Shown: in pieces, positions 1-64,000 of the stretch
How the letters are laid out: each line of letters starts with the position of its first letter
How positions within the stretch are numbered: the stretch's first letter is position 1
Assembly: GCA_018902385.1 (NCBI GenBank)
Contig: JABSSW010000040.1
Span: 1 to 64,000 of the forward strand
Length of the DNA: 64,000 nt
Direction: 5' to 3'
Source: Physcia stellaris
Lineage: Eukaryota > Ascomycota > Lecanoromycetes > Caliciales > Physciaceae
Notes under the pieces: generated by a model
What the model saw: the letters and a program-made list of their open reading frames with translations, nothing else
The model's database searches: none
Told to the model about the DNA's origin: nothing
Made by a program: the position numbers and the translations under genes

Positions 1-475
1 TGATAATGCGAAAAATAATCGTTTGTTAACAAAATAATCAAATTCGTGTTTTGACGATTGTTATCAATTTTTTTTTCGCAACGAAAAAAATTCGTTTTGT
101 GAAACTACAAAGAAAAAAAAAATTAAACGTTTTCGAAAATTGAAACAGAATGTCGAGATTCGCTGAAATTTCTGCTATTTTATGATACGACGTGTCTATC
201 GATTTCGACGATTCGTTGATAAATGAACTCAAGAAAATCGCAACGATGTCAAAATTGCCAAAATCCGAATATCTGATGATGATTGAAATCAAATCCTATT
301 TCTCGAAAACATGTTAAAAACATTTTACGAAATCGCGTTGATTGTTTCACGAATCACGAACGTTAATGTGCAAACTGAATTTAGAATTTTCAATTTTTAT
401 ACGATCACTTGAATTATTTCAATGAAACGATACAACACAATCAATGTTTCGACAAATCATTAATCTTGACTGTTT

Positions 476-751
476 GTGCGAAAATCATTCAAAAGCTTTT
501 CAAATATTATGCGAAAACAAAAAAATAATGAATTGATATACGATCTTGTTAATATTCTAAATTCAATCACAAGCTATCGATTTATGAAACTTGAAATGAA
601 AATGACAATTCCGAGAAAATCACAAAAAAAAAAGCATGCGTATATCAATGACGTTCGTAAACGATTCTTGAATTACTATCGAAATCATTATGATGACAAA
701 ATATATGATGATTTTCAACGCGCTATTTTTCAATCGTTCGATAAAAAATAA
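476..751 (+). pseudogene. Unrecognised 91-residue cassette in AT-rich element
   Basis: Lys- and Asn-rich open frame ending directly at an octamer pair (748-772). No family was recognised. It contains no tryptophan, as do nearly all frames of this block. The frame may be one exon of a larger decayed gene, since CTAAC and ...AATAG, resembling a branch point and 3-prime splice site, follow the octamers. Treated as a fossil part of the large element. Confidence 0.3.
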
Positions 752-1505
752 TGCATCAAAATAATGCATTGAAATTCAATCTAACAAAACAATAGATTTT
801 TTTATTAATTCGATTTTGCGACCGAATCGAAAATCGAAACAATCACAAAACGAAATCGAACGTTATTTTTTATATCAATCATGAAAAAAATTTTAATTGA
901 CAATATTGAAGCGATAATGTTTCGAATTTTCTCGATTGATTCGAATGACGAGAAATATTTTGTTCTGTTCTGTTTTATCGATAGAAATGAAGCGAATTTC
1001 AATTTGACACGTCGAGTTTGTAAATATGATCGAACAATGTTGAATCAAGAAACGATTAAAAAACGATGATAATCAAATATTATAATCGGACGATAAATGC
1101 AAAAGTCTAAAAATGTTGTTCGAAAATTTGAAATTTAATAAAGCGATGAAAAAACGAAAATAATGAAATTGCGATGAAAAATGCTTTTCGTCGTTCAATA
1201 AAAAAAGTGTTTCGTTTTATGACTTCAAAATTTAATAATAAACGATTTGGAATGAAATCTGCAATAGTCATCGATAATGCAAACAAATAATGCATAAATT
1301 ATTTGCATTCAATCAAAACATCGAAAGTATTAATTAAATTGCGCATAATCGCATATAATTGCAAAATTTAATTTTCGAGTCGTATAAGCGTTGATTTCTT
1401 TTTTTCTTTTTTTTTTTTTCAATTTTCACTCTAGTATTTTAATTAATTTATTATTAATAATTTATTTGATAGATTATCTCGTAACGCAAACAACATGATA
1501 ATTTT

Positions 1506-1793
1506 ATGAAATTTGAAAATCTGTATTTTTCATTTTATTGTCTGGATATATTATTGATAATACAACAGAATCTGTTCGAAAATACTTTTCAAACGACAAA
1601 TTTATCAAAACATTTTCAAAGTTCAAACACTTTCGAGATTGGAAATTTCAATTCGCGAAACGATGAAACATTCATGAAGAACGAAATTGATATCGATTTC
1701 TCGATTTTGAAAAAATGTTTAAAGTCTGAACTGAATGACACGAACAAAAAGCAGAAAAAAGACATCGATGACATGAATCAAGATAATGCTTAA
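1506..1793 (+). pseudogene. Unrecognised 95-residue cassette in AT-rich element
   Basis: Open frame on plus with a hydrophobic N-terminal stretch (FYCLDILLI) and an acidic, Lys-rich C-terminus that ends in ...NQDNA at an octamer pair (1,782-1,806). The next ~150 bases repeat the same pattern (a second octamer pair near 1,943 with similar flanks), so a small tandem duplication is visible at 1,782-2,100. No family recognised. Confidence 0.3.
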
Positions 1794-2221
1794 TAATAAT
1801 GCATTCAACGATTAAGAACTAATAATTGATTTTTAGATACAGTGATCACGATGTCTTTCTGAACGATGTCAGAAACAAAAAAAAAATGAAAAATCAATTC
1901 GTTTGCTGAGAATTCGGAAAAATCATCGATAAAATGAATCGAAATAATGCTTGATAATAATGCATTTGACGAATAAAAACTGAAAAATGATTTTTAAATA
2001 TCATGATCACGAAATCTCTGAATGATGTCGAAAACAAAGAAAATGAAAAATCAATTCGCCTGCTGAAAATTTCGAGAAAAATATTGATGATGTGCATCGA
2101 AAATCGCGAAAAATATCGAAACTTAACGATACTGTTGCGAACGAAAACATCGTCGCATTTTTAGCGATTCAGAAACGGACTGATCAATTTCAGATCGATA
2201 ATAGTTCGCGAAAAAAAAGCC

Positions 2222-2780
2222 GTGAATAGACGAGCTAAAGATTCACGAAATAAAAATCGTGAAAATGATGTTGAAAAAAAATTCGCGCAAAAAAAAAAAA
2301 AATTTGTGACTTCAACAAGAAGATTTTCAAATCGATTTGATCGTTTTGAAATTTCGCGTAAAACTGTTTCGAATAATGTTCCGAGCAAAAAATCGAAATC
2401 AAAAAAGATAATGCATATTGATAATGCATTTGATTCGCACAAGTTGATCTTTATTGAATCAAAAGACAAAACGCGATTGAACGTTTTTAAAAAATTCGAA
2501 AATATCAAAGATCGACTGATTTTTATGATATCAAAACTGTCATTTCAACGAATGATTCGAAAGATTTTGTTTGAAATAATTGATCAAAATGTCGAAATGC
2601 GAATTCAAACAAGTGCTTTGAAAGCATTACAGAAAACAATCGAAATTTATGTTATTGATATATTCGAAAATAAATATTTTTCTTAGTTGTTCGAACTTTG
2701 AAATCATAGTTTTACTGACACTTATTAGTTGCTAACAAATTAGTTATTCATGCAAAACGAGTAACTGAAAAAAATTAAAA
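2222..2780 (+). pseudogene. Histone H3/CENP-A-like fold, copy C
   Basis: The frame 2,222-2,686 has a basic N-tail followed by a recognisable H3 core: FMISKLSFQRMIRKI (compare H3 LLIRKLPFQRLVREI), a longer loop IDQNVE as in centromeric H3 variants, then MRIQTSALKALQKTIEIY (compare LRFQSSAVMALQEASEAY) and VIDIFEN (compare LVGLFED). After a ~75 base gap with branch-point-like and AG signals, IHAKRVT, the H3 C-terminal signature, appears near 2,745. Canonical H3 recruits H4 in the nucleosome; the function here is unknown. It lies on the opposite strand to copies A and B and is part of the decayed element, not a host histone locus. Confidence 0.7.
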
Positions 2781-2789
2781 TTTAATTCA

Positions 2790-4015
2790 GAACAAGAATA
2801 TTAAATTAGTTAAAAAATTATTGAACATGTTAACTCGTATATAAAAATTAATGTCATAAGCTTTTCATTGAAAAATTCAATCAATTGAAGCTTTCAAAAC
2901 GAATATTGATATTAATTATATTCGAATTTTGAAAAATTAGAATTTAACTGAAATACATTTTTAAGATTAGAGATTTGAAATTCAATATAAACGTTTTTTC
3001 AATTCAAATTCAAACATATATATGATATGATACAAATATTTGTTTTTAAAAAATACAAATTTGAAATTAAAATATTAACGTACAATAATTTAAACAATTA
3101 ATAAAATAAAAATATAATTACAATAAAAACGTACGAAATAATATGAATTGACATTTCAATATTATATTATATATAAATTATTATAAAATTACAAAAATTG
3201 TCATTTTATTAATCATATGCGAAAATATAAAATATAATAAAATAATAATATAATTATAAATTTATGATTGTAATATAAATAATATATGTTTGATGTTTGA
3301 TAATTTAAATAATTTATATAAACATATATAATATATTTGAAATAACATATCAAATCGTATTGTTTTAATTTATATACGAAATTAATCGAATAATATTTTA
3401 TTATTTTTTCGTTTTTTAAATCGATATTTTTTATTTATTTTTTATTTCGATGTATTAAAATTATTTGTTTTCAACAATCGAAAATGAATTTCAATTTTAT
3501 TAAAAAACAAATATTGTTATTATGAACATTTGTTTTGTTTTATTTATGATGATTTTTGATTTTTGAAAAATTAAATATTCGAATAATTCGATATTTAATA
3601 TTTTTTTGCACGCAATAATTTAATGCAAAAATTAAAATTCATATTTATATTGCGTTATTGAAAAAACATATATAAAATTCAAACAATTCAATAATTAAAA
3701 TGAAAAATAATGATATAATGTATTGTTCAAAATTGACAAAAAGTTATTTATTATATTATTATTATTTCATGAAATATTGTTCTAAATCGAAATCAATTAT
3801 AAACAATATGAAAATTGACAATATTTTGTTGCGTTATATTTGACAAAAATTTTGTTTTCGTTTTATATGATTTTGATAATGATTCGACAACAAAATCGTC
3901 AAATATATACATAATTTGACATTTCGCGTTTTTTCAATGTTATTCGATTCAATTTTCATTTCATTCTCATAACAAATATCGATTTGAAAAGCAAAGTTCA
4001 AACGCGAATTTAAAT
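2790..4015. other. Extremely AT-rich spacer, no gene seen
   Basis: About 1.2 kb dominated by A/T runs with scattered single C and G and no reading frame above 60 codons. No octamer pairs occur here, unlike the flanking cassettes. I see no recognisable coding or repeat unit. Confidence 0.7.
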
Positions 4016-4039
4016 TATGTAAATTAATTATTCAACAAA

Positions 4040-4660
4040 ATTAACGTTGTGTTTAAATGATTGTGACGTTGTTGTTCACAAACATTTTCAAATTTTTCGA
4101 ACAAGATGAATATTTTTATTTGAAAAATTATTCGTTTCGCATGAATCGTTTTTTGATAAATCATTTTATAAAAATTAATTATCAAAGATAATGCGCAAAA
4201 ATAATGCATTTGATTTATTTTCAAACATTTTTGTGACAAACGTTTCGATATTTTTGCAAAATTTCAAAAATCGATATTTGAATTTTGACATTTTTTTTAT
4301 GTTTTGCATCATTTTTTCACAAATTTCGCGAACGATTTTTTTTGCAATTAATAATTCAATGATTTTTGAAAACGTTTAATTTCGCGCAATGCGATCATTT
4401 CGAATTTTGTTCGTTTGTGTTTTTACTGATGTGTTAATCAATATTCGATAACGCATAATTTGAATGCATTATCGATTTGTTCGTCATTTTTTTTAATCAA
4501 TGATTTTAAACGTTTTGCGATTGATTTTTGTTCGATTGAATTGCAAACTTGAACGCAAAAAAAACTTGAACGCAAAAAATTTGAACGCAAAAACTTGAAC
4601 GCAAAAGATTTAAACGCAATAAATTTGAACGCGAAAAATTTGAACGCGATAAAAATCAAT
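4040..4660 (-). pseudogene. Histone H3-like fold, copy A
   Basis: On the minus strand, inside the first 3.1 kb repeat. The C-terminal H3 signature IHAKRI with a following basic/hydrophobic helix is at about 4,080-4,130, and the rest of the core lies upstream (to about 4,440), preceded by a Lys-rich extension. An octamer pair in antisense orientation (4,187-4,211) sits in the stretch between the alpha-2/loop region and IHAKR, where copy C has a gap with intron-like signals. Identification rests on similarity to copies B and C. Broken in several places. Confidence 0.55.
4555..4645 (+). repeat. AT-rich minisatellite, AACGCAAAAA-TTG unit
   Basis: About six imperfect copies of a 13-16 base unit built around TTGAACGCAAAAA. 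A homologous run is at 7,675-7,745 in the second 3.1 kb unit. It falls upstream of the H3-like cassettes on the minus strand and would encode a Phe/Ala/Lys-repeat tail if translated. Confidence 0.7.
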
Positions 4661-4669
4661 TTTGTGATT

Positions 4670-6085
4670 TTTTGACTGACGTTTTGCTTTTGTTCACATC
4701 AATGTCATTATTTATTCGTCGATTTGCTTTTTCATGCGACGTTTTTCGATTTGTTAATTTGTGCATTACTTTAACGCATTATTCGATTTATTCAAAACTC
4801 GAACATCGTTATCGTCATTCGTTTTATTATCGTCAGAATTATTATTATCGAATTGATTTGCATTCAAATTTTCATTTTCATCAAGTTTCTTTTTTATTCG
4901 AAATATTGTTTTCGACATTTTTCTGATTTTCAAATTTTTGAATCGTTTTCATTGCGAACTTTTCTGAAATTCTCGTATTTTTAACAGCTGTTATAATTTG
5001 TTAATTTATGCATTATTTTCATGCATTATTTGACTTATTAAAAAAAAAATTATTATCACTATTGATATTACTATTGACATCAATGATTTCATCATTTTTT
5101 TTTTTTTCACGTTTCGTATCGATTGTCGCTTTAGATATTCGCATCACGTTTTTCAAAACACTAAATTTTGAAGCGACTGGATATTCGTCATAAACGAAAC
5201 AAACAAATCAATTTTCGCGAACATAAATTTTGAAAATTGTTAATTTATGCATTATTTTCATGCATTATTATTTATCCGTGTTTTGAACATTTTCCGAATT
5301 ATCATCAATATTACTTTCGTTATTTTCAGTGTTTGTTTGAAAATCGACAGCATTTAAAAGTTGATTTATGAAATTGATGACATCGATATCATTTGATGAA
5401 AACATGATTCAATTTTTGTGATTTGAATATAAATTGAAATATTTTAATTAATGTTAATCAACGCATTATTTTCATGCATTATCTTATTTATTTATTATTG
5501 TCACAAATGAATATTCAATAAAATTGTCGATACGTTTTATCGAAATCTGTTCAACAATCAGTAAATTCATTTCATTGCGATTCAGATTTGTTTTATCTGC
5601 AAACGTTGCAAAAAGTATTGATGCGATCGTGTTGAATGCTTGACTAAATGTTTTTGCATCGAAATATTGCTTTTGATTTCGACGTCTAAATTTTTCCGAT
5701 AAAGCGCAACAATCGCGTGTCGACAATTTTCGATCGATTTTCTATAACATTTTCAACTTTTTTTTTCGATACTGATAAATCATTTCGCATATTCGATTAC
5801 TTTCTTCTGTAATATTCGTTATTTTTCGCTTCATCATTTACGCTGTGAATATTCTAAAATTGTATGCATTATCATATCGCATTATCGATGTTAATCAACT
5901 TTATTGCAAATAAACTTTCAGATTTGACGACTAAACATTATTTTGTATTTTTCACGTTTCTTTTTTTCGTTTTCAAATATGATTCAATTGTTTATCGCAT
6001 GACGTTTGCTAATGATTTCAATCACAAATTTGTTTTCAATTTTGTCGATCATTTCGTATTGATTCATACTCGACGTACGTTCTAA
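4670..6085 (-). pseudogene. Minus-strand cassette series, first repeat unit
   Basis: Five short frames between octamer pairs read on minus: about 4,790-4,925 (starts MSKTIFRIKKKLDENE, ends in an Asn/Asp-rich tail and NKSNNA), 5,040-5,240, 5,280-5,410 (starts MFSSNDIDVINFINQ), 5,484-5,726 (LSEKFRRRNQKQYFDAK and KTNLNRNEM) and 5,890-6,085. Several end in an acidic, Asn-rich tail immediately before an octamer pair. They could be exons of one decayed gene upstream of the H3-like region, or separate small genes. No family recognised. Confidence 0.35.
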
Positions 6086-6139
6086 ACATTGTTCAATGAT
6101 GATGCATTATTTTGTCGCATTATCGTGCTGATATTTTCA

Positions 6140-7025
6140 TTCAAAATGTTCGAATTCGCACAATTTACATTTGTTAAAATTTATTCGACGAACTCAAAAG
6201 TATCGCTAATCGCGAGAAAAAAAAAAAGCGTTGATCGAATATCCAAATCAAACTGTACAAAGCACAAAATGTCGACAGTGTCGTTGTGTTCAAATTCAAA
6301 AAAACTTGATGAAAATTGCTGTCTGACTTGAATCTGATGAAAAAAATCGCAAAACTTTGAAAGAAAATGATAAGAAAAAAATGTTCGATGCGTATTGAAA
6401 ACGGCAATCATGATAATGCAATCGAGTAATGCATATAAAAATTGCGATTTCTAATTAGTTTTAAGCGTGTTTTCTGAAAAATGAAATTTATTAACAAAAT
6501 AAAAAAAACTCGACGAACAAACACGACAAAACGATGCAAAAAAAATGCAATCGAAATCATACGTCGAACAGCAAACTCCGAATCTGCGCAACAATCGGTG
6601 AATTCTCAATGCCAAAATCTGCCAAAGTCTGTTGATTTCATTAATGATTCACTTTAGATGCAAAAGCGATGACGACATTGAACGCGCGCAAAACGCAATA
6701 AGAAAATATTTGTATTCAATGATGATGAAATTGATTGCGCAACGCGTTCTTTATGACGATATGAAAATTCGCGCATTGAAAACGACGAAGTTCTGCTGAC
6801 GCGATGAAAAAAATGCGAAAAGCAATTAATGATTTTGTTTTTTTTCGCACAATGCGAAAAATCGAAATATTAAAATCGATTTTCTCAATGCGATCAAAAA
6901 AAAAAAATGCAAAAAGCGACGACGATGACGAAAAGAAAAAACAGCGTGAAAAAATCCGATAACGAAAACGAGTCCGAAAACAGCGAAAATACGAACGATA
7001 AAGATTTCATAATGTTCGATTTCTA
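6140..7025 (+). pseudogene. Small Cys-motif gene, first repeat unit
   Basis: Plus-strand counterpart of 9,228-10,096: a Cys-containing N-terminal segment (KIYSTNSK, then a Cys-rich stretch), an octamer pair at 6,413-6,433 followed by a TTTCTAATTAG branch-like signal, and a basic/acidic C-terminus with poly-Lys and Asp/Glu runs. It converges with the minus-strand H3 gene of the next unit. More decayed than its duplicate. Confidence 0.4.
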
Positions 7026-7159
7026 AATTGACTAGATAACGAAAATGCATTATCATCATGCATTATCATTTAATTTTCAATTCACGCATGACAAATATTG
7101 ATATGAAAAAGCAATTCAAACACGAATTCAAATTATGTAAACTAATTATTCAACAGAAA

Positions 7160-7580
7160 TAACATTGTGTCTAAATGATTGAAACATTGTTATTCACAAA
7201 CATTTTCAGAATTTTTCGAACAAAATGAATATTTTTCATTTGAACAATCACTCGTTTCGCATGAATCGTCTTTGCATTAATCATTTCATAAAAATTAGTC
7301 AACAAGATAATGCGCAAAGATAATGCATTTGATTTATTTTCAAACATTTTTGTGACAAAAATTTCGATATTTTTTTGCAAAACTTCAAAAATCGATGTCT
7401 GAATTCTGACATTTTTTTTTTATGTTTTGCATCATTTCTTTCACAAGTTTCACGAACGATTTCTTTGTAATTAAAAAGTTCAATCGTTTTTGAAAACGTT
7501 TGATTTCGCGCAATGCGATCATTTCGAATTTTGCTCGCTTGTGTTTTTATTGATGTGTTAATCAATATTCGATAACGCAT
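7160..7580 (-). pseudogene. Histone H3-like fold, copy B
   Basis: Minus strand, second 3.1 kb unit. VRIQTSIFEVLQ and IEIFVTKMFEN (compare H3 LRFQSSAVMALQ and EAYLVGLFED) are followed, after an insert carrying an antisense octamer pair (7,304-7,328) and a GACTAAT branch-like sequence, by TIHAKRV and an IHFVRKI helix (compare AIHAKRVT...DIQLARRI). This is the clearest evidence that the insert inside the H3 fold is intron-like. Fossil copy, broken in several places. Confidence 0.65.
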
Positions 7581-7749
7581 GATTTGAATGCATTATCGAT
7601 TTGTTCGCGATTTTTCTTAATCAATGAATTCAAGCGCTTTGCGATTGACTTTTTGCTCGATTTATTGACAAATTTGAACGCGAAAATTTCGACGCAAAAA
7701 ACTTGAACGCAAAAAGTTTGAACGCGAAAAACTTGAACGCGATCATGTT

Positions 7750-9180
7750 CATTTTTAGTCGTTTTGTGATCGACGTTTTGCTTTTTGTCACATCAATGTA
7801 AAATTCATTCACTTGCGAATTTGCTTTTTTTCATGACGCGTGTTTCGATTTGTGAGCCTGTGCGATTATTTTGACGCATTATTCGATTTATTTGAAACTT
7901 GATCATCATTTTCGAATTCAGTATGAGTAATGACAATATCATGAGTATCGGATTTGTGAACAATTCTGATTTCATTTTCATCAAGTATTTTTTTCATTCG
8001 ATTCATCGTTCTCGACATTCTTCCGATTTTCGGACATTTGAGATTTTGATATTTCGGATTTTTTTTTGAATGCTTTCATTTTCAGCAGTTGCGATGATCT
8101 GTTAATTTATGCATTATCGTCATGCATTATTCGACTTACAAGACGAAAAATCATTATGATTATTAATATCAACGATTTCATCATTTCGCGCTTCTTCAAA
8201 TTTTTTATCATTAGCAAAGTCCAATAGACATCTCAACAGCGATTTTCGATTTAAGTTTTCGAACAACGCTCGCAAGAACGTCTCAATTGACCGACGGGAT
8301 ATTGACTGAAAACGAAACAAACAATGCAATTTTTTCAACAAGACGCTTTATCATCTGTTAATCTATGCATTATCTTTTTGCATTATCATTCTTATCAATG
8401 TTCACATTTTTCGTTGAGATATCATCAGCAATATTCTCATCGTCTTCACTCATCGTCATAGCAATAGCAATTGTTGACTGAACGTCTTGAAAATCTTTAA
8501 ACTTTGAATGAACGTCGAAATATTTTAAATTCCGTTAGTTTATGCATTATTCTCATGCATTACTTTATTTATCTAATGTTGCTACAAACGAAAATTTAAT
8601 AGAAATGTCATTGATTACAAAGTTAGACATGCGATGAATCGATTCGCATCAATTTTTGCCCATCAATCAATAAATTCATTTTTTCGCGATACAGACTTGC
8701 ATTATTTGCAGACGTTGCGAAAATATCGATGCGATCGTGTTGAATGCTTGACTAAATTTTTGCATCGAAATATTGCTCTTAATTTCGACGTTTAAATTTT
8801 TCGATAAACGCAACAACCGCGTGTCGACAATTTCCGATCGACTTTCTATAACACTTTCAGTTTTCTTTTTTTCGATATTGATAAATCACTTGCCAAATCT
8901 GATTATCTTCGTGTGTAATATTCGTTATTTTTCGTTTCAAAGTTGAATGCATGATCATATCGCATTATCGATGTTAATCAATTTTATTGCACACAAGTTC
9001 ACAGACTTGACGAATAAACATTAGTTTGAATTTTTAAATCTGATTCATTTTTCGTTTTCAGATATGATTTAACTGCTTATCGCAACACGTTTGCTGATTA
9101 ACTCAATCACAGATTTGTTTTCAATTTTATCGACTAATTGATACTGATTTATATTCGACGTACGTTTGAACATTGTTCAA
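7750..9180 (-). pseudogene. Minus-strand cassette series, second repeat unit
   Basis: Duplicate of 4,670-6,085. Frames on minus include about 7,885-8,010 (MSRTMNRMKKILDENE, ending NKSNNASK), 8,120-8,341 (acidic end EIVDINNHNDF, then KSNNA), 8,390-8,530 (acidic, ends NIDKNDNAKR) and 8,590-8,840 (homologous to 5,484-5,726). Cassette order and octamer spacing are preserved between the two units, so the arrangement predates the duplication. No family recognised. Confidence 0.35.
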
Positions 9181-9227
9181 AAATGATGCATTTCTTTGTC
9201 GCATTATCGTGTTGATATTTACATTCA

Positions 9228-10096
9228 AAATGTCCGAATCTGCACAGTTTACATTTGTTAAAATTTACTCGACGAATTCAAAAAGTGTCGCTAATCGCGA
9301 AAGAAAAAAATTGATCGAAAATTCAAATCAAACTTTACAAAACACAAAATGTCGACAGTGTCGCTGTGTTCAAATTCAAAAAAAATTTGATGAAAATTAC
9401 TGTTTGATTTGAATCTGATGAAAAAAATCGCAAAACTATGAAAAAAAATGATAAAAAAAAAATGTTCGATGCTCGTATTGAGAACGACAATCATGATAAT
9501 GCAATCGAATAATGCATATAAAAATTGCGATTTCTAATTAGTTTTTAGCGTGTTTTTTGAAAAATGAATTTTATCGACAAAACAAAAAAAAATTCGACGA
9601 ACAAATACGACAAAACGATGTCAAAAAAAATGCAATCGAAATCATACGTCAAACAATTAATTTCGAATTTTCGCAACAATCAGTGAATACTGAATATCAA
9701 AATCTGTTGATTTCACTAATGATTCACTTTAGTTTCAAAACGATGAAAACATTGAACGAGCGCAAAACGCAATAGAAAAATATCTGTATTCAATGACGGA
9801 ATTGATCGCGCAACGCGTTTTCTATGATGATATGAAAATTCGCGCATTGAAAACGACGAATTCTGCTGACGCGATGAAAGAAATGCGAAAAACAATTAGA
9901 AATTTTGCATTTTCGCACAATGCGAAAAATCGAAATATTAAAATCGAATTTCTCAATGCGATCAAAAAAAAGAAAAATGCAAAAAGCGACGACGATGACG
10001 AAAAAAAAAAACAACGTGAAAAATTCCGATGACGAAAACGAATCCGAAAATAGCGAAAATACGAACGATGCAGATTTCATAATGCCCGATTTCTAG
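9228..10096 (+). pseudogene. Small Cys-motif gene, second repeat unit
   Basis: First segment (9,228-9,413) reads MSESAQFTFVKIYSTNSK..., then TKCRQCRC...FDENYC, a C-x2-C-x-C...C pattern that could be half of a small zinc ribbon. An octamer pair (9,496-9,516) and a TTTCTAATTAGTTTTTAG branch/acceptor-like stretch follow. The last segment (9,793-10,032) is helical and strongly charged (KKKKNAKSDDDDEKKKQ). Function unknown; nucleic-acid or chromatin binding would be a guess from charge. Confidence 0.4.
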
Positions 10097-10289
10097 TTTG
10101 ACTAGATAACGAATATGCATTATCATGATGCATTATCACTTGTCTGTGAATAATGATCAATTTTTCTTTTTTTCAAATTGCATTATCAAAATTCATTATT
10201 CATTATTCATGTCTAAAACTTCTTGTAATATTTTTTTTTTTTTTTCAATAGAGTCTGTAAGAATAAAATCTATTTTTATTATTTTTTAT

Positions 10290-10536
10290 CAATAGTATTT
10301 CAAGTCAAGTCAAGCTTTTCAAATCAAGTTTCAAACTCAAAAAAAAAGCTTGATTTGACGTCAAGACAAATTTCAAATCGAATATGTCGACTTGAGTTTG
10401 AACTTGACACTAAAATCAAAAATTTGAATTTAACGTCAAGACAAAGCTTCAAGCTCTACATTTCAAACTTGACTCGATTTTTCGAGTCAAGCTTTTGATC
10501 TTTTTCAAGCTCTTGATTCGACGCGGTCAGTCTAAT
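10290..10536 (+). repeat. TCAAG-rich subterminal and terminal region of large element
   Basis: Repeated TCAAG/CTTGA words, ending ...TTGATTCGACGCGGTCAGTCTAA. It aligns with 12,330-12,506. I read it as the right end of the large array. The adjacent DNA (10,537 on) is Copia sequence, so the array appears to have inserted into the Copia fossil. Confidence 0.6.
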
Positions 10537-13500
10537 CAAAACAGCAACAAGTTGATATACAGAAATTCGATATATCACAAACAAAAACGTTTCGAAAAAT
10601 GAAAAACAGAAAAGAAAAAACAATGAGCGATCGTTTGCAATATAACGAACAAAAAATTCGAACATTTTTTTTTGACGATTGAATTTTCATGCGTCTTTTT
10701 GCATCAACATTTCTGTTCAACAAATCGAATTATGTCAATATGTCATAACAACAATAAATTGATTTATCGATATCGTTATTAACGAATGCATTGATCGCGT
10801 CATATTGACGAATATTAAAATCGAAAACGATTATTATGATCATTAATGTTCGAAAAATTTTAATAATTAATGTAACAACATAAACATTTTGTTCGATTTG
10901 TTGAAAATTTTTTCGAACACACAATTTAATTTTATGTTTTATCAAATATTTTCATTGTCGAATTTGTATTTGAATATTCACGTGATAAATATAAATTTTT
11001 TTTTGCGTTTTTGACATGATGTCATGAAATTTTCTTTCAAATTTGTTTTGATTGTAATGTTTTGATTTTCACGTCAATGATTCGTAAAAATTCGACGATT
11101 TCAAAATGTTTGAACATTTGATGATAAAAACGTGATTCGACGAAAAAATCGTCACGATGCGATTTTTTTTTTCGTCATTGAAATCATGAATGTTTTATAA
11201 AATGAACGCATTTTTTTTGCGAATGCATTTTTTAAAACGATGTAATGATTGAAATTTCGAAACGAATTTGATTTGCGAATACGAATGAATTTTTCGAATT
11301 GAATATTGATTTCGTCAATCGTTGTTTTCGTTCAATGTTTCGATTTTTTTTTTTTCAACGACGATGCAAACGAAAGTAATTTCTTTATCGTTTCAAAAAC
11401 GACAAATGACGAAAAATTTTTGTAACGACAAATGACGAAAAATCAAACGTATTTGACGTGTTTTTATCTTTTGACGAAAATGAAACAAATGAAAATAAAT
11501 ATTTTGATTCAAAATCGTTTTCAATTATTTGTTTGTGAAATTTTTTTGCATCGCGATCGATAATAAATTTTGTAAATGTTAATTTTCATACATTTTCGTC
11601 GTTGTTTGATTCGATGTTCATTATTTTCGTGAAATCGTTTTGCGATATGTCAAACGTATCGTTAATAAAAAAAAACTCGTTAACGAATTGAATTAAATTT
11701 ATTTCGTTAAAACGATAACGTGAATTTTCGTTGAATGTAACATCACGTGTACGTATAATTTTTCGTTGATTAGAAATTCAAATAAAAAAAATATTAATAT
11801 TGTCATAATTTACAAAAAAATCGATGTGTGTTTTGATTTTCATCTTTTTCTTTTTCGAAATATTTTTATTCAAAAAATATGCTTTTTTTTATATTGAACG
11901 ATATGAACAAAATTCGATTTTTTATCGATAATCATTTCGAACGATATTTTTCATTCATGTTTTTTGATGAATGTACGATTCATTATGTAATCAGCGATTC
12001 CATTGATTCACGATCATAAATAAACAAATAAATTTGTTTCGAATTTCATTGTTCGTGATTTGATCAACAATATGTTTAAACTGATCGTCGAATCAAGTTT
12101 CAAATCGACATGTTCGAATTTGACTTGAATTTGATTCAAATTCAAATTTTTCATTTAAAATTTGAATTTGATGATCAAGTTTCAAACTCAATGTTGCTTG
12201 AATTTGATTTGAAAATGACATTATATACTAATTATAATAAAAAAAGTTCTAGTAATAAAAAGTTATTAATAAATGCATTATCTTTTTGCATTATTTTTTT
12301 TTAAAACGTAATATTTACTTCAAATTTGATCATTTTTAAAAAAAAATCAAATCAAGTCAAGTTTTCAAATTCAAACTTCAAATTCAATTACAAAGTTTGA
12401 CTTGATGTTAAGACAAATTTCAAGTTCAAAATTTCAAACTTGATTCGATTTTTTCGAGTCAAAAACTTGATTCGATTCAAGTTCTTGATTCGACGCGATC
12501 AGTTTAAATATGTTATCTAATCGTTCGTTGTGATCGTTTTGTGTTGAAATATCAACGATCGAAAATTCAAATGTAATGTTTTTGAATACGCAATAATTAT
12601 TTCAGTCGATATTTAACGAACGTTCGTCGTCAAAACGTACAAATACGATCTTGTCGTTGTATTTGATTTCGATAATATGAATGATTCGAATAAATATTTT
12701 CGTAATTTGTTTTTTGTTTTCGTGCGTGTATATTATGTGAAAATTTGTTTCGAAACATGTTACGTGTAATATTTATTTGTGTTTGTTCAAAATCGTTGTC
12801 ATATCGATGAAATCGTATGTAATACGATAAAACGACTTGTTTGAAATTTTTGACTTTACAAAAATTTGAATACAATTCGATGTGCTTTGAAAAAAACACA
12901 TTTTTCGCATTTGTTAATTAATGACATTTTATTTTTGTTGATGAATTTCATTTTTTCAATTGTTTTTGTAAATATTGTATGACGTCATTATTCGCATAAA
13001 CGAAAAATTGATGTCATTTTAAAATAAATTCTTGTCGCACGATGATTGCGAAAATGTTCATTTTTTCAAATTTATTATTTTCGAAAACGTAATGTGTTTT
13101 TATTCGTGACACGAAAACGATCGACGATCGTTTCTGTGCAAATATTCATGAATTGTATCCAAATGCAATTTTTGTTTGCGAAAATGTTTTTCGCGACGAT
13201 ATTAATCATAAAATCAAATACATAATTGACATTTAAAAATTTCATTGAATTTTTTTTTGTAAATGTATCGACGTTGATACGCATTCGATCATATGTTAAA
13301 ATAAAAAATGATTTCATGTCGAACATAATTTTCGATTCGTTTGTGCAATTTCGTTTTTTTTGAAAACGTTGTTTTATTGTGTTGTTAATCACGTGAATGT
13401 CGAAATCGTAATTCATAATTCACGACGAACGAAAAAAATAATTTAACGAAAACGAATCGTTTGTAAACGATTTTATGACATTGACGTGAATGACGACGAA

Positions 13501-14745
13501 AAATTTTATTTCGATTTTTGTATTTTTGTTATCGTTTTTTTTTGACGTTTTTCGTCAATTCGTTTGATGTTTTGTTTTATTTGTTTTTTTTTTGAATTTT
13601 TTTTCGTTTCGTTTATTTTAATCACGATTTCTGATTTCAATTTGAAATCATTTGAACGTATTTTTCGTTGAAATAAAAGCAATCGTCGTAAAAATACTTT
13701 TTTCGCAAATGCAAAAATTTCGAAATTGATTTTGATTTCGAAATGACGAAATGTCAAAATAATTTCGATAATTTATGTGATTATATTCGTCAATAACGAA
13801 TATCGAATTGAATATCGTTTTTTTTTTTTCGAATTTTTTTCATGCGCATGTGATGTCGAAAAATCTCGATAAAAATGAAAAATTGAATTTCGTGATTCGT
13901 TACAATGTTTAATTGAAATAATTGTATTTCAACGAAAATAAATGCGATTTTGTCAATTGCGTGTAAAAAATCACGAAAAATTCGTTTGTTATCGATGATT
14001 TCAACAATTTTCGTTTGTTTAACGAAAATCAACATTTTCAAATAATCGTTTAATTAAATATCGATGTTTTAACGATTGAATGAACTTTTGATCATACGAT
14101 TGTATTTTTGTTTCAATTTCAAATTTTTAATCGAATCGATAAATGCAAAACGTGTTTTGAAAACGCGAAAAACGATTCATGAATGAATTTCAACGATTTG
14201 AATAAAATTGAAATTTGTAATCGTTGTTGTATCGTAAATGTGATCGATTATTTTTGTCATGAAATTTTTTTGTTTTTTTCAATTTTGAAATTTTTTTTTG
14301 TATTTCGATGTCGTTATTTTGTATCGAACATGTTTTTCGTTGAAATTCGCATTTTGTTGTGTGTCAAAATTGAATTTTAAAAATTCAATTTTTTTTATTG
14401 ATTTAATATCGTTGAATGAATCGATGAAATTTCAAATCGAATATTCGATAATTTTAGTTCGTACGATTGATAATCACGCGTTTCAATTTTTGAAAAAATT
14501 CAATTTGAATTTTCGTTTCGTATTCGTCATCGTGCTGAACGAACGAATAAATAAAAAAAAATTCTTGATTGTTGTTGATTGTAAAAAAATGTAAACACAA
14601 AAATGTTTTCGCGATGTTTTGATTTTTCGTGTTAATTTGTCGAAATAATCGAATGTTGAAAATTTGAATAATTAATTAAATCACGTATTGAATGCAACAA
14701 TTAAACGTGATTCGAATTCATAATTGTAAAACTTCTGAATAAATA
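10537..14745 (-). mobile_element. Ty1/Copia LTR-retrotransposon fossil
   Basis: Minus-strand pol order is visible: gag-like segments 13,506-14,041, a protease-region segment 13,075-13,416 (LNVNYVFDFMINIVAKNIF, resembling the Copia LxNVLYVP pattern), integrase segments about 12,630-12,900 and 11,660-11,840 (the C-terminal RKIIRTRDVTFNE signature), and a reverse transcriptase fragment 10,730-10,945 (RQYDAINAFVNNDID, compare Copia QYDAVNAFVNAxLD). It carries the same CpC/CpT-depleted decay as its neighbours. A 430 bp element is inserted in the integrase region, and the 3-prime part is cut off by the large array. No convincing LTR pair was found. Broken throughout (well over ten breaks); old. Confidence 0.8.
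12077..12506. mobile_element. 430 bp nonautonomous TIR element with 8 bp target duplication
   Basis: Ends are inverted repeats: TAAACTGATCG-TCGAATCAAG at the left and its near-exact complement at the right (one CG dinucleotide differs). An identical 8 bp direct repeat AATATGTT flanks it (12,069-12,076 and 12,507-12,514). The interior has the TCAAG-rich words on both sides and one octamer pair at 12,272. The right half aligns with 10,115-10,536, so it looks like an internal-deletion derivative of the large element. It is nested in the Copia integrase region. Confidence 0.8.
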
Positions 14746-15438
14746 AATCATTGATTGCATGTTGTTCTATGAAGTGCTAATTTACATGGTTTCTGGCATT
14801 TAATGTCATTGAGTGCGCACTAGTTACTAAGCTCTTGGCGGCCCCTGGTTGGCCACCTAGTTCTACAGAAATCATCATCAGGGATTAGGCAACCCGGCCA
14901 AGAACCTACGCGCTATCACTATTCTTTTTACACCTAAAGACTGGTGCATTCGGGGTCTTGAGGGATGTTTTCTTTGGGGTACAATGGAATGGCCATGGCA
15001 GTATCTCATTGAAGCGAAAGAGATAATGTCAAAGTATCAGATCAGTCTCGAATGGAACGAGCCTTGTTGTACGAGAGAGAAGTGGCCAGAGGAGATAAAT
15101 GGAGGTTTAGATGTCTAACTATTTGGAGCCCCAACAGTCCGAGCAACGTCAGACCCTCAATCCGGAAACTCCAACATAAAAAGCAAAGGGATTCTCGTTA
15201 AGAACGACAAGGAAAAAGAAATAACAGCGCCGCTATTGGAATGACGCCGAAGGCGAAGGGCCACCGAATAATTGGTAGGGTCGCTCAGGCATCCAACCTG
15301 CTACTAAACGTTCCAAAGAATCCCGTCAAAATTTGAACGCTCGACAATTGTAAATTGACGCCAGAGAGCGAAGTAACCATGCCGACCCTTGGTTGTTGTT
15401 TTTTGCTGCTAGTGTGTTCGCTAACAGTGCTCGTTAAC
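14746..15438. other. Start of GC-balanced DNA, no clear gene
   Basis: Composition switches abruptly near 14,745. The stretch probably holds the 3-prime end or UTR of the minus-strand membrane-protein gene that follows: a GTAAGT donor on minus near 15,468 suggests a downstream exon here. I could not resolve it. Nothing else recognised. Confidence 0.5.
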
Positions 15439-16134
15439 CTAAGAATCCCGACTGAGATGGGAGCACTTACCACTGATCGCAGCGTCTTTCATTTTTTGGT
15501 GGTTTGTTTCCTGGTTTGAGCGAACGCAACCCACTATCACAACAACCAGAATTACGACCCCTATGACCCCCACAAGGGTATTGCTCCCTCTAAAGCAGAA
15601 ATATGCGAAACTATCCGTACAGGTGTTGTGAATGGATATTCCACTCGTTGACTTGTTATCTTCAGGTCCATTGCGAACAGATCCTCCTTGGTTCGCTAGA
15701 TTTTCCTGGGTTTCATCCCCGATTACGTTGTTATGTTCCGGTTCATTGAGCACGAATCCTCCTTCAACCGCTGAACTGTCTTTGTATTCGCGAACCGTGG
15801 TTTGGTAATCTTCCGGTCCATTGTGAACGAAGCCTTTCTCCACCGCTGAGTTGCGCTGGTATGTATCTCCCATCGCTGTCGTGCGGTGAGGATCGATCCG
15901 ATAAATCGAGGGCAGTAGCCAAAGTACAATATTTGACCTTGTAGCCAGCAGGTATGTATCTCCCATCGCTGTCGTGCGGTGAGGATCGATCCGATAAATC
16001 GAGGGCAGTAGCCAAAGTACAATATTTGACCTTGTAGCCAGCAGAGATATTCCGAGACGGCTAATTACTGGCGGCTCAAATATAAACTCTAGGTCTGCGT
16101 CGGATTTGGAAAACCAGATGAAACAGCAAGGCAA
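15439..16134 (-). CDS. Single-pass membrane protein with 25-residue G-F-V-x-N repeats
   Basis: A 231-residue frame. The N-terminal part holds two identical 31-residue blocks (LLATRSNIVLWLLPSIYRID...) from a 93 bp tandem duplication. Then come three 25-residue repeats: NSAVEKGFVHNGPED, SSAVEGGFVLNEPEH and NLANQGGSVRNGPED. A transmembrane segment follows (NTLVGVIGVVILVVVIVGC, residues ~185-205) with a short basic tail. A GTAAGT after KMKDAAIS suggests the real C-terminus is spliced further downstream. An upstream frame (to 16,393) may hold a first exon containing MTDLSPGRESLLLQLMG. The repeats resemble a motif in the neighbouring SesA protein, and their spacing is reminiscent of HET-s-related amyloid motifs; this is inference. 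The gene model is uncertain. Confidence 0.5.
   Translation of the reverse strand: MPCCFIWFSKSDADLEFIFEPPVISRLGISLLATRSNIVLWLLPSIYRIDPHRTTAMGDTYLLATRSNIVLWLLPSIYRIDPHRTTAMGDTYQRNSAVEKGFVHNGPEDYQTTVREYKDSSAVEGGFVLNEPEHNNVIGDETQENLANQGGSVRNGPEDNKSTSGISIHNTCTDSFAYFCFRGSNTLVGVIGVVILVVVIVGCVRSNQETNHQKMKDAAISGKCSHLSRDS
15858..16043 (-). repeat. Perfect 93 bp tandem duplication inside the membrane-protein gene
   Basis: Two identical 93-base copies (15,858-15,950; 15,951-16,043) in frame, each encoding the same 31 residues with a hydrophobic NIVLWLLP core. Absence of differences implies recent duplication, or an assembly artefact. Confidence 0.9.
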
Positions 16135-16831
16135 GGCTCCCTTTTACAGTGTGAGAGGCAGTTGAAGACGAAGATCGAAGGAAATGATGAATTGACAAGT
16201 TGACTTGGTGTGTTTGATCAAGGAGATCTGCTCGTCTAGTTATACACTCTTTCATCCCTGCTTCTATTCCTTCGTCTCCCATAAGCTGCAGGAGTAGAGA
16301 CTCTCTACCTGGGCTGAGGTCGGTCATCCGACTTTCAGGGGGCTCAGGCCGTGTTCCCACTTTTCTAACCCGGGTGAAGTTCGCGGCTTGCACAGGTTGT
16401 TTATACGAAAATCAAGTGATCAACCCGCCGCACATCCTTCTGTCGTTACATTCGGCACGACCCATACCAGGAGGGTTTCAGCCTTGTCCAAATTCCTGTC
16501 TCGCTATCATTAAGAGCATGTGAATGAGATACGCAGAGGGCTGAGAAGATTCGATTTCCTTATTGGGCTTATCAACAACCTGCCAAGCCATGCATGCAGC
16601 CCGAGATGACGTCCGTATGTAACGTACTTACTCTTATTGGGTCAGGCTGAGTTGCGATGCAACATCGCGAAGCCTTGACATTGGTTGCCTTATTCCTCAC
16701 GTCAGCCTATGGGCATCGCAAATAGTGCCATGCCCCGCTGGCATTGTTGGCTTGATGCCTTTATCAGAGGCTATGTGTTTCATCGCTTGAATTGAAGGAT
16801 GGGCTTGCTATCTTTGCCACTGCAACATAGA

Positions 16832-17831
16832 ATGTCAGGGATTGAGGTCATCGGTGTTATAGCCAGCGCCTCCCAACTTGTACGGTACGTTCTCGACATT
16901 ATCGACTACACCAAGACCGTCTCTGTTCTCATAAAGAGTTCGTCCTGCCCGTTCCAGCATCACAGACAACATCTTGAAAACCTCGTCTTGGCCGTGGAAA
17001 CTATTCGTCGAACACCCATCCTTCAGACAAGCCTCATTGAAACCCACCTGCAAACTCTCTTGAGTCGGACAGCTTCTCTACGCAATACACTGAAACCGTT
17101 TACGAGGGTGGCCCGGCAGACCGCCTTAGGCAAGATCTGGACGGCAATACAGGCTCATAAGGCGGAGGGACAAATTCTTAAAGACCTCAATATCTTGGAA
17201 AGAGATAAGAGCAATCTCGTACTCTGCATTACGAGCTCGTACGGGAATATCCTACACGACATCGAAGAGAGGACGAACCCTGATCTTGTCGTTACGAAAA
17301 ACAACATGGCCCCCAAGCAGCTGTAGGGGCAAAGACTGATAAGGATCGCGAAGGGCGGAAGCCGAGTCTTGACCTTGTGCCTGTCCGATGCAGCACGCTT
17401 GAACAAAACAGTAAATCGAGTACGTTCACAACCTGTTGTACCTTACTCCACCTCGAACCTGCACTAATTTGTCATAAGGTAATTCCGAGAGGCCAGAGCC
17501 TTGGGAAGATCGAAACGTAGGACACAGGTACGATCCGCGACCTGAACAGGAAGTCCCAAAGGCAGAATTTCGAACGACGCCAAATACGCACGGCTCAGCC
17601 TCAGCCCATAATACCGCAACATCAGCCTTTTCAAGCCAGGCCTCTGGAGACATGTTTGTTGGGAATGAATCTACCAATGCCGGTTTTGTCTTGAATCGCA
17701 GAGCCGTTGACGGTAAACATGCGGAAAGGGGTGATAATTACCAGAATAACCGCGCAGACGGCAAAGGGTCAGTGACTTGCAATGGACATTTAACCACTGA
17801 AGAGATCAAAGCCTTAATAAAGCGATCCTGA
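16832..17831 (+). CDS. SesA-domain (NLR-associated effector-like) protein
   Basis: Starts MSGIEVIGVIASASQLVRYVLDII, the typical opening of the fungal SesA N-terminal domain found on STAND/NACHT proteins and their partner effectors; an in-frame Met at 16,799 is the alternative start. The helical domain covers ~165 residues (to about 17,320), after which introns must be removed. One acceptor is plausible at ...GTCATAAG before 17,478, after which a frame runs open to the TGA at 17,829-17,831. Its C-terminus holds FVGNESTNAGFVLNRRAVDG and, about 28 residues on, ADGKGSVTCNGH, resembling the repeats of the neighbouring membrane protein. SesA proteins act in NLR-triggered cell-death signalling. No NTPase domain follows. 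Intron positions are not settled. Confidence 0.65.
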
Positions 17832-20480
17832 TAGCTTTTGGAATCAGCAGGTCTTGGTATTTTCTCGTTCGAGACATGCTTCGGAGGACACAATGTGGGC
17901 AGTTGAAAGTGTAGTGTTATATGTAGAAGAACAAATAGACCCTCTTTTATCTGACCTCTTGTTTCGCTCGCGAGATGGACGAGTATCTGGGGATCTAGCT
18001 GATTTCGACTTCGCCTCGCAAGTCGATGGCTGGATAGTCAAAGGCTGACTTACGTCTCATATTCTACACCAGAAAAGCAATACTTTTTTTTTGTTTTCCA
18101 TGTTTTTTCTTTGGGATGATAGCTACAAACTTGAAGCACATATAGGATACTCGGAGATGGAATTTCGTTTTCGTTGATGGCTTCATCACCATGTATCTGT
18201 CCAACGGCACCAGAACAGCTCTATATCAGACAGCAAGATAATTCGTTGGACCGCGTTTGTCGCCAAATAATATGTTCAAGCGAGTTCAGCAGAGGTTCGG
18301 ATGACCCGTGTGGTTAATTGTTTATCAAGTCTGGATACAGTAGGTCGAAAGTTCAAGCAATCAAACATCACGCCCAAAACTTTAACGTGATGATGGTAAC
18401 CCTAACGGAACTGTCAAATCTTTCGCTTTGGATATCAATGTTTGGCTTGTGAAAGCTATCTGATCGGATTCTGCCATGGCACATGCAGCTTCAAGCTTTC
18501 TGGGAGACATTGACGAAAAGGACGATAAGAGGTTGAAGAAATGGGGGACTGAAGCCGAAGATTGATCGGTGCAGTGCGCAAGCTAACACAAACGTGTCTT
18601 GTCGCTCTACTATGATTCTACGAAGGGTTGAATGGGCATGATTGTTCAGCTACGGGGAGCGCGCGAAGATTGAAGTCTCGAGGGATATGCTATCGCACTT
18701 GGGACGTCGAAGATTGAGTGAATGCAGACACGTCTCGCAGAAATCGTCAACCTATTAAAAAGCCGGGATCAAATACGAGATTGGGTGCCTGTCGAGGGAC
18801 AGTCAACGCAGAGCTCGCCCGAGTTACTCCGGGAACGAGATATCTCTCCATGAACAGGCCCCGAGCGAAAGGTTCGCTTCTGGTCCGGTCTCGAACGAGC
18901 ACAGATTATGCACCTCCCAGGCCTTCGGTCACGAGAGGGGTTGTCGATTTGGATGAAAAGGCCAGCCGACATAAATGCACAATCACGATGCGCAAGCTGC
19001 GCCCGTCAAACGAGTTTCGGTCTGCGCGCTCGATCGCTCGAGGTTCACAGTTGATAGACTGGCTCAGAATTTACATCCCGGCCATTGATATTGTCCACTC
19101 CATTCATAGAAAAGACGGGTGTGGCCAAAGGACACAACCAGAAGAATTCGCAATAAATCCCTCAAAGGAGAGGGCTTCCCACACTGACGATATCCTCGAA
19201 AGTTAATTCCTCCCGGGAAAGTCGCAGCGCGGGGTATACATTGCATTGCTTTATTCTGCATGCTGCATGGCGAAGATGCATTGTCCATGCACTCGATCGC
19301 ATTGGTACATTCGGAAAACTCCAGCGATTTCTGGGCTTCTTGGACTTGCCGAGAATGGCGAACAGTGTTTAGGGCGGAAGTCTTGTATAGGACAAGTGGA
19401 ATAAGTCCAAAACAGATGGAGTCAGATGCTTTGCTTTTTGGGAAGCTGCAGCTTGCGATAAAGAGCACCAATCCGCTTGTATGCTGCGACATTGCTTAAC
19501 GGAGACCATTTGGAAGTCTGGCAATTGGTCGACGGCGCAGCATGTCAGCAGAACATCGAGACCTTATACCAATCATCGAACACTACCCCCAAACTCCCAG
19601 CTCCCTTGCCACCAGCAGTACCCAGAGGAACCATCAAATGCTTGGCGACTACACCCAAGAATTGCTACCCGGATCAAGCATATCGATGACAACCGCCGAG
19701 CAGCCATTGGCTACCGACGTCCTGGGACCTCTGACCTTGCACAACCTCACGCACTGTAAGAGTGCGTGGCATGGATCTGGGCATGCAGGCTTTATAGCAT
19801 GTTCGGAAGACCCAAGAGGCAGAAGAGAGCGCCAATATGAGCCGTTGCACCGCGCGGGTTGTTGGCAGCGATTTCTCTATCGGAAGTAATACCAGCAGGC
19901 AAGCAAAAGGGCGCAGGTTCGAGTATCTCCGCTAGCTGCCAACGAGCGATTTCTTCCCATTGTGGACATCTCTACTATCGGCATTTCCCGTACCAAGAAA
20001 TCCACTCTCAATCGGTAATGACGAGAGTAGCTGGAAAAACTCAAATTTTCATTTCTTTGCTTACCGCAATCGATTTCTCCTCGCACTGCCTTTTCTCCTG
20101 TGATCTTACCACTAGCGACTCCAAACTCGCTGCTCTACCGGTCAATCCTCTTCGTGACATCTAAGTTGGATCCTCGTTCTCTGCTCACCGTCACCAAGAT
20201 CTGCTCTCGCTGTCGTTCTCCTCTACCCTTCCCACCAACACCAATAAATCACTTACTGTCCTCAAACCCTCACTTCCCAACCCATCAAACATCTACAACC
20301 ACTACAAATCCATCCTACCGCTACCATCAGCGTCTTTCGCGGAGATCTGCGTAACGTATAAGTGGGATAGTACCGCAAATATGTGTAACAGCCTCGAAGT
20401 GCCATCTCCTAAAGCTGTGAAGAGATGCCGTGGTCGAGGATACGATAAGATACGATAGGGTTGAGAAAATAGAGGAGTGT
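17832..20480. other. No convincing gene
   Basis: About 2.6 kb of GC-balanced DNA. Frames at 17,854-18,048, 18,718-19,206 and 19,542-19,889 (plus) and 19,064-19,492 (minus) have no family features, odd composition and no clear splice context. The 19,542 frame (starts MSAEHRDLIPIIEHYPQTP) is the least implausible. I would leave all unannotated without transcript data. Confidence 0.5.
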
Positions 20481-20859
20481 GCCTGTTGGATGGGATGGGT
20501 ATTTCGTGAGGAAGGAAGGAGAGGTAGCAACGGTGGTGCGGTGTATCGATGCTTGGGGCTGTCCTTGTAGGAATGGAGGGTATCGAAGGACGGGGAGGTA
20601 TTTGGAATAGCTAAGGACTCTGGCATTGATGTTCCTATTTGGTCGGGGTTGTCTTTCTTTGGCTTCGGGGGACTTGGGAAAGGAGATGGGAACGCGGTGA
20701 ATGAGTAAGGATCAAGATGCCTTGAACGGTGCGGAAATGGAAAATCCTGGTCCACAAGGCTTGATCTAATTAATAGATTCGAACTGTTTTACCATTCAGA
20801 CGTAAGCGCGCTTGTGACTCGTCTTCAACCTTTCTATGTAGATTGTATGGAGTTCTCGC

Positions 20860-21400
20860 TTTCACTACTACCCCTTTTGATGTTCATCACTCCTTTCTTT
20901 GTTTTGCTTTCTACGTTCATCGTGGTTGGTTTGCAGCTTCCTCGTTGTGAAAAGCGATTTTGGGTTGCGTGACTTATATTGGGGAGGAGAAAGGGAAGAT
21001 AGAGGTTTGCACCGGAAGAGGAGAAGGGTATTCCGGGATGATAGCTGAGGGGATGGAGAAGCATGGGAAGGAAGGGGGTGAATGAGGGGAGATTTTTCTG
21101 CTGGCTGATGGAGGGTTGGGGATTGGTAATGTAGACGAGCTTGTAAAATTCTTCGATTGCATGACCTGTATTGAGAATGGAAAGAGAAGATTAAGGTTTG
21201 CATTGGAATAAGAGAGTGATATTCCGGAACGTTCGCCGAGGTGATGGAAAGACGGAATTTTGTGGACGCGGAATGAGACAGGGTAACTGAGAGGATTCTG
21301 CTAGCTGATACACGATTGGGGGTTGGTGGTGTAGATGAGCTGATGAAGATGATTTGTATCTTGTAAGTAGAGCTTATAAGTAGTACGGCTGCGCCGACGC
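20860..21400 (+). repeat. Purine-rich minisatellite, ~190 bp unit, two copies
   Basis: About 20,945-21,130 and 21,135-21,330 are diverged tandem copies. Shared landmarks are AGATAGAGGTTTGCA / AGATTAAGGTTTGCA, a TATTCCGG box, a CTGCTGGCTGATG / CTGCTAGCTGATA box and GTAGACGAGCTTG / GTAGATGAGCTGA. The minus-strand frames over it look like translated repeat. A related purine-rich block lies at 20,480-20,720. Confidence 0.65.
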
Positions 21401-21934
21401 GCAAGTGGCTGTGCAATGGCAGTGATGAGCAAGCGGTATGGCACGGAGAAGAGATCACTTAACAGCGGGCTTCGGGATGATGATGCGAAGTGTCACCTCA
21501 GTTGGCGCAAGAGCAAGGTCGATATGGATCAAGTGCGGACAGGTTTCAAGAAATGGGGGTTCGAGCTCCTAACGGGACGTACTTCTGTCGTTGTGACGAA
21601 TCGAGAGGGGGCATAGACCGATTGCGGGTATTTGTAGACTGATATCGGAGATCACCGGTTACATGTAGTGGCAGACGGCTCTGTAACGGTTTTCTCAATG
21701 GGAAGTCTTGCGCCCATTGCGAATTTGCTCCTTGATCTAGGTGATGATTTGATACAAACTCGAGGTTTTATTGGCGCTGATGTCCTTCCGTGGTCCCTCA
21801 GGGTTGCCGATAGCACTCCAGGAGAGCGGAGGATCTTAGGAGGTGATGGACCTAATCTCTGGAAAAACATATAATCGTGGGTCAGGACCTCACTAAAACC
21901 CGGGGCCTCCCTTTAAGACCCCGAACCAATGGCT

Positions 21935-21994
21935 GCAGTATGGGTATCCCTATTAGTCTAATATTATTCAGTATGGATATCCCTATTAGTCTAC
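21935..21994 (+). repeat. Short direct repeat downstream of the Cys-rich membrane-protein gene
   Basis: CAGTATGG-(G/A)TATCCCTATTAGTCTA occurs twice, about 33 bases apart, just beyond the 3-prime end of the minus-strand gene. No function is evident. Confidence 0.7.
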
Positions 21995-22037
21995 TGTTAT
22001 CACCGTCATCAAACCCCTGTCGACTATTGACGAGTCC

Positions 22038-23283
22038 TCATATCCAGTTCTGCTCAGTTCGGCGATTGGCAGACATTTCAGTCGGCATCTCCCTATCCAC
22101 CGGCATTTCCCAATCTGTATTTGCCACCTCGAACATCGGTATTGATTTGACGCTGATGGGGTAGCTGATGTGATATTTCTTCTTTTGTGGTTTTCGCCGT
22201 TGTCGTCGGATGAACCATACCATGGCTCCCACGAAAAAGAGTCCCAGTATGATGCATAAACCGACTCCAAGGCCAATAGAGGTCTTGACTCCGTGGTGTT
22301 CGGTTGGGGGTTCCGCTTCGCTTGCCTTTGAGTTGGAAGGGTCGGGTATGGGTGATGAAGTTGGCGGCAATATACTCATGCTCGGTGTTGGTGAAATGCC
22401 TGTAGATTGTAGAGATCTTCGTGATAAAGATGTACCGGTGTTTGGAGTTGTTTGATGGTCGGTTGTGCGAGAAGCATTGAAAGTTGTTCCGACATCTGTG
22501 AAGTGGACCGAATCCGACGCTGGAGTCGGCGTGGCTGGTGTAGAGGATTTGAGGCGTGTGCTACTAACAGGTCGTGGAGGAGTTGACTTCGCTCTAGGTT
22601 CGGTGGCAGTGACAGTGCTGACTAAATTATGGTATACGGTCTGTATTGACAATCTTGAAATGGTTGAGAAATGATTGACCACTGATATTACTGATACCGT
22701 TGATTTTGGATCGGCCAAAACTGGCTTCAATTCAAAAGTTGGGCCCACTGGACAGCAGTCGTTATCATCCGTCTTACAACAATACGTATGAGGACCACAG
22801 CCACTCATCATTGGGTGTTCTGTAAGAGAATTATTCATAAATTGGTCAGCAGAGCTTTTCTTCAAAAGCGATTGGGGAGACGGCTGATCAGCATCATTTC
22901 GGAGCCGTCACGTAATTTTTGGCTGGAGAAAACAGATTGAAAATGGCTAACATACCTTGGCAGAATAATGGACAATCACCTGACCGCCATGACTGGTCTG
23001 TGCAAGTCCCGCGACTTATCGTCCTGGACGCATCGGCCGAGACACAGACATTGTCGACGTTGCATAGCCAACCATCACCGCAGCATGTAGATACCGAAGC
23101 CTGGGGATCGCATGGAATGTCATTTGGCGCAACAGTCCCATCCGGACTATAACAAACTTGTTGTGCTCTTGCGAAAATAGTCGACGTAATAGCAGTGGTG
23201 AGCGCGATGAGTCTTGCGAGGTGTAGTGGAAATCGCAGTCGGGATCTGCGAAGTAAACAATGACGACAGCTCATGGATCCCAT
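22038..23283 (-). CDS. Cys-rich, Ser/Thr-rich single-pass surface protein (paralogue 1)
   Basis: Two exons on minus. Exon 1 (23,283 to ~22,956) encodes a signal peptide (LIALTTAITSTIFARAQQ) and CYSPDGT..., then STCCGDGWLC and GTCTDQSWRSGDCPLFCQ. The GTATGT donor and CTTACAG acceptor give an intron of about 130 bases (22,955-22,823). Exon 2 continues with MSGCGPHTYCCKTDDNDCC, a ~110-residue Ser/Thr/Pro stretch, a transmembrane helix (GVGLCIILGLFFVGAMVWFI), a stop-transfer RRQRRKPQKKK and a cytosolic tail ending MSANRRTEQNWI. This sensor-like layout (Cys-rich ectodomain, mucin-like stalk, one helix) recurs in filamentous ascomycetes; ligand unknown. The start is the first Met of the frame; a second, MSCRHCLL, lies 3 residues in. 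An inverted paralogue is at 29,388. Confidence 0.8.
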
Positions 23284-24050
23284 TTCATATGCTCACATGT
23301 CATTGAGAAGACGCTGGCTGTTGGTGTCTACCATTGAAGGGAAGAAGCAGTATCGAAAGTGAAAGCATGCGGATTCTTACTTGAAAAGGAGGCTCATCAA
23401 TGCGCGCAGGAGGCACAGTAGGATTGTACTACTTGATTGTTTGACTACCCTCTCCTTGTGTGCATTGACTATGCATTCGAGGTGGCAGAGCAAACTTCGT
23501 TACCAATGGTCCAAGCAAATTTGATCTCTAGAGGAAATTCCTCCGTATCGTAAATTTAGAAGATCAGGATTGGGGCAACCCAGAGGCAGCGGGTGCCAAT
23601 TTTATGGAAACTACACGATCAATGATAGAGCTCATCCTATTTGCTAAGGTATGTTGTCCCGCGTGGCGCGCGAGTGTAAGCCTAGGTACCTTCCGTCCCC
23701 TTGAACGGGGTGTAGATCCGAAATATCCAGTAATTTGGATGTTAGCCACGTCGCGCTCAGAACCCTGAGACATCATCTTGATCGTAGAGTAGCCTGATAT
23801 CCCGAGAAGCTGAGACTGAAATTTCGACTTTAATAAGAAGAGATTACCTGCTGCCGTAGTTCTATTGCAATTCAAGCAATCAGCATGAGTCTGCAGAGTT
23901 GGGAAGACACGTGAGCTGGCGATTAAGCTTGGCTTACGGAGATCCGCACCATTAGTCCTGTCACTGGCCCTAACCCTATGGGGGCATAAAATGGGGACAA
24001 TACTCGTTATTTTGGCCGCAAAGATGTAGCGCATTTCACATACCACTTGT
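23284..24050. other. No gene; edge of transposon-rich segment
   Basis: The minus-strand frame 23,564-24,055 has no recognisable feature. The block 23,940-23,980 contains GGCCCTAACCCTA and is the inverted partner of 27,460-27,505. Sequence becomes AT-rich at about 24,050. Confidence 0.5.
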
Positions 24051-24389
24051 GCCACGAATCCAAGTCAATTTCGATGTAAAATCTGTAAAATACCATTGTA
24101 AAATGACTATTATTATCCAATTAAACTTAATCGCAATTGTTTTGATGTTAAATCGTCGCTGTTCTGATGAAATTGCGTCATTGTCGCAAAACTCCCACAT
24201 GCGAAATTTGCGAAATATTAAATCTCAAATTCATTCATTTATTCTTATATTCCGGTTTAACGCCTGTTTTCCGTTTTGTATAAACCAATCTTCTTTTTCG
24301 AAATTGTAAGAACGTACATGATTTTTGTTTGAAATTTCAACAATTTCATCGCGCTTCGTTGATCATAATCACGTCCGCTGATTTTTTTT

Positions 24390-25862
24390 TTTCTGTACTC
24401 ATTTTTTTCGTAATTCAATAATCTTCTGAATATGACGTGGACATTCGTTCGATTCAATGTTGTATACGTGTTTGAATGAGTTTTTGTATCATAAACGTCT
24501 GAATGTCGTCGTCATATTCTTTTTCGTTTTCGGAATGCCTGAATCAATTAGCGAATTGAAAATTTGTTGTATAGAAGTAAACTCATTTCTTTCGTCAACT
24601 TTGCGTTTCATTCATCATCAACAAAACTCTATCATGTTCAAATCGAGCGAATTGCCGCACCAAAGAAACTTCATAACATTGACATTCATGAAGACTCTGT
24701 GTAAAATCAGCAGACGTCGTTAAAAAAAAAAAATAATGATTCACTGATTTTGCATTTTCGAAACATGTGATGAAGCATCGTTCTTCATGACGAAAATGTT
24801 CGATTTATTTTTCTGACATTTCAAAGCAAAAATCAAGCAAGTGAAAAAAGAATCTGCTTTTGATAGCGAAATCAATCAATATCATTTCTAGTTTTTCGTT
24901 CTATCTTGTCGTGATTTTTGTCTCATTTTCATTGAGATTTCATTTTTTCAAATTGTTGAAGCAAGTCTTCGAATCGCATTGTTGAGTTTTCATTCGATTT
25001 TCATGATTGATTTCAGTCGCTTGTTCATGACACTAATGATTTTTTTGACTAACTTTCGTTCTTTCACAGTCTCGTTTTTGAAGATGTGACAAGAATTTTT
25101 CTTGTCATAAGAAAAACAATTTCAGAACATAAATTCCGAAAAATTTGTTATCGAGAGTAGTACATCGAAGGCGATTTATTCTAAAAAAGCTTATTTTTTC
25201 AACGAGATCGCACACACGTTTTAGAATACTTCTCATCAACTTTACGTCAAATCCGTATTTTTTTCGACGATTTGTCATTACGTCAATAAACTCTCCGCAT
25301 GAAATAAAAAGTTTACACATGATTACGCTGATTTCATCGATCCATATGACGTTTTTTCAATTTTCAATAGTTCAGTTTTCGTACTTTTTAGCGAATTCAT
25401 AGCGATTTTGCTTCATCTTGTCCGTCAGACCTGATTTCCGTGTAAATTTGACGCAATGAAAATCGTTCTTCTTGAAAATGCGACGTATGATAAAACCGAA
25501 ACATCGTGTTCGTATTCTAAAATTCCAACAGACATTTCGCGATCGTTGCGATCTTTTTGCACTGAGTTTGTTAACAGAATTATCATACACAATCTGAAAT
25601 ATATGATTTATTTGAGATCAGAATCGCTTTCTTTTTCGCAGGGCCACAAATAATTCGACCGGCCTAAACGGATCGCATTTTGTACGTACTCAATTTTCAG
25701 AACTGAAAAGCTTTCTGGATCGAAGTTTCGATCTTTCGTTTTCTGCAGAAGACGTCAAACTGTACGAGAACGCTTGATATCGACTGTTGTACAAGCGTTC
25801 ATTGCAGATACTCCATACGTGTAAAGAGCAAGAATCTGAAAACGCTGAGCATCGATATACAT
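24390..25862 (-). pseudogene. Tc1/mariner (DDE_3) transposase remnant
   Basis: Domain order on minus: an HTH region near 25,862-25,700 (FQILALYTYGVSAM...IKRSRTV, then IEYVQNAIRLGRSN); a second HTH-like region near 25,590-25,380 (RKSGLTDKMKQNRYEFAKKYEN); the first catalytic-Asp region near 25,340 (WKNVIWIDEISVIM, compare NVIWTDETSVIL); and the last catalytic region near 24,650 (SLDLNMIEFCWWWMKRK, compare NSPDLNMIEPCWPWMKRK), ending ECPRHIQKIIEL. The frame is interrupted by several stops and frame changes over ~490 codons; for example, two adjacent frames are needed between 25,590 and 25,105. Such enzymes cut and paste the element at TA dinucleotides; this copy cannot encode an active one. Confidence 0.85.
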
Positions 25863-26439
25863 GACGCTTTGTGAACGTTATTTAATTGACTTTTTGACCT
25901 GATGAAACGTGTAAAAAGCGCAATGACGAAAAATTTTCATTTTTTCGTCATTAATCACGTGTTTCCACGCGTTTTCGTTTTTCTGCCTTGTTAGCAGTCT
26001 TGATAGCTCGAGTATTTATTGGAAAAGCGACATTGACCGCAGCAATAGTAGCAGTTGCAACTGAAGCGATCGCAACGAATTCAAAAAGTTGTCGAGATTC
26101 GTCGTCTTCGAATCAAATGCTCGAGTTCAGTTCATCGATCTGAGAGAAAAGAAAAGCAAATGAAAAGCTCTGACTCTAGATGAACGTCTTTGTATCACAG
26201 CAGAAACAGAAGACGTCGCTAACTGAGTCACAACAAAAACAGAAACAGAAGCAAGAGCAGAAGCAAAAATGGAAAACTCGTCAGAAAAAAACGACTTCTC
26301 ACTAAAAATAACGATTTCTCAACGGAATCATCAGATTTCTCGAAGTCTGATGACTCAACCGCTACAAAAATCTGCTTGAAATATCAACAGAAAACCGATG
26401 TGACGTCACAACAGGAAGTTCACGCAAAGAACCGGCAGG

Positions 26440-26500
26440 AGGTCGTACTGAGGCCGAAACAGAAGGTCGTACTGAGGCCGAAACAGGAGGTTGTACTGAG
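26440..26500 (+). repeat. 27 bp tandem repeat
   Basis: AGGTCGTACTGAGGCCGAAAC-type unit repeated about three times, the last diverged. The preceding ACAGAAGCAAGAGCAGAAGC stretch (26,215-26,275) is simple-sequence too. If coding it would give Thr/Glu-rich repeats (GRTEAET), but no long frame persists. Confidence 0.75.
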
Positions 26501-27028
26501 GTGGTGATATCGGCCGAAGGAGATAATTCGAAGCATTTGCACGAGGCCTCGAGACCTAGTAGTCATGATAAAGAGAACATCTTCTTTGAACGGCATATTG
26601 GCTGATATTCGGATGAGTTTCCAGGTTACAAATGAAAATACTGAAGTGAAAAATAGAGATTTTACTCAGAAACAGCACGGAAAAATCACGATACTTATGA
26701 GAATTCATTCGTTTTTTTTTTGTTTGCTTGAACGTTCTCGCGATGCTTTTTCGATCATTGAGAATTCCGAAAACAAAATCTGGATTTTCTGCAAATCGAC
26801 GATTTCACACCCAAATTCAGAAGGCGAACGAGACTTTTCACGCTTTGATATTTGATATTGAAAGTTTCACATTCTTTCATTGATGATCTGATCATTGAGA
26901 CTTGAGATATCTCGAGTCTAAAAATCAATTTCACACCGAAAAAGCGAAAGAGAAATGAGACTTCTCGGGTTTTAGAGATTTCACATCTACTCAATAAATG
27001 AAGAAGGCAAGATGAAATCATTAGAGTT

Positions 27029-27290
27029 CGAGAAATCGATTGTGTCTCGGCTTTCACACCAAAATCGCTAGAGATATACGAGATTTCTCACGGAAGTGCT
27101 CGGTTTCTGCATTGTAAATCTAGACTCCATATCATCGCTCAACGTGGCTTGAGAAAATCGATTGTGTCTCGGCTTTCACAGATGTTTTCACACCAAAATC
27201 GCTAGAGATATACGAGATTTCTCACGAAAGTGCTCGATTTCTGCATTGTAGATCTAGCACTCCAGATCATAAGCCAACGTGGCTTGAGAA
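27029..27290 (+). repeat. Two-copy tandem repeat, ~122-135 bp
   Basis: 27,029-27,150 and 27,151-27,288 share GAAAATCGATTGTGTCTCGG, ...CACCAAAATCGCTAGAGATA..., ...TTTCTGCATTGTA... and end CAACGTGGCTTGAG. The second copy has a small internal duplication of TTTCACA. No coding potential recognised. Confidence 0.85.
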
Positions 27291-27509
27291 TGAAGTCATT
27301 TTCATCCAGATTGGGAGAATTCTACATACAAAAGAGAATAGATCATTCGAGATTTTCCAAAACGTGCACGTCTTTTATTGGGAGTCACATCATATCAGAT
27401 GACTTTCAGATTCTGATCACCTGACTCTCAGCCCTAATGGTGGGGTGTATGTGAAGCCCTAACCTAGGGTTAGGGCCAGTGACAGAACTAATGGTGTGGG
27501 TCTCCGTAT

Positions 27510-29387
27510 CGGAGTCGGCACCCGTATTGGGAAGAACCCCTCTGGAGGATGTATCCGCTAGGCTATCGAATCTTAAGTGGTAGCCTGAGGGGATGTGGCA
27601 AAAACTGTGACTTTCGACGACCTTGTGGGGGTGATCTAGCAATTTGACGGTGGCTTGAAGAGAGCGTACCGACCGAGAGACCAGATTCCCATCCAACAGG
27701 TATTAGCAACCAGAGTACTTCAGACTGTAGACCGTCGCCATAGCATTGCTCTCAGGCTGGAGCTTTCCGCGTGTGGTCGTGGTGTGAGCGATGGTCTCAA
27801 AGACTCTCGGAGCCAACAATCATTGACTCCAAGTTCCCGGCAGCCAGTGGAGCCAACCAGATTGACGCGCTTAGCGCTTTAGGCGACCAGTCAGGATCTT
27901 TAAGCTTGGATTAAGGACGGGAGGTACTCCGTGGCGGACCGAGATTAGGGCTGAGTTTATTTGGTGGGGGTGCAAGTTGGGGGCTCGTGTGACTGCTGTT
28001 ACCCAACTTCAAACACGATGGTCAAAAAGGGAAAGAAAATGCGAGCTGTGAGCCAGGTCATTTGTTCCCTCACTGAGAATTCATTTCGAGATGCTTAAGG
28101 ACACCACAAACGAAATTACCTCAGCCCCAGACTTCCATTGAAACCTCTCCTGCAAAGGAGCACAGGGCGCCGTGTGCGCCGAAGTTATTGGTCTTGCTGT
28201 TTAGTGGACTCTTGGCATGCTGTTGCCAGACATGTCAGATTTAAGGATGAAAGCCTGATCGTACGAGTATCTATTTATATGTTTTGACGTCCTGGTTCCT
28301 CAACAACTAATCGTTACATACTGAACTGCACCACAAGAAGATTATGTATTGGTAGGTTCCTGATTGCCCTTGAAGCGGCAGGTCTTTGATCTACCGGTTC
28401 TTGCTGATCGGTAATCTCAATACATCTACGAAGAGGCACGGACTTGGTGCCGCTACGCTTTTATTTGGACCAGTACACGACTGAGTTTGCCACTGAACTG
28501 GCGCTGAGGAAACTTCACGTTCCTTTCCGAGCCAAGAGTCACCATGTGGATCTGCGAATGACCAAACATGTGTCGTGGTAAAGCCGAAGTCTGTGGCACC
28601 TTTCAGCTGGTTTTGGTAAAACTTATCGATTGGCACAGTTTGATGCCTTTTGCCTAAGGCGAGGAAGATCGGATGCCTACACCACTGAACTCTCGACATG
28701 ATCAACGCCTTGCCACGTTTCTAGAAATCCCACGTCTCATTACCGCAAGGGTCATTAGGATTGAGAGGCTTAGACAGATAGATGTGTTGCTATCCAGAAA
28801 GTCATGCTTTGGGTAGTCAAAATTTTGCAAGCTAAGCATTCTCGGAAAATCCTCTTTCTGAAACTTTCCAAAGGAGTGTCTCTACTGCTTGTGTAAGTCT
28901 GCGGCCGATCAAAAACAATGTTGAAGACACTAAATTTTTCTGCATTATACGTGGTCATTAGAAGCAAAGAAACAAGCCTGAGCGCCAACGCAATCCACTG
29001 TGATTACTGCCAATTCCTGTAACACTGCTCGTGAAATTGTTCGCCTTACGAAAAATTATCAAAGCTATAGTAAGGAGAACTGTGACCCTTGTCAGTTTCT
29101 TCATTGTTGGACTTCGTGAGAAGGATACCTAACTATTGGAGCGCAAGACTTTGTTCATTTGTCTCTCTGCTTTGCCACTTGAGCTGCATTATTCCCAGAA
29201 GACACTAAATGGCGTATCGAGGATCTAGGTGTTACGAAACCCCTGAACCGCCTCTCCAGCGCTTGAGGCTCTCTATCGATCATGGAAGCTGGTCTCCATT
29301 GACTCAAGCTTGTATACAACTATTCTCATTCTACAGAAGGCTGCTAGATTTTCAAGAATAAGCGCATCCATATCATGATTAGCGTCA
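27510..29387. other. No convincing gene
   Basis: About 1.9 kb of GC-balanced DNA. The frames at 27,655-27,882 (plus) and 28,391-28,705 and 28,770-28,988 (minus) lack domains or supporting splice context. The last ~200 bases upstream of 29,388 are likely the promoter of the surface-protein paralogue. Confidence 0.5.
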
Positions 29388-30587
29388 ATGTTTCTTTTAC
29401 TACTTCGACGAATTATCTCGACGCACTCCGTATTTCAAGCCGCTCTTGGTTTGACGCCTGTGACTCATGCGCAAAGTACGCAACGAACGTGCTTCTTCCC
29501 CAACGGTAACGTTGCGGAAGATAGTGTTCCTTGTTTTCCGTCCAGTTCGGTATCTCTATGCTGCGGACCAGGCTGGGACTGTACCTTGGATAACGTGTGT
29601 GTTGCATATCAAGATGATGGAAGCGATGCCCCCGGGAATGCTAGAGGGACTTGCACAGACAAATCATGGCAATCTGGCAGTTGTCCTTTATTTTGCAACG
29701 GTATGTGTATTTGGCGTATCGATCAGTTATTTCAAAGACCTTAACTATTCTACCAGAGAAAGACGTGATAGACATTGGTGTATGCCGTGCACTCCCTCAT
29801 ACTTTCCACCTCCGAGATAGAGAAACTACTAATCATAGTGGTCACAGTGATTCCTTATGCCTTGAATGATGGCCAATTAATGAATGATTGTGGGAATTAC
29901 ACTTACTGTTGCATTGCCGAAGGTCCTAAACATAGCACCTCCTGCTGTGCTGGTGAGATATTTCACCTGGACCAGGTTTCAGTCTCGGCGGAAGCAACTG
30001 TCCGAACCGTGTCTGTGCCTTTGACGAACACTCTACTAGTCACTAATACCCAAACGCATACCGACTCATCTCAACGTCACTTTGTTAACTCTAGGAGCAC
30101 CTTTTCACAGTCTCTTTCGACAGAATCATCAACTGTTACACTGCAAGCTATTGAGCCTTCAGTCCTTGACCCACCGGCGAATAACTCCGGCAGTGTGAGA
30201 TCCTCCCTCATCCAGACGCTTCTTACTTCATCTACTTACGCATCGCTCGCATAGCTCAGGGCTATGGCGTCTTCTACTCTGCAATTCAGCACCTCAACCT
30301 CCATAGCGGAATACCACGGATTAAATGCCACTCCTGGCCATGAGATTAGTCTGTGTCTCTTATCAGGCCTGTGCTTCACTGGGGCGTTGATCTGGTTCAT
30401 TCGAAGACACCGACGGAAGCATCCCTCAAAGAAGAAATTACATATCAGTTCCCCAATAAACGCCAGAACCAATCAAGTACCAATGTTTGAGACCGCCAAC
30501 ACAGATCGGGAACTGCCGGTAGATCGAGAAGAAATGCCCGCTGAAATGTCAGCCAACAGACGGACAGAACAAAATTGGATATAGAAG
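29388..30587 (+). pseudogene. Cys-rich surface protein paralogue 2, interrupted by an in-frame stop
   Basis: Inverted paralogue of 22,038-23,283. Exon 1 (29,388-29,700) encodes a hydrophobic N-terminus, CFFPNGNVAEDSVPC, SLCCGPGWDC and GTCTDKSWQSGSCPLFCN. A GTATGT donor at 29,701 and a GTCACAG acceptor near 29,847 define an intron. Exon 2 has MNDCGNYTYCC and a Ser/Thr stalk. The frame stops at a TAG at 30,252-30,254, yet the same frame then continues to the homologous helix (SLCLLSGLCFTGALIWFI), RRHRRKHPSKKK and the identical tail EMSANRRTEQNWI, ending near 30,584. The helix is shorter and more polar than in paralogue 1, consistent with decay. Stop-codon read-through, or a secreted short form, are alternatives. 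Confidence 0.75.
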
Positions 30588-30589
30588 GA

Positions 30590-32300
30590 GCACGCAGATC
30601 TGCAAAGACGAATTTTGCCACCGGTACAAAGACGATGGATCATGTTATACAGAAACTTCTTCGCTCGGAAACCGCCGCTGGGGATACTCCACCACATTGA
30701 GACGGAATTTGACATGAGGTTAGAATAGACTGCTTGTTTAATCAATACTCGCATCACGATTTCAACTTTTCACCACTGTTGAAGCTCCCTGTCGAGACAG
30801 AAGCGAATTCGCAAGCGCGAAAATATCTCGCATACACAAACTGATTCTGCAACGTGTGGACGAGCGCTTGAAGACTCAAGACGACGGGATACCTTAGTAG
30901 ATCACATAAAGGTACATATTTAACTTTGACTACTCTCCCAAGTCCGAAGTGCATCATCAACTCGCCAGTCAGCAATTGAAACCGCCTCCAGTCATTCTAC
31001 ATTCCCCAGGGCTATGGCAGCCAACTGGCGCCTTACTCTGTGACCCATAATCGCCCTTACTGAGACCTTAAGTCCCACCCGCATCCATCGCCATCGCAGC
31101 GCGCTCCCCATACTGCCCTCTCAGCCCCTGCTCCATTAGCACTGACTTAACCTACACCTTCTTGAATCTTGTATTTCGCTTCTCTTTCTCGTTGCAGTCG
31201 CTCCATACCTAGTCACCTTGGGAATCAATCATTCTCTTGATGCCGAGACTGATAGAGGTAGTATGCGTGTGACTGGTGCCAGGCGGGACAGGCGCGACTT
31301 GCCGGAGCTTTGATACTGTGACTTCGTAGTCATGATCACCCTTGGTCTTGTGATATTCACCAAGGCGTGCGACCACTTCCGATCAGCACTGCTGGGTTTG
31401 CTATCACTACGGAGCACCCGCCCCGGACGAAAGTGGGTGCCGATTTTGTCCTTATATTACTGCTCACATCGTCACTGAGATTTACCGAAAAAAGATTGAA
31501 CAAGCGGTAGCCCGACCGGGGAAGAATATCGAGTCGGAAGCTCCATTCACATCACTTAATCTTCTGGACTCCGAAGATGGGTCACCGTTTTGGCGTAAGG
31601 AGTAGGTACCTAGAGTGTGAAAGTAAGGAAAGTTTACACGAGAGGCATTAGGCCACCTTGAGGCTAGCGGCCTGGTATCTGGATGGGAAGGCAGGAATAC
31701 GAGAATACGAAGCCGACCAATCAGACGGTGCTTACAGAAACAAACTCCACGCTTACGGATGATTTGATGTGGTGACTTCTATGGAGTATCCAAGAGTTGA
31801 AATCCCCGTCTTCTATCTGGTCGGAAGTTTTGTCAACTCATCATACTTGAATTTCAAGTAGAAAACTTTGATCCCGGTGGCCCCCCTATGGACGTATCGG
31901 GTTCATCCTCTAGAAGGCTTATCTCAAAATAGAGTGAGTGGTGTAAGGCAGGAGGAGCTTATTGGGTGCCACTACATCAGGAGCTCATAATATGCCTACT
32001 TTACCCACCTGCCGTGAGCGCCAAACCAATCGCAACGATCTGCTTCCAATCAGGTCAGCCTCGTCGACATGTCCGACCGCTCCCAACCACTCAACCCGCG
32101 TCCTGACTGTGCGAGTGACGCACCGCGTTGCATGAAGGCTTGGACTGCCCTCTTCTCGGATCAAGCTTCCCTCATGCTGCATGATTTCCCCGCCGCGGGA
32201 CATATGATAATGTTACCATCTTTTCTCCCATTGTCCCCTTCGTAGCTCCAGAACCGCGAGCCATTTGACCAAACCCAGACCTAAATGATTCCAAAAAGCG
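30590..32300. other. No convincing gene
   Basis: About 1.7 kb. Short frames such as 31,985-32,203 (minus) have no recognisable features. No repeats were noted except scattered short words. It includes the promoter of the NLR gene. Confidence 0.5.
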
Positions 32301-32304
32301 CATC

Positions 32305-35300
32305 ATGGCTCTGACACTTCTTTATTCTTCGACAGCCGCTGTCGAGCCCCAGGTCGAGTAGGTTTTCCATCTGTTTACACGCTGCCAGAGCTCAATCTAA
32401 TAGTCCACAGTCTGGTTGCCGTTCACGGGCTGAATGGGGCCCCAATCCAAACCTGGACACATCCAAAGACTGGAGCGTGCTGGTTGAAAGACAAAGAGTT
32501 TCTGCCCCAGGATGTGCCTGGTGCACGCATCTTCACATTTGGTTACGATGCCGATGGGTGCTTTGGCAAGACGACTGCAGAGATCGTTGACCACGCCGGC
32601 GCTCTTCTTTCTTGTCTTATTGACGAACGAGAGGATGACCGAGTAAGTGACATGGATATCCCATGGTCTGCTGTGGTGTAATTTGGCCCTCCACGCATCC
32701 CCTCGAAATTCCTCGTTGTGACACGAATCGTACTCGTCCTGCGTACGAAGCATATGAATATGACATAAAGAATCCATCGCAATCGCAGACCCATCAGGGT
32801 AGATCTAAAAAGAATGCACCACACAGTTCCAGGCCATGGGGTACCCGATGTCAGCAAGCGAGCTGATGTCCAGTAACAGGCATCTCAGAGACCTTTGATA
32901 TTCATTGCACATTCATTAGGGTAGGTCGAAATCTTCAAATATCGTCGAACAGATCCAAATTATAGCGCTTAAAAATTTATTGCGTGGGCGCGTTAACATC
33001 GCACACAGCACCCTGTGCATTGGTCGAACGTAGCCAACCATCTTGACGATCCGATTCAAGATGAATCAAGATTTCTTGTGGACTCAACATGCTGACTCGC
33101 TTGCACAGGGGAATCGTCGTGAAGGAGGTATGCTATCGCTTCCATGAAGAGCCTGCGATTGCCTAACTATTGCCGAGGCCCTTCTCCAAGCACGCCTAGA
33201 CCAAAAGTATGAATGTATCAACAAAGCTACCCTCGGAATCTTTTTCCTAGGCACCCCACATCGAGGAAGTGATAAAGCGAACTATGGCAAGGTTCTTGCG
33301 AATATTGCGACCTCGGCCTTGAACAGACCACCCCCTCGACTCCTGGGTGCGTTAAAAACCAACAGTCCAACGCTCTTTCGACTAACCTCGGATTTCCAAC
33401 ATCAATTACCAATGTATCAAATTGTCAGCGTTTATGAGATGAAGCCGACAGGGCCGCTGAAGACGCTGGTTCGTATCTCTCAACAGGCCGGAAGATGCTC
33501 GTATTAACAACACAGCTAATCTGTCTCTTTTCAGATCGTTGAAAAGCATTCCGCACTGCTCCAAGTCACCAACGAGGAAGCAATTTCGAGTGATACAAAT
33601 CATGAGTCTATATGCAAGTTCGAGGCACGAGATAATCCAGTGTACAAGAAAATTTCAAAGCGAGTAAATCGGATGGTGAAACAACATGGGGCCACAAGCG
33701 AAAGAATCAGTACGTAGACAAACTGTATCTTCTCCGATTGTCCCATGGTTGGGTAATCGGTGGAATGCAGGTTCTAAAGAGAACTAAGCCTTCTGCGCCA
33801 TCAACTGCGCCACCATGCGGGACTTTGTATGAACAATGTTGACGTTATTTCTCCCAAAGGCAACATGGCGATGAAAAACAAGTACTACAATGTGCCCCGT
33901 AGCGCAAGTTCCCAATTCACAGGTCGTGAGGCCATAGCGCAACGACTTCTAGACACATGTTCACCAACCTCGCCAAGCAGAGCCCAGACAGTGCAGAAGC
34001 GATTCGTTCTATATGGTCTGGGCGGCTCGGGAAAAACGCAAGTGTGCTTGAAATTTGCACAGGATCATCGAGAGAAGTACGTTTTTCCCAATCACCACTG
34101 TCAAAGATCAGACTGAATTTTTGATTCCATCAGATATTGGGGTGTTTTCTGGCTAGATGGCAGCAGCCACCAGACGATCAATCAAGGATTTCAAGGCATT
34201 GCAGATATGTGTGGTTTGAAGCACGATGCGAGCCAGATAGTCCAATGGCTCTCTAGATGCGAACATCCTTGGCTACTAATCATCGATAACGCTGACGATC
34301 CGGCCTTGGATGTATCTCAATACTTCCCACCTGGTAATCGAGGCACTGTACTACTCACCAGCCGTAATCCAGATTGCAAGGTCCATGCCACAATAGGCTT
34401 CTTTAAATTGGATCAAATGCCCCGTGATGACGCTGTCACATTGCTTCTCAAGTATGCCGACATTGAGACGTCTGAAGCGACTCGCCATTCGGCGGAACCG
34501 GTTGCAGAGACTCTTGGATTTCTTGCTCTCGCGCTTGCACAGGCTGGCGCGTACATTCGTCAAGGACTCTGTAGATTGGAGGAATACTGTGAAGAGTACT
34601 TGCGGCGACGAGAAGAGCTTCTCAAGTATCGATCGGTGCAAGCTCAGTACGAATACGAGTACACTGTCTACACGACGTGGGAAATCTCCTTTGCTGCAAT
34701 CGGACAGATGGAATCTCAGACTTCGCGCAATGCCCTTTGGCTTTTACACGTCTTCTCTTTTTGGCATTTCCAAGGTATATCTGAGGATATTTTCAAAGAT
34801 TCCTGGGTAAACATCAGGGAAAAAGGCTGGTTAGAACATTTGACCAAGTTGAAGGAATGGGGCTGGCTGGAACAGACAAGCGAAACGTCTACTTTTATAC
34901 CATGGGACGGCGACCCGACAACATGGAATCCTAAGCCTTTTCAAGAAGCAATTGCCCTTCTTTCATCCTTTTCTCTCATAAGCGTGGACGACGTGAAAAG
35001 GCATATTTCATTGCATCCGCTGGTCCATACATGGGCTCAAGATCGACTGACTGTGACTGCGCGCTCAAGATTTTGGCGTCTTGCCACGACTACGTTGGCA
35101 GCATCAAGTTCCTGGAAAAGATTTGAGAACTTCTTCTACGTGAAGCAAATACGACGGCTTATGCCACATATCACCTGCAGCCTAAACTACACTAATGCTG
35201 AGTGGGACCCAGCGACCACCGTAATCGTTCGAGAGTTCATGTACGCGTACGGGGCATTCAGACTTTGGAGGGAATGCCGTGATCTGGGTGAAGGCTGTTT

Positions 35301-35523
35301 GGAGCAAATTACAGTTGAACTGGATGATGAACATCTCGGAGTTCTCGACGTTATGAAAGTACTTGGCGATGCTTATCAATGCTCTGGTCCAAGTAAGAAA
35401 TCTATAGATCTGATCGAACAGCTCCTAAAATCTTGGGAGAAGCTGTTTAGTGACGAGCATCCTATAGTCGTTGCACTCGCCGACATGCTGAGAGAAATGA
35501 ATGAGGAACAACGAGGGACTTAG
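32305..35523 (+). CDS. NLR/STAND protein: alpha/beta-hydrolase - NB-ARC - degenerate C-terminus
   Basis: Multi-exon NLR of the kind used in fungal non-self recognition. N-terminal serine-hydrolase-like domain: VAVHGLNGAPIQTW (32,410 on), nucleophile region IAHSLGG split over exons 32,880-32,920 and 33,109-33,127, and GIFFLGTPHRGS. Its end, VEKHSALLQV...NHESICKF, lies in the exon from 33,535. NB-ARC: TGRE (~33,925), P-loop YGLGGSGKT (~34,015), Walker B LLIIDNAD, LLTSRNPD, GFLALALAQAGAYI and HPLVHTWAQDR. Introns visible: 32,643-32,879, 32,921-33,108, 33,128-33,177, about 33,473-33,534, from 33,710, and 34,077-34,133. The start (32,305) is uncertain: an undetected first intron is needed. Beyond ~residue 800 only weak helical repeats remain before TAG 35,521, far fewer than a usual TPR array; the same frame runs on as MYEETIKGLYREAE, so the C-terminus may be truncated. 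Intron 32,643 houses a MITE. Confidence 0.8.
32657..32843. mobile_element. MITE inside NLR intron (TCCCATGG family)
   Basis: TA-flanked 187 bp element. The left end TATCCCATGGTCTGCTGTGG and right end (complement) TACCCCATGGCCTGGAACTG are inverted repeats. It starts 14 bases after the GTAAGT donor of an NLR intron and makes up most of that intron. TA duplication and short size suggest a Tc1/mariner-mobilised MITE. Confidence 0.7.
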
Positions 35524-35807
35524 ATGTACGAAGAGACAATCAAAGGATTATACCGAGAAGCAGAGTCGGAAATCAAGACGATTTCTGGAGTCAAACCCTG
35601 CAAATTGAATCATGGTCCTACATTCAGACTAGCCTCTGTTCACATCACCAACGTCTCCTGAAAAATGGGTTGCGAGATTGAGGCAGCGATCCCACAAGCC
35701 AATAGGTTTCGCAACATCAGAAAACCAACATCGACGCGCCTCACTTCTATTGCATTCTGATAGCGAAACGCATCATCTACCGGGATTAAGCCTACAAGCT
35801 TAAGTAT

Positions 35808-36157
35808 CTACCATCGACTACCCGATACCTTACTTTCCCGATAAGAATCCCAAAACCAGCATCGGGCTCACACGCTCCAGCCTAGTACCGAATCCTGGCT
35901 GGGAAGGTAACTCCCTCGACTACTCCATCGGCATACATTGGCAATTCGATTCAATCACTTGAGTTGCCAACTCACCTTGTATCGACCATCGACTCATAGC
36001 CAGACACCTTACTTCCAGAAAAAAATCCCAAAACCAGCAGCGGGTTCCTTCGCTCCAGTACATTGCCGGATCTTGATTGCGAAGGCGACTTCGTTGGCTG
36101 CTCCATTGCTGTTCATTGGCAGAACGGTGCATCACTTGAGTCACTGGCTCACCTCTG
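35808..36157 (+). repeat. Diverged tandem repeat, ~171-178 bp unit, two copies
   Basis: 35,808-35,978 and 35,979-36,157 share ACCATCGACT, ACCTTACTT, ATCCCAAAACCAGCA(T/G)CGGG, ...CGCTCCAG..., ...CATTGGCA... and ATCACTTGAGT. No gene is recognised from 35,524 to 36,680. Confidence 0.75.
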
Positions 36158-36682
36158 TCTACCATGCTCGACTTCCAAGAACTGCATTTTACTGGAAGAG
36201 ACGCCGAGAAATACCCAGCTGCTGTATCTAGAAAATCATTTCCTCATTACAAGGATGGGGAATCCGTGTTACTGAGTTGACGGAATCGAAGTCTGGAACA
36301 CCCTGCTCGGACAAGAATGAGTGTGGGGATGAGATGAATTTTTTGATGAGATCACCTTTGCACTGTCAGTGATGATATGCATATGAATGTGGCTTTGGAA
36401 TTAATGGTTTTACCGACTCGGCAAACCGTGCATCCACACTCCATTCTGTCCAGGGCGAGTGGAATACAAATATGGGGCGTTTGTTGGGAGGCTTTCTAGG
36501 AGACCACTATGGCAACACGATGGATCGTCCGACAGATATTAATATCAAACTTTGTTCAGCTATACAAGAAGAAGGAATAGGCCTAGGAAGCAGCAATCGA
36601 CTTTCTTACTTATTCAATTAGCATGAATGTGCACACTCAGTGGGCGGAGCCCCCAACCACCCCCTCCCCCATGCCAATCATC

Positions 36683-38070
36683 CTACCCACCATCCACCCC
36701 GTCCCTCACCCCATCACCCCCCCCCTCCCCCACCCACTCAACATCCAAAACAACATTCGGCCTCTCCCTCGCCCTCCTCACGCCCCTCAACCTAAACCGC
36801 CCATCCGCCTCCCCCAACAACCCCCTCCACTCCTCGAGCGTCCGCTCCCTCGACCCGAAAAACACAAGCATATTCACATCCATCCACCTACGCTTACGCT
36901 CCTGCACCCAGCCCACCGAGCCCGGCTCATGCAGCGTGAAATCATCAATCAGCAACCTGGCCCCTCGCTTCAGGGACGGGATCTGGTTGCGCAGGATGGC
37001 GAGGCAATTCTTATCCGGCCAATTATGAAAGATATTGCGGAAGTAGTATATATCTGCGCCGTGGACGGGCTGGGGCGTGGTTAGGAAGTTGTAGGATTGG
37101 AAAGTAACACTGCCGGTCCTGCAATTCGGGGACTGAGTAATCCTATTGTCACGGGCCACGCGCGAGGAGTCCTGCACTATAAACCGCGCATTGGGGAGCA
37201 GCTTCGCGAGCCCGAAACTCACATCCCCGCTCCCGCCTCCAATATCCAGGATCGTCGGCGCGTCATACTCCCCCCACGGAAACGCGTCCACCAAAAACTG
37301 GAAATCGACCTCAAGCGCCAGCGCCTGCATCGCGCCCGCCCACCTCCTCGCCTTCTCCTCATCCCGCGCTAGCTCCTCATACAGCCCCAGCGCCGTGTTA
37401 TTCGCCAGCGAGAACCCCGATTGATTCGCGTCCTGGGATTGCCCGTACTTAACCAAAGCATCCACGGTACGGGCGCTGGCGGGGAAGCGCACTTCGCAGA
37501 CGTTGCCTACGAAGTCGGCGATTTGGGGGTTTGTCGCGAGGAGGGCGGAGACGGCGGTGTGCGCTATGTGGCCTGGGGATGGCTCGGTGAAGATGTGGGA
37601 TGTCATTGCGTAGCGCGTGATGCGGGCTAGGTCCGGGGCGTTGAGGCCTACGGTTGGGGAGAGGGAGGTGAATGTTGGGGAGGCGTGGAGGGGGAAGGAG
37701 GTGGCGAGTTTGTAGCGGTGGATTGTTTGGAGGGCGAGGATTTCGTTGGCCTGTCATTTATTTATGTTTTTTGTTAGTTGGCTGATTCATGTTTTTTAGG
37801 GGCTTTTGGGGCGGGGGAGCGCACGCCGATGTTCATGAGTATCCCCACCGGCCCGAGGACTATATTCCGCAGCTCGTGCGTCGCGCTCAGGAGCGTGTCG
37901 CGGGCGGCGAGGACCTCCTTCTCGTGCGCGGCGATGGAGAGGGGAACGCCATCGACGCTGAGAGAGGGGTAGGGGTGTCCGTTCTTCTTGACATAATTGT
38001 CTAGAGCGATTGCGCTCTCCTTGATCTGATCTGCGAGGGCGATCAGTGACGATGGACCGCTTGTATCCAT
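36683..38070 (-). CDS. SAM-dependent O-methyltransferase (caffeate OMT-like)
   Basis: Two exons on minus. Exon 1 (38,070 to ~37,812) encodes the dimerisation region (MDTSGPSSLIALADQIKESA...LDNYVKKNG). A donor after ...LMNIG and an acceptor ...TGACAG near 37,752 remove about 60 bases. Exon 2 has the winged-helix-like part (ARITRYAMTSHIFTEP), the SAM-binding motif I ILDIGGGSGDVSFGL, a downstream DIYYFRNIFHNWPD with the conserved His/Trp region, and LLIDDFTLHEPG. About 430 residues, normal for fungal cluster OMTs, which methylate hydroxyls of polyketide or aromatic products. The last ~25 residues are Gly/Val/Asp low complexity (GGGDGVRDGVDGG), an unusual tail. It borders the putative metabolite cluster. 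Confidence 0.85.
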
Positions 38071-38638
38071 CTTAGTGGATGCGATATAGCCCCTTGAATA
38101 GGGGTATGCTAATTTGGTGGATGCACGCTTTGTTTATTATATATATACCTATACGGAGAAAGCAACTGTGTTGAGATGACGTTGCCGAACAAGGTAGGAA
38201 GGAAGGCCAAGGGTAAGTAGGTTGGGGTAGCACACAGGGCATCCGCGCAGGTGCAGATCTTGCCTCCGTAGGATCGAGTGGCCGATGCACTGACACGAAC
38301 CAACGAATGCATGGCAAACGGTTCGAGAGATGGTGCGCTCGAAAGACTGCATGCGGGCTAGACTCGGTAGTTGATCGTTACATGTAATCAGCGGTGAGGC
38401 GTGCATAGAGCTAGTTCCCTCTCACGAGAGCTCAAATGCAAGCTTCTGATAGTTGGATGAGGCTCAGCGGCGCTGTCGGGACTTCGGGGCTTGGCTTGAG
38501 ATTCAGTTTTGTGGCAGACGAGGTACGGAAAGTGATTGCTTTATGCTACTTTCTTTGGGAAAAGGAAACATGGAAGCTGATTATTCGATGTTACATCCTG
38601 TGGAAAAGACTCATGAAGGTAAATACTTCGTACTCGGA

Positions 38639-39914
38639 CTAGCTGATGAACTCATGATGCTGCTCAAACACCTGACCCCTGACGATTCCATCATGTGTAG
38701 CTGAAAGTGTTGCTGGGCGCTCCGCCGTGACATGGGTTGTAACAGAGCTTCCGATGCCACTCTCTTCGTCTAAACGCGAGAAGCCAGCATTGCTTGCGTC
38801 GCCTGATGCCTTCGAATGGGACTTTAAGCTCAAGTTGTTCATACCGATGACTTTGGAGGATGTGCGCTGTACGTAAGCGTTGGCACTGCTTCCTGCAGAT
38901 TTCGAGAACATTCGACGAAATAAAGGTTGATAGGTCAGCAAACAGGCGCAAATGATGCCGACAGACTGCTCTATCGTGCTCCACATGGAAGCGTCGACGA
39001 TGGTGTATGTAATGTCTTTGAAATTGACCTGATTGAACGTTATGACACGTACAATAGACGCGACGCAGGCGCTGCGTGAAGCTCGAGGTTAGTGGACTGA
39101 ATCGTATCAAATCACCAAAGGTAGCGGGAACGTCTAACTTACAAGGTACCGAGCAAGAACACAGCGCTGAGGGAAGCCTTTTGCCGGTCCTTCAGATTTA
39201 GACTCCAAATCAATGGCATAGTGAGAGTCAGAATCATGAAGTCGATGAGTAGGTTCGCCACGCCGTTCCAGCGGAAAAATTGATTCTGGTTGATACAAGT
39301 ACCTCCTTCGATTTGCTTGTTCCAGAAGTATGCCACTGGTTTGCATTCAAATACTGCAACACAGAAATCCACGATGTAGTACAGTACAACGATTATCCAG
39401 GCTCCCATCAGCTCGAGTCGAAACCATCGATGGACGCCGAATATTCGGTAGTAGAGGAGGATCAGCGACGTTTTGATGGCAACAGCCGAACTGAAGTAGA
39501 ACAGTTGAAGAGGAAGGAAGATCTGAACAAGGAGTCTCAGTGATCTCTGTGAGGCAAGCGCGGATAGCAAGAGCTACCTTGTAATACAGCACAACCTGAT
39601 CTGGGTTGACTGGACCACCAACGGCTGTTGTATGTCGACCGAGTCCCGCATGCATCGCTTGCAACCAGTAACAGATGCTCAGTCCATAGTCAAAGAGCTA
39701 CATCAGCGTCAGTCCTGAAGAATCAGTCGCATGTAAGGTTTTTAGATAATACCAGAGCAAGTACGAGAACCCAATCGTCCCACCAGAACTTTGCGGCCGA
39801 GATCTTCCGAGCGAACAGGCGTAAAGCTACGGCAATGGTCGCTGCAACGACCAATGATATAGTGCCACCGTACACTTGGGATACTCGAGCTTGAGTGTAG
39901 ATACGGTCGTCCAT
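38639..39914 (-). CDS. Fungal rhodopsin-like 7TM integral membrane protein
   Basis: Four exons on minus. Exon 1 begins MDDRIYTQARVSQVYGGTISLVVAATIAVALRLFARKI; the donor GTATTATC follows ...LVLAL. Exon 2 LFDYGLSICYWLQAMHAGLG...DQVVLYYK. Exon 3 from ...SLRLLVQIFLPLQLFYFSSAVAIKTSLILLYYRIF to ...LSAVFLLGTL. Exon 4 ACVASIVRVITF...WSTIEQSVGIICACLLTYQPL, then a Ser-rich cytosolic tail ending EFIS. RxFARKI, KxSLILLYYRIF and the WSxIEQSVGIICACL end are hallmarks of the fungal rhodopsin-domain family (PF20684-type), membrane proteins of unknown ligand common in Pezizomycotina and also seen beside metabolite genes. The start is the only Met before the first helix. Confidence 0.85.
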
Positions 39915-40836
39915 GGTGGGGTAACCGAAGTTCTTTCACGTGAAGCAGAGCAATCACATCTATTCTTAATCGAAACCTGTAGCGAACACTCGAAAGCTAT
40001 GGAAACTTTCATAAAGAAAACCTGATCAGCTTTCCAGTCGATCCGGCTTTGGCTTCTAAGTACTAAGTAGACGTCCAGTGGCCCATTAGCTGGTGCCACA
40101 GCGGCGCCTCAACGTGCCGCACGCTACAAGTGACCTGAGACGTGGATGGGAGGAGAGAGATACGGAATGTTTTCAGGATGATGATGTTCCTGCATGATTC
40201 CGTGCCGACCGCGTCCTTGTGGGACGGTTGGATTCCCCAGGACATGCCACAACGGTTTTACGGAGAATTTCTCACGCGGGACTAATGCGCTGCAGAGTCA
40301 TGCAGCAACCAGAGACATGTACAACGATGCAGTGAGAGAATTGCTTATTTGCGCCAGCCGTGATTCGCTCTTCACGAAACACCGAGGGTGCGGTGAGGGA
40401 GAGCTGAGGAAGCTGTAGGCGAGGTGTTACATGGCCATGGAATACAATGCAGACTGCCGAATGGGCTGTGGTGGGTCTTGCATCTGCATCCGATGAAGGG
40501 GAATTGTTCGGGAGCTAAAGTACAGTAAGTGAATGTCGGCTGAAACATCGGAGAATTCCATTATTATTCGAGACGAGCCTAAAGTATCCTAACAATCGGC
40601 CGCTTAGCCCTTTCCGGCTAGCTCTCCGCTGACTAGCGACAGTTCTCTTCCGCGAAGGGGTGCAGGATTCTATCTACCCCCTAGGCTGTGCATAATTCAA
40701 GTAGCACTTGTGTTGTACAACCGAGGCGAAGCCAAGCGTATCAGCAGTTCAAGAGATCTCCTTTGATTCTTCCCATTCTACGCCTGGCATCGTGTCTCGC
40801 CCGCCAACTTGATACTCGGTTGATAGTGATTCAATC

Positions 40837-43004
40837 ATGGCTGACAAGGATGCTTCCTTCGATTTTATCGTTGTGGGAGGTACGTATATGTCCGACGTCA
40901 ACCATCTTTTTGGAACACTCACATGTTCATAGCGGGGCCTGCTGGCTGCATCCTCGCTTCTCGTATTGCCACATCGCTGCCTCACTCTACAGTATTGTTG
41001 ATTGAAGCTGGTGGTAAAAATGAAGACCCCGAGCACCAGACCTACGGAGAAAGGCATTGGACCTTCGTGACCGCGCCAGGTTATAATTGGGGCTACACTA
41101 CTACCCCTCAGCCAAATCTTCAAAGGCGTGAGATCAACTACAGTCGAGGCAAAGGTCTGGGCGGCAGTACATCGATCAACTTCTGTGTTTATACACGAGG
41201 ACCAAAAGCGGATTATGATGAATGGGCGCTCAATGCAGGCGATGATGCTTGGAGCTGGAAGCATGCTCTAGAACGGTTCAAGAGGGTACATTCAGCGCCA
41301 AAAATGTCTTGAGTGATGAGCTAATCAGGCTGCTGCACAGCTCGAAACCTTCGGATCATCAGCGAAGGAGTACCAGGAATTTATTGACGTGACTTCATCC
41401 ACGCATGGATTCGATGGGTATTCGCGACTCTTGGTTCTAGTATGAAAGTTATTGACCATGATCAGGCCACTCAATATAGGCCTTCCGCATGTATGGGATG
41501 AAGAATTTGGCGAATACCTTCGAGCAGTCAGCAAGACACACCCATTGAACCTTGATCATAATTCCGGTGACCCGCTCGGAATGGCTGTGTGCCAGGTAAG
41601 CGCACGAGAAGGCCATCGCACAACAGCGTCAGATTCTCTACTTGCGAATTCGCCCTCCAATCTCACGATCATGACGGAATCTGCCGTGGAGAGAATTGTA
41701 TTGGATAGAGATAGCCTCAAGGCGACAGGCGTGGAAATAGTGGGGAAAACATGTCCAGTTCCCTACGTAGATGAATTCCTAGCCTAATTGGTGCTAACGA
41801 TGAATAGTCTATTCGAAGAAGGAGGTTATCTTGACAGCTGGAGCGCTTGATTCACCTAAGCTTCTCCTCCTCTCCGGGATTGGCCCCAAAGACGAGCTAG
41901 CGAAGCATGGCATTGATACTATCTTGGACCTCCCAGGAGTGGGCAAGAATCTTGAAGATCATCTATGGGTGGAGCTAGTAACTGTGCAAAAACCAAACAG
42001 TCCTCATCGAACCTCCTACATCAATAGTCCTGCATCGCTGGAAGAAGCTCGCATTCAGTACGCGAAAGAAAAATCGGGCCAACTAGCGGGCTACTACCTG
42101 CCACAAATGATTTCTTATCTGAAGAACAACAGACTCATACATTCAGAAGAATTCCAAGTTTTGGACGACGAGACCAAGAAATTCTTTCTGGCAGAGACTA
42201 GACCCCATTATGAACTGATTTCGGTGAGTAGTGTATCTCAATCCATCATGTTTTATTCGATCCTACAAAGATGTGTGATAGCTCGCGTAGATATACTTGG
42301 TGGTCTGCATAATTTGCTTGTAAGGTGTCATTTCTCTAGCTAACGCATCTCATCAGCACATTCCTACCTTCAGCGTCCAGGCGCCAGAAAAGTACCACGC
42401 CATTGCCGTAGCTTTCATGAGTCGCCAGGCATCTGGAGAAGTTACACTTCGCTCAGCAGACCCCAAGGAGCCCCCTCTAATAGATCCAAAATTCCTGGCT
42501 CATCCATTTGATCGTCGTGTTGCCATCGAATCTGTGCGTGAGGCGCTTGAGTTTTTGGATACGCCATCTGTAGCTGAACACCGGGACCGCATTTCCTCCG
42601 GACCCCTTGATCGAAGCGACGAAGAAATACTGGTAAGTAATCAACTCGCTCAGACTCGATATCCTTGAACTTATATCACTGACTGATCGATTCCTCGTTT
42701 ACAGAAATACATTCAGGCTACAGGGATCAGCATGTGGCACATGTGCGGAACGATCAAGATGGGGAAACTGGGAGCTCCCGACACATGCGTCGATAGCGAC
42801 GGTCGAGTAGCTGGGGTGCAGGGATTACGGGTTGCGGATATGAGTATTGCACCCTGGATGATAAGGTCAGTATACTCAAATTCGATATCACGATAGCCTG
42901 CAGATTCTGATGCTGATGAGCGCAGTGCCCATACACAAGCGGTAGCCTATCTCATCGGTGACACGATAGCCGACAAGATCATTGCCGAATACGCCGACCA
43001 CTAG
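40837..43004 (+). CDS. GMC-family FAD-dependent oxidoreductase
   Basis: Starts MADKDASFDFIVVG, then a GTACGT intron, and continues GGPAGCILASRIATSLP, completing the FAD Rossmann GxGxxG. Then LLIEAGG, NYSRGKGLGGSTSINF (GMC signature 1) and ILTAGALDSPKLLLLSGIGP (GMC signature 2). The C-terminus has WHMCGTIKMG with the catalytic His, DSDGRVAGVQGLRVADMSIAP, and a final exon SAHTQAVAYLIGD with the second active-site position His. About eight exons are needed; introns lie near 40,880, 41,287, 41,425, 41,760, 42,225, 42,633 and 42,867. GMC enzymes oxidise alcohols, including aryl alcohols, to aldehydes. It could act with the neighbouring carboxylate reductase on the same intermediate (inference). 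No frame break seen. Confidence 0.85.
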
Positions 43005-44627
43005 GTAAGATGCCTTGCATGGAGAGTTGACTATGCTCTATGAATGGAATCATCCTATCTGATGGAACATACAAATCTTAGCATTACTACATGGCAGTGG
43101 CTCTCATAAGCGACCATCTCAAGGTTACTAAAATCGGGTTGTACGATTGCGAGCCAATTAGAATGCGATCTATCGAGCTGTTGTCTAGATTTACTTACAT
43201 GGCTTTACCAAACTATTCCCTACCTAGATCTCAGTTCGGTTGTCCCATGCATTGCTAAAAGGGTGACACTTCAGATTTCGCGCCAGAGGATTCCCGGCAA
43301 CGCAACGCTCTAGGGGTGCTTCTAGGCTCGGCTCCCGCGAGTTCTCAGCTGAGTGCTACCTGAACCGAAGTGCCAGACCAGTGCGTGGGCCAGAGGTCAC
43401 GGCAGCAAATCTGACCGACCAACCGGATCGCAGATTACAGGATCGATTGAAAATGCGCACGAGGAGCTACGACCGTAGCCTGTCCTATCATCTAACATAG
43501 CCCCGACTGATAGGAGGTACCCCCAGACTTCTGAATGGGGGTAGACGGCGCATGCAGGCGATCCGTTTCGGGCTGACCCCTTCGGGCCGATCCCATGGCT
43601 GGCTTGGTATAAGTAGGACCAACAGCGCGTCGACGTCACAGTTCCTTCCCACAGCCTGAGACATGTCGTCTCGCCATGGGCTCAAGACGCGGAGCATTCA
43701 CCCGAGCTCATGACACGCATGAACGATCGACAATGCACGGTTTTTCAAATCCCTCTGCCTTCGATGATAGGGTGATAAGATAAGACAGGATGCGTAAGGC
43801 AGCGTATTAATCCGTGAGCTATAATCGGCTTCTTAATGCGTGAGCTATATCTGCTCCTTGCATCCTTTGGTACCGAAGGCGGTTGTCCCTATCCTACATC
43901 AGGCGAAGAGCATCCTTCGCAATGTTGTGGAGCCTGCTGCACTTTGGCTCGAAGCCACTTGATTGGCCCCTCTACTCTGGGGGCTTAGGGTAGCTGGCGT
44001 GGCCGGTCGAGCTCTCTCGACTCTGTACCTCGCAGCGCCCCATGACGTTGTGCTTTTGCAACCTCACTGCATGAGACGGTCCCATAATCGCCCCCACCTC
44101 TTCTCCATCTCTTCGCATACTTGCGCTCTACTTTGAGTAGGTGGGGCCGTGGGTACATGCTTTGGTGGGACCATCCCTCCAATCTCGGCAATACAGCATT
44201 CGATCCAGTGATCTGGGCCATTCAGGACACGTGAGAGATCATTCGTGGATCTCTCATCCATGTGTATAGTAAGGCGTATCGTCCACATGAGTACTTTCGC
44301 TCACAGTCAATTAGCTTGCATTGAGGGAAAGAGCGATCATTCGTGGACGACATAAGTATCTGAACACATTCATTTCCCACTTACCAGAGATTGGCACTGC
44401 GGTAGTGCGTAGTAAACGCTAGGGGCTGCTCTCAGAACACTATATCCAATTTCAGTGTCCATTGCATAGCCTCGTTGAACGGTCCACTTCTAGCCTTAAA
44501 CGATCTATCTTGAATACTATCTCGACACCAGCTGGGCCTCTACAGAGATTGGTGAAGCATCTAAGTAACCTATACGATAGTAGATCTTTGTGCTCTAAGA
44601 AATTGCCATTGTCCCGTGAGGGCCGTC
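43005..44627. other. No convincing gene; promoter region of the NRPS-like gene
   Basis: The frames at 43,397-43,697 and 43,985-44,288 (minus) have no recognised features. Short repeats are visible: TTAAT(C/G)CGTGAGCTATA twice (43,808 and 43,834) and GATCATTCGTGGA twice (44,238 and 44,335). Nothing else was identified. Confidence 0.5.
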
Positions 44628-47600
44628 ATGGAGGGTTCTATCAGAGACCGTGCGGATGCTCAACCTCTTACGAACGGATTGATTAAGTATCGTCCAACAT
44701 TTGGGAGAAGGCTGCTACCACAAGTCCTTGACGAACATTCACGAACACACCCCGACAGGCTTTACGCAGCTATACCGCGCTCAACCGATATATCAAAGGG
44801 ATATCGCGATATATCATGCCGTGACATGGCCAATGCAGTCAATGGACTTGCACATTGGCTTGAGAAACAAGTAGGCCATAGTGATAAGGTCGAGACCTTG
44901 GCATACATGGGTATTGCGGATCTGCGGATCACAATTTTGTTTCTTGCCGCAATGAAATGTGGATATAAGGTGAATCAATAGCCTCTTCTTTGCTGAAGCG
45001 TTCGTGACCAAGCTTACGCTGTTTCGTAAGAGTCTTCTGCTCTCACCACGCAACCCTTTGGCAGCAAACTTCTCTTTGTTGGAGCAAACCAAATGTAAAA
45101 AGTTCTGCTTTCCCACAGAACTTCATCCGCTGGTGGACCGTATTCAACACGCTCAAACGGCCCTTTGCTGCGTCGAGATTCCGTCACTGAATGAGATTCT
45201 CGACCTCAAATCCGAGGAATATCCGTATGACTACACGTTCGACGAGGTATCTAAACGAGAGATCCTTATACTCCACTCGTCTGGCTCAACAGGTAGGTCT
45301 TGCAAAGCACATGGTCAACGAAAGAACTAATCACTGTTCAGGATTGCCCAAACCGATTACAATGACACATGGTACCTTTGCTACAATGGACAATGATCGC
45401 AACCTGCCTGACGTACAAGGCCGTAAGAGACTAGATTTCACCATCTGGGATTTTTCAGGCGGTGGCAAATTTTACACAGCATTTCCACCCTTTCATGTAA
45501 GTTTAGCCGTCATCAATGAATGGAAGACTAGAAATTAACTTTGTTTTAGTTGGCTGGGGTCGTCGCTACTGCAAGTGGGTAATGATGATTGTAGAATACG
45601 AGACTAGAAACTGATAGCGTGCAGTTGTGCCTATATTCTCTGAAGCAAGTGCGGTGGTCCTTGGACCTGGATCGAGGCCGGCTACTGGTGCGCTAGTTAG
45701 AGATATAATGCAGTATCACTGCTTAAGAGCGCTTTTCGTCCCGCCTTCGATCATTGAGCAACTACTTCAAGAACCTGAAGGCGTGGACGAGCTTGCAAAA
45801 CTGGATTGGCTAGCCTACACGGGTGGACCATTGTCACCGTCTGCTGGGGACATTGCGAGCAAGGTCGTCGATATATGTCAGTACTTTGGTATAACGGAGA
45901 CATTGCCACTTCAACAGCTTGTACCCTCAAGGCAAGACTGGGCTTACATCGAGTGGAATCCATGTCGAAAAATCGAACTACAGCCTTCAGACGATGAAGC
46001 ATATGAGCTGGTCGTACTCCAGGATGATAGTACTGAACATATCTCAGGACTGGATCATAATTACCCTGGTGTGAGTCAGTGGCATACCAAGGACCTTTTC
46101 AGACAGCATCCGACCAATCCGAGGCTGTGGTGCTTCCATGGTCGTAAAGACGATATCATTGTATTGTCCAATGGTGAAAAATTCAATCCTGTTCCAATGG
46201 AAGCTTTGTTACATGGGCATTCACTCATTGCAGGGGCTCTTGTAGTCGGTCAAGGCAAGGTTCAAGCCGCTTTACTCCTTGAACCGAAACAGGAGGTAAT
46301 ATCCTCAAACTCCCTTATTACAGAAATCTGGCCCTTGGTTGAGCAAGCGAATCGCTTAGTACCGGGTCATGGCCAGATAACTCGATCGAACATCATTATT
46401 GCAAGTCCAGGAAAACCGTTCCAACGAGCCGGGAAAGGTACTATAGTCCGGAGGTTGACTGAACAGTCTTACGATACAGAAATCGAGCGTCTATACGAAC
46501 TATCCAATGAAGCAAGTCACGAAGACATACCCAAACTCCCAGCATCACCTGACCTCCTTGCTATGCGGCAGTTTGTAGCAGCCTGCGTCCGGTCTTCATG
46601 CTTGGAAATTGAGATAAGTGACGATGACGACATCTTCGTGCTGGGAATTGATTCTCTCAAAGCGGTGACCGTAGCTGCCATATTTAAGGTTGGCCTTCGG
46701 AATCACAGAGATGACCTCGAGCTAGCCTGGCTTTCGGACAAAACTCTTTACGAATATCCAACCATTACGCAGTTGTCCGAGAAGATCTACCGATTTCTCA
46801 TCGCAGGTGAATCACAAAATGAAGGATCAAACGGTGAGCCTGTAAGTCGTACGACGCGAATGACGGCACTTATCGAGAAGTACTCTCAAAATCTTTTGCA
46901 ACAATCAACGCACACCTTGCTGCCTAAGACTGCAGAGATCTCAGTAGCTCTTACAGGCTCTACCGGAGCACTTGGACACCACCTCTTGCAAGCCCTTCTC
47001 GAGTCCCCCAACATCACCCATATCTACTGCCTAAACCGTTCCCCCGACGCGCACGAACGGCACCTCACAATCTGTGCCCAGCAAGGCACCCCTCCTCCCT
47101 CAGACACCAAAGTGAGCTATCTACACGTAGACTTCAGCAAGGACAACCTCGGGCTATCACCCGCCGTCCTCGACGACCTAGAAGCAAAAGTCGACACCAT
47201 ACTCCACAACGCCTGGAAAGTAGACTTCAAGCACACCCTCCGCTCCTACGAAGCGGTCCACATCCGCGGTCTCCGACAACTCATCGACCTCAGCCTCCGC
47301 AGCGCCCGCCGCCCACGCATCGTCTTCATCTCCTCCGCCTCCGTCGCCGGGAACTGGATCCCGCTGCACCGCGCCCTCAACCTCCCCGCGCCCCCGGTCC
47401 CAGAATCCATCCTCCAAGACCCCGCCGCCGCGCAGCACACAGGCTACGCGGAATCCAAGTTCGTCGCAGAACACATCCTCGATATCGCGGCTAAGCGCGC
47501 GCGCCTCCCCGTTACGGTGCTGAGGGTAGGCCAGATTGCGGGCTCGACGCGGGAGCGCGACGCACCGTGGCCGGCGCAGGAGTGGATCCCGAGCGTGATT

Positions 47601-48005
47601 CAGACGGCGAAAGCGATGGGCGTGCTGCCAAGGGAGCTGGGGCCGGTGGATTGGATCCCGGTTGATCTGCTTGCGGGCGTGGTGGCGGAGATTTTGCGAG
47701 CTGATCGCAAAGGTGATGTTGGGGCGCTAGGGCAAGGGGAAGGGGCGCGGGTATACAACCTCACCAACCCCCACGTGACCCAGTGGGCGGAATTACTACC
47801 CACCCTCCAAACCCATTTAGGCACTGAAGCTATTATCCCATTGAAAGAATGGATCCAGAGGCTAGAGACGCACGATCGCAGCGATGTGAACCAGTTGGTG
47901 CAGAAACCGGCGCTGAAGCTGCTGGATCTGCTCAAGGGGATCGAGGCTGGGGATGGGGAATTGAGGTTCGAGACTGGGAGGGCGAGGGAGGGGGTAAGGG
48001 CTTGA
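44628..48005 (+). CDS. NRPS-like adenylate-forming reductase (A-T-R)
   Basis: ATG at 44,628 (MEGSIRDRADAQPL). Adenylation domain: ILHSSGSTGLPKPITMTHG (A3) split by an intron at 45,293, FGITET (A5), LWCFHGRKDDIIVLSNGEKFNP (A7-A8) and GKGTIVRR (A10 Lys). Carrier domain: DDIFVLGIDSLKAV with the phosphopantetheine Ser. Reductase: VALTGSTGALGHHLLQALL (NADPH-binding GxxGxxG), VFISSASVAGN and YAESKFVAE (catalytic Tyr/Lys). Introns near 44,970, 45,293, 45,497 and 45,575. About 1,050 residues, the normal A-T-R length. Such enzymes activate one carboxylic acid and release it as aldehyde or alcohol without peptide-bond formation. The 3-prime half is clearly GC-richer in third positions than the 5-prime half. 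Substrate not predictable by eye. Probable core enzyme of the cluster. Confidence 0.9.
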
Positions 48006-48408
48006 GGGGACTGGAGAGCGTTGGGGAGGTGTGGATGGGGGTGGTTGAGGGGTGGGGATTTTAGGGGGTTGGGGGAGTGGATGTGGCAGTGGGATTTTTA
48101 AGTTGCGATTCGGCGCTGAAACTGGAGTGCAGAGCGAGAGATGTGATATGAGGAGCTACAAGCGTGATCATGCAAGAACTCAATGAACCCTTTTTCAGAC
48201 ACCTATCATTAGAAGCAAGACTCAGCGCGATCTATATCTCCCTTTCCCATACGACTACAGCACTAATACGGTATCTAGAGCTCCGCTCCACCTCGAACAT
48301 CTAGCCTCCAAGTCCCAGTCTATCACATTTCAGTGTATAGTGTTACTGATACTCGACGGGGGCATACAGCGCCGTGCAAATTATTTCCTGGCTAGCGATC
48401 TGCGATAG

Positions 48409-48681
48409 TATCCCATGGGCTGGAAAGAAGTGGCTCACTTTTGCTTGGCAACCTCCCATCGAACTCTATACACCCTCTAACGCTGTACAACAATTGTCAA
48501 AATTGATATCGAGTTTCAAGATCTTGACATCATACACGTTCGCATATGAATTGCATATGAAAGTTTCAATGTTATGTTTTATCGCGAAATGAAAGTGTTT
48601 TTGTCTTTGTTGCAACGTCGTGGGTGTATTGAATGTTCGCGGTGCACCTCTGAAAAGTGAGCCACGCGAGCCCATGGGATA
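48409..48681. mobile_element. MITE, TCCCATGG family
   Basis: 273 bp. TA-flanked inverted ends: TATCCCATGGGCTGG...GTGGCTCACTTTT on the left and, as complement, TATCCCATGGGCTCG...GTGGCTCACTTTT on the right. No coding capacity. Same end type as the elements at 32,657, 49,641 and 60,931. Confidence 0.85.
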
Positions 48682-49640
48682 AGCAGCAAGCTCAACTCCG
48701 AAAAGTATCTACGCTTTACCCTTCCCCTCCCCGAGGTACCATAAAGCCCACACTGCTGCACCCAAAATCATTCGTGAATATATATATACCCCCAAACCCT
48801 TCGAAAACCTGTTTCTTTATACTTCTCCCGAACCCCCAAAACCCCCATAAAAGAGCATTCATGACGCAGACCTCCTTCCCCCACCCTCCCCGCTAACAGA
48901 GCTTGTTATACTTCAGTAGTCTTATGCCATCGTCACGTACTTTCCATGACTGTCCAAGGCCTCATTAGGGAGTCGGGAGATGAGCAAGGAAGAAGTCAGC
49001 TTTTAATAAAAATGAGCCGATTACTCTCATATTGCGAAGAGCTCGGGATGGAGGTTTAGTCTGGATCAGGGATGGATGGAGTGAAAAGAAATAGATTTAG
49101 ATTGAGTGCGGGATTGAGTTGAGAGAAGGGAGGTGAGACTCTACTGGGACTGAGGAGTGCTGAAGCGAGAGGTGGGGGATTCATATCATCCACGCACCCC
49201 ACACATCCCCAACCCCCTCAACCTTCATCCTTCCCCAAAACCCCTCAACACCAAGTTTAACCATCCACCATCCTTCATACAAGAACCCCCCCCATCACAT
49301 CAACAATACCATCCCCCCAACTCTCAGCCCAGCATGACTGAGGGAGGCTTCGGATGAGATATCAAGAAGTTGGTACCTCACCTCACCTTTTAGGTTTCCT
49401 GTGGCCTAGATAGTGGTACTTCATTGGCGCTTGAGGCGGCTGGTGAGTTCCTTGGGCGCCGAACAAGTGGTGTTGGGGTAATGAGGATGTTTGGGGTAAG
49501 GGAGCGGGACAGGGTACGTGGTTGGGCTGTGGAGTTGAGATTCGGGTGGAATGAGATCCGAGAAGGGGGTGAGGGGGGATGGGGGAATAAGGAGGGGGGT
49601 TGAGTTGGGGATTTGAGTATTTTCTTTTGAAAGTTGGGCG

Positions 49641-49935
49641 TATCCCTTGGGCTGGTGTGATGCTTATTTTTTTGTGCTTATTTTTTTGGCATTTCCCATC
49701 AACTATCATCTCGGCTACCCGAACTTTAAGAATCATACAGCGCAAACAAACCGCAATGTTTTCATTTCAAATTTTCATGACATGTTCAGATTATCGTTGA
49801 TTGATATTTCAGCTTTTGATTCGATATTATATCTCAGGAAATGATAGTTTTTCGAAATTAAGAAATAAAAAAGGAGGTCAGTTGCTGAAGGTTAGGGTTG
49901 AACGTAAGCTTCACTTCGCACCAGCCCAAGGGATA
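49641..49935. mobile_element. MITE, TCCCTTGG variant
   Basis: 295 bp. TA-flanked inverted ends TATCCCTTGGGCTGGTG at left and right (complement), extending imperfectly through a TGATGCTTA / GAAGCTTA continuation. The interior is AT-rich. Related to the TCCCATGG elements by end sequence and TA duplication. Confidence 0.85.
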
Positions 49936-50269
49936 GCACTCCTGCCCAGCAGGCGGAATCAACTCGCTGCATCTTCGATATGCTATGTTAAAATCGAGTG
50001 ACCGGACCTGCGTCAGGGAGGGAAATTTCAGAAGAGTATTATTCGGCATAAGTCTAGCTCTCCTCCAAAAAATCGCAGAAGCGATATTCCCGCTCACCAG
50101 CAATCCCCATGCGCTCGTGCAAATATCCACGCTGACAGTTCACTGGAAGCAACGGGTCAGTTAGCTCAATCATTTCTTTTGATGGAGGATTTAAGTATGC
50201 TAGATAAGCGAGAGCAAAAACGATTCCATTCATCGCAGATACATTACCTCCCCTCCATCTCATCACCTG

Positions 50270-50770
50270 TCTTCCCTTCTGCGTTCGAAGATCCTCGCGA
50301 GTTCTTGCTGCTGGCTTTGGGGGTTGTGGAGCGTGAGGCGTGAGGCGTGAGGCGTGGGTGAGGAAGTAGGTATTTGGGTTTTGAGGAGAGGCAAACTGAA
50401 AAGGGTTGATGGAATGGGATTGAGATGGTGCTTGAAGTGGGGAGATGGAGGGAGGAAGGAAGGGGGGGGGGGAAAGATAGTGGTATGGGAAGATATGAGA
50501 GGAATGAATGCTGGCGATTTTTTAGATTCTGCGTTCGAAGTGCCTCCTTCCTAATTCGCTGCTCCGCCCCGCGACTCTTGTTGCTGCTTCTGGGGGTTTG
50601 TGGGACGGGAGGCGTGGTTGATGAAGTAGGCACAGATGTTTGGGGAAGAGACAAACTGAAAAGTCTTGATGGAATGGGATTCAGGTGAAGTTTGGAGTGA
50701 GGAAAGGAGGGAAAAGGGAGGAAAGGGGCAGAAAGGAAGGTAGGGAGGATATTGATATTAATATTGGGAG
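50270..50770 (+). repeat. G-rich tandem repeat, ~250 bp unit, two copies
   Basis: Both copies begin at TTCTGCGTTCGAAG (50,279 and 50,526) and share TTGCTGCT...CTGGGGG, GAGGCGTG, GAAGTAGG, GGCAAACTGAAAAG / GACAAACTGAAAAG and TTGATGGAATGGGATT. Copy 1 has an extra GAGGCGT triplication near 50,330. Diverged. Confidence 0.8.
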
Positions 50771-51407
50771 CTCGCTTACTGGCGCAGGAGGGTCCTGACC
50801 TTCGGCTATTAGAGGATTTGAGGCTGGCGATTTTCTAGAATACCAGGACATTGGCACAACACGTTGCTACTACCATCTTATCAGAAATCGAGATTCCCAT
50901 TCGGTATCAACACTCAAGTTCAATTTTAATACTATTTCTCAAGTGGCAGACTAAAGGTTCTTAGTGGTACGTTGGCTGATAAAGAGTCATCTATCTCTGT
51001 GCTATGTGATCACTGTATTCTTCGCTCCATACATTCTCATTCTGCAAAAGAAAATCCCATTCGCCAAAATAGAATCCAGCACGCATTCCCATAAAATTCT
51101 CGTACTCCGCTAGCCTACTAGCTCATCACTCAAATAATCATAGTCCATAACATACAGCGAGAATCCTCAACATTTACCATCCCACAATATCCTGAAATCC
51201 TCCTCCTGTTGTATAAATCAAGGGACATACTCATAACCTCCGCCTTAATCCTTCGTCATCAAATCACGTGAATCGAAATCTCCAATTAAAATAAACAGCG
51301 TTTGTGTTCTCGCTCAGTTCGCGACTGCAGATCAGGCACTGTGAGATGGTGTGGCGGCGGGATCAGAAAAGCGCAGTGGCTTGACCGTGAATCATTGATG
51401 TGGTACC

Positions 51408-54400
51408 TCAGAAAGGATCAGGGAGTGGGGGCACTTCGTATATTTGAGTATAGTCGTAATAATCGTCTTCTTCAGAGGTGGTTTCTTCTTCCTCAACTTC
51501 CGACTCAGACTCGGAGTCGAGAGTCATAGTGATGTCTTTGAAGGGCTCGTCGCGAGACATGATGGTTTCTTCCAAAATGGTTTCCTCTTCCCCAACTTGC
51601 GACTCGGGCGCGGAGTTGGGATCAGTAGGGATAACTTTGAAGCTATGGAAGGGATTCTCGCGAGACAGGTTCACCTGAAAGCCTCCGCCGTTGCGGACTT
51701 GCGCAGTCACTGATATATCGGGTTTCACTGATATATCGGGTTCAGAGAAGGGACCAGAGACTTTCTCTATATTCTCTATAGAGGGGAATATTCCTGTACG
51801 TAGGTTGACCGTGATGTTGAGAGACTTTGACAAGATATCGCCAAACAGAATATTAAATGATAGGGTCCTCGGGTGCCTGTAGTTAATGCCGTAAGCCCAA
51901 GTCGAGCACTTGACCGATATCAACTTGTTCCACCTGCGCAAGTTTACATTTAGTACCCTTGGCCTTGGTTCTCCATGTGTTTCAAGTTTGAAAGATCCTC
52001 GTTGGACGAAGGCATAGTAATTATCTACGAGTATATCGAAGCCATGAAGAAATTCCAGATTTCTGATCGTCACTAACATCTCTGCCATGTTCCATTGGAT
52101 GTGTGGTGCGACTGACTGGATTTGCTGCCGGGATTGGATCTCTGTTGAAAGGATCGGATAAATAATTTTATTATCAAGACCCCCTATCAGAGCTAGATGT
52201 CTCATGCTCTCTCCACGTGGGCCGTGTTCCTCGGTACTAGCTCCATTTTCTAGGAGAATGGTCGATGCCTGGGTAGGGTTTGTTGACACTCGATACATAG
52301 AGCTCCCTAAGACGTGCATTAGGGCACTCAATCCCTCTTTATCTCTAGCATTGATGTTCAGACCGGCAGATACCAATGATCGGACCAGCTCCGCATGTAG
52401 CCCAGTTACACCTAGAAAGAAAGCTTCATGGCAAAGTTCCTCGTGAATAGGGTCATCAGTACGGACATGGCAGAGAAGTAACCTCGTGATGGCCGTTAGG
52501 CCGTGGCCATCTTTAGCCGCCGTAGTTCTTATCCAGCTCTTGTATATCGCGCACCTTTCTTGTGGTAGTTTGTTTCGAAGAGAGTGTTTAAGCAATAGCT
52601 GAGCGATCTGATCGCTCTGACGTTCTTCCATTGAAAAGACGAAGTCAAGGTCTGGAGGCTGATATGGAACATTTTCCGAAAGTAACAAAGCCAGCAGTGC
52701 TGTCTGCCCACGACGTACAGCCCAATCCAGTAATGACACTGGTGAAATGGACTGGAAATCTGAGGCCACAATTTCTTGAGGTGGTCCACTCTCCAGATAG
52801 TGTGATATCATGGACAGTGCGACTCCCGAGGGGCTTATCAGAGACATTCTTTCGTCACCACCTTCGTTGAGAGATTTGCTCTTCACGAGCTGCGTGATGA
52901 GGTCGCCACATTCATTCTTCACAGCGAAAATCAGAACGTAAGCTTCTACTGTTCGTAAGTCATTGTTGGAAGTATTGATCTCGAAAAAGCAGAAGTTTAT
53001 AGCCTCTATTAGGCATCTTAGGGCATGCACATCTCCTAGCAGTCAGATAGTTTTTCGATTCATGCAGCGAACAAGATTATGCGTACCTGACAGTTCACGA
53101 AAAGTGAGAAGCTCGCCGTCGACCAGAATAGTGTTGGTGGCTGCTTTGTCCAAACTCAGGGTCACGGGCTCTGTGACTACATTCAGGTCAATTCAAGGCT
53201 ATATAGAACCAAAGGGACCATCCCTTACACGCGATTGCTACCATAACCGAGCCACTTTGGTTCTGGGCGATTATTCTTGCCGATTTGGCATCTTCGGATA
53301 CCAGGAAAAGTAGTATACATGGCACATCCGTTGATTCCGTACTCAATTCACAAACCACATGCCTGACATAAGCCACCAGTCAGCCTAAAATCAGCATTTC
53401 GGGTAACAGCAGTCTTAACCTTTGCAGTAAAACTCTCTCACCGCTAGGTATCTGCGGATAAATGTCTTGTTCTGAAGTCCATCGAGGCCTCAGAAGCGAC
53501 CCCCGGGTCGAATGTGCCCAGATCTGCATGTCCTGATTTTGTAGCTCACGCAGTCTCGGTAGAACAAGTCCCAGCCTAGACAGACTTGTGAATTCCCCCC
53601 TGATTTCCTAAGAGGAAGATGCGACATCAGAACGATGACTTAACTCGAGCATAAAGGAAGCATGTGTTCACTCACGCTTGAGAGTACGCGGATCTCAGCT
53701 TGTGAGCCTGCAGTATGGAAAGGTAATTGCGGATGGCATGTTATCACATCCATCAAAATCCAAAAGGATTTGATAAGACTGACATAGGCAAAGTAGGGAA
53801 CCACTGAATGCTCAGATGTAGATATGTGGAGGAGCTCCATTTGCGCCTTCAGTGATGAGCCGATAAGCATATATAGAATCACACAAGGTCATTTATGATC
53901 ACAGCACTTAGGTACGTACAATCATTAGCCACCATCTTCCCGCCTCTACCCATCGGTCTATGCCGATAGTGCTCCACGGCTGGTCTATCTCCGCATTCTT
54001 CATGAAGGCTGCGTTCAAGTGTTCTCCGGACACTTCGTCGCCATCAACAACGGAAAGTGCAGGCGATTTGACGGATGGACTGTTTTCAACTTGATGTCCG
54101 GATATAAAACTTTTGATGGCTGCGATATCTCTGGTCAAGGCTGTATGTGTTTCTTCGATACGTTGCAAAGATGAGCTAAGACACCATCAGCTATCAGATA
54201 GAAGATTGAGTCAGGCTACATACTTGCCAACGCTAGTCAGCAGCAGATTCATCATGGTATTGTGATACACCAGCTTCACCTGAATCAGTAGAGATTAGAC
54301 TCTCAAACTAGGGGCTTACCTTGGCACGTAATCCATCAATATTGCGAGACTCCATCGACCACTTGAATTTGGCCCAAAAGGTCTTCCTTGTCGATGCAGA

Positions 54401-54670
54401 ACTTAAAGCACCGTACTTCTTAATTATTTTCTCCAGACGGGTCAATGTGTCATTAATGCCAATTTCCAGACCGTTCACTGAACGAATTCTTTCTTCGCCA
54501 GCTTGTATTAAAATTGATCCAGGATCCTGAACCGCTTCTCGAACTATCTTTATGGAATTGGATAGACTGGAGAGTTCATTGACGAGTAATTTGAAATCTT
54601 GAGGTGCACCACGGGCCACTTGGTAGCAGTCTTTGTACAGCTTCTGCTCACCATTAGTCACGAAGGACAT
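51408..54670 (-). CDS. HeLo-like N-terminal / ankyrin-repeat protein
   Basis: Minus strand, about eight exons. Exon 1 (54,670 to ~54,320) reads MSFVTNGEQKLYKDCYQVARGAPQDFKLLVNELSSLSNSIKIV, matching the HeLo-like fungal N-terminal domain of STAND proteins (PF17111-type). A small exon (KLVYHNTMMNLLLTSVGK, ~54,240) leads to a coiled coil (SLQRIEETHTALTRDIAAIKSFI, ~54,150). The middle (53,040-53,900) is split by introns and not resolved. The last exon (51,408-53,030) has degenerate ankyrin repeats (VTGLHAELVRSLVSAGLNINARDKEGLSALMHVL...ASTILLENGASTEEHG), then a beta-rich region and a very acidic tail (ESESEVEEEETTSEEDDYYDY). No NTPase motif seen. Probably a heterokaryon-incompatibility or immune-type protein; the acidic tail is unusual. 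Confidence 0.7.
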
Positions 54671-56794
54671 TCATTCGCCTCGGTATACCTACAAACGCCA
54701 GCTCCCCTACGGCGATGAAATCACTGACTCCAAACCCGAACGACATCGTGGATTTGGACACTGTCTGAGTAGACTGCGCTGCTGGACGTTAACATACAAG
54801 GCTGACGGCGAAAGAGGCAAGCTTAGATATTAGAAGTTTGGCTAGAGTTCAACGCTGCCACCACGCGGAAAGAGCAAATCTAGCTCCACTGTCAGAGAAT
54901 CAAGTTTGCACGGGATGGCAGATCCGTCAAGTAAAGTAGTCAGCGAATCAGTTCGCTCATCGCAGCAGGAATCGTCTCTCAACCAGTCGAATCAAGGAGT
55001 TCTGAAAGTCATCCCAATCGAGCAGCTTACGACTTGACCACGAACTACTGGGCCATCGTGCAAGTCGAAACCCGTAGAACAAACTGGAAGCAGGAGAGGT
55101 TGGAGTAGGCTGTGCATATATCTGTCCTATCCGTATATCGTGCCGAGGCACGAGTATGTGTAGGACAGCTTTCAATTACCGTAGTGCACCGATGGTTTGC
55201 ATAAAATACTCTAATGCAATCCTCACAATTTCATAGATACGCGTGTTAGCGCGTGTTCCATTGACGCGTGATTCAAGTTTGTTGCATAGGTACATGTATT
55301 TTTGAAAGCACAAACTCTATGCACACTCTTTATGCATGCACAACTCAAATGTAACAGAAATAATCAGAACTGGATCAGTCTAGCATTTCTACGTACTATT
55401 GAATATACAAAACCATCTGCACCATCATACAAACCGAAACGATCCTCTGCACTGCATCGTATCATTCAGTACGGTGCAAGAAATGGGCCGCACCATTTGG
55501 GCTCGAAATCGTGGTGCACCTATGGTGTAAGTGTTTCGGTGCATCATTGGGCGCCTTGTTGACAATGGATGGCGCTTCTGATGGCAAGTTTCGGATTAAA
55601 CCATTCAATATATTCTGAATCGCAGAAAACATCGTTTACGCTTAGCTGAAGCGTGGAATGAAGGCAGTAGGGTCTCACTATGTATTCATGGATGGGACAT
55701 TTCTCTTTCCCCTGTTTCAAGGGGTGGAGATGGAGCTGTGCTTTCCTCACTACTACAAGCGAGCCGCATTCCCCTCTCAATAGCAATCAGCAGAGGAACG
55801 TTTTCTGCATCACATACTAGCCCTCGTCACAAAGTTTTTTTCAATATCTCGTAGGACTTATAAGTACTTTCGCAACGTCCCCACGCTAGATTCATTGCAA
55901 TCTCGTATCTAAAGTGCTTGTGATATAGGTACGTTAAAATGAAAGATTTCTTCTAACTCCCCTATTGTCGTTATTGTATCTCGTCAGCGATGTTCACGAG
56001 GTACAAGAGCATCGTGAAAACAATTCTGCACTGAGGGCCGCTTTCGCGATGGAGCCTTTAACACCTTTTTACCCAGACCGAGGGTGACTCTTCCCTTTAG
56101 GACCATTGGCATTCTCCCAGCCGTGATCCGATTCACGGTTCCAGATGAATTCAACTGTAAAATTTCCTTGACATTGCTTGCATGATAACCATCCTGGCTA
56201 GGACTGTCGAGGGCGGTTCGTTGGAAGAAGCACTCCCCCTCAGGGTACGCGAGAGCCATGGTGAAGTGAAAGCGTAGATTGGGCAAGTATCAGATAAAAA
56301 AGAAAGGCAATGCTCGCGAACAACCTCTTTGTCAAGCTGCTAGAAAGAGGGAATTGGCAATAGGCAAGGTCTCAGGCCCAAGAAATAAAGAGAGTCCTGA
56401 TGCGGGGAAGCAATTATGAGGAGATGCTCAATGCAATCCTCTTAGAATAGGCCGACTAGAGTGAATTCCTTTTTCAGTAAAACCTTCCAGCATAAAGGAT
56501 GAGCGAATCTTTTTAGATACAAAATGCAAAATGAGGCAATGGTACATCAACCAAGACTGTCGCTGTGCATGATGCAACTACAACAACCAAGAATGTCAAT
56601 ATGCATAAGTATAAAAGCTTTCAGGTAAATGGTCCAGTAAGGATAGCACCAGCTCTTCCGTGCCACCATATCTGTGGTCACAAAGGAACCACAATCCCAT
56701 GAAGAACAGAGAATGATTGGTACCGAGGCGTGAGCTCAAAATCGATGCTGGTAAGCTGTACAGAAAATGTTTGGTACCTTCGGGTGGGGCTACC
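54671..56794. other. No convincing gene
   Basis: The only candidate is 55,984-56,286 on minus (about 90 residues from MALAYPEGECFFQRTALD), with no known family and low confidence. The rest, including the stretch from about 55,250 to 55,560 with several GTGCA/TGCAC words, shows nothing identifiable. Confidence 0.45.
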
Positions 56795-58992
56795 TCAATT
56801 GAATTGTGCGTCAAGTGCCGAAAATATTGTATCAAAATCCATTTGGCCGTCGAAGCTTTGCCATATTTCGTCAAGACAAGACAACCCTGAATCAGGAAGA
56901 CCTTGGCTACTCAAATTACTCGTGCCGCTTTCTGCACCCAGCTCATCTGTCGTCGCCGGTGTAACGATTCCGATGTCTTCCGTGGAAGGAGGCCGGCTTT
57001 CGTTTTGTAAGCTATTAGAAGTGGGAAGAGATACCTTGTGTTTGCGGACAACGCTCATCAATGACTCAATCAATTTAACGGCTATCGGCGATTGTTTTCT
57101 GGCTTCTTCCAGTATACTAAAAGCGTCCGCAACTTCTGCTTTGCGAGCTTCATCATGCTGTGCTCCTTCGTCAAGGCATACATCGAGCAATAGCACGATG
57201 ACAGCCATGAATATGCAGAACAGTACACCGGAGAATTTAAACCGTGTGAGAACGAATGGGATGTCCTCTTTTTCGAGAATCCGCTCTGTCCTAATGATGA
57301 TACGTGCGGAACTAAGACATTTTTCCCGTGATCGGATCCTCATGGGATCTTCAGGCTCGCGCCCTAGATAGTGCAGATGGAGTTTGCAGCGATGTGCGTA
57401 CATGAGCGAATTCAAGATGTACCTTTGAACAGTAATCCCTGGGCTTCTTCGAGTATCTGTTTTGGGGATTTGCTCTAGTCCTGCGCTGTCTAATTTGAAG
57501 AATGCGGGTATGCCTTCTATAAAGTCCTCGAAGGCGGCGTCCATCTCCGTGACTTGGCTACAAGACATTTTCCCTGGATTAGAGGTAGAGAGGGGGAAAC
57601 GGTCAGTGAGTTCACGGCAAAGCTCGCCGAGTCGTATTCGATGGAGACAATATGACATCGAAGTAGGGTGTGAAAGTGGCAACTCCACGCTTGCAATTCC
57701 ATCTTCAAGATCTTCATCATTGGCGTTCCGAGGTTTTTTCACTGACATATGATGTGGATTGATGGTATAGATACCTTCATGAGGACCAGCATATCTGCTC
57801 AAAACCCTTCATCACCGTCGGCTTGAGACTTTAAATTGAGGTGAGGAACTTACCACTCTGTCGCAACAAGGTACCACCAAACCCTTCTTCCTATCTCAGC
57901 CGCAACGGATTCAACTTGAGGAACGGTATTATGTGCAGATAACGAAGGATCATCGATACGATGTAGCGACAGTAGTCGCGCCGACGATATAGCAGTAGTG
58001 ATCAAGTCTCGGTATCGGCGCGAAAACCCTTCTAGACTGCTTACTAAAAATGAGAGGATGATCATCGCTTGAATGTCCTCTAGCGAGCCTGCTGTCTTGC
58101 GGCGGGAGTAATCGAGAACGTCCAAGGCGGCCTTGATCCAGGACAGCGACTGGCTGTTTGCTTGTTCGGGAGTAAAGAAGAGCGAGCCGGCATCACGAGA
58201 CGTCCATGAATAGGTGGCGCTTGCAAGGATACTCAAGAGCAGTGCAATTTGTCCTGGTCTGACGGCTTCTGGCTGGTCAAGACTGCCATAGAGTTCATTG
58301 ATGGTGCGACGTACAGAGGGTGAATGAACAACATGATGGGTGTAGGTGATATCGCTAAGGTATTTTTCCAGCACGATTTTGGCTTCCTCTAAATACGGAA
58401 GCCAGACGCACTTGGTAGGTTCCCCCGGCCATGATGGACCAGCGGGATTTTGATAGATGTAGGAGGTAGACTCCTTAATCTGTTGAATAGAGCAGTGCTT
58501 GAAGACGAGAAGATCAGGATGGAAAGCATCCTACGTATTTGTTATTTTCAAAGATATCCAATGAATTCCAATCCAGCTACTGACCAACCATGTTTGATCG
58601 AAGCATTCTCTTTCAAGCCGTTCGGCATCTGCACTTCTTGTTCGGTTTTCTTGCCTGTAATATGCTTGGGTCTGAATGGGAGAATCATCACGGATAATAG
58701 CAGTGTCGCTTGGACTACTTAAACCGGTATCATGAGATATTCTCAAAACGATGTCTTCTAATCTCCGTAGCCTTGCCAGAACTCCTGGGTCATCTTTTTC
58801 GCATGTTATTCGCTTCCTCTTTTCACCAGAAGACTGCGATGGCTGCGAAAACTCGAGCTGGCAATCAATGCCTCGAGCGCTGCAATTTTCGCAAGGGAAC
58901 TCTCGACTGCATCGAAGCTTCCTGGAGCGACAGAAATGGCAGGACACCGGCCTTTGACGCGTCAAACGCCCATTGTCTTTATCCAGAGGCAT
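56795..58992 (-). CDS. Zn2Cys6 transcription factor with fungal_trans domain
   Basis: Three exons on minus. Exon 1 (58,992 to ~58,585) starts MPLDKDNGRLTRQRPVSCHFCRSRKLRCSR; the six cysteines follow CX2CX6CX6CX2CX6C exactly (CHFC...KLRC...PCENC...GIDC). It then carries a basic stretch GEKRKRI and a short helical linker LARLRRLEDIVL. Exon 2 (~58,534-57,855) starts DAFHPDLLVFKHC and contains the middle homology region (ALDVLDYSRRK...RRVWWYLVATEW). Exon 3 (57,794-56,795) continues RYAGPHEGIYTINPHH...PLSHPTSMSYCLHRIRLGELCREL and ends in an acidic tail (DEIWQSFDGQMDFDTIFSAL), a likely activation segment. Divergent from the O-methyltransferase at 59,272; the 280 bp between them contains a perfect CGG/CCG palindrome. 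Likely pathway-specific activator. Confidence 0.9.
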
Positions 58993-59083
58993 TGTAATCT
59001 ACAAGCAAGAAGTCTCTTGTTTGCGCCGCGCCGACTCCGTGGACAAGGAGAGGGAGGCGTGAATACTTAGTCCGGTCAGAGCG

Positions 59084-59105
59084 CGGAAACTCCGCGGAGT
59101 TTCCG
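59084..59105. promoter_or_regulatory. Perfect 22 bp palindrome with inverted CGG triplets
   Basis: CGGAAACTCCG followed directly by its exact complement, giving a TCCGCGGA core and outer CGG...CCG. Zn2Cys6 dimers typically bind inverted CGG/CCG triplets. It lies 92 bases upstream of the regulator start (minus) and 167 upstream of the O-methyltransferase start (plus). CCGCGGATCTTCCG, adjacent, repeats parts of it. It may serve autoregulation and cluster control (inference). Confidence 0.65.
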
Positions 59106-59271
59106 ACCCCGCGGATCTTCCGCCTCCACGGCTTCACGAGCCTGGATCGTAGCCCGGATACTCTGTATAGAGTATAAAGTCAGACGAATGCCGATTTGAT
59201 AATTGAAGAGCATTCAGTGACATTGATATAATTCGCAGAACGCTACTTGATTCATTCAAAGATCACCCAAA

Positions 59272-60685
59272 ATGGACGCCATTGCAGCTCAAGTACAAAC
59301 ACTAGCGGAAAACGCCGATGAAAGTAACCACAACAGCATCCTAATCAGTCTTCGGGACCTCCAGTATCGACTGGAGAAGCCAGTAGATACCTTCATGAGG
59401 ATTTATAACTCGGTGTGTCCCTTCCTCGCTTCGAGTATTTGCTCTGCGACTTTACCCCGATTACCTCAGCTAAGACCATTCTTAGCAACTCCAAGTGGCC
59501 GTCTTGTATGTCGGGGTCGAGCTCGGCTTGTTCAAAGAGCTAGCCAAAGAGGATGCCGGTACCGTGACAGTGGATGCCCTGGCAGCGACATCAGGCGCAT
59601 CTCCTGATCTGCTTGGTGAGGGCTGCCGATCATCCCGCTTGGCCAATGCTAAGACTGTGTACTCGATCAGAAAGGCTTCTTCGATATCTTGCCGCCGTTG
59701 GCTACGTCACCAACGTTGGTCCAAGCCAGTTTCAAGCAAATAAAATGACCCATGTATTTGCTGATCCTTTGGCAGCCGCTGGAATTTATCATGGGTGAGT
59801 ACACTCCTAATGCCTTATTTTGCACATTGGATGACCAACATGACCACTTCTAGAGTTGACACCTGCGGCCCGGCCATTGGAGCATTCCCATCGTTCTTGG
59901 CGGAAACCAGCTACCAAGATCTAACCAGCAACAAGTACACTCCTTTCCAGAAGGGTCATAATACTGAACTGTCCAGCTTTCAGTGGCTGATTCAGCAGCC
60001 AAAGCTGTTCGGTGCTATGCAGCAGCTTATGACAGCTCTTCAATCGAGTGATTGGATCAGGGGCTTCGATCTCCTTGATAATGCAGTCCATGGTGTTTCC
60101 TCTCCGGAGCCAGAGCAGTCGGAGAAACCGTTCTTCGTCGATGTTGGAGGTGGTCATGGTCATCAATGTGTGCAGCTGAGGAACAAATATCCGAATTTGA
60201 AAGGACATCTTGTGCTACAAGATCTACCGCATGCAGTGGATCAGCTGCCGCCGATTGACGGTGTGAAGATTATGGCGCAGGATTTCTTCGAGAAGCAAGG
60301 TATCGAGGGTAAGCTCTCACCATTCTACCGACCACAGGGCAAAAGACGGATTTGTTATTGACATGTTGAAGGGGCCAACTTCTACTATCTCCGCCGAATA
60401 CTGCATGACTGGCCAAACTCTTCTTGTTTCAAGATCTTGCAAAATCTAGCAGCCGCTATGACTAGAGATTCTCGCATCTTGATCGACGAAATCGTTCTTC
60501 CAGATGTCAACGCGCACAGTCATGCTGCCATTGGCGATATCTCAATGGGGATCTTATTTGGTGGCAAGGAGCGAACGCGGAAGCAGTGGGAAGCTCTTGT
60601 CTCAGAGTCGGGACTACATCTTGTGGAGGTCCACACGTACAGTGCCTCATTGTCCAGCTCAATTGTTGTCCTGGCATTGCCGTAA
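59272..60685 (+). CDS. SAM-dependent O-methyltransferase (second copy in cluster)
   Basis: Starts MDAIAAQVQTLAENADES. Exon joins, by eye: donor GTGTGTCC at ~59,413; exon from LQVAVLYVGVELGLFKELAKEDAGTVTVDALAA; donor GTGAGGG at ~59,616; exon RLLRYLAAVGYVTNVG...ADPLAAAGIYHG; donor GTGAGT at 59,793; exon VDTCGPAIGAFPSFLAET...; donor after QGIEG at ~60,309; last exon YLRRILHDWPNSSCFKIL...LIDEIVLPD to the TAA after VVLALP. SAM motif I FVDVGGGHGHQ and the catalytic RRILHDWPN region (His general base) are present. About 400 residues, normal length. Sequence differs clearly from the OMT at 36,683, so it is a separate enzyme of the pathway rather than a recent duplicate. Shares its promoter with the Zn2Cys6 regulator. 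Confidence 0.85.
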
Positions 60686-60930
60686 TTTGGCTGTAATAGT
60701 CTGTTCCGTTGCATTGGAAATAGGTACGTTTTCTGTTTTAACCTATATCACAAGCAATATCTCGCTACTCAATCCCCAAATGTAAGAGCAAACTTTAGAT
60801 AACAGGGCGTCGTTTAATGCTCATCTCAAGTCCGGAGCCTCGCTTTGGACGCTTGTCCCACGTGTTAACCAATGGCTACATGATAAGCTGGCTAGGACTA
60901 TTGACAAGGCTAACAATGAACGATAATGAT

Positions 60931-61163
60931 TATCCCATGGTCTGGTAATAAGTGGTGCTAATCTTTTAACATACACCGACAGATTTAGGATTACCCGACT
61001 TGGGCCGGAATCAGAAGATGATGTTGTTTTCACGTCATTCTCATACCGTTTTCGTGCCGTCTTCATATGCTTTGTGCCAAACACGAATAAGCGTATTATC
61101 ATATCGGGTGTATCGATGGCGATGCATGGGAGGCAGAATAGCACCACACCAGACCATGGGATA
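60931..61163. mobile_element. MITE, TCCCATGG family
   Basis: 233 bp. TA-flanked inverted ends TATCCCATGGTCTGGT-(AATAA)-GTGGTGCTA on the left; the right end (complement) TATCCCATGGTCTGGTGTGGTGCTA lacks the AATAA-type spacer. Fourth family member in the window, between the OMT and the DUF3820-like gene. Confidence 0.85.
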
Positions 61164-61233
61164 CCTTCCCCGCCACCTAAGTCCAGATGTTGCCGATGAA
61201 AGCTCTTCAGGCTTGGTATAAAAGATAACTGCA

Positions 61234-62163
61234 TTACCAGTCGCAGCAGTCGCAGAAAGGGTGGCTTGCTGACTCTCTTTCGCGCCTCTCGTTCTTTTGC
61301 CGGAATTCACTCAAAGCTTGCTGGGTAGTACCATTAGTAACAGTTCTGAAATGCTCTGCACAACTATAAACCTGATAGAGCGGATAGCGGGGTGGTTCCC
61401 CCGCCAGACGTTCAATCCTAGCAATCCGAAGTAGGTTGGCATCGACTCCAAAATATATTTTAGCGTCCCCAGGTGCTACCCAACGGGCTTCCTTAGTAGC
61501 TGAGTTGTAGAAGCCATCTTTGTATCTTTCCGATGGCCTAGGCATTTTCCAGGTCCCCAAAGCCGATTTGTAATCGGTAACATTAGTAGTGGTGGTACCG
61601 TTAGGAGTGTCGAGCAAGCCCTTAGACTTGAGGGCTGCGAAAAGATCCATTCGACCTAGGTGAACATTGTTCTCTATAAGCCAGTCTATGTAGCTTGATG
61701 GTGTTTCGTCTAGGGTTTTGAACCGATGTTTACCAAAATCGAAGAGATACGGCACACTAGTACTCGACCCTGCTGAAGTGTTTAAGTGGGACCTAGGACT
61801 CTTCAAAGATCTCGGTGTGGGCGACGTGGCTGTTGGTGACGAAAGATTATTGAATTGTTCGGTAGACCTCTTCCGCTTGCGATCTGGACTCCACAGAGGT
61901 TCGTCTTCAGATAACTCTAATTCTTCTCTAACTTCGCTGATTTCGGAGACCCAGTCGGCATATCTCTCGTCAGACACATATGGGTTTCTGCCTGATTCTT
62001 TTAGAACGGGAGAAGTAAAAGTCCAGCTTTTCTTCACTCTTGGGGAACGAGCAGTCTTCCTAGGACCCCTTCTCCTTCGGGCCGGAATTTCTTTGGCAGG
62101 CTCAACAGAGGCCCCTTCATTACTGCTCTCCACTGTGTAATGTTCCTGGCGGTGATGAACCAT
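61234..62163 (-). CDS. Hypothetical protein with DUF3820-like domain
   Basis: Single exon, 309 residues. A basic N-terminus with likely nuclear signals (RRRRGPRKTARSPRVKK and DRKRKRS) and a Ser/Pro-rich linker precede FDFGKHRFKTLDETPSSYIDWLIENN...DLFAALKSKGLL (residues ~143-187), which matches the short G-K-x-x-G-x-x-L-x-x-x-P-x-x-Y-x-x-W-L pattern of DUF3820/QSregVF_b domains, there found in nucleases and uncharacterised proteins. The C-terminal part (WKMPRPSERYKDGFYNSATKEARWVAPGDAKIYFG) is not recognised; it ends with CDCCDW. Nuclear location is inferred only from the basic clusters. Its start (MVHHRQEHYTVES) is the only upstream Met. Confidence 0.75.
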   Translation of the reverse strand: MVHHRQEHYTVESSNEGASVEPAKEIPARRRRGPRKTARSPRVKKSWTFTSPVLKESGRNPYVSDERYADWVSEISEVREELELSEDEPLWSPDRKRKRSTEQFNNLSSPTATSPTPRSLKSPRSHLNTSAGSSTSVPYLFDFGKHRFKTLDETPSSYIDWLIENNVHLGRMDLFAALKSKGLLDTPNGTTTTNVTDYKSALGTWKMPRPSERYKDGFYNSATKEARWVAPGDAKIYFGVDANLLRIARIERLAGEPPRYPLYQVYSCAEHFRTVTNGTTQQALSEFRQKNERRERESASHPFCDCCDW

Positions 62164-62709
62164 ACTGCTCTGTCAAAGGGCTACAAAGGTTTGCCTGTGT
62201 AATCTGACGAGCTCGGATCATGCAAGAGGCACAAAAAAGGAATCACGCTCTCGGGAAAGAGAGAAGAGGGCAGCCTTCGTTCTCTTTCACTCTCAGCACT
62301 CGCGCGGTCGAAGGAAAGAGGTAGAAAGACAGTCACACTCCATCAGGTGCTGGAACAGATCCCTTTTTTCAAGGGCCGAGGGGCCGTGCGGGGAATGAGG
62401 AAAAACTTGAGGAGATGTGCATGTGAACGGCAGTCTGATGCGCAATTCATTCGAGCGCTTTTGATAAGACCAAGGCAATGAAGTAAGCTAAAAGTTTCCG
62501 GAGACGGGAAGGCGTTGTCTCAGCTAATCAGACCCCTGGCTCGTTAGTCAAAAAGCCTTCATTTCTCGCCAGAGGGTCTGAGCCAAAGATCGGGTAAATC
62601 TTGTTTTGAACGTTCGCGACTGCAATATTACATAAAAACAGCACGATAAGCTGATAACTAGCGTTTTTATCGAGTATTATTGATTTAGCTCAAAACATCC
62701 CGAGCGCTA

Positions 62710-62792
62710 TCAGGGTTATTTCAGAGTTGAGCAGCATAATCAGGGTTATCTCAGGGTTGAACAGCATAATCAGGGTTATTTCAGGGTTGAAG
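62710..62792 (+). repeat. ~32 bp tandem repeat, three copies
   Basis: Unit ATCAGGGTTAT(T/C)TCAG(A/G)GTTGA followed by (G/A)CAGCATA, three times with few changes. Found in the intergenic region between the DUF3820-like gene and the AT-rich block. Confidence 0.85.
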
Positions 62793-62833
62793 TTCTCGAA
62801 GTCACGCAATTGAACGTTCAATTGAACGTTCAA

Positions 62834-63167
62834 TGCGCAATGCAATTGCGCAACAAACATCATATATTATACAATTATTTGTGTGAAACATTGTAATCTC
62901 GTATCGAATTAACAATTATTTCGTTTTACATTGTCAAAATTCGAAATATTCGTTGCAATAATGAATTGCGCAATGTGTTTGATTTGACAATTTTTGAATT
63001 TGAAAATGTAAAGGAATGTGCGTTCACAAAACGTTTGCATTGTTGCGCAATTCAATTACACAACACTCATAATGTATTATACAATTATTTCTGTGGAACA
63101 TTGTAGCCCCGTATCGAAATAACAATTTTGTCGCTTTACATTGTTAAATTTCAAAATACTCGTTGCA
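62834..63167 (+). repeat. AT-rich two-copy repeat, ~210 bp period
   Basis: 62,834-62,958 and 63,041-63,167 share ATTATACAATTATTT, GAACATTGTA/GAAACATTGTAA, CGTATCGAA, TAACAATT and ACTCGTTGCAA/ATTCGTTGCAA. The stretch also has nested inverted words around TTGAACGTTCAA and GCGCAATTGC. Probably a fragment of a decayed element. Confidence 0.75.
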
Positions 63168-63518
63168 AGGAAAAGCTTCGAAAAGTGCTGAATTTGAGTG
63201 GTGACACGAAGGTCAATACGGTTATTTATCCGATTTCTGGTCCAGACGTGTAGGTAAGAAGCCCGAGCCCTGTGACGCTTCGGCTACACGGCCCGAGACA
63301 AGGAAGGCGGGCTCGGCGGGTACCTCACTGTGTTACATAAGAAGATTATGTAATAAGTGCCGACCGAGCTGAGGCACTTCCGGGCGCTCACTTTGGAGAA
63401 CTCTCTAACGCAAACTAGAACTAGCGCGGCGCGTCAATTACCGCGTCGCACCTGCGAGAGACAATTCAAGTACCTTGCCCCTCCAAGTACTCTGCCAGGA
63501 ATATGCTATGCATTGCGA

Positions 63519-64000
63519 ATGGCCGAATGGAGAGTCCGAGGATATGTCGCAGACTCCGACGAAGAAGACGATAGCCAGGCCTCGGAGCCTCGAGATACCA
63601 TCTACTCTGTCACATCTCTTGCCCTCGTCGCCAGAGAAGACGACCAAAATGAGAAACAGAAGAACTTAGATCCCTCATCCGGGATTTCGGCTGCGAATGA
63701 GGCACAGACGTCACAAGGCAGCATCGTTGGAGAAGATGGCAGGATCCCCCACGTATCAAATACACCAAGTGCTGAAGAAAGCCTCAGGACAGAGGATGGA
63801 AAGCAGAGACTCGACCAGAATCCCTCAGAGAACCAACCCAAGCCCGCGGAATGCACCGGAACTGGAGAAATATTTACGAATGCGTGGGGGAGCATAGATG
63901 ATAGAGACGAGATCGATGAGCTACAAAGAGACACTACTCCGCCGTCCTCAACGAAAAGGAGGTCTGATCATGGCTCCGTCCACGAGACTGAAGATAGAAG
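63519..64000 (+). CDS. Start of an acidic, disordered protein, cut by the window edge
   Basis: An open frame of 160 codons begins MAEWRVRGYVADSDEEDDSQ and runs off the right edge without a stop. Composition is Ser/Glu/Asp-rich with no domain in the visible part. N-termini of the form W-x-x-R-G-x-V-x-D-S-D-E-E occur on large fungal nuclear/DNA-repair scaffolds such as Mms22/Mus7-type proteins, but I cannot confirm that from this fragment. The start is chosen because no in-frame Met lies closer upstream and the frame is open throughout. Confidence 0.65.
   Translation, partial: MAEWRVRGYVADSDEEDDSQASEPRDTIYSVTSLALVAREDDQNEKQKNLDPSSGISAANEAQTSQGSIVGEDGRIPHVSNTPSAEESLRTEDGKQRLDQNPSENQPKPAECTGTGEIFTNAWGSIDDRDEIDELQRDTTPPSSTKRRSDHGSVHETEDR

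Follow-up and report, generated by a model that had tools for sequence, protein, structure and literature searches.

An element with histone H3-like genes at the start of a contig

The DNA analysed here (the window) comprises the first 64,000 nt of contig JABSSW010000040.1 (C40) of Physcia stellaris, and begins with an AT-rich region in which a first-pass annotation had recognised three regions resembling histone H3. This raised the question of whether a transposable or virus-like element carries its own histone genes, and might manipulate chromatin with them. Positions 1-10,534 very probably represent part of a hAT cut-and-paste DNA transposon of approximately 12.5 kb with H3-like cargo (Table 1).

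Table 1. Features of the hAT element and its short relative in the window
Feature	Position	Strand	Basis or remarks
hAT copy, right-hand ~84% (probable)	1-10534	+	Alignment to genomic copies; shared ends
Dimer_Tnp_hAT-equivalent stretch (transposase C-terminus), frame broken	852-1077	+	92-94% DNA identity to C47 and C27 domain
H3-like gene, plus type	1485-2766	+	Upstream exons; core about 2501-2671; sister copies
Tail-like stretch of plus-type gene, SRKTVSNNVPSKKSKSKK	2354-2407	+
Remnant VIHAKRVT of plus-type gene	2743-2766	+
3.1 kb module, first copy (minus H3-like gene and plus-strand gene)	3947-7067		Aligns to 7068-10141
H3-like gene, minus type, first copy, frames broken	4024-5741	-	Histone core near 4120-4415; putative exons upstream, reaching about 5741
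Decayed gene without functional annotation, possible Cys-rich stretch	6085-7025	+	Second copy at 9169-10096
3.1 kb module, second copy	7068-10141		Aligns to 3947-7067
H3-like gene, minus type, second copy, frames broken	7160-8885	-	Histone core near 7230-7545; putative exons upstream, reaching about 8885
TCAAG-rich right subterminal DNA and terminal inverted repeat TAGACTGACCGCGTCGAATCAAG (read inward)	10280-10534	-	End at 10,534
430 bp non-autonomous relative, similar ends, one central paired motif	12077-12506	+	AATATGTT flanking both sides
Paired motif, sites 1-10	748, 1274, 1783, 1944, 2408, 4188, 4763, 5010, 5249, 5463
Paired motif, sites 11-20	5866, 6104, 6413, 7047, 7307, 8111, 8367, 8544, 9496, 10117

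Structure, ends and copies of the element

The copy on contig C47 extends for 12,476 bp end to end. The left 1,960 bp or so is absent from the window copy, which lacks a left end because contig C40 begins at window base 1. However, left ends of the form anticipated by the annotation were present in four of the other genomic copies compared (C4, C27, C30 and C47), with the terminal inverted repeat TARAYTGATCG common to these and to the right ends in the window, C4, C6, C47 and C72, such that the array is bounded by matching ends. One end has been lost in some copies, this being the left in C6 and C59 and the right in C30. The right end in the window had been placed at 10,536 through its match to the nearby 430 bp inverted-repeat element; it was found at 10,534, and the short relative has identical 8 bp flanks. 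Target duplications of 8 bp accompany both short relatives, the second of which is on C30 (TTTACAAT), and one of the two copies retaining both ends: C4 has GAAAAAAC, a low-complexity sequence, at both flanks, whereas the flanks of C47 differ (ATTCATTA and CGTATGAT).

A transposase was detected through its dimerisation domain. When the genome was searched with stop codons read through, Dimer_Tnp_hAT (PF05699) matched in 11 of 18 copies, nine of them above the curated cut-off, and 11 of the 22 listed matches in the genome fall inside copies of the element, sitting about 1.0-1.3 kb upstream of the plus-strand H3-like gene (H3(+)). This profile search had no match on contig C40 itself. Nor was a transposase domain found when open frames from the left part were each compared alone with Pfam; a 189-residue transposase stretch retrieved no solved transposase from the PDB, the best match (E 0.18) being to an unrelated enzyme. 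DUF659 (PF04937), a domain that does not define every hAT element, had no match in this one; its single genomic match was weak and lay on C25. Among 49 window ORFs there was no accepted Pfam match to a hallmark of KDZ, Maverick or virus elements, such as a transposase of theirs or capsid and polymerase genes, which is a weak test as the ORFs are broken. The ends, 8 bp duplications and Dimer_Tnp_hAT place the element in the hAT superfamily, rather than among the KDZ-like or virus-like elements first proposed.

Much of the right-hand part consists of two 3.1 kb modules arranged in tandem, which are about 79% identical to each other when the window is aligned with sister copies; all seven fetched copies align into both modules. 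As copies of the element are about 90% identical to one another, the module duplication is older than the spread of the element. Neither copy of the decayed plus-strand gene within the modules has an accepted Pfam match. At least 18 genomic copies of the H3(+) region, including that in the window, were detected at 78-100% identity, in agreement with the annotation's view of a mobile unit bearing H3-type genes. None of the element stretches read contained an intact copy, hence past activity of the element is something we infer.

Two types of H3-like gene

Each element has three H3-like genes, one on the plus strand and two on the minus. The window taken alone constitutes weak evidence for histones, as only two of its 49 ORFs matched Histone at E <= 0.05 in the Pfam scan and other AT-rich ORFs matched unrelated families at E 0.002-0.05. 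Against PF00125, positions 2165-2683 (+) gave E 2.6e-4 (21.7 bits, under the Pfam cut-off of 26.4) and 7171-7416 (-) gave E 3.4e-3. The minus-strand copy at 4.0-4.7 kb had no nameable Pfam match, and was identified by alignment to the copy at 7.1-7.6 kb (88% over 218 nt) and to genomic copies. Sister copies gave much clearer results: the plus type matched PF00125 with E 2.1e-13 (51 bits), scores of 51.0, 47.7 and 40.3 bits exceeded the curated cut-off, and matches to histone H3 in the PDB had E 8e-12 for the plus type and 3e-11 for the minus type. At the level of sequence similarity, these copies settle the H3 identity of the cargo genes, and all three regions of the first-pass annotation are borne out.

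The two types differ in that the loop of the plus type is three residues longer than in H3, whereas that of the minus type is normal. A longer loop 1 is a trait of CenH3 (CENP-A), but the damaged plus-type sequence scores 139 to host H3 and 124 to host CenH3. Direct copying of either host gene is not supported by the core identity of the plus type, which is 28/60 and 25/63, respectively, in a comparison blurred by damage. Across the genome there are 34 PF00125 matches at E <= 1e-3, none on C40 itself; 22 either overlap one of the 18 H3(+)-region copies or are situated no more than about 7.5 kb from one. H3-like relatives of normal GC content are also found outside repeats, including an apparently open three-exon gene on C52. 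The H3 frames of the window copy are broken, hence it cannot at present carry out the chromatin manipulation in question.

A paired motif within putative introns

The motif [AG]TAATGC-N6-[AG]TAATGC is present at 20 paired sites between 748 and 10136, in both orientations and always with a 13 bp offset. It is found in intron-like inserts of the H3-like and transposase genes, suggesting putative short introns built on a phased GTAATGC-N6-GTAATGC; the C25 relic keeps GTAAGT ... CTAACAG intact around such an insert. Introner-like elements of fungi are introns that share sequence, and the recurrence of one motif in many introns of this hAT element is similar. However, here the shared part is only about 20 bp, occurs in both orientations and is not confined to introns, being present in short non-coding elements as well. 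As the motif also follows a stop codon (at 7047) and sits within these non-coding elements, introns are not its whole explanation, and it may be a promoter or recombination site.

C-to-T damage at CpT and CpC

The AT-rich region has a GC content of about 27% and a CpG observed/expected ratio of 2.7, very unlike the host. When seven copies were compared with the window, pooled C-to-T changes affected 269/285 CpC, 2462/3493 CpT, 655/15587 CpA and 225/12727 CpG sites. Polarising the changes with the GC-normal relic on C25 gave 148/184 CpT, 72/109 CpC, 19/276 CpA and 17/132 CpG, counts that pool several copies and are not independent. The low GC content is acquired, and mutation at CpT and CpC (CpY) explains the composition; hence, while the AT-richness described at first stands, a native AT-rich element is rejected on the basis of the mutation spectrum. 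The changes are clustered, affect both strands and are confined to repeats, as judged from the hAT family and the composition of neighbouring AT-rich DNA, and their favoured target is CpT and CpC instead of CpA. The damage is RIP-like with an unusual target, and RIP itself, a premeiotic, RID-dependent and homology-driven process of the sexual cycle, would be its likely source.

Alternative explanations

The loss of GC might instead be put down to RIP of the usual CpA-directed kind, or to simple mutation pressure towards AT, given that RIP in most ascomycetes targets CpA, that RIP fungi carry PF00145 DNA methylase genes and that three PF00145 loci exist in this genome. This is extremely unlikely: CpA is spared, with 4% and 7% changed against 71-94% and 66-80% at CpT/CpC in the two comparisons, classical RIP indices are negative (TpA/ApT 0.36-0.63 within 1-12,000), and host DNA at 28-64 kb of the window is unskewed (observed/expected 0.96 for CC and 1.05 for CT). 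The same mutation spectrum accounts for the host-unlike composition which, together with the number of histone genes, could otherwise suggest a viral origin, be it an endogenous virus or a giant virus-like element encoding histones of its own. This possibility is barely conceivable: the hAT ends, the 8 bp duplications and the dimerisation domain already largely refute it, and the 49 window ORFs scanned gave no accepted match to a viral hallmark, only weak matches at chance level. It could also be supposed that unrelated nested repeats form a composite, with the H3-like genes outside any single mobile unit, since AT-rich repeats of other kinds adjoin the C30 and C59 copies and some copies have lost an end; yet order and spacing are constant in all seven fetched copies, and both ends delimit the C47 copy, making such an assemblage very unlikely.

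A different question is whether the H3-like genes are selected chromatin proteins of the element, forming variant nucleosomes that favour its expression or movement. The presence of two differing types in one element argues for this, as do the alignment of sister copies of both types across most of the H3 core, the occurrence of such cargo on hAT elements of Pleosporales and Capnodiales (PMC3538342, PMC6710886) and the ESTs of a Pyrenophora H3-like gene that, in the portion of PMC3538342 used here, matches neither H3 nor CenH3. However, the copies read are broken, their histone-like residues could equally be leftovers, dN/dS is swamped by C-to-T damage, and the available part of PMC6710886 argues for transcript capture and pseudogenisation in its species. 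Selection of this kind is a possibility, albeit an unlikely one; the H3-like genes would instead have travelled largely as passengers, perhaps with some benefit in the past.

Relation to published elements

H3-carrying hAT transposons were published in 2013 from Pyrenophora tritici-repentis (PMC3538342) and in 2019 from six Mycosphaerellaceae (PMC6710886), contrary to the supposition that such an element would be new among ascomycetes; the following draws on portions of both reports. The P. tritici-repentis element has in common with the present one a hAT transposase with its dimerisation domain, inverted ends, an H3-like gene and, at its centre, a gene of no assigned function, and it too has a deletion derivative. 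However, it is 5.6 kb long, has one H3-like gene and is found as about 26 near-identical, mostly intact copies, rather than about 12.5 kb with three H3-like genes of two types in heavily mutated copies (PMC3538342). The element of Pseudocercospora fijiensis, Cercospora and Sphaerulina is likewise a large hAT (9.5-9.9 kb) with 8 bp duplications, H3-like cargo and inactivation by RIP, limited to AT-rich blocks; it has one or two H3-like copies, with a 16-residue insert in the second, and DUF659 is reported in P. fijiensis (PMC6710886). In contrast to the Physcia element, RIP there is from CpA to TpA, P. fijiensis has 784 H3-like copies rather than at least 18 elements with three H3 genes each, and the H3 gene is read as an intronless transcript copy, whereas here intron-like inserts interrupt it (PMC6710886). 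The likeness, compared by description rather than by sequence, is an H3-type gene between hAT ends. In Botrytis, Sclerotinia and Magnaporthe, which have a RID-type gene, repeats undergo C-to-T change at CpT, according to the part of PMC4352252 used; there CpT accompanies CpA, whereas in the Physcia element CpA escapes and CpC is as hard hit as CpT. Compared with these published systems, the Physcia element is distinguished by having two types of H3 gene, three genes in all, together with damage specific to CpY, short motif-based putative introns and GC-normal H3-like relatives outside the repeats.

Proposed history and implications

In the history that we propose, the left part of the element would encode the transposase and the remainder would be cargo: a plus-strand H3-like gene followed by a divergent pair, composed of a minus-strand H3-like gene and a plus-strand gene, that would have undergone tandem duplication ahead of the element's dispersal. 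The transposase was probably active, and would have taken the complete unit together with its cargo to at least 18 sites, creating 8 bp duplications; H3-like proteins were presumably once produced. Having detected the repeats, a RIP-like process would subsequently have converted C to T in the CpT and CpC contexts of both strands, cutting GC to about 27% and breaking frames, but leaving CpG and CpA standing. A broader scenario is speculative and rather improbable: hAT elements in several orders of fungi would share an ancient H3-like lineage belonging to the elements themselves, distinct from both H3 and CenH3 and having introns and a tail of its own. This lineage would have been kept for its benefit to the element and would have left GC-normal host genes such as that on C52, while a strict-CpY RIP enzyme destroys the elements here.

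A RIP-like process aimed at CpT and CpC can yield DNA that is both AT-rich and CpG-rich. Standard RIP indices miss such damage, and index-based scans would label a genome of this kind RIP-free. The element also adds to the known examples of hAT transposons that bear H3-like genes. Its combination of two H3 types reduces the likelihood of a one-off accidental capture, and allows selection for histone cargo to be put to the test.

The bounded element and its superfamily

The first 10,534 bases of the window, which stands at the start of its contig (C40) in an assembly of 44 Mb in 147 contigs, form part of a repeat present many times in the genome. A 751-base query (window 2100-2850) matched at least 18 places, including the window itself, at 78-100% identity. 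Seven fetched copies aligned with the window at 88-95% identity along the greater part of its length; each also gave a further alignment of lower identity, which results from the 3.1-kb internal duplication. The left end lies around 1,960 bases outside window base 1, and was located on other contigs of the assembly at C4:181008, C27:571388, C30:149959 and C47:362388; the right end, at window 10,534, was also found at C6:449720, C47:374863, C72:180280 and C4:166144. The distance from end to end is 12,476 bases on C47 and 14,865 on C4, where there is additional DNA close to the right end. The element is real and well bounded, the ends on C4, C27, C30 and C47 bearing out the proposal of the first-pass annotation that this was a unit with a left end of a predicted form.

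Read inwards, the ends consist of TARAYTGATCG followed by TCAAG-rich DNA. The C4 copy has 8-base duplications on either side (GAAAAAAC), as do two short non-autonomous relatives sharing the element's ends, one in the window (AATATGTT) and one on C30 (TTTACAAT). In the C47 copy, the sole other one for which both ends were found, there is no 8-base duplication. The hAT dimerisation domain (PF05699) gave 22 genome matches at E <= 0.1, half of which (11) are in element copies, upstream of the plus-strand H3-like gene, nine of them above the curated cut-off. By eye, a finger of BED-like type and a TTDNAFNN stretch typical of hAT transposases also appear in the left part. No Pfam transposase was matched by the left-part open reading frames taken singly, DUF659 had no match in the element, and no solved transposase was found with a 189-residue stretch of the left part. 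On the basis of the ends, the duplications and PF05699, the superfamily is hAT. Outside the element copies, dimerisation-domain matches with in-frame TGA stops occur on C42, C34, C41, C21 and other contigs.

Features of the element, its relatives and associated loci
Feature	Location	Strand	Remarks
Stretch corresponding to PF05699	window 852-1077		frame broken; without a listed match
Plus-type H3-like gene, core	window ~2501-2671	+	
Minus-type H3-like genes	window 4.0-4.7 kb and 7.2-7.6 kb	-	one per 3.1-kb module
Short non-autonomous relatives	window 12,077-12,506; C30:162927-163360		
AT-rich, CpG-rich region	window 10537-14700		CpC/CpT depletion stronger than in element
AT-rich, CpG-rich region	window 24000-26500		partial depletion (CpC 0.38, CpT 0.77)
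Relic	C25:250800-251500		GC-normal; shares exons and intron-like inserts with minus type
TCAAG-rich short element	C41:62400-62900		non-coding; undamaged paired motif mid-element
Divergent H3-like gene	C52:303483-304009	-	GC-normal; apparently three exons; stops past second histone helix
Second CenH3-like gene (putative)	C6:415593-415998		in addition to that on C7
Cytosine DNA methylase family matches	C3:340323; C5:498855-499792; C6:791557		two TGA within the C6 match

Histone H3-like genes

The plus-type copy in the window matches PF00125 at E 2.6e-4, which alone is unconvincing, as other families match these AT-rich frames at chance level with comparable values (e.g. UTP20_N, 9.9e-5). Its sister copies on C47, C27 and C53 score 51.0, 47.7 and 40.3 bits, respectively, against a cut-off of 26.4 bits. 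Compared with solved structures, the C47 copy gave histone H3 at E 8e-12, with a three-residue insertion in loop 1. The minus type is without this insertion; with its C59 copy, the match to solved histone H3 has an E of 3e-11. Hence the sister copies establish the presence of H3-like histone genes, previously suggested from the window. The plus-type core scores 139 against host H3 and 124 against host CenH3; the equivalent minus-type scores are 131 and 88.

Across the genome PF00125 has 34 matches, 22 of which are placed by position in element copies; those on C91 and C70 resemble the element matches and are not among the 22. The remaining ten include genes identified by eye as host H3 (C26), CenH3 (C7), CenH3-like (C6) and H3-like (C52).

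A paired motif

The element contains 20 pairs of [AG]TAATGC, offset by exactly 13 bases and found in both orientations; exact 7-mers number 46, whereas 200 first-order random sequences averaged 3.3, with 8 at most. Genome-wide there are 235 instances of the exact pair ATAATGC-N6-ATAATGCAT and 0 of the reversed pattern; among the matches listed, most are on contigs with an element copy, and C14, C19 and C29 have no known plus-type copy. For the undamaged form, GTAATGC-N6-GTAATGC, there are 8 instances (0 reversed) at six loci, of which three were read: the C25 relic, the C41 short element and the C52 gene. In the relic, the motif lies within a 41-base stretch, GTAAGT ... GGCTAACAG, having all the marks of an intron, and a nearby stretch of this sort contains a tandem run of three 13-base units. 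The first putative intron of the C52 gene is likewise made up of the motif, directly after ATGGCACGTCTTAAGCAAG. Judged by sequence, the majority of the sites that lie in gene orientation resemble very short introns based on a 13-base repeat. Introns are not the whole story, however, as sites are also found at 7047, after a stop codon, and within non-coding short elements.

AT-richness and mutation spectrum

Observed/expected ratios in window 1-10,536 are 0.12 for CpC, 0.44 for CpT, 2.71 for CpG and 1.25 for CpA; those of CpC, CpT and CpG are 0.02, 0.15 and 3.67 in 10,537-14,700, and 0.96, 1.05 and 0.88 in 28-64 kb. In the seven copies pooled (alignments 1,500 bases or more in length, with 86% identity or higher), the C-to-T share is 94% at CpC, 71% at CpT, 4% at CpA and 2% at CpG. 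As few CpT remain in damaged DNA, change was polarised with the GC-normal C25 relic, giving 148/184 for CpT, 72/109 for CpC, 19/276 for CpA and 17/132 for CpG, counts pooled from alignments that overlap and come from several copies. In this DNA, classical RIP indices come out negative. The change is RIP-like, with CpY (CpT or CpC) as its target; the three methylase loci are candidates for the enzyme behind it. In the extracts consulted, published CpT signatures occur together with CpA (PMC4352252, PMC6180176, PMC2621366), and no CpA-sparing case was found in the literature searched on CpT/CpC RIP.

Relationship to published elements

To the first-pass annotation an element of this type would have been new among ascomycetes; in fact the kind is already published. 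As described in the parts of the reports consulted, Pyrenophora tritici-repentis has around 26 copies of a 5.6-kb hAT composed of a transposase, a central gene and H3L, with ESTs (PMC3538342), whilst the hAT elements of Pseudocercospora fijiensis and of five relatives carry one or two H3-like copies and show CpA RIP, those of P. fijiensis being 9.5-9.9 kb long, with 784 H3-like copies (PMC6710886). Compared by these descriptions, the element in the window belongs to that kind, but differs in its size, its three H3 genes of two types, its intron-like inserts and its CpY target. What is new here is a variant within a kind of element already in print; most worth following are its mutation target and those H3-like relatives that lie outside repeats.
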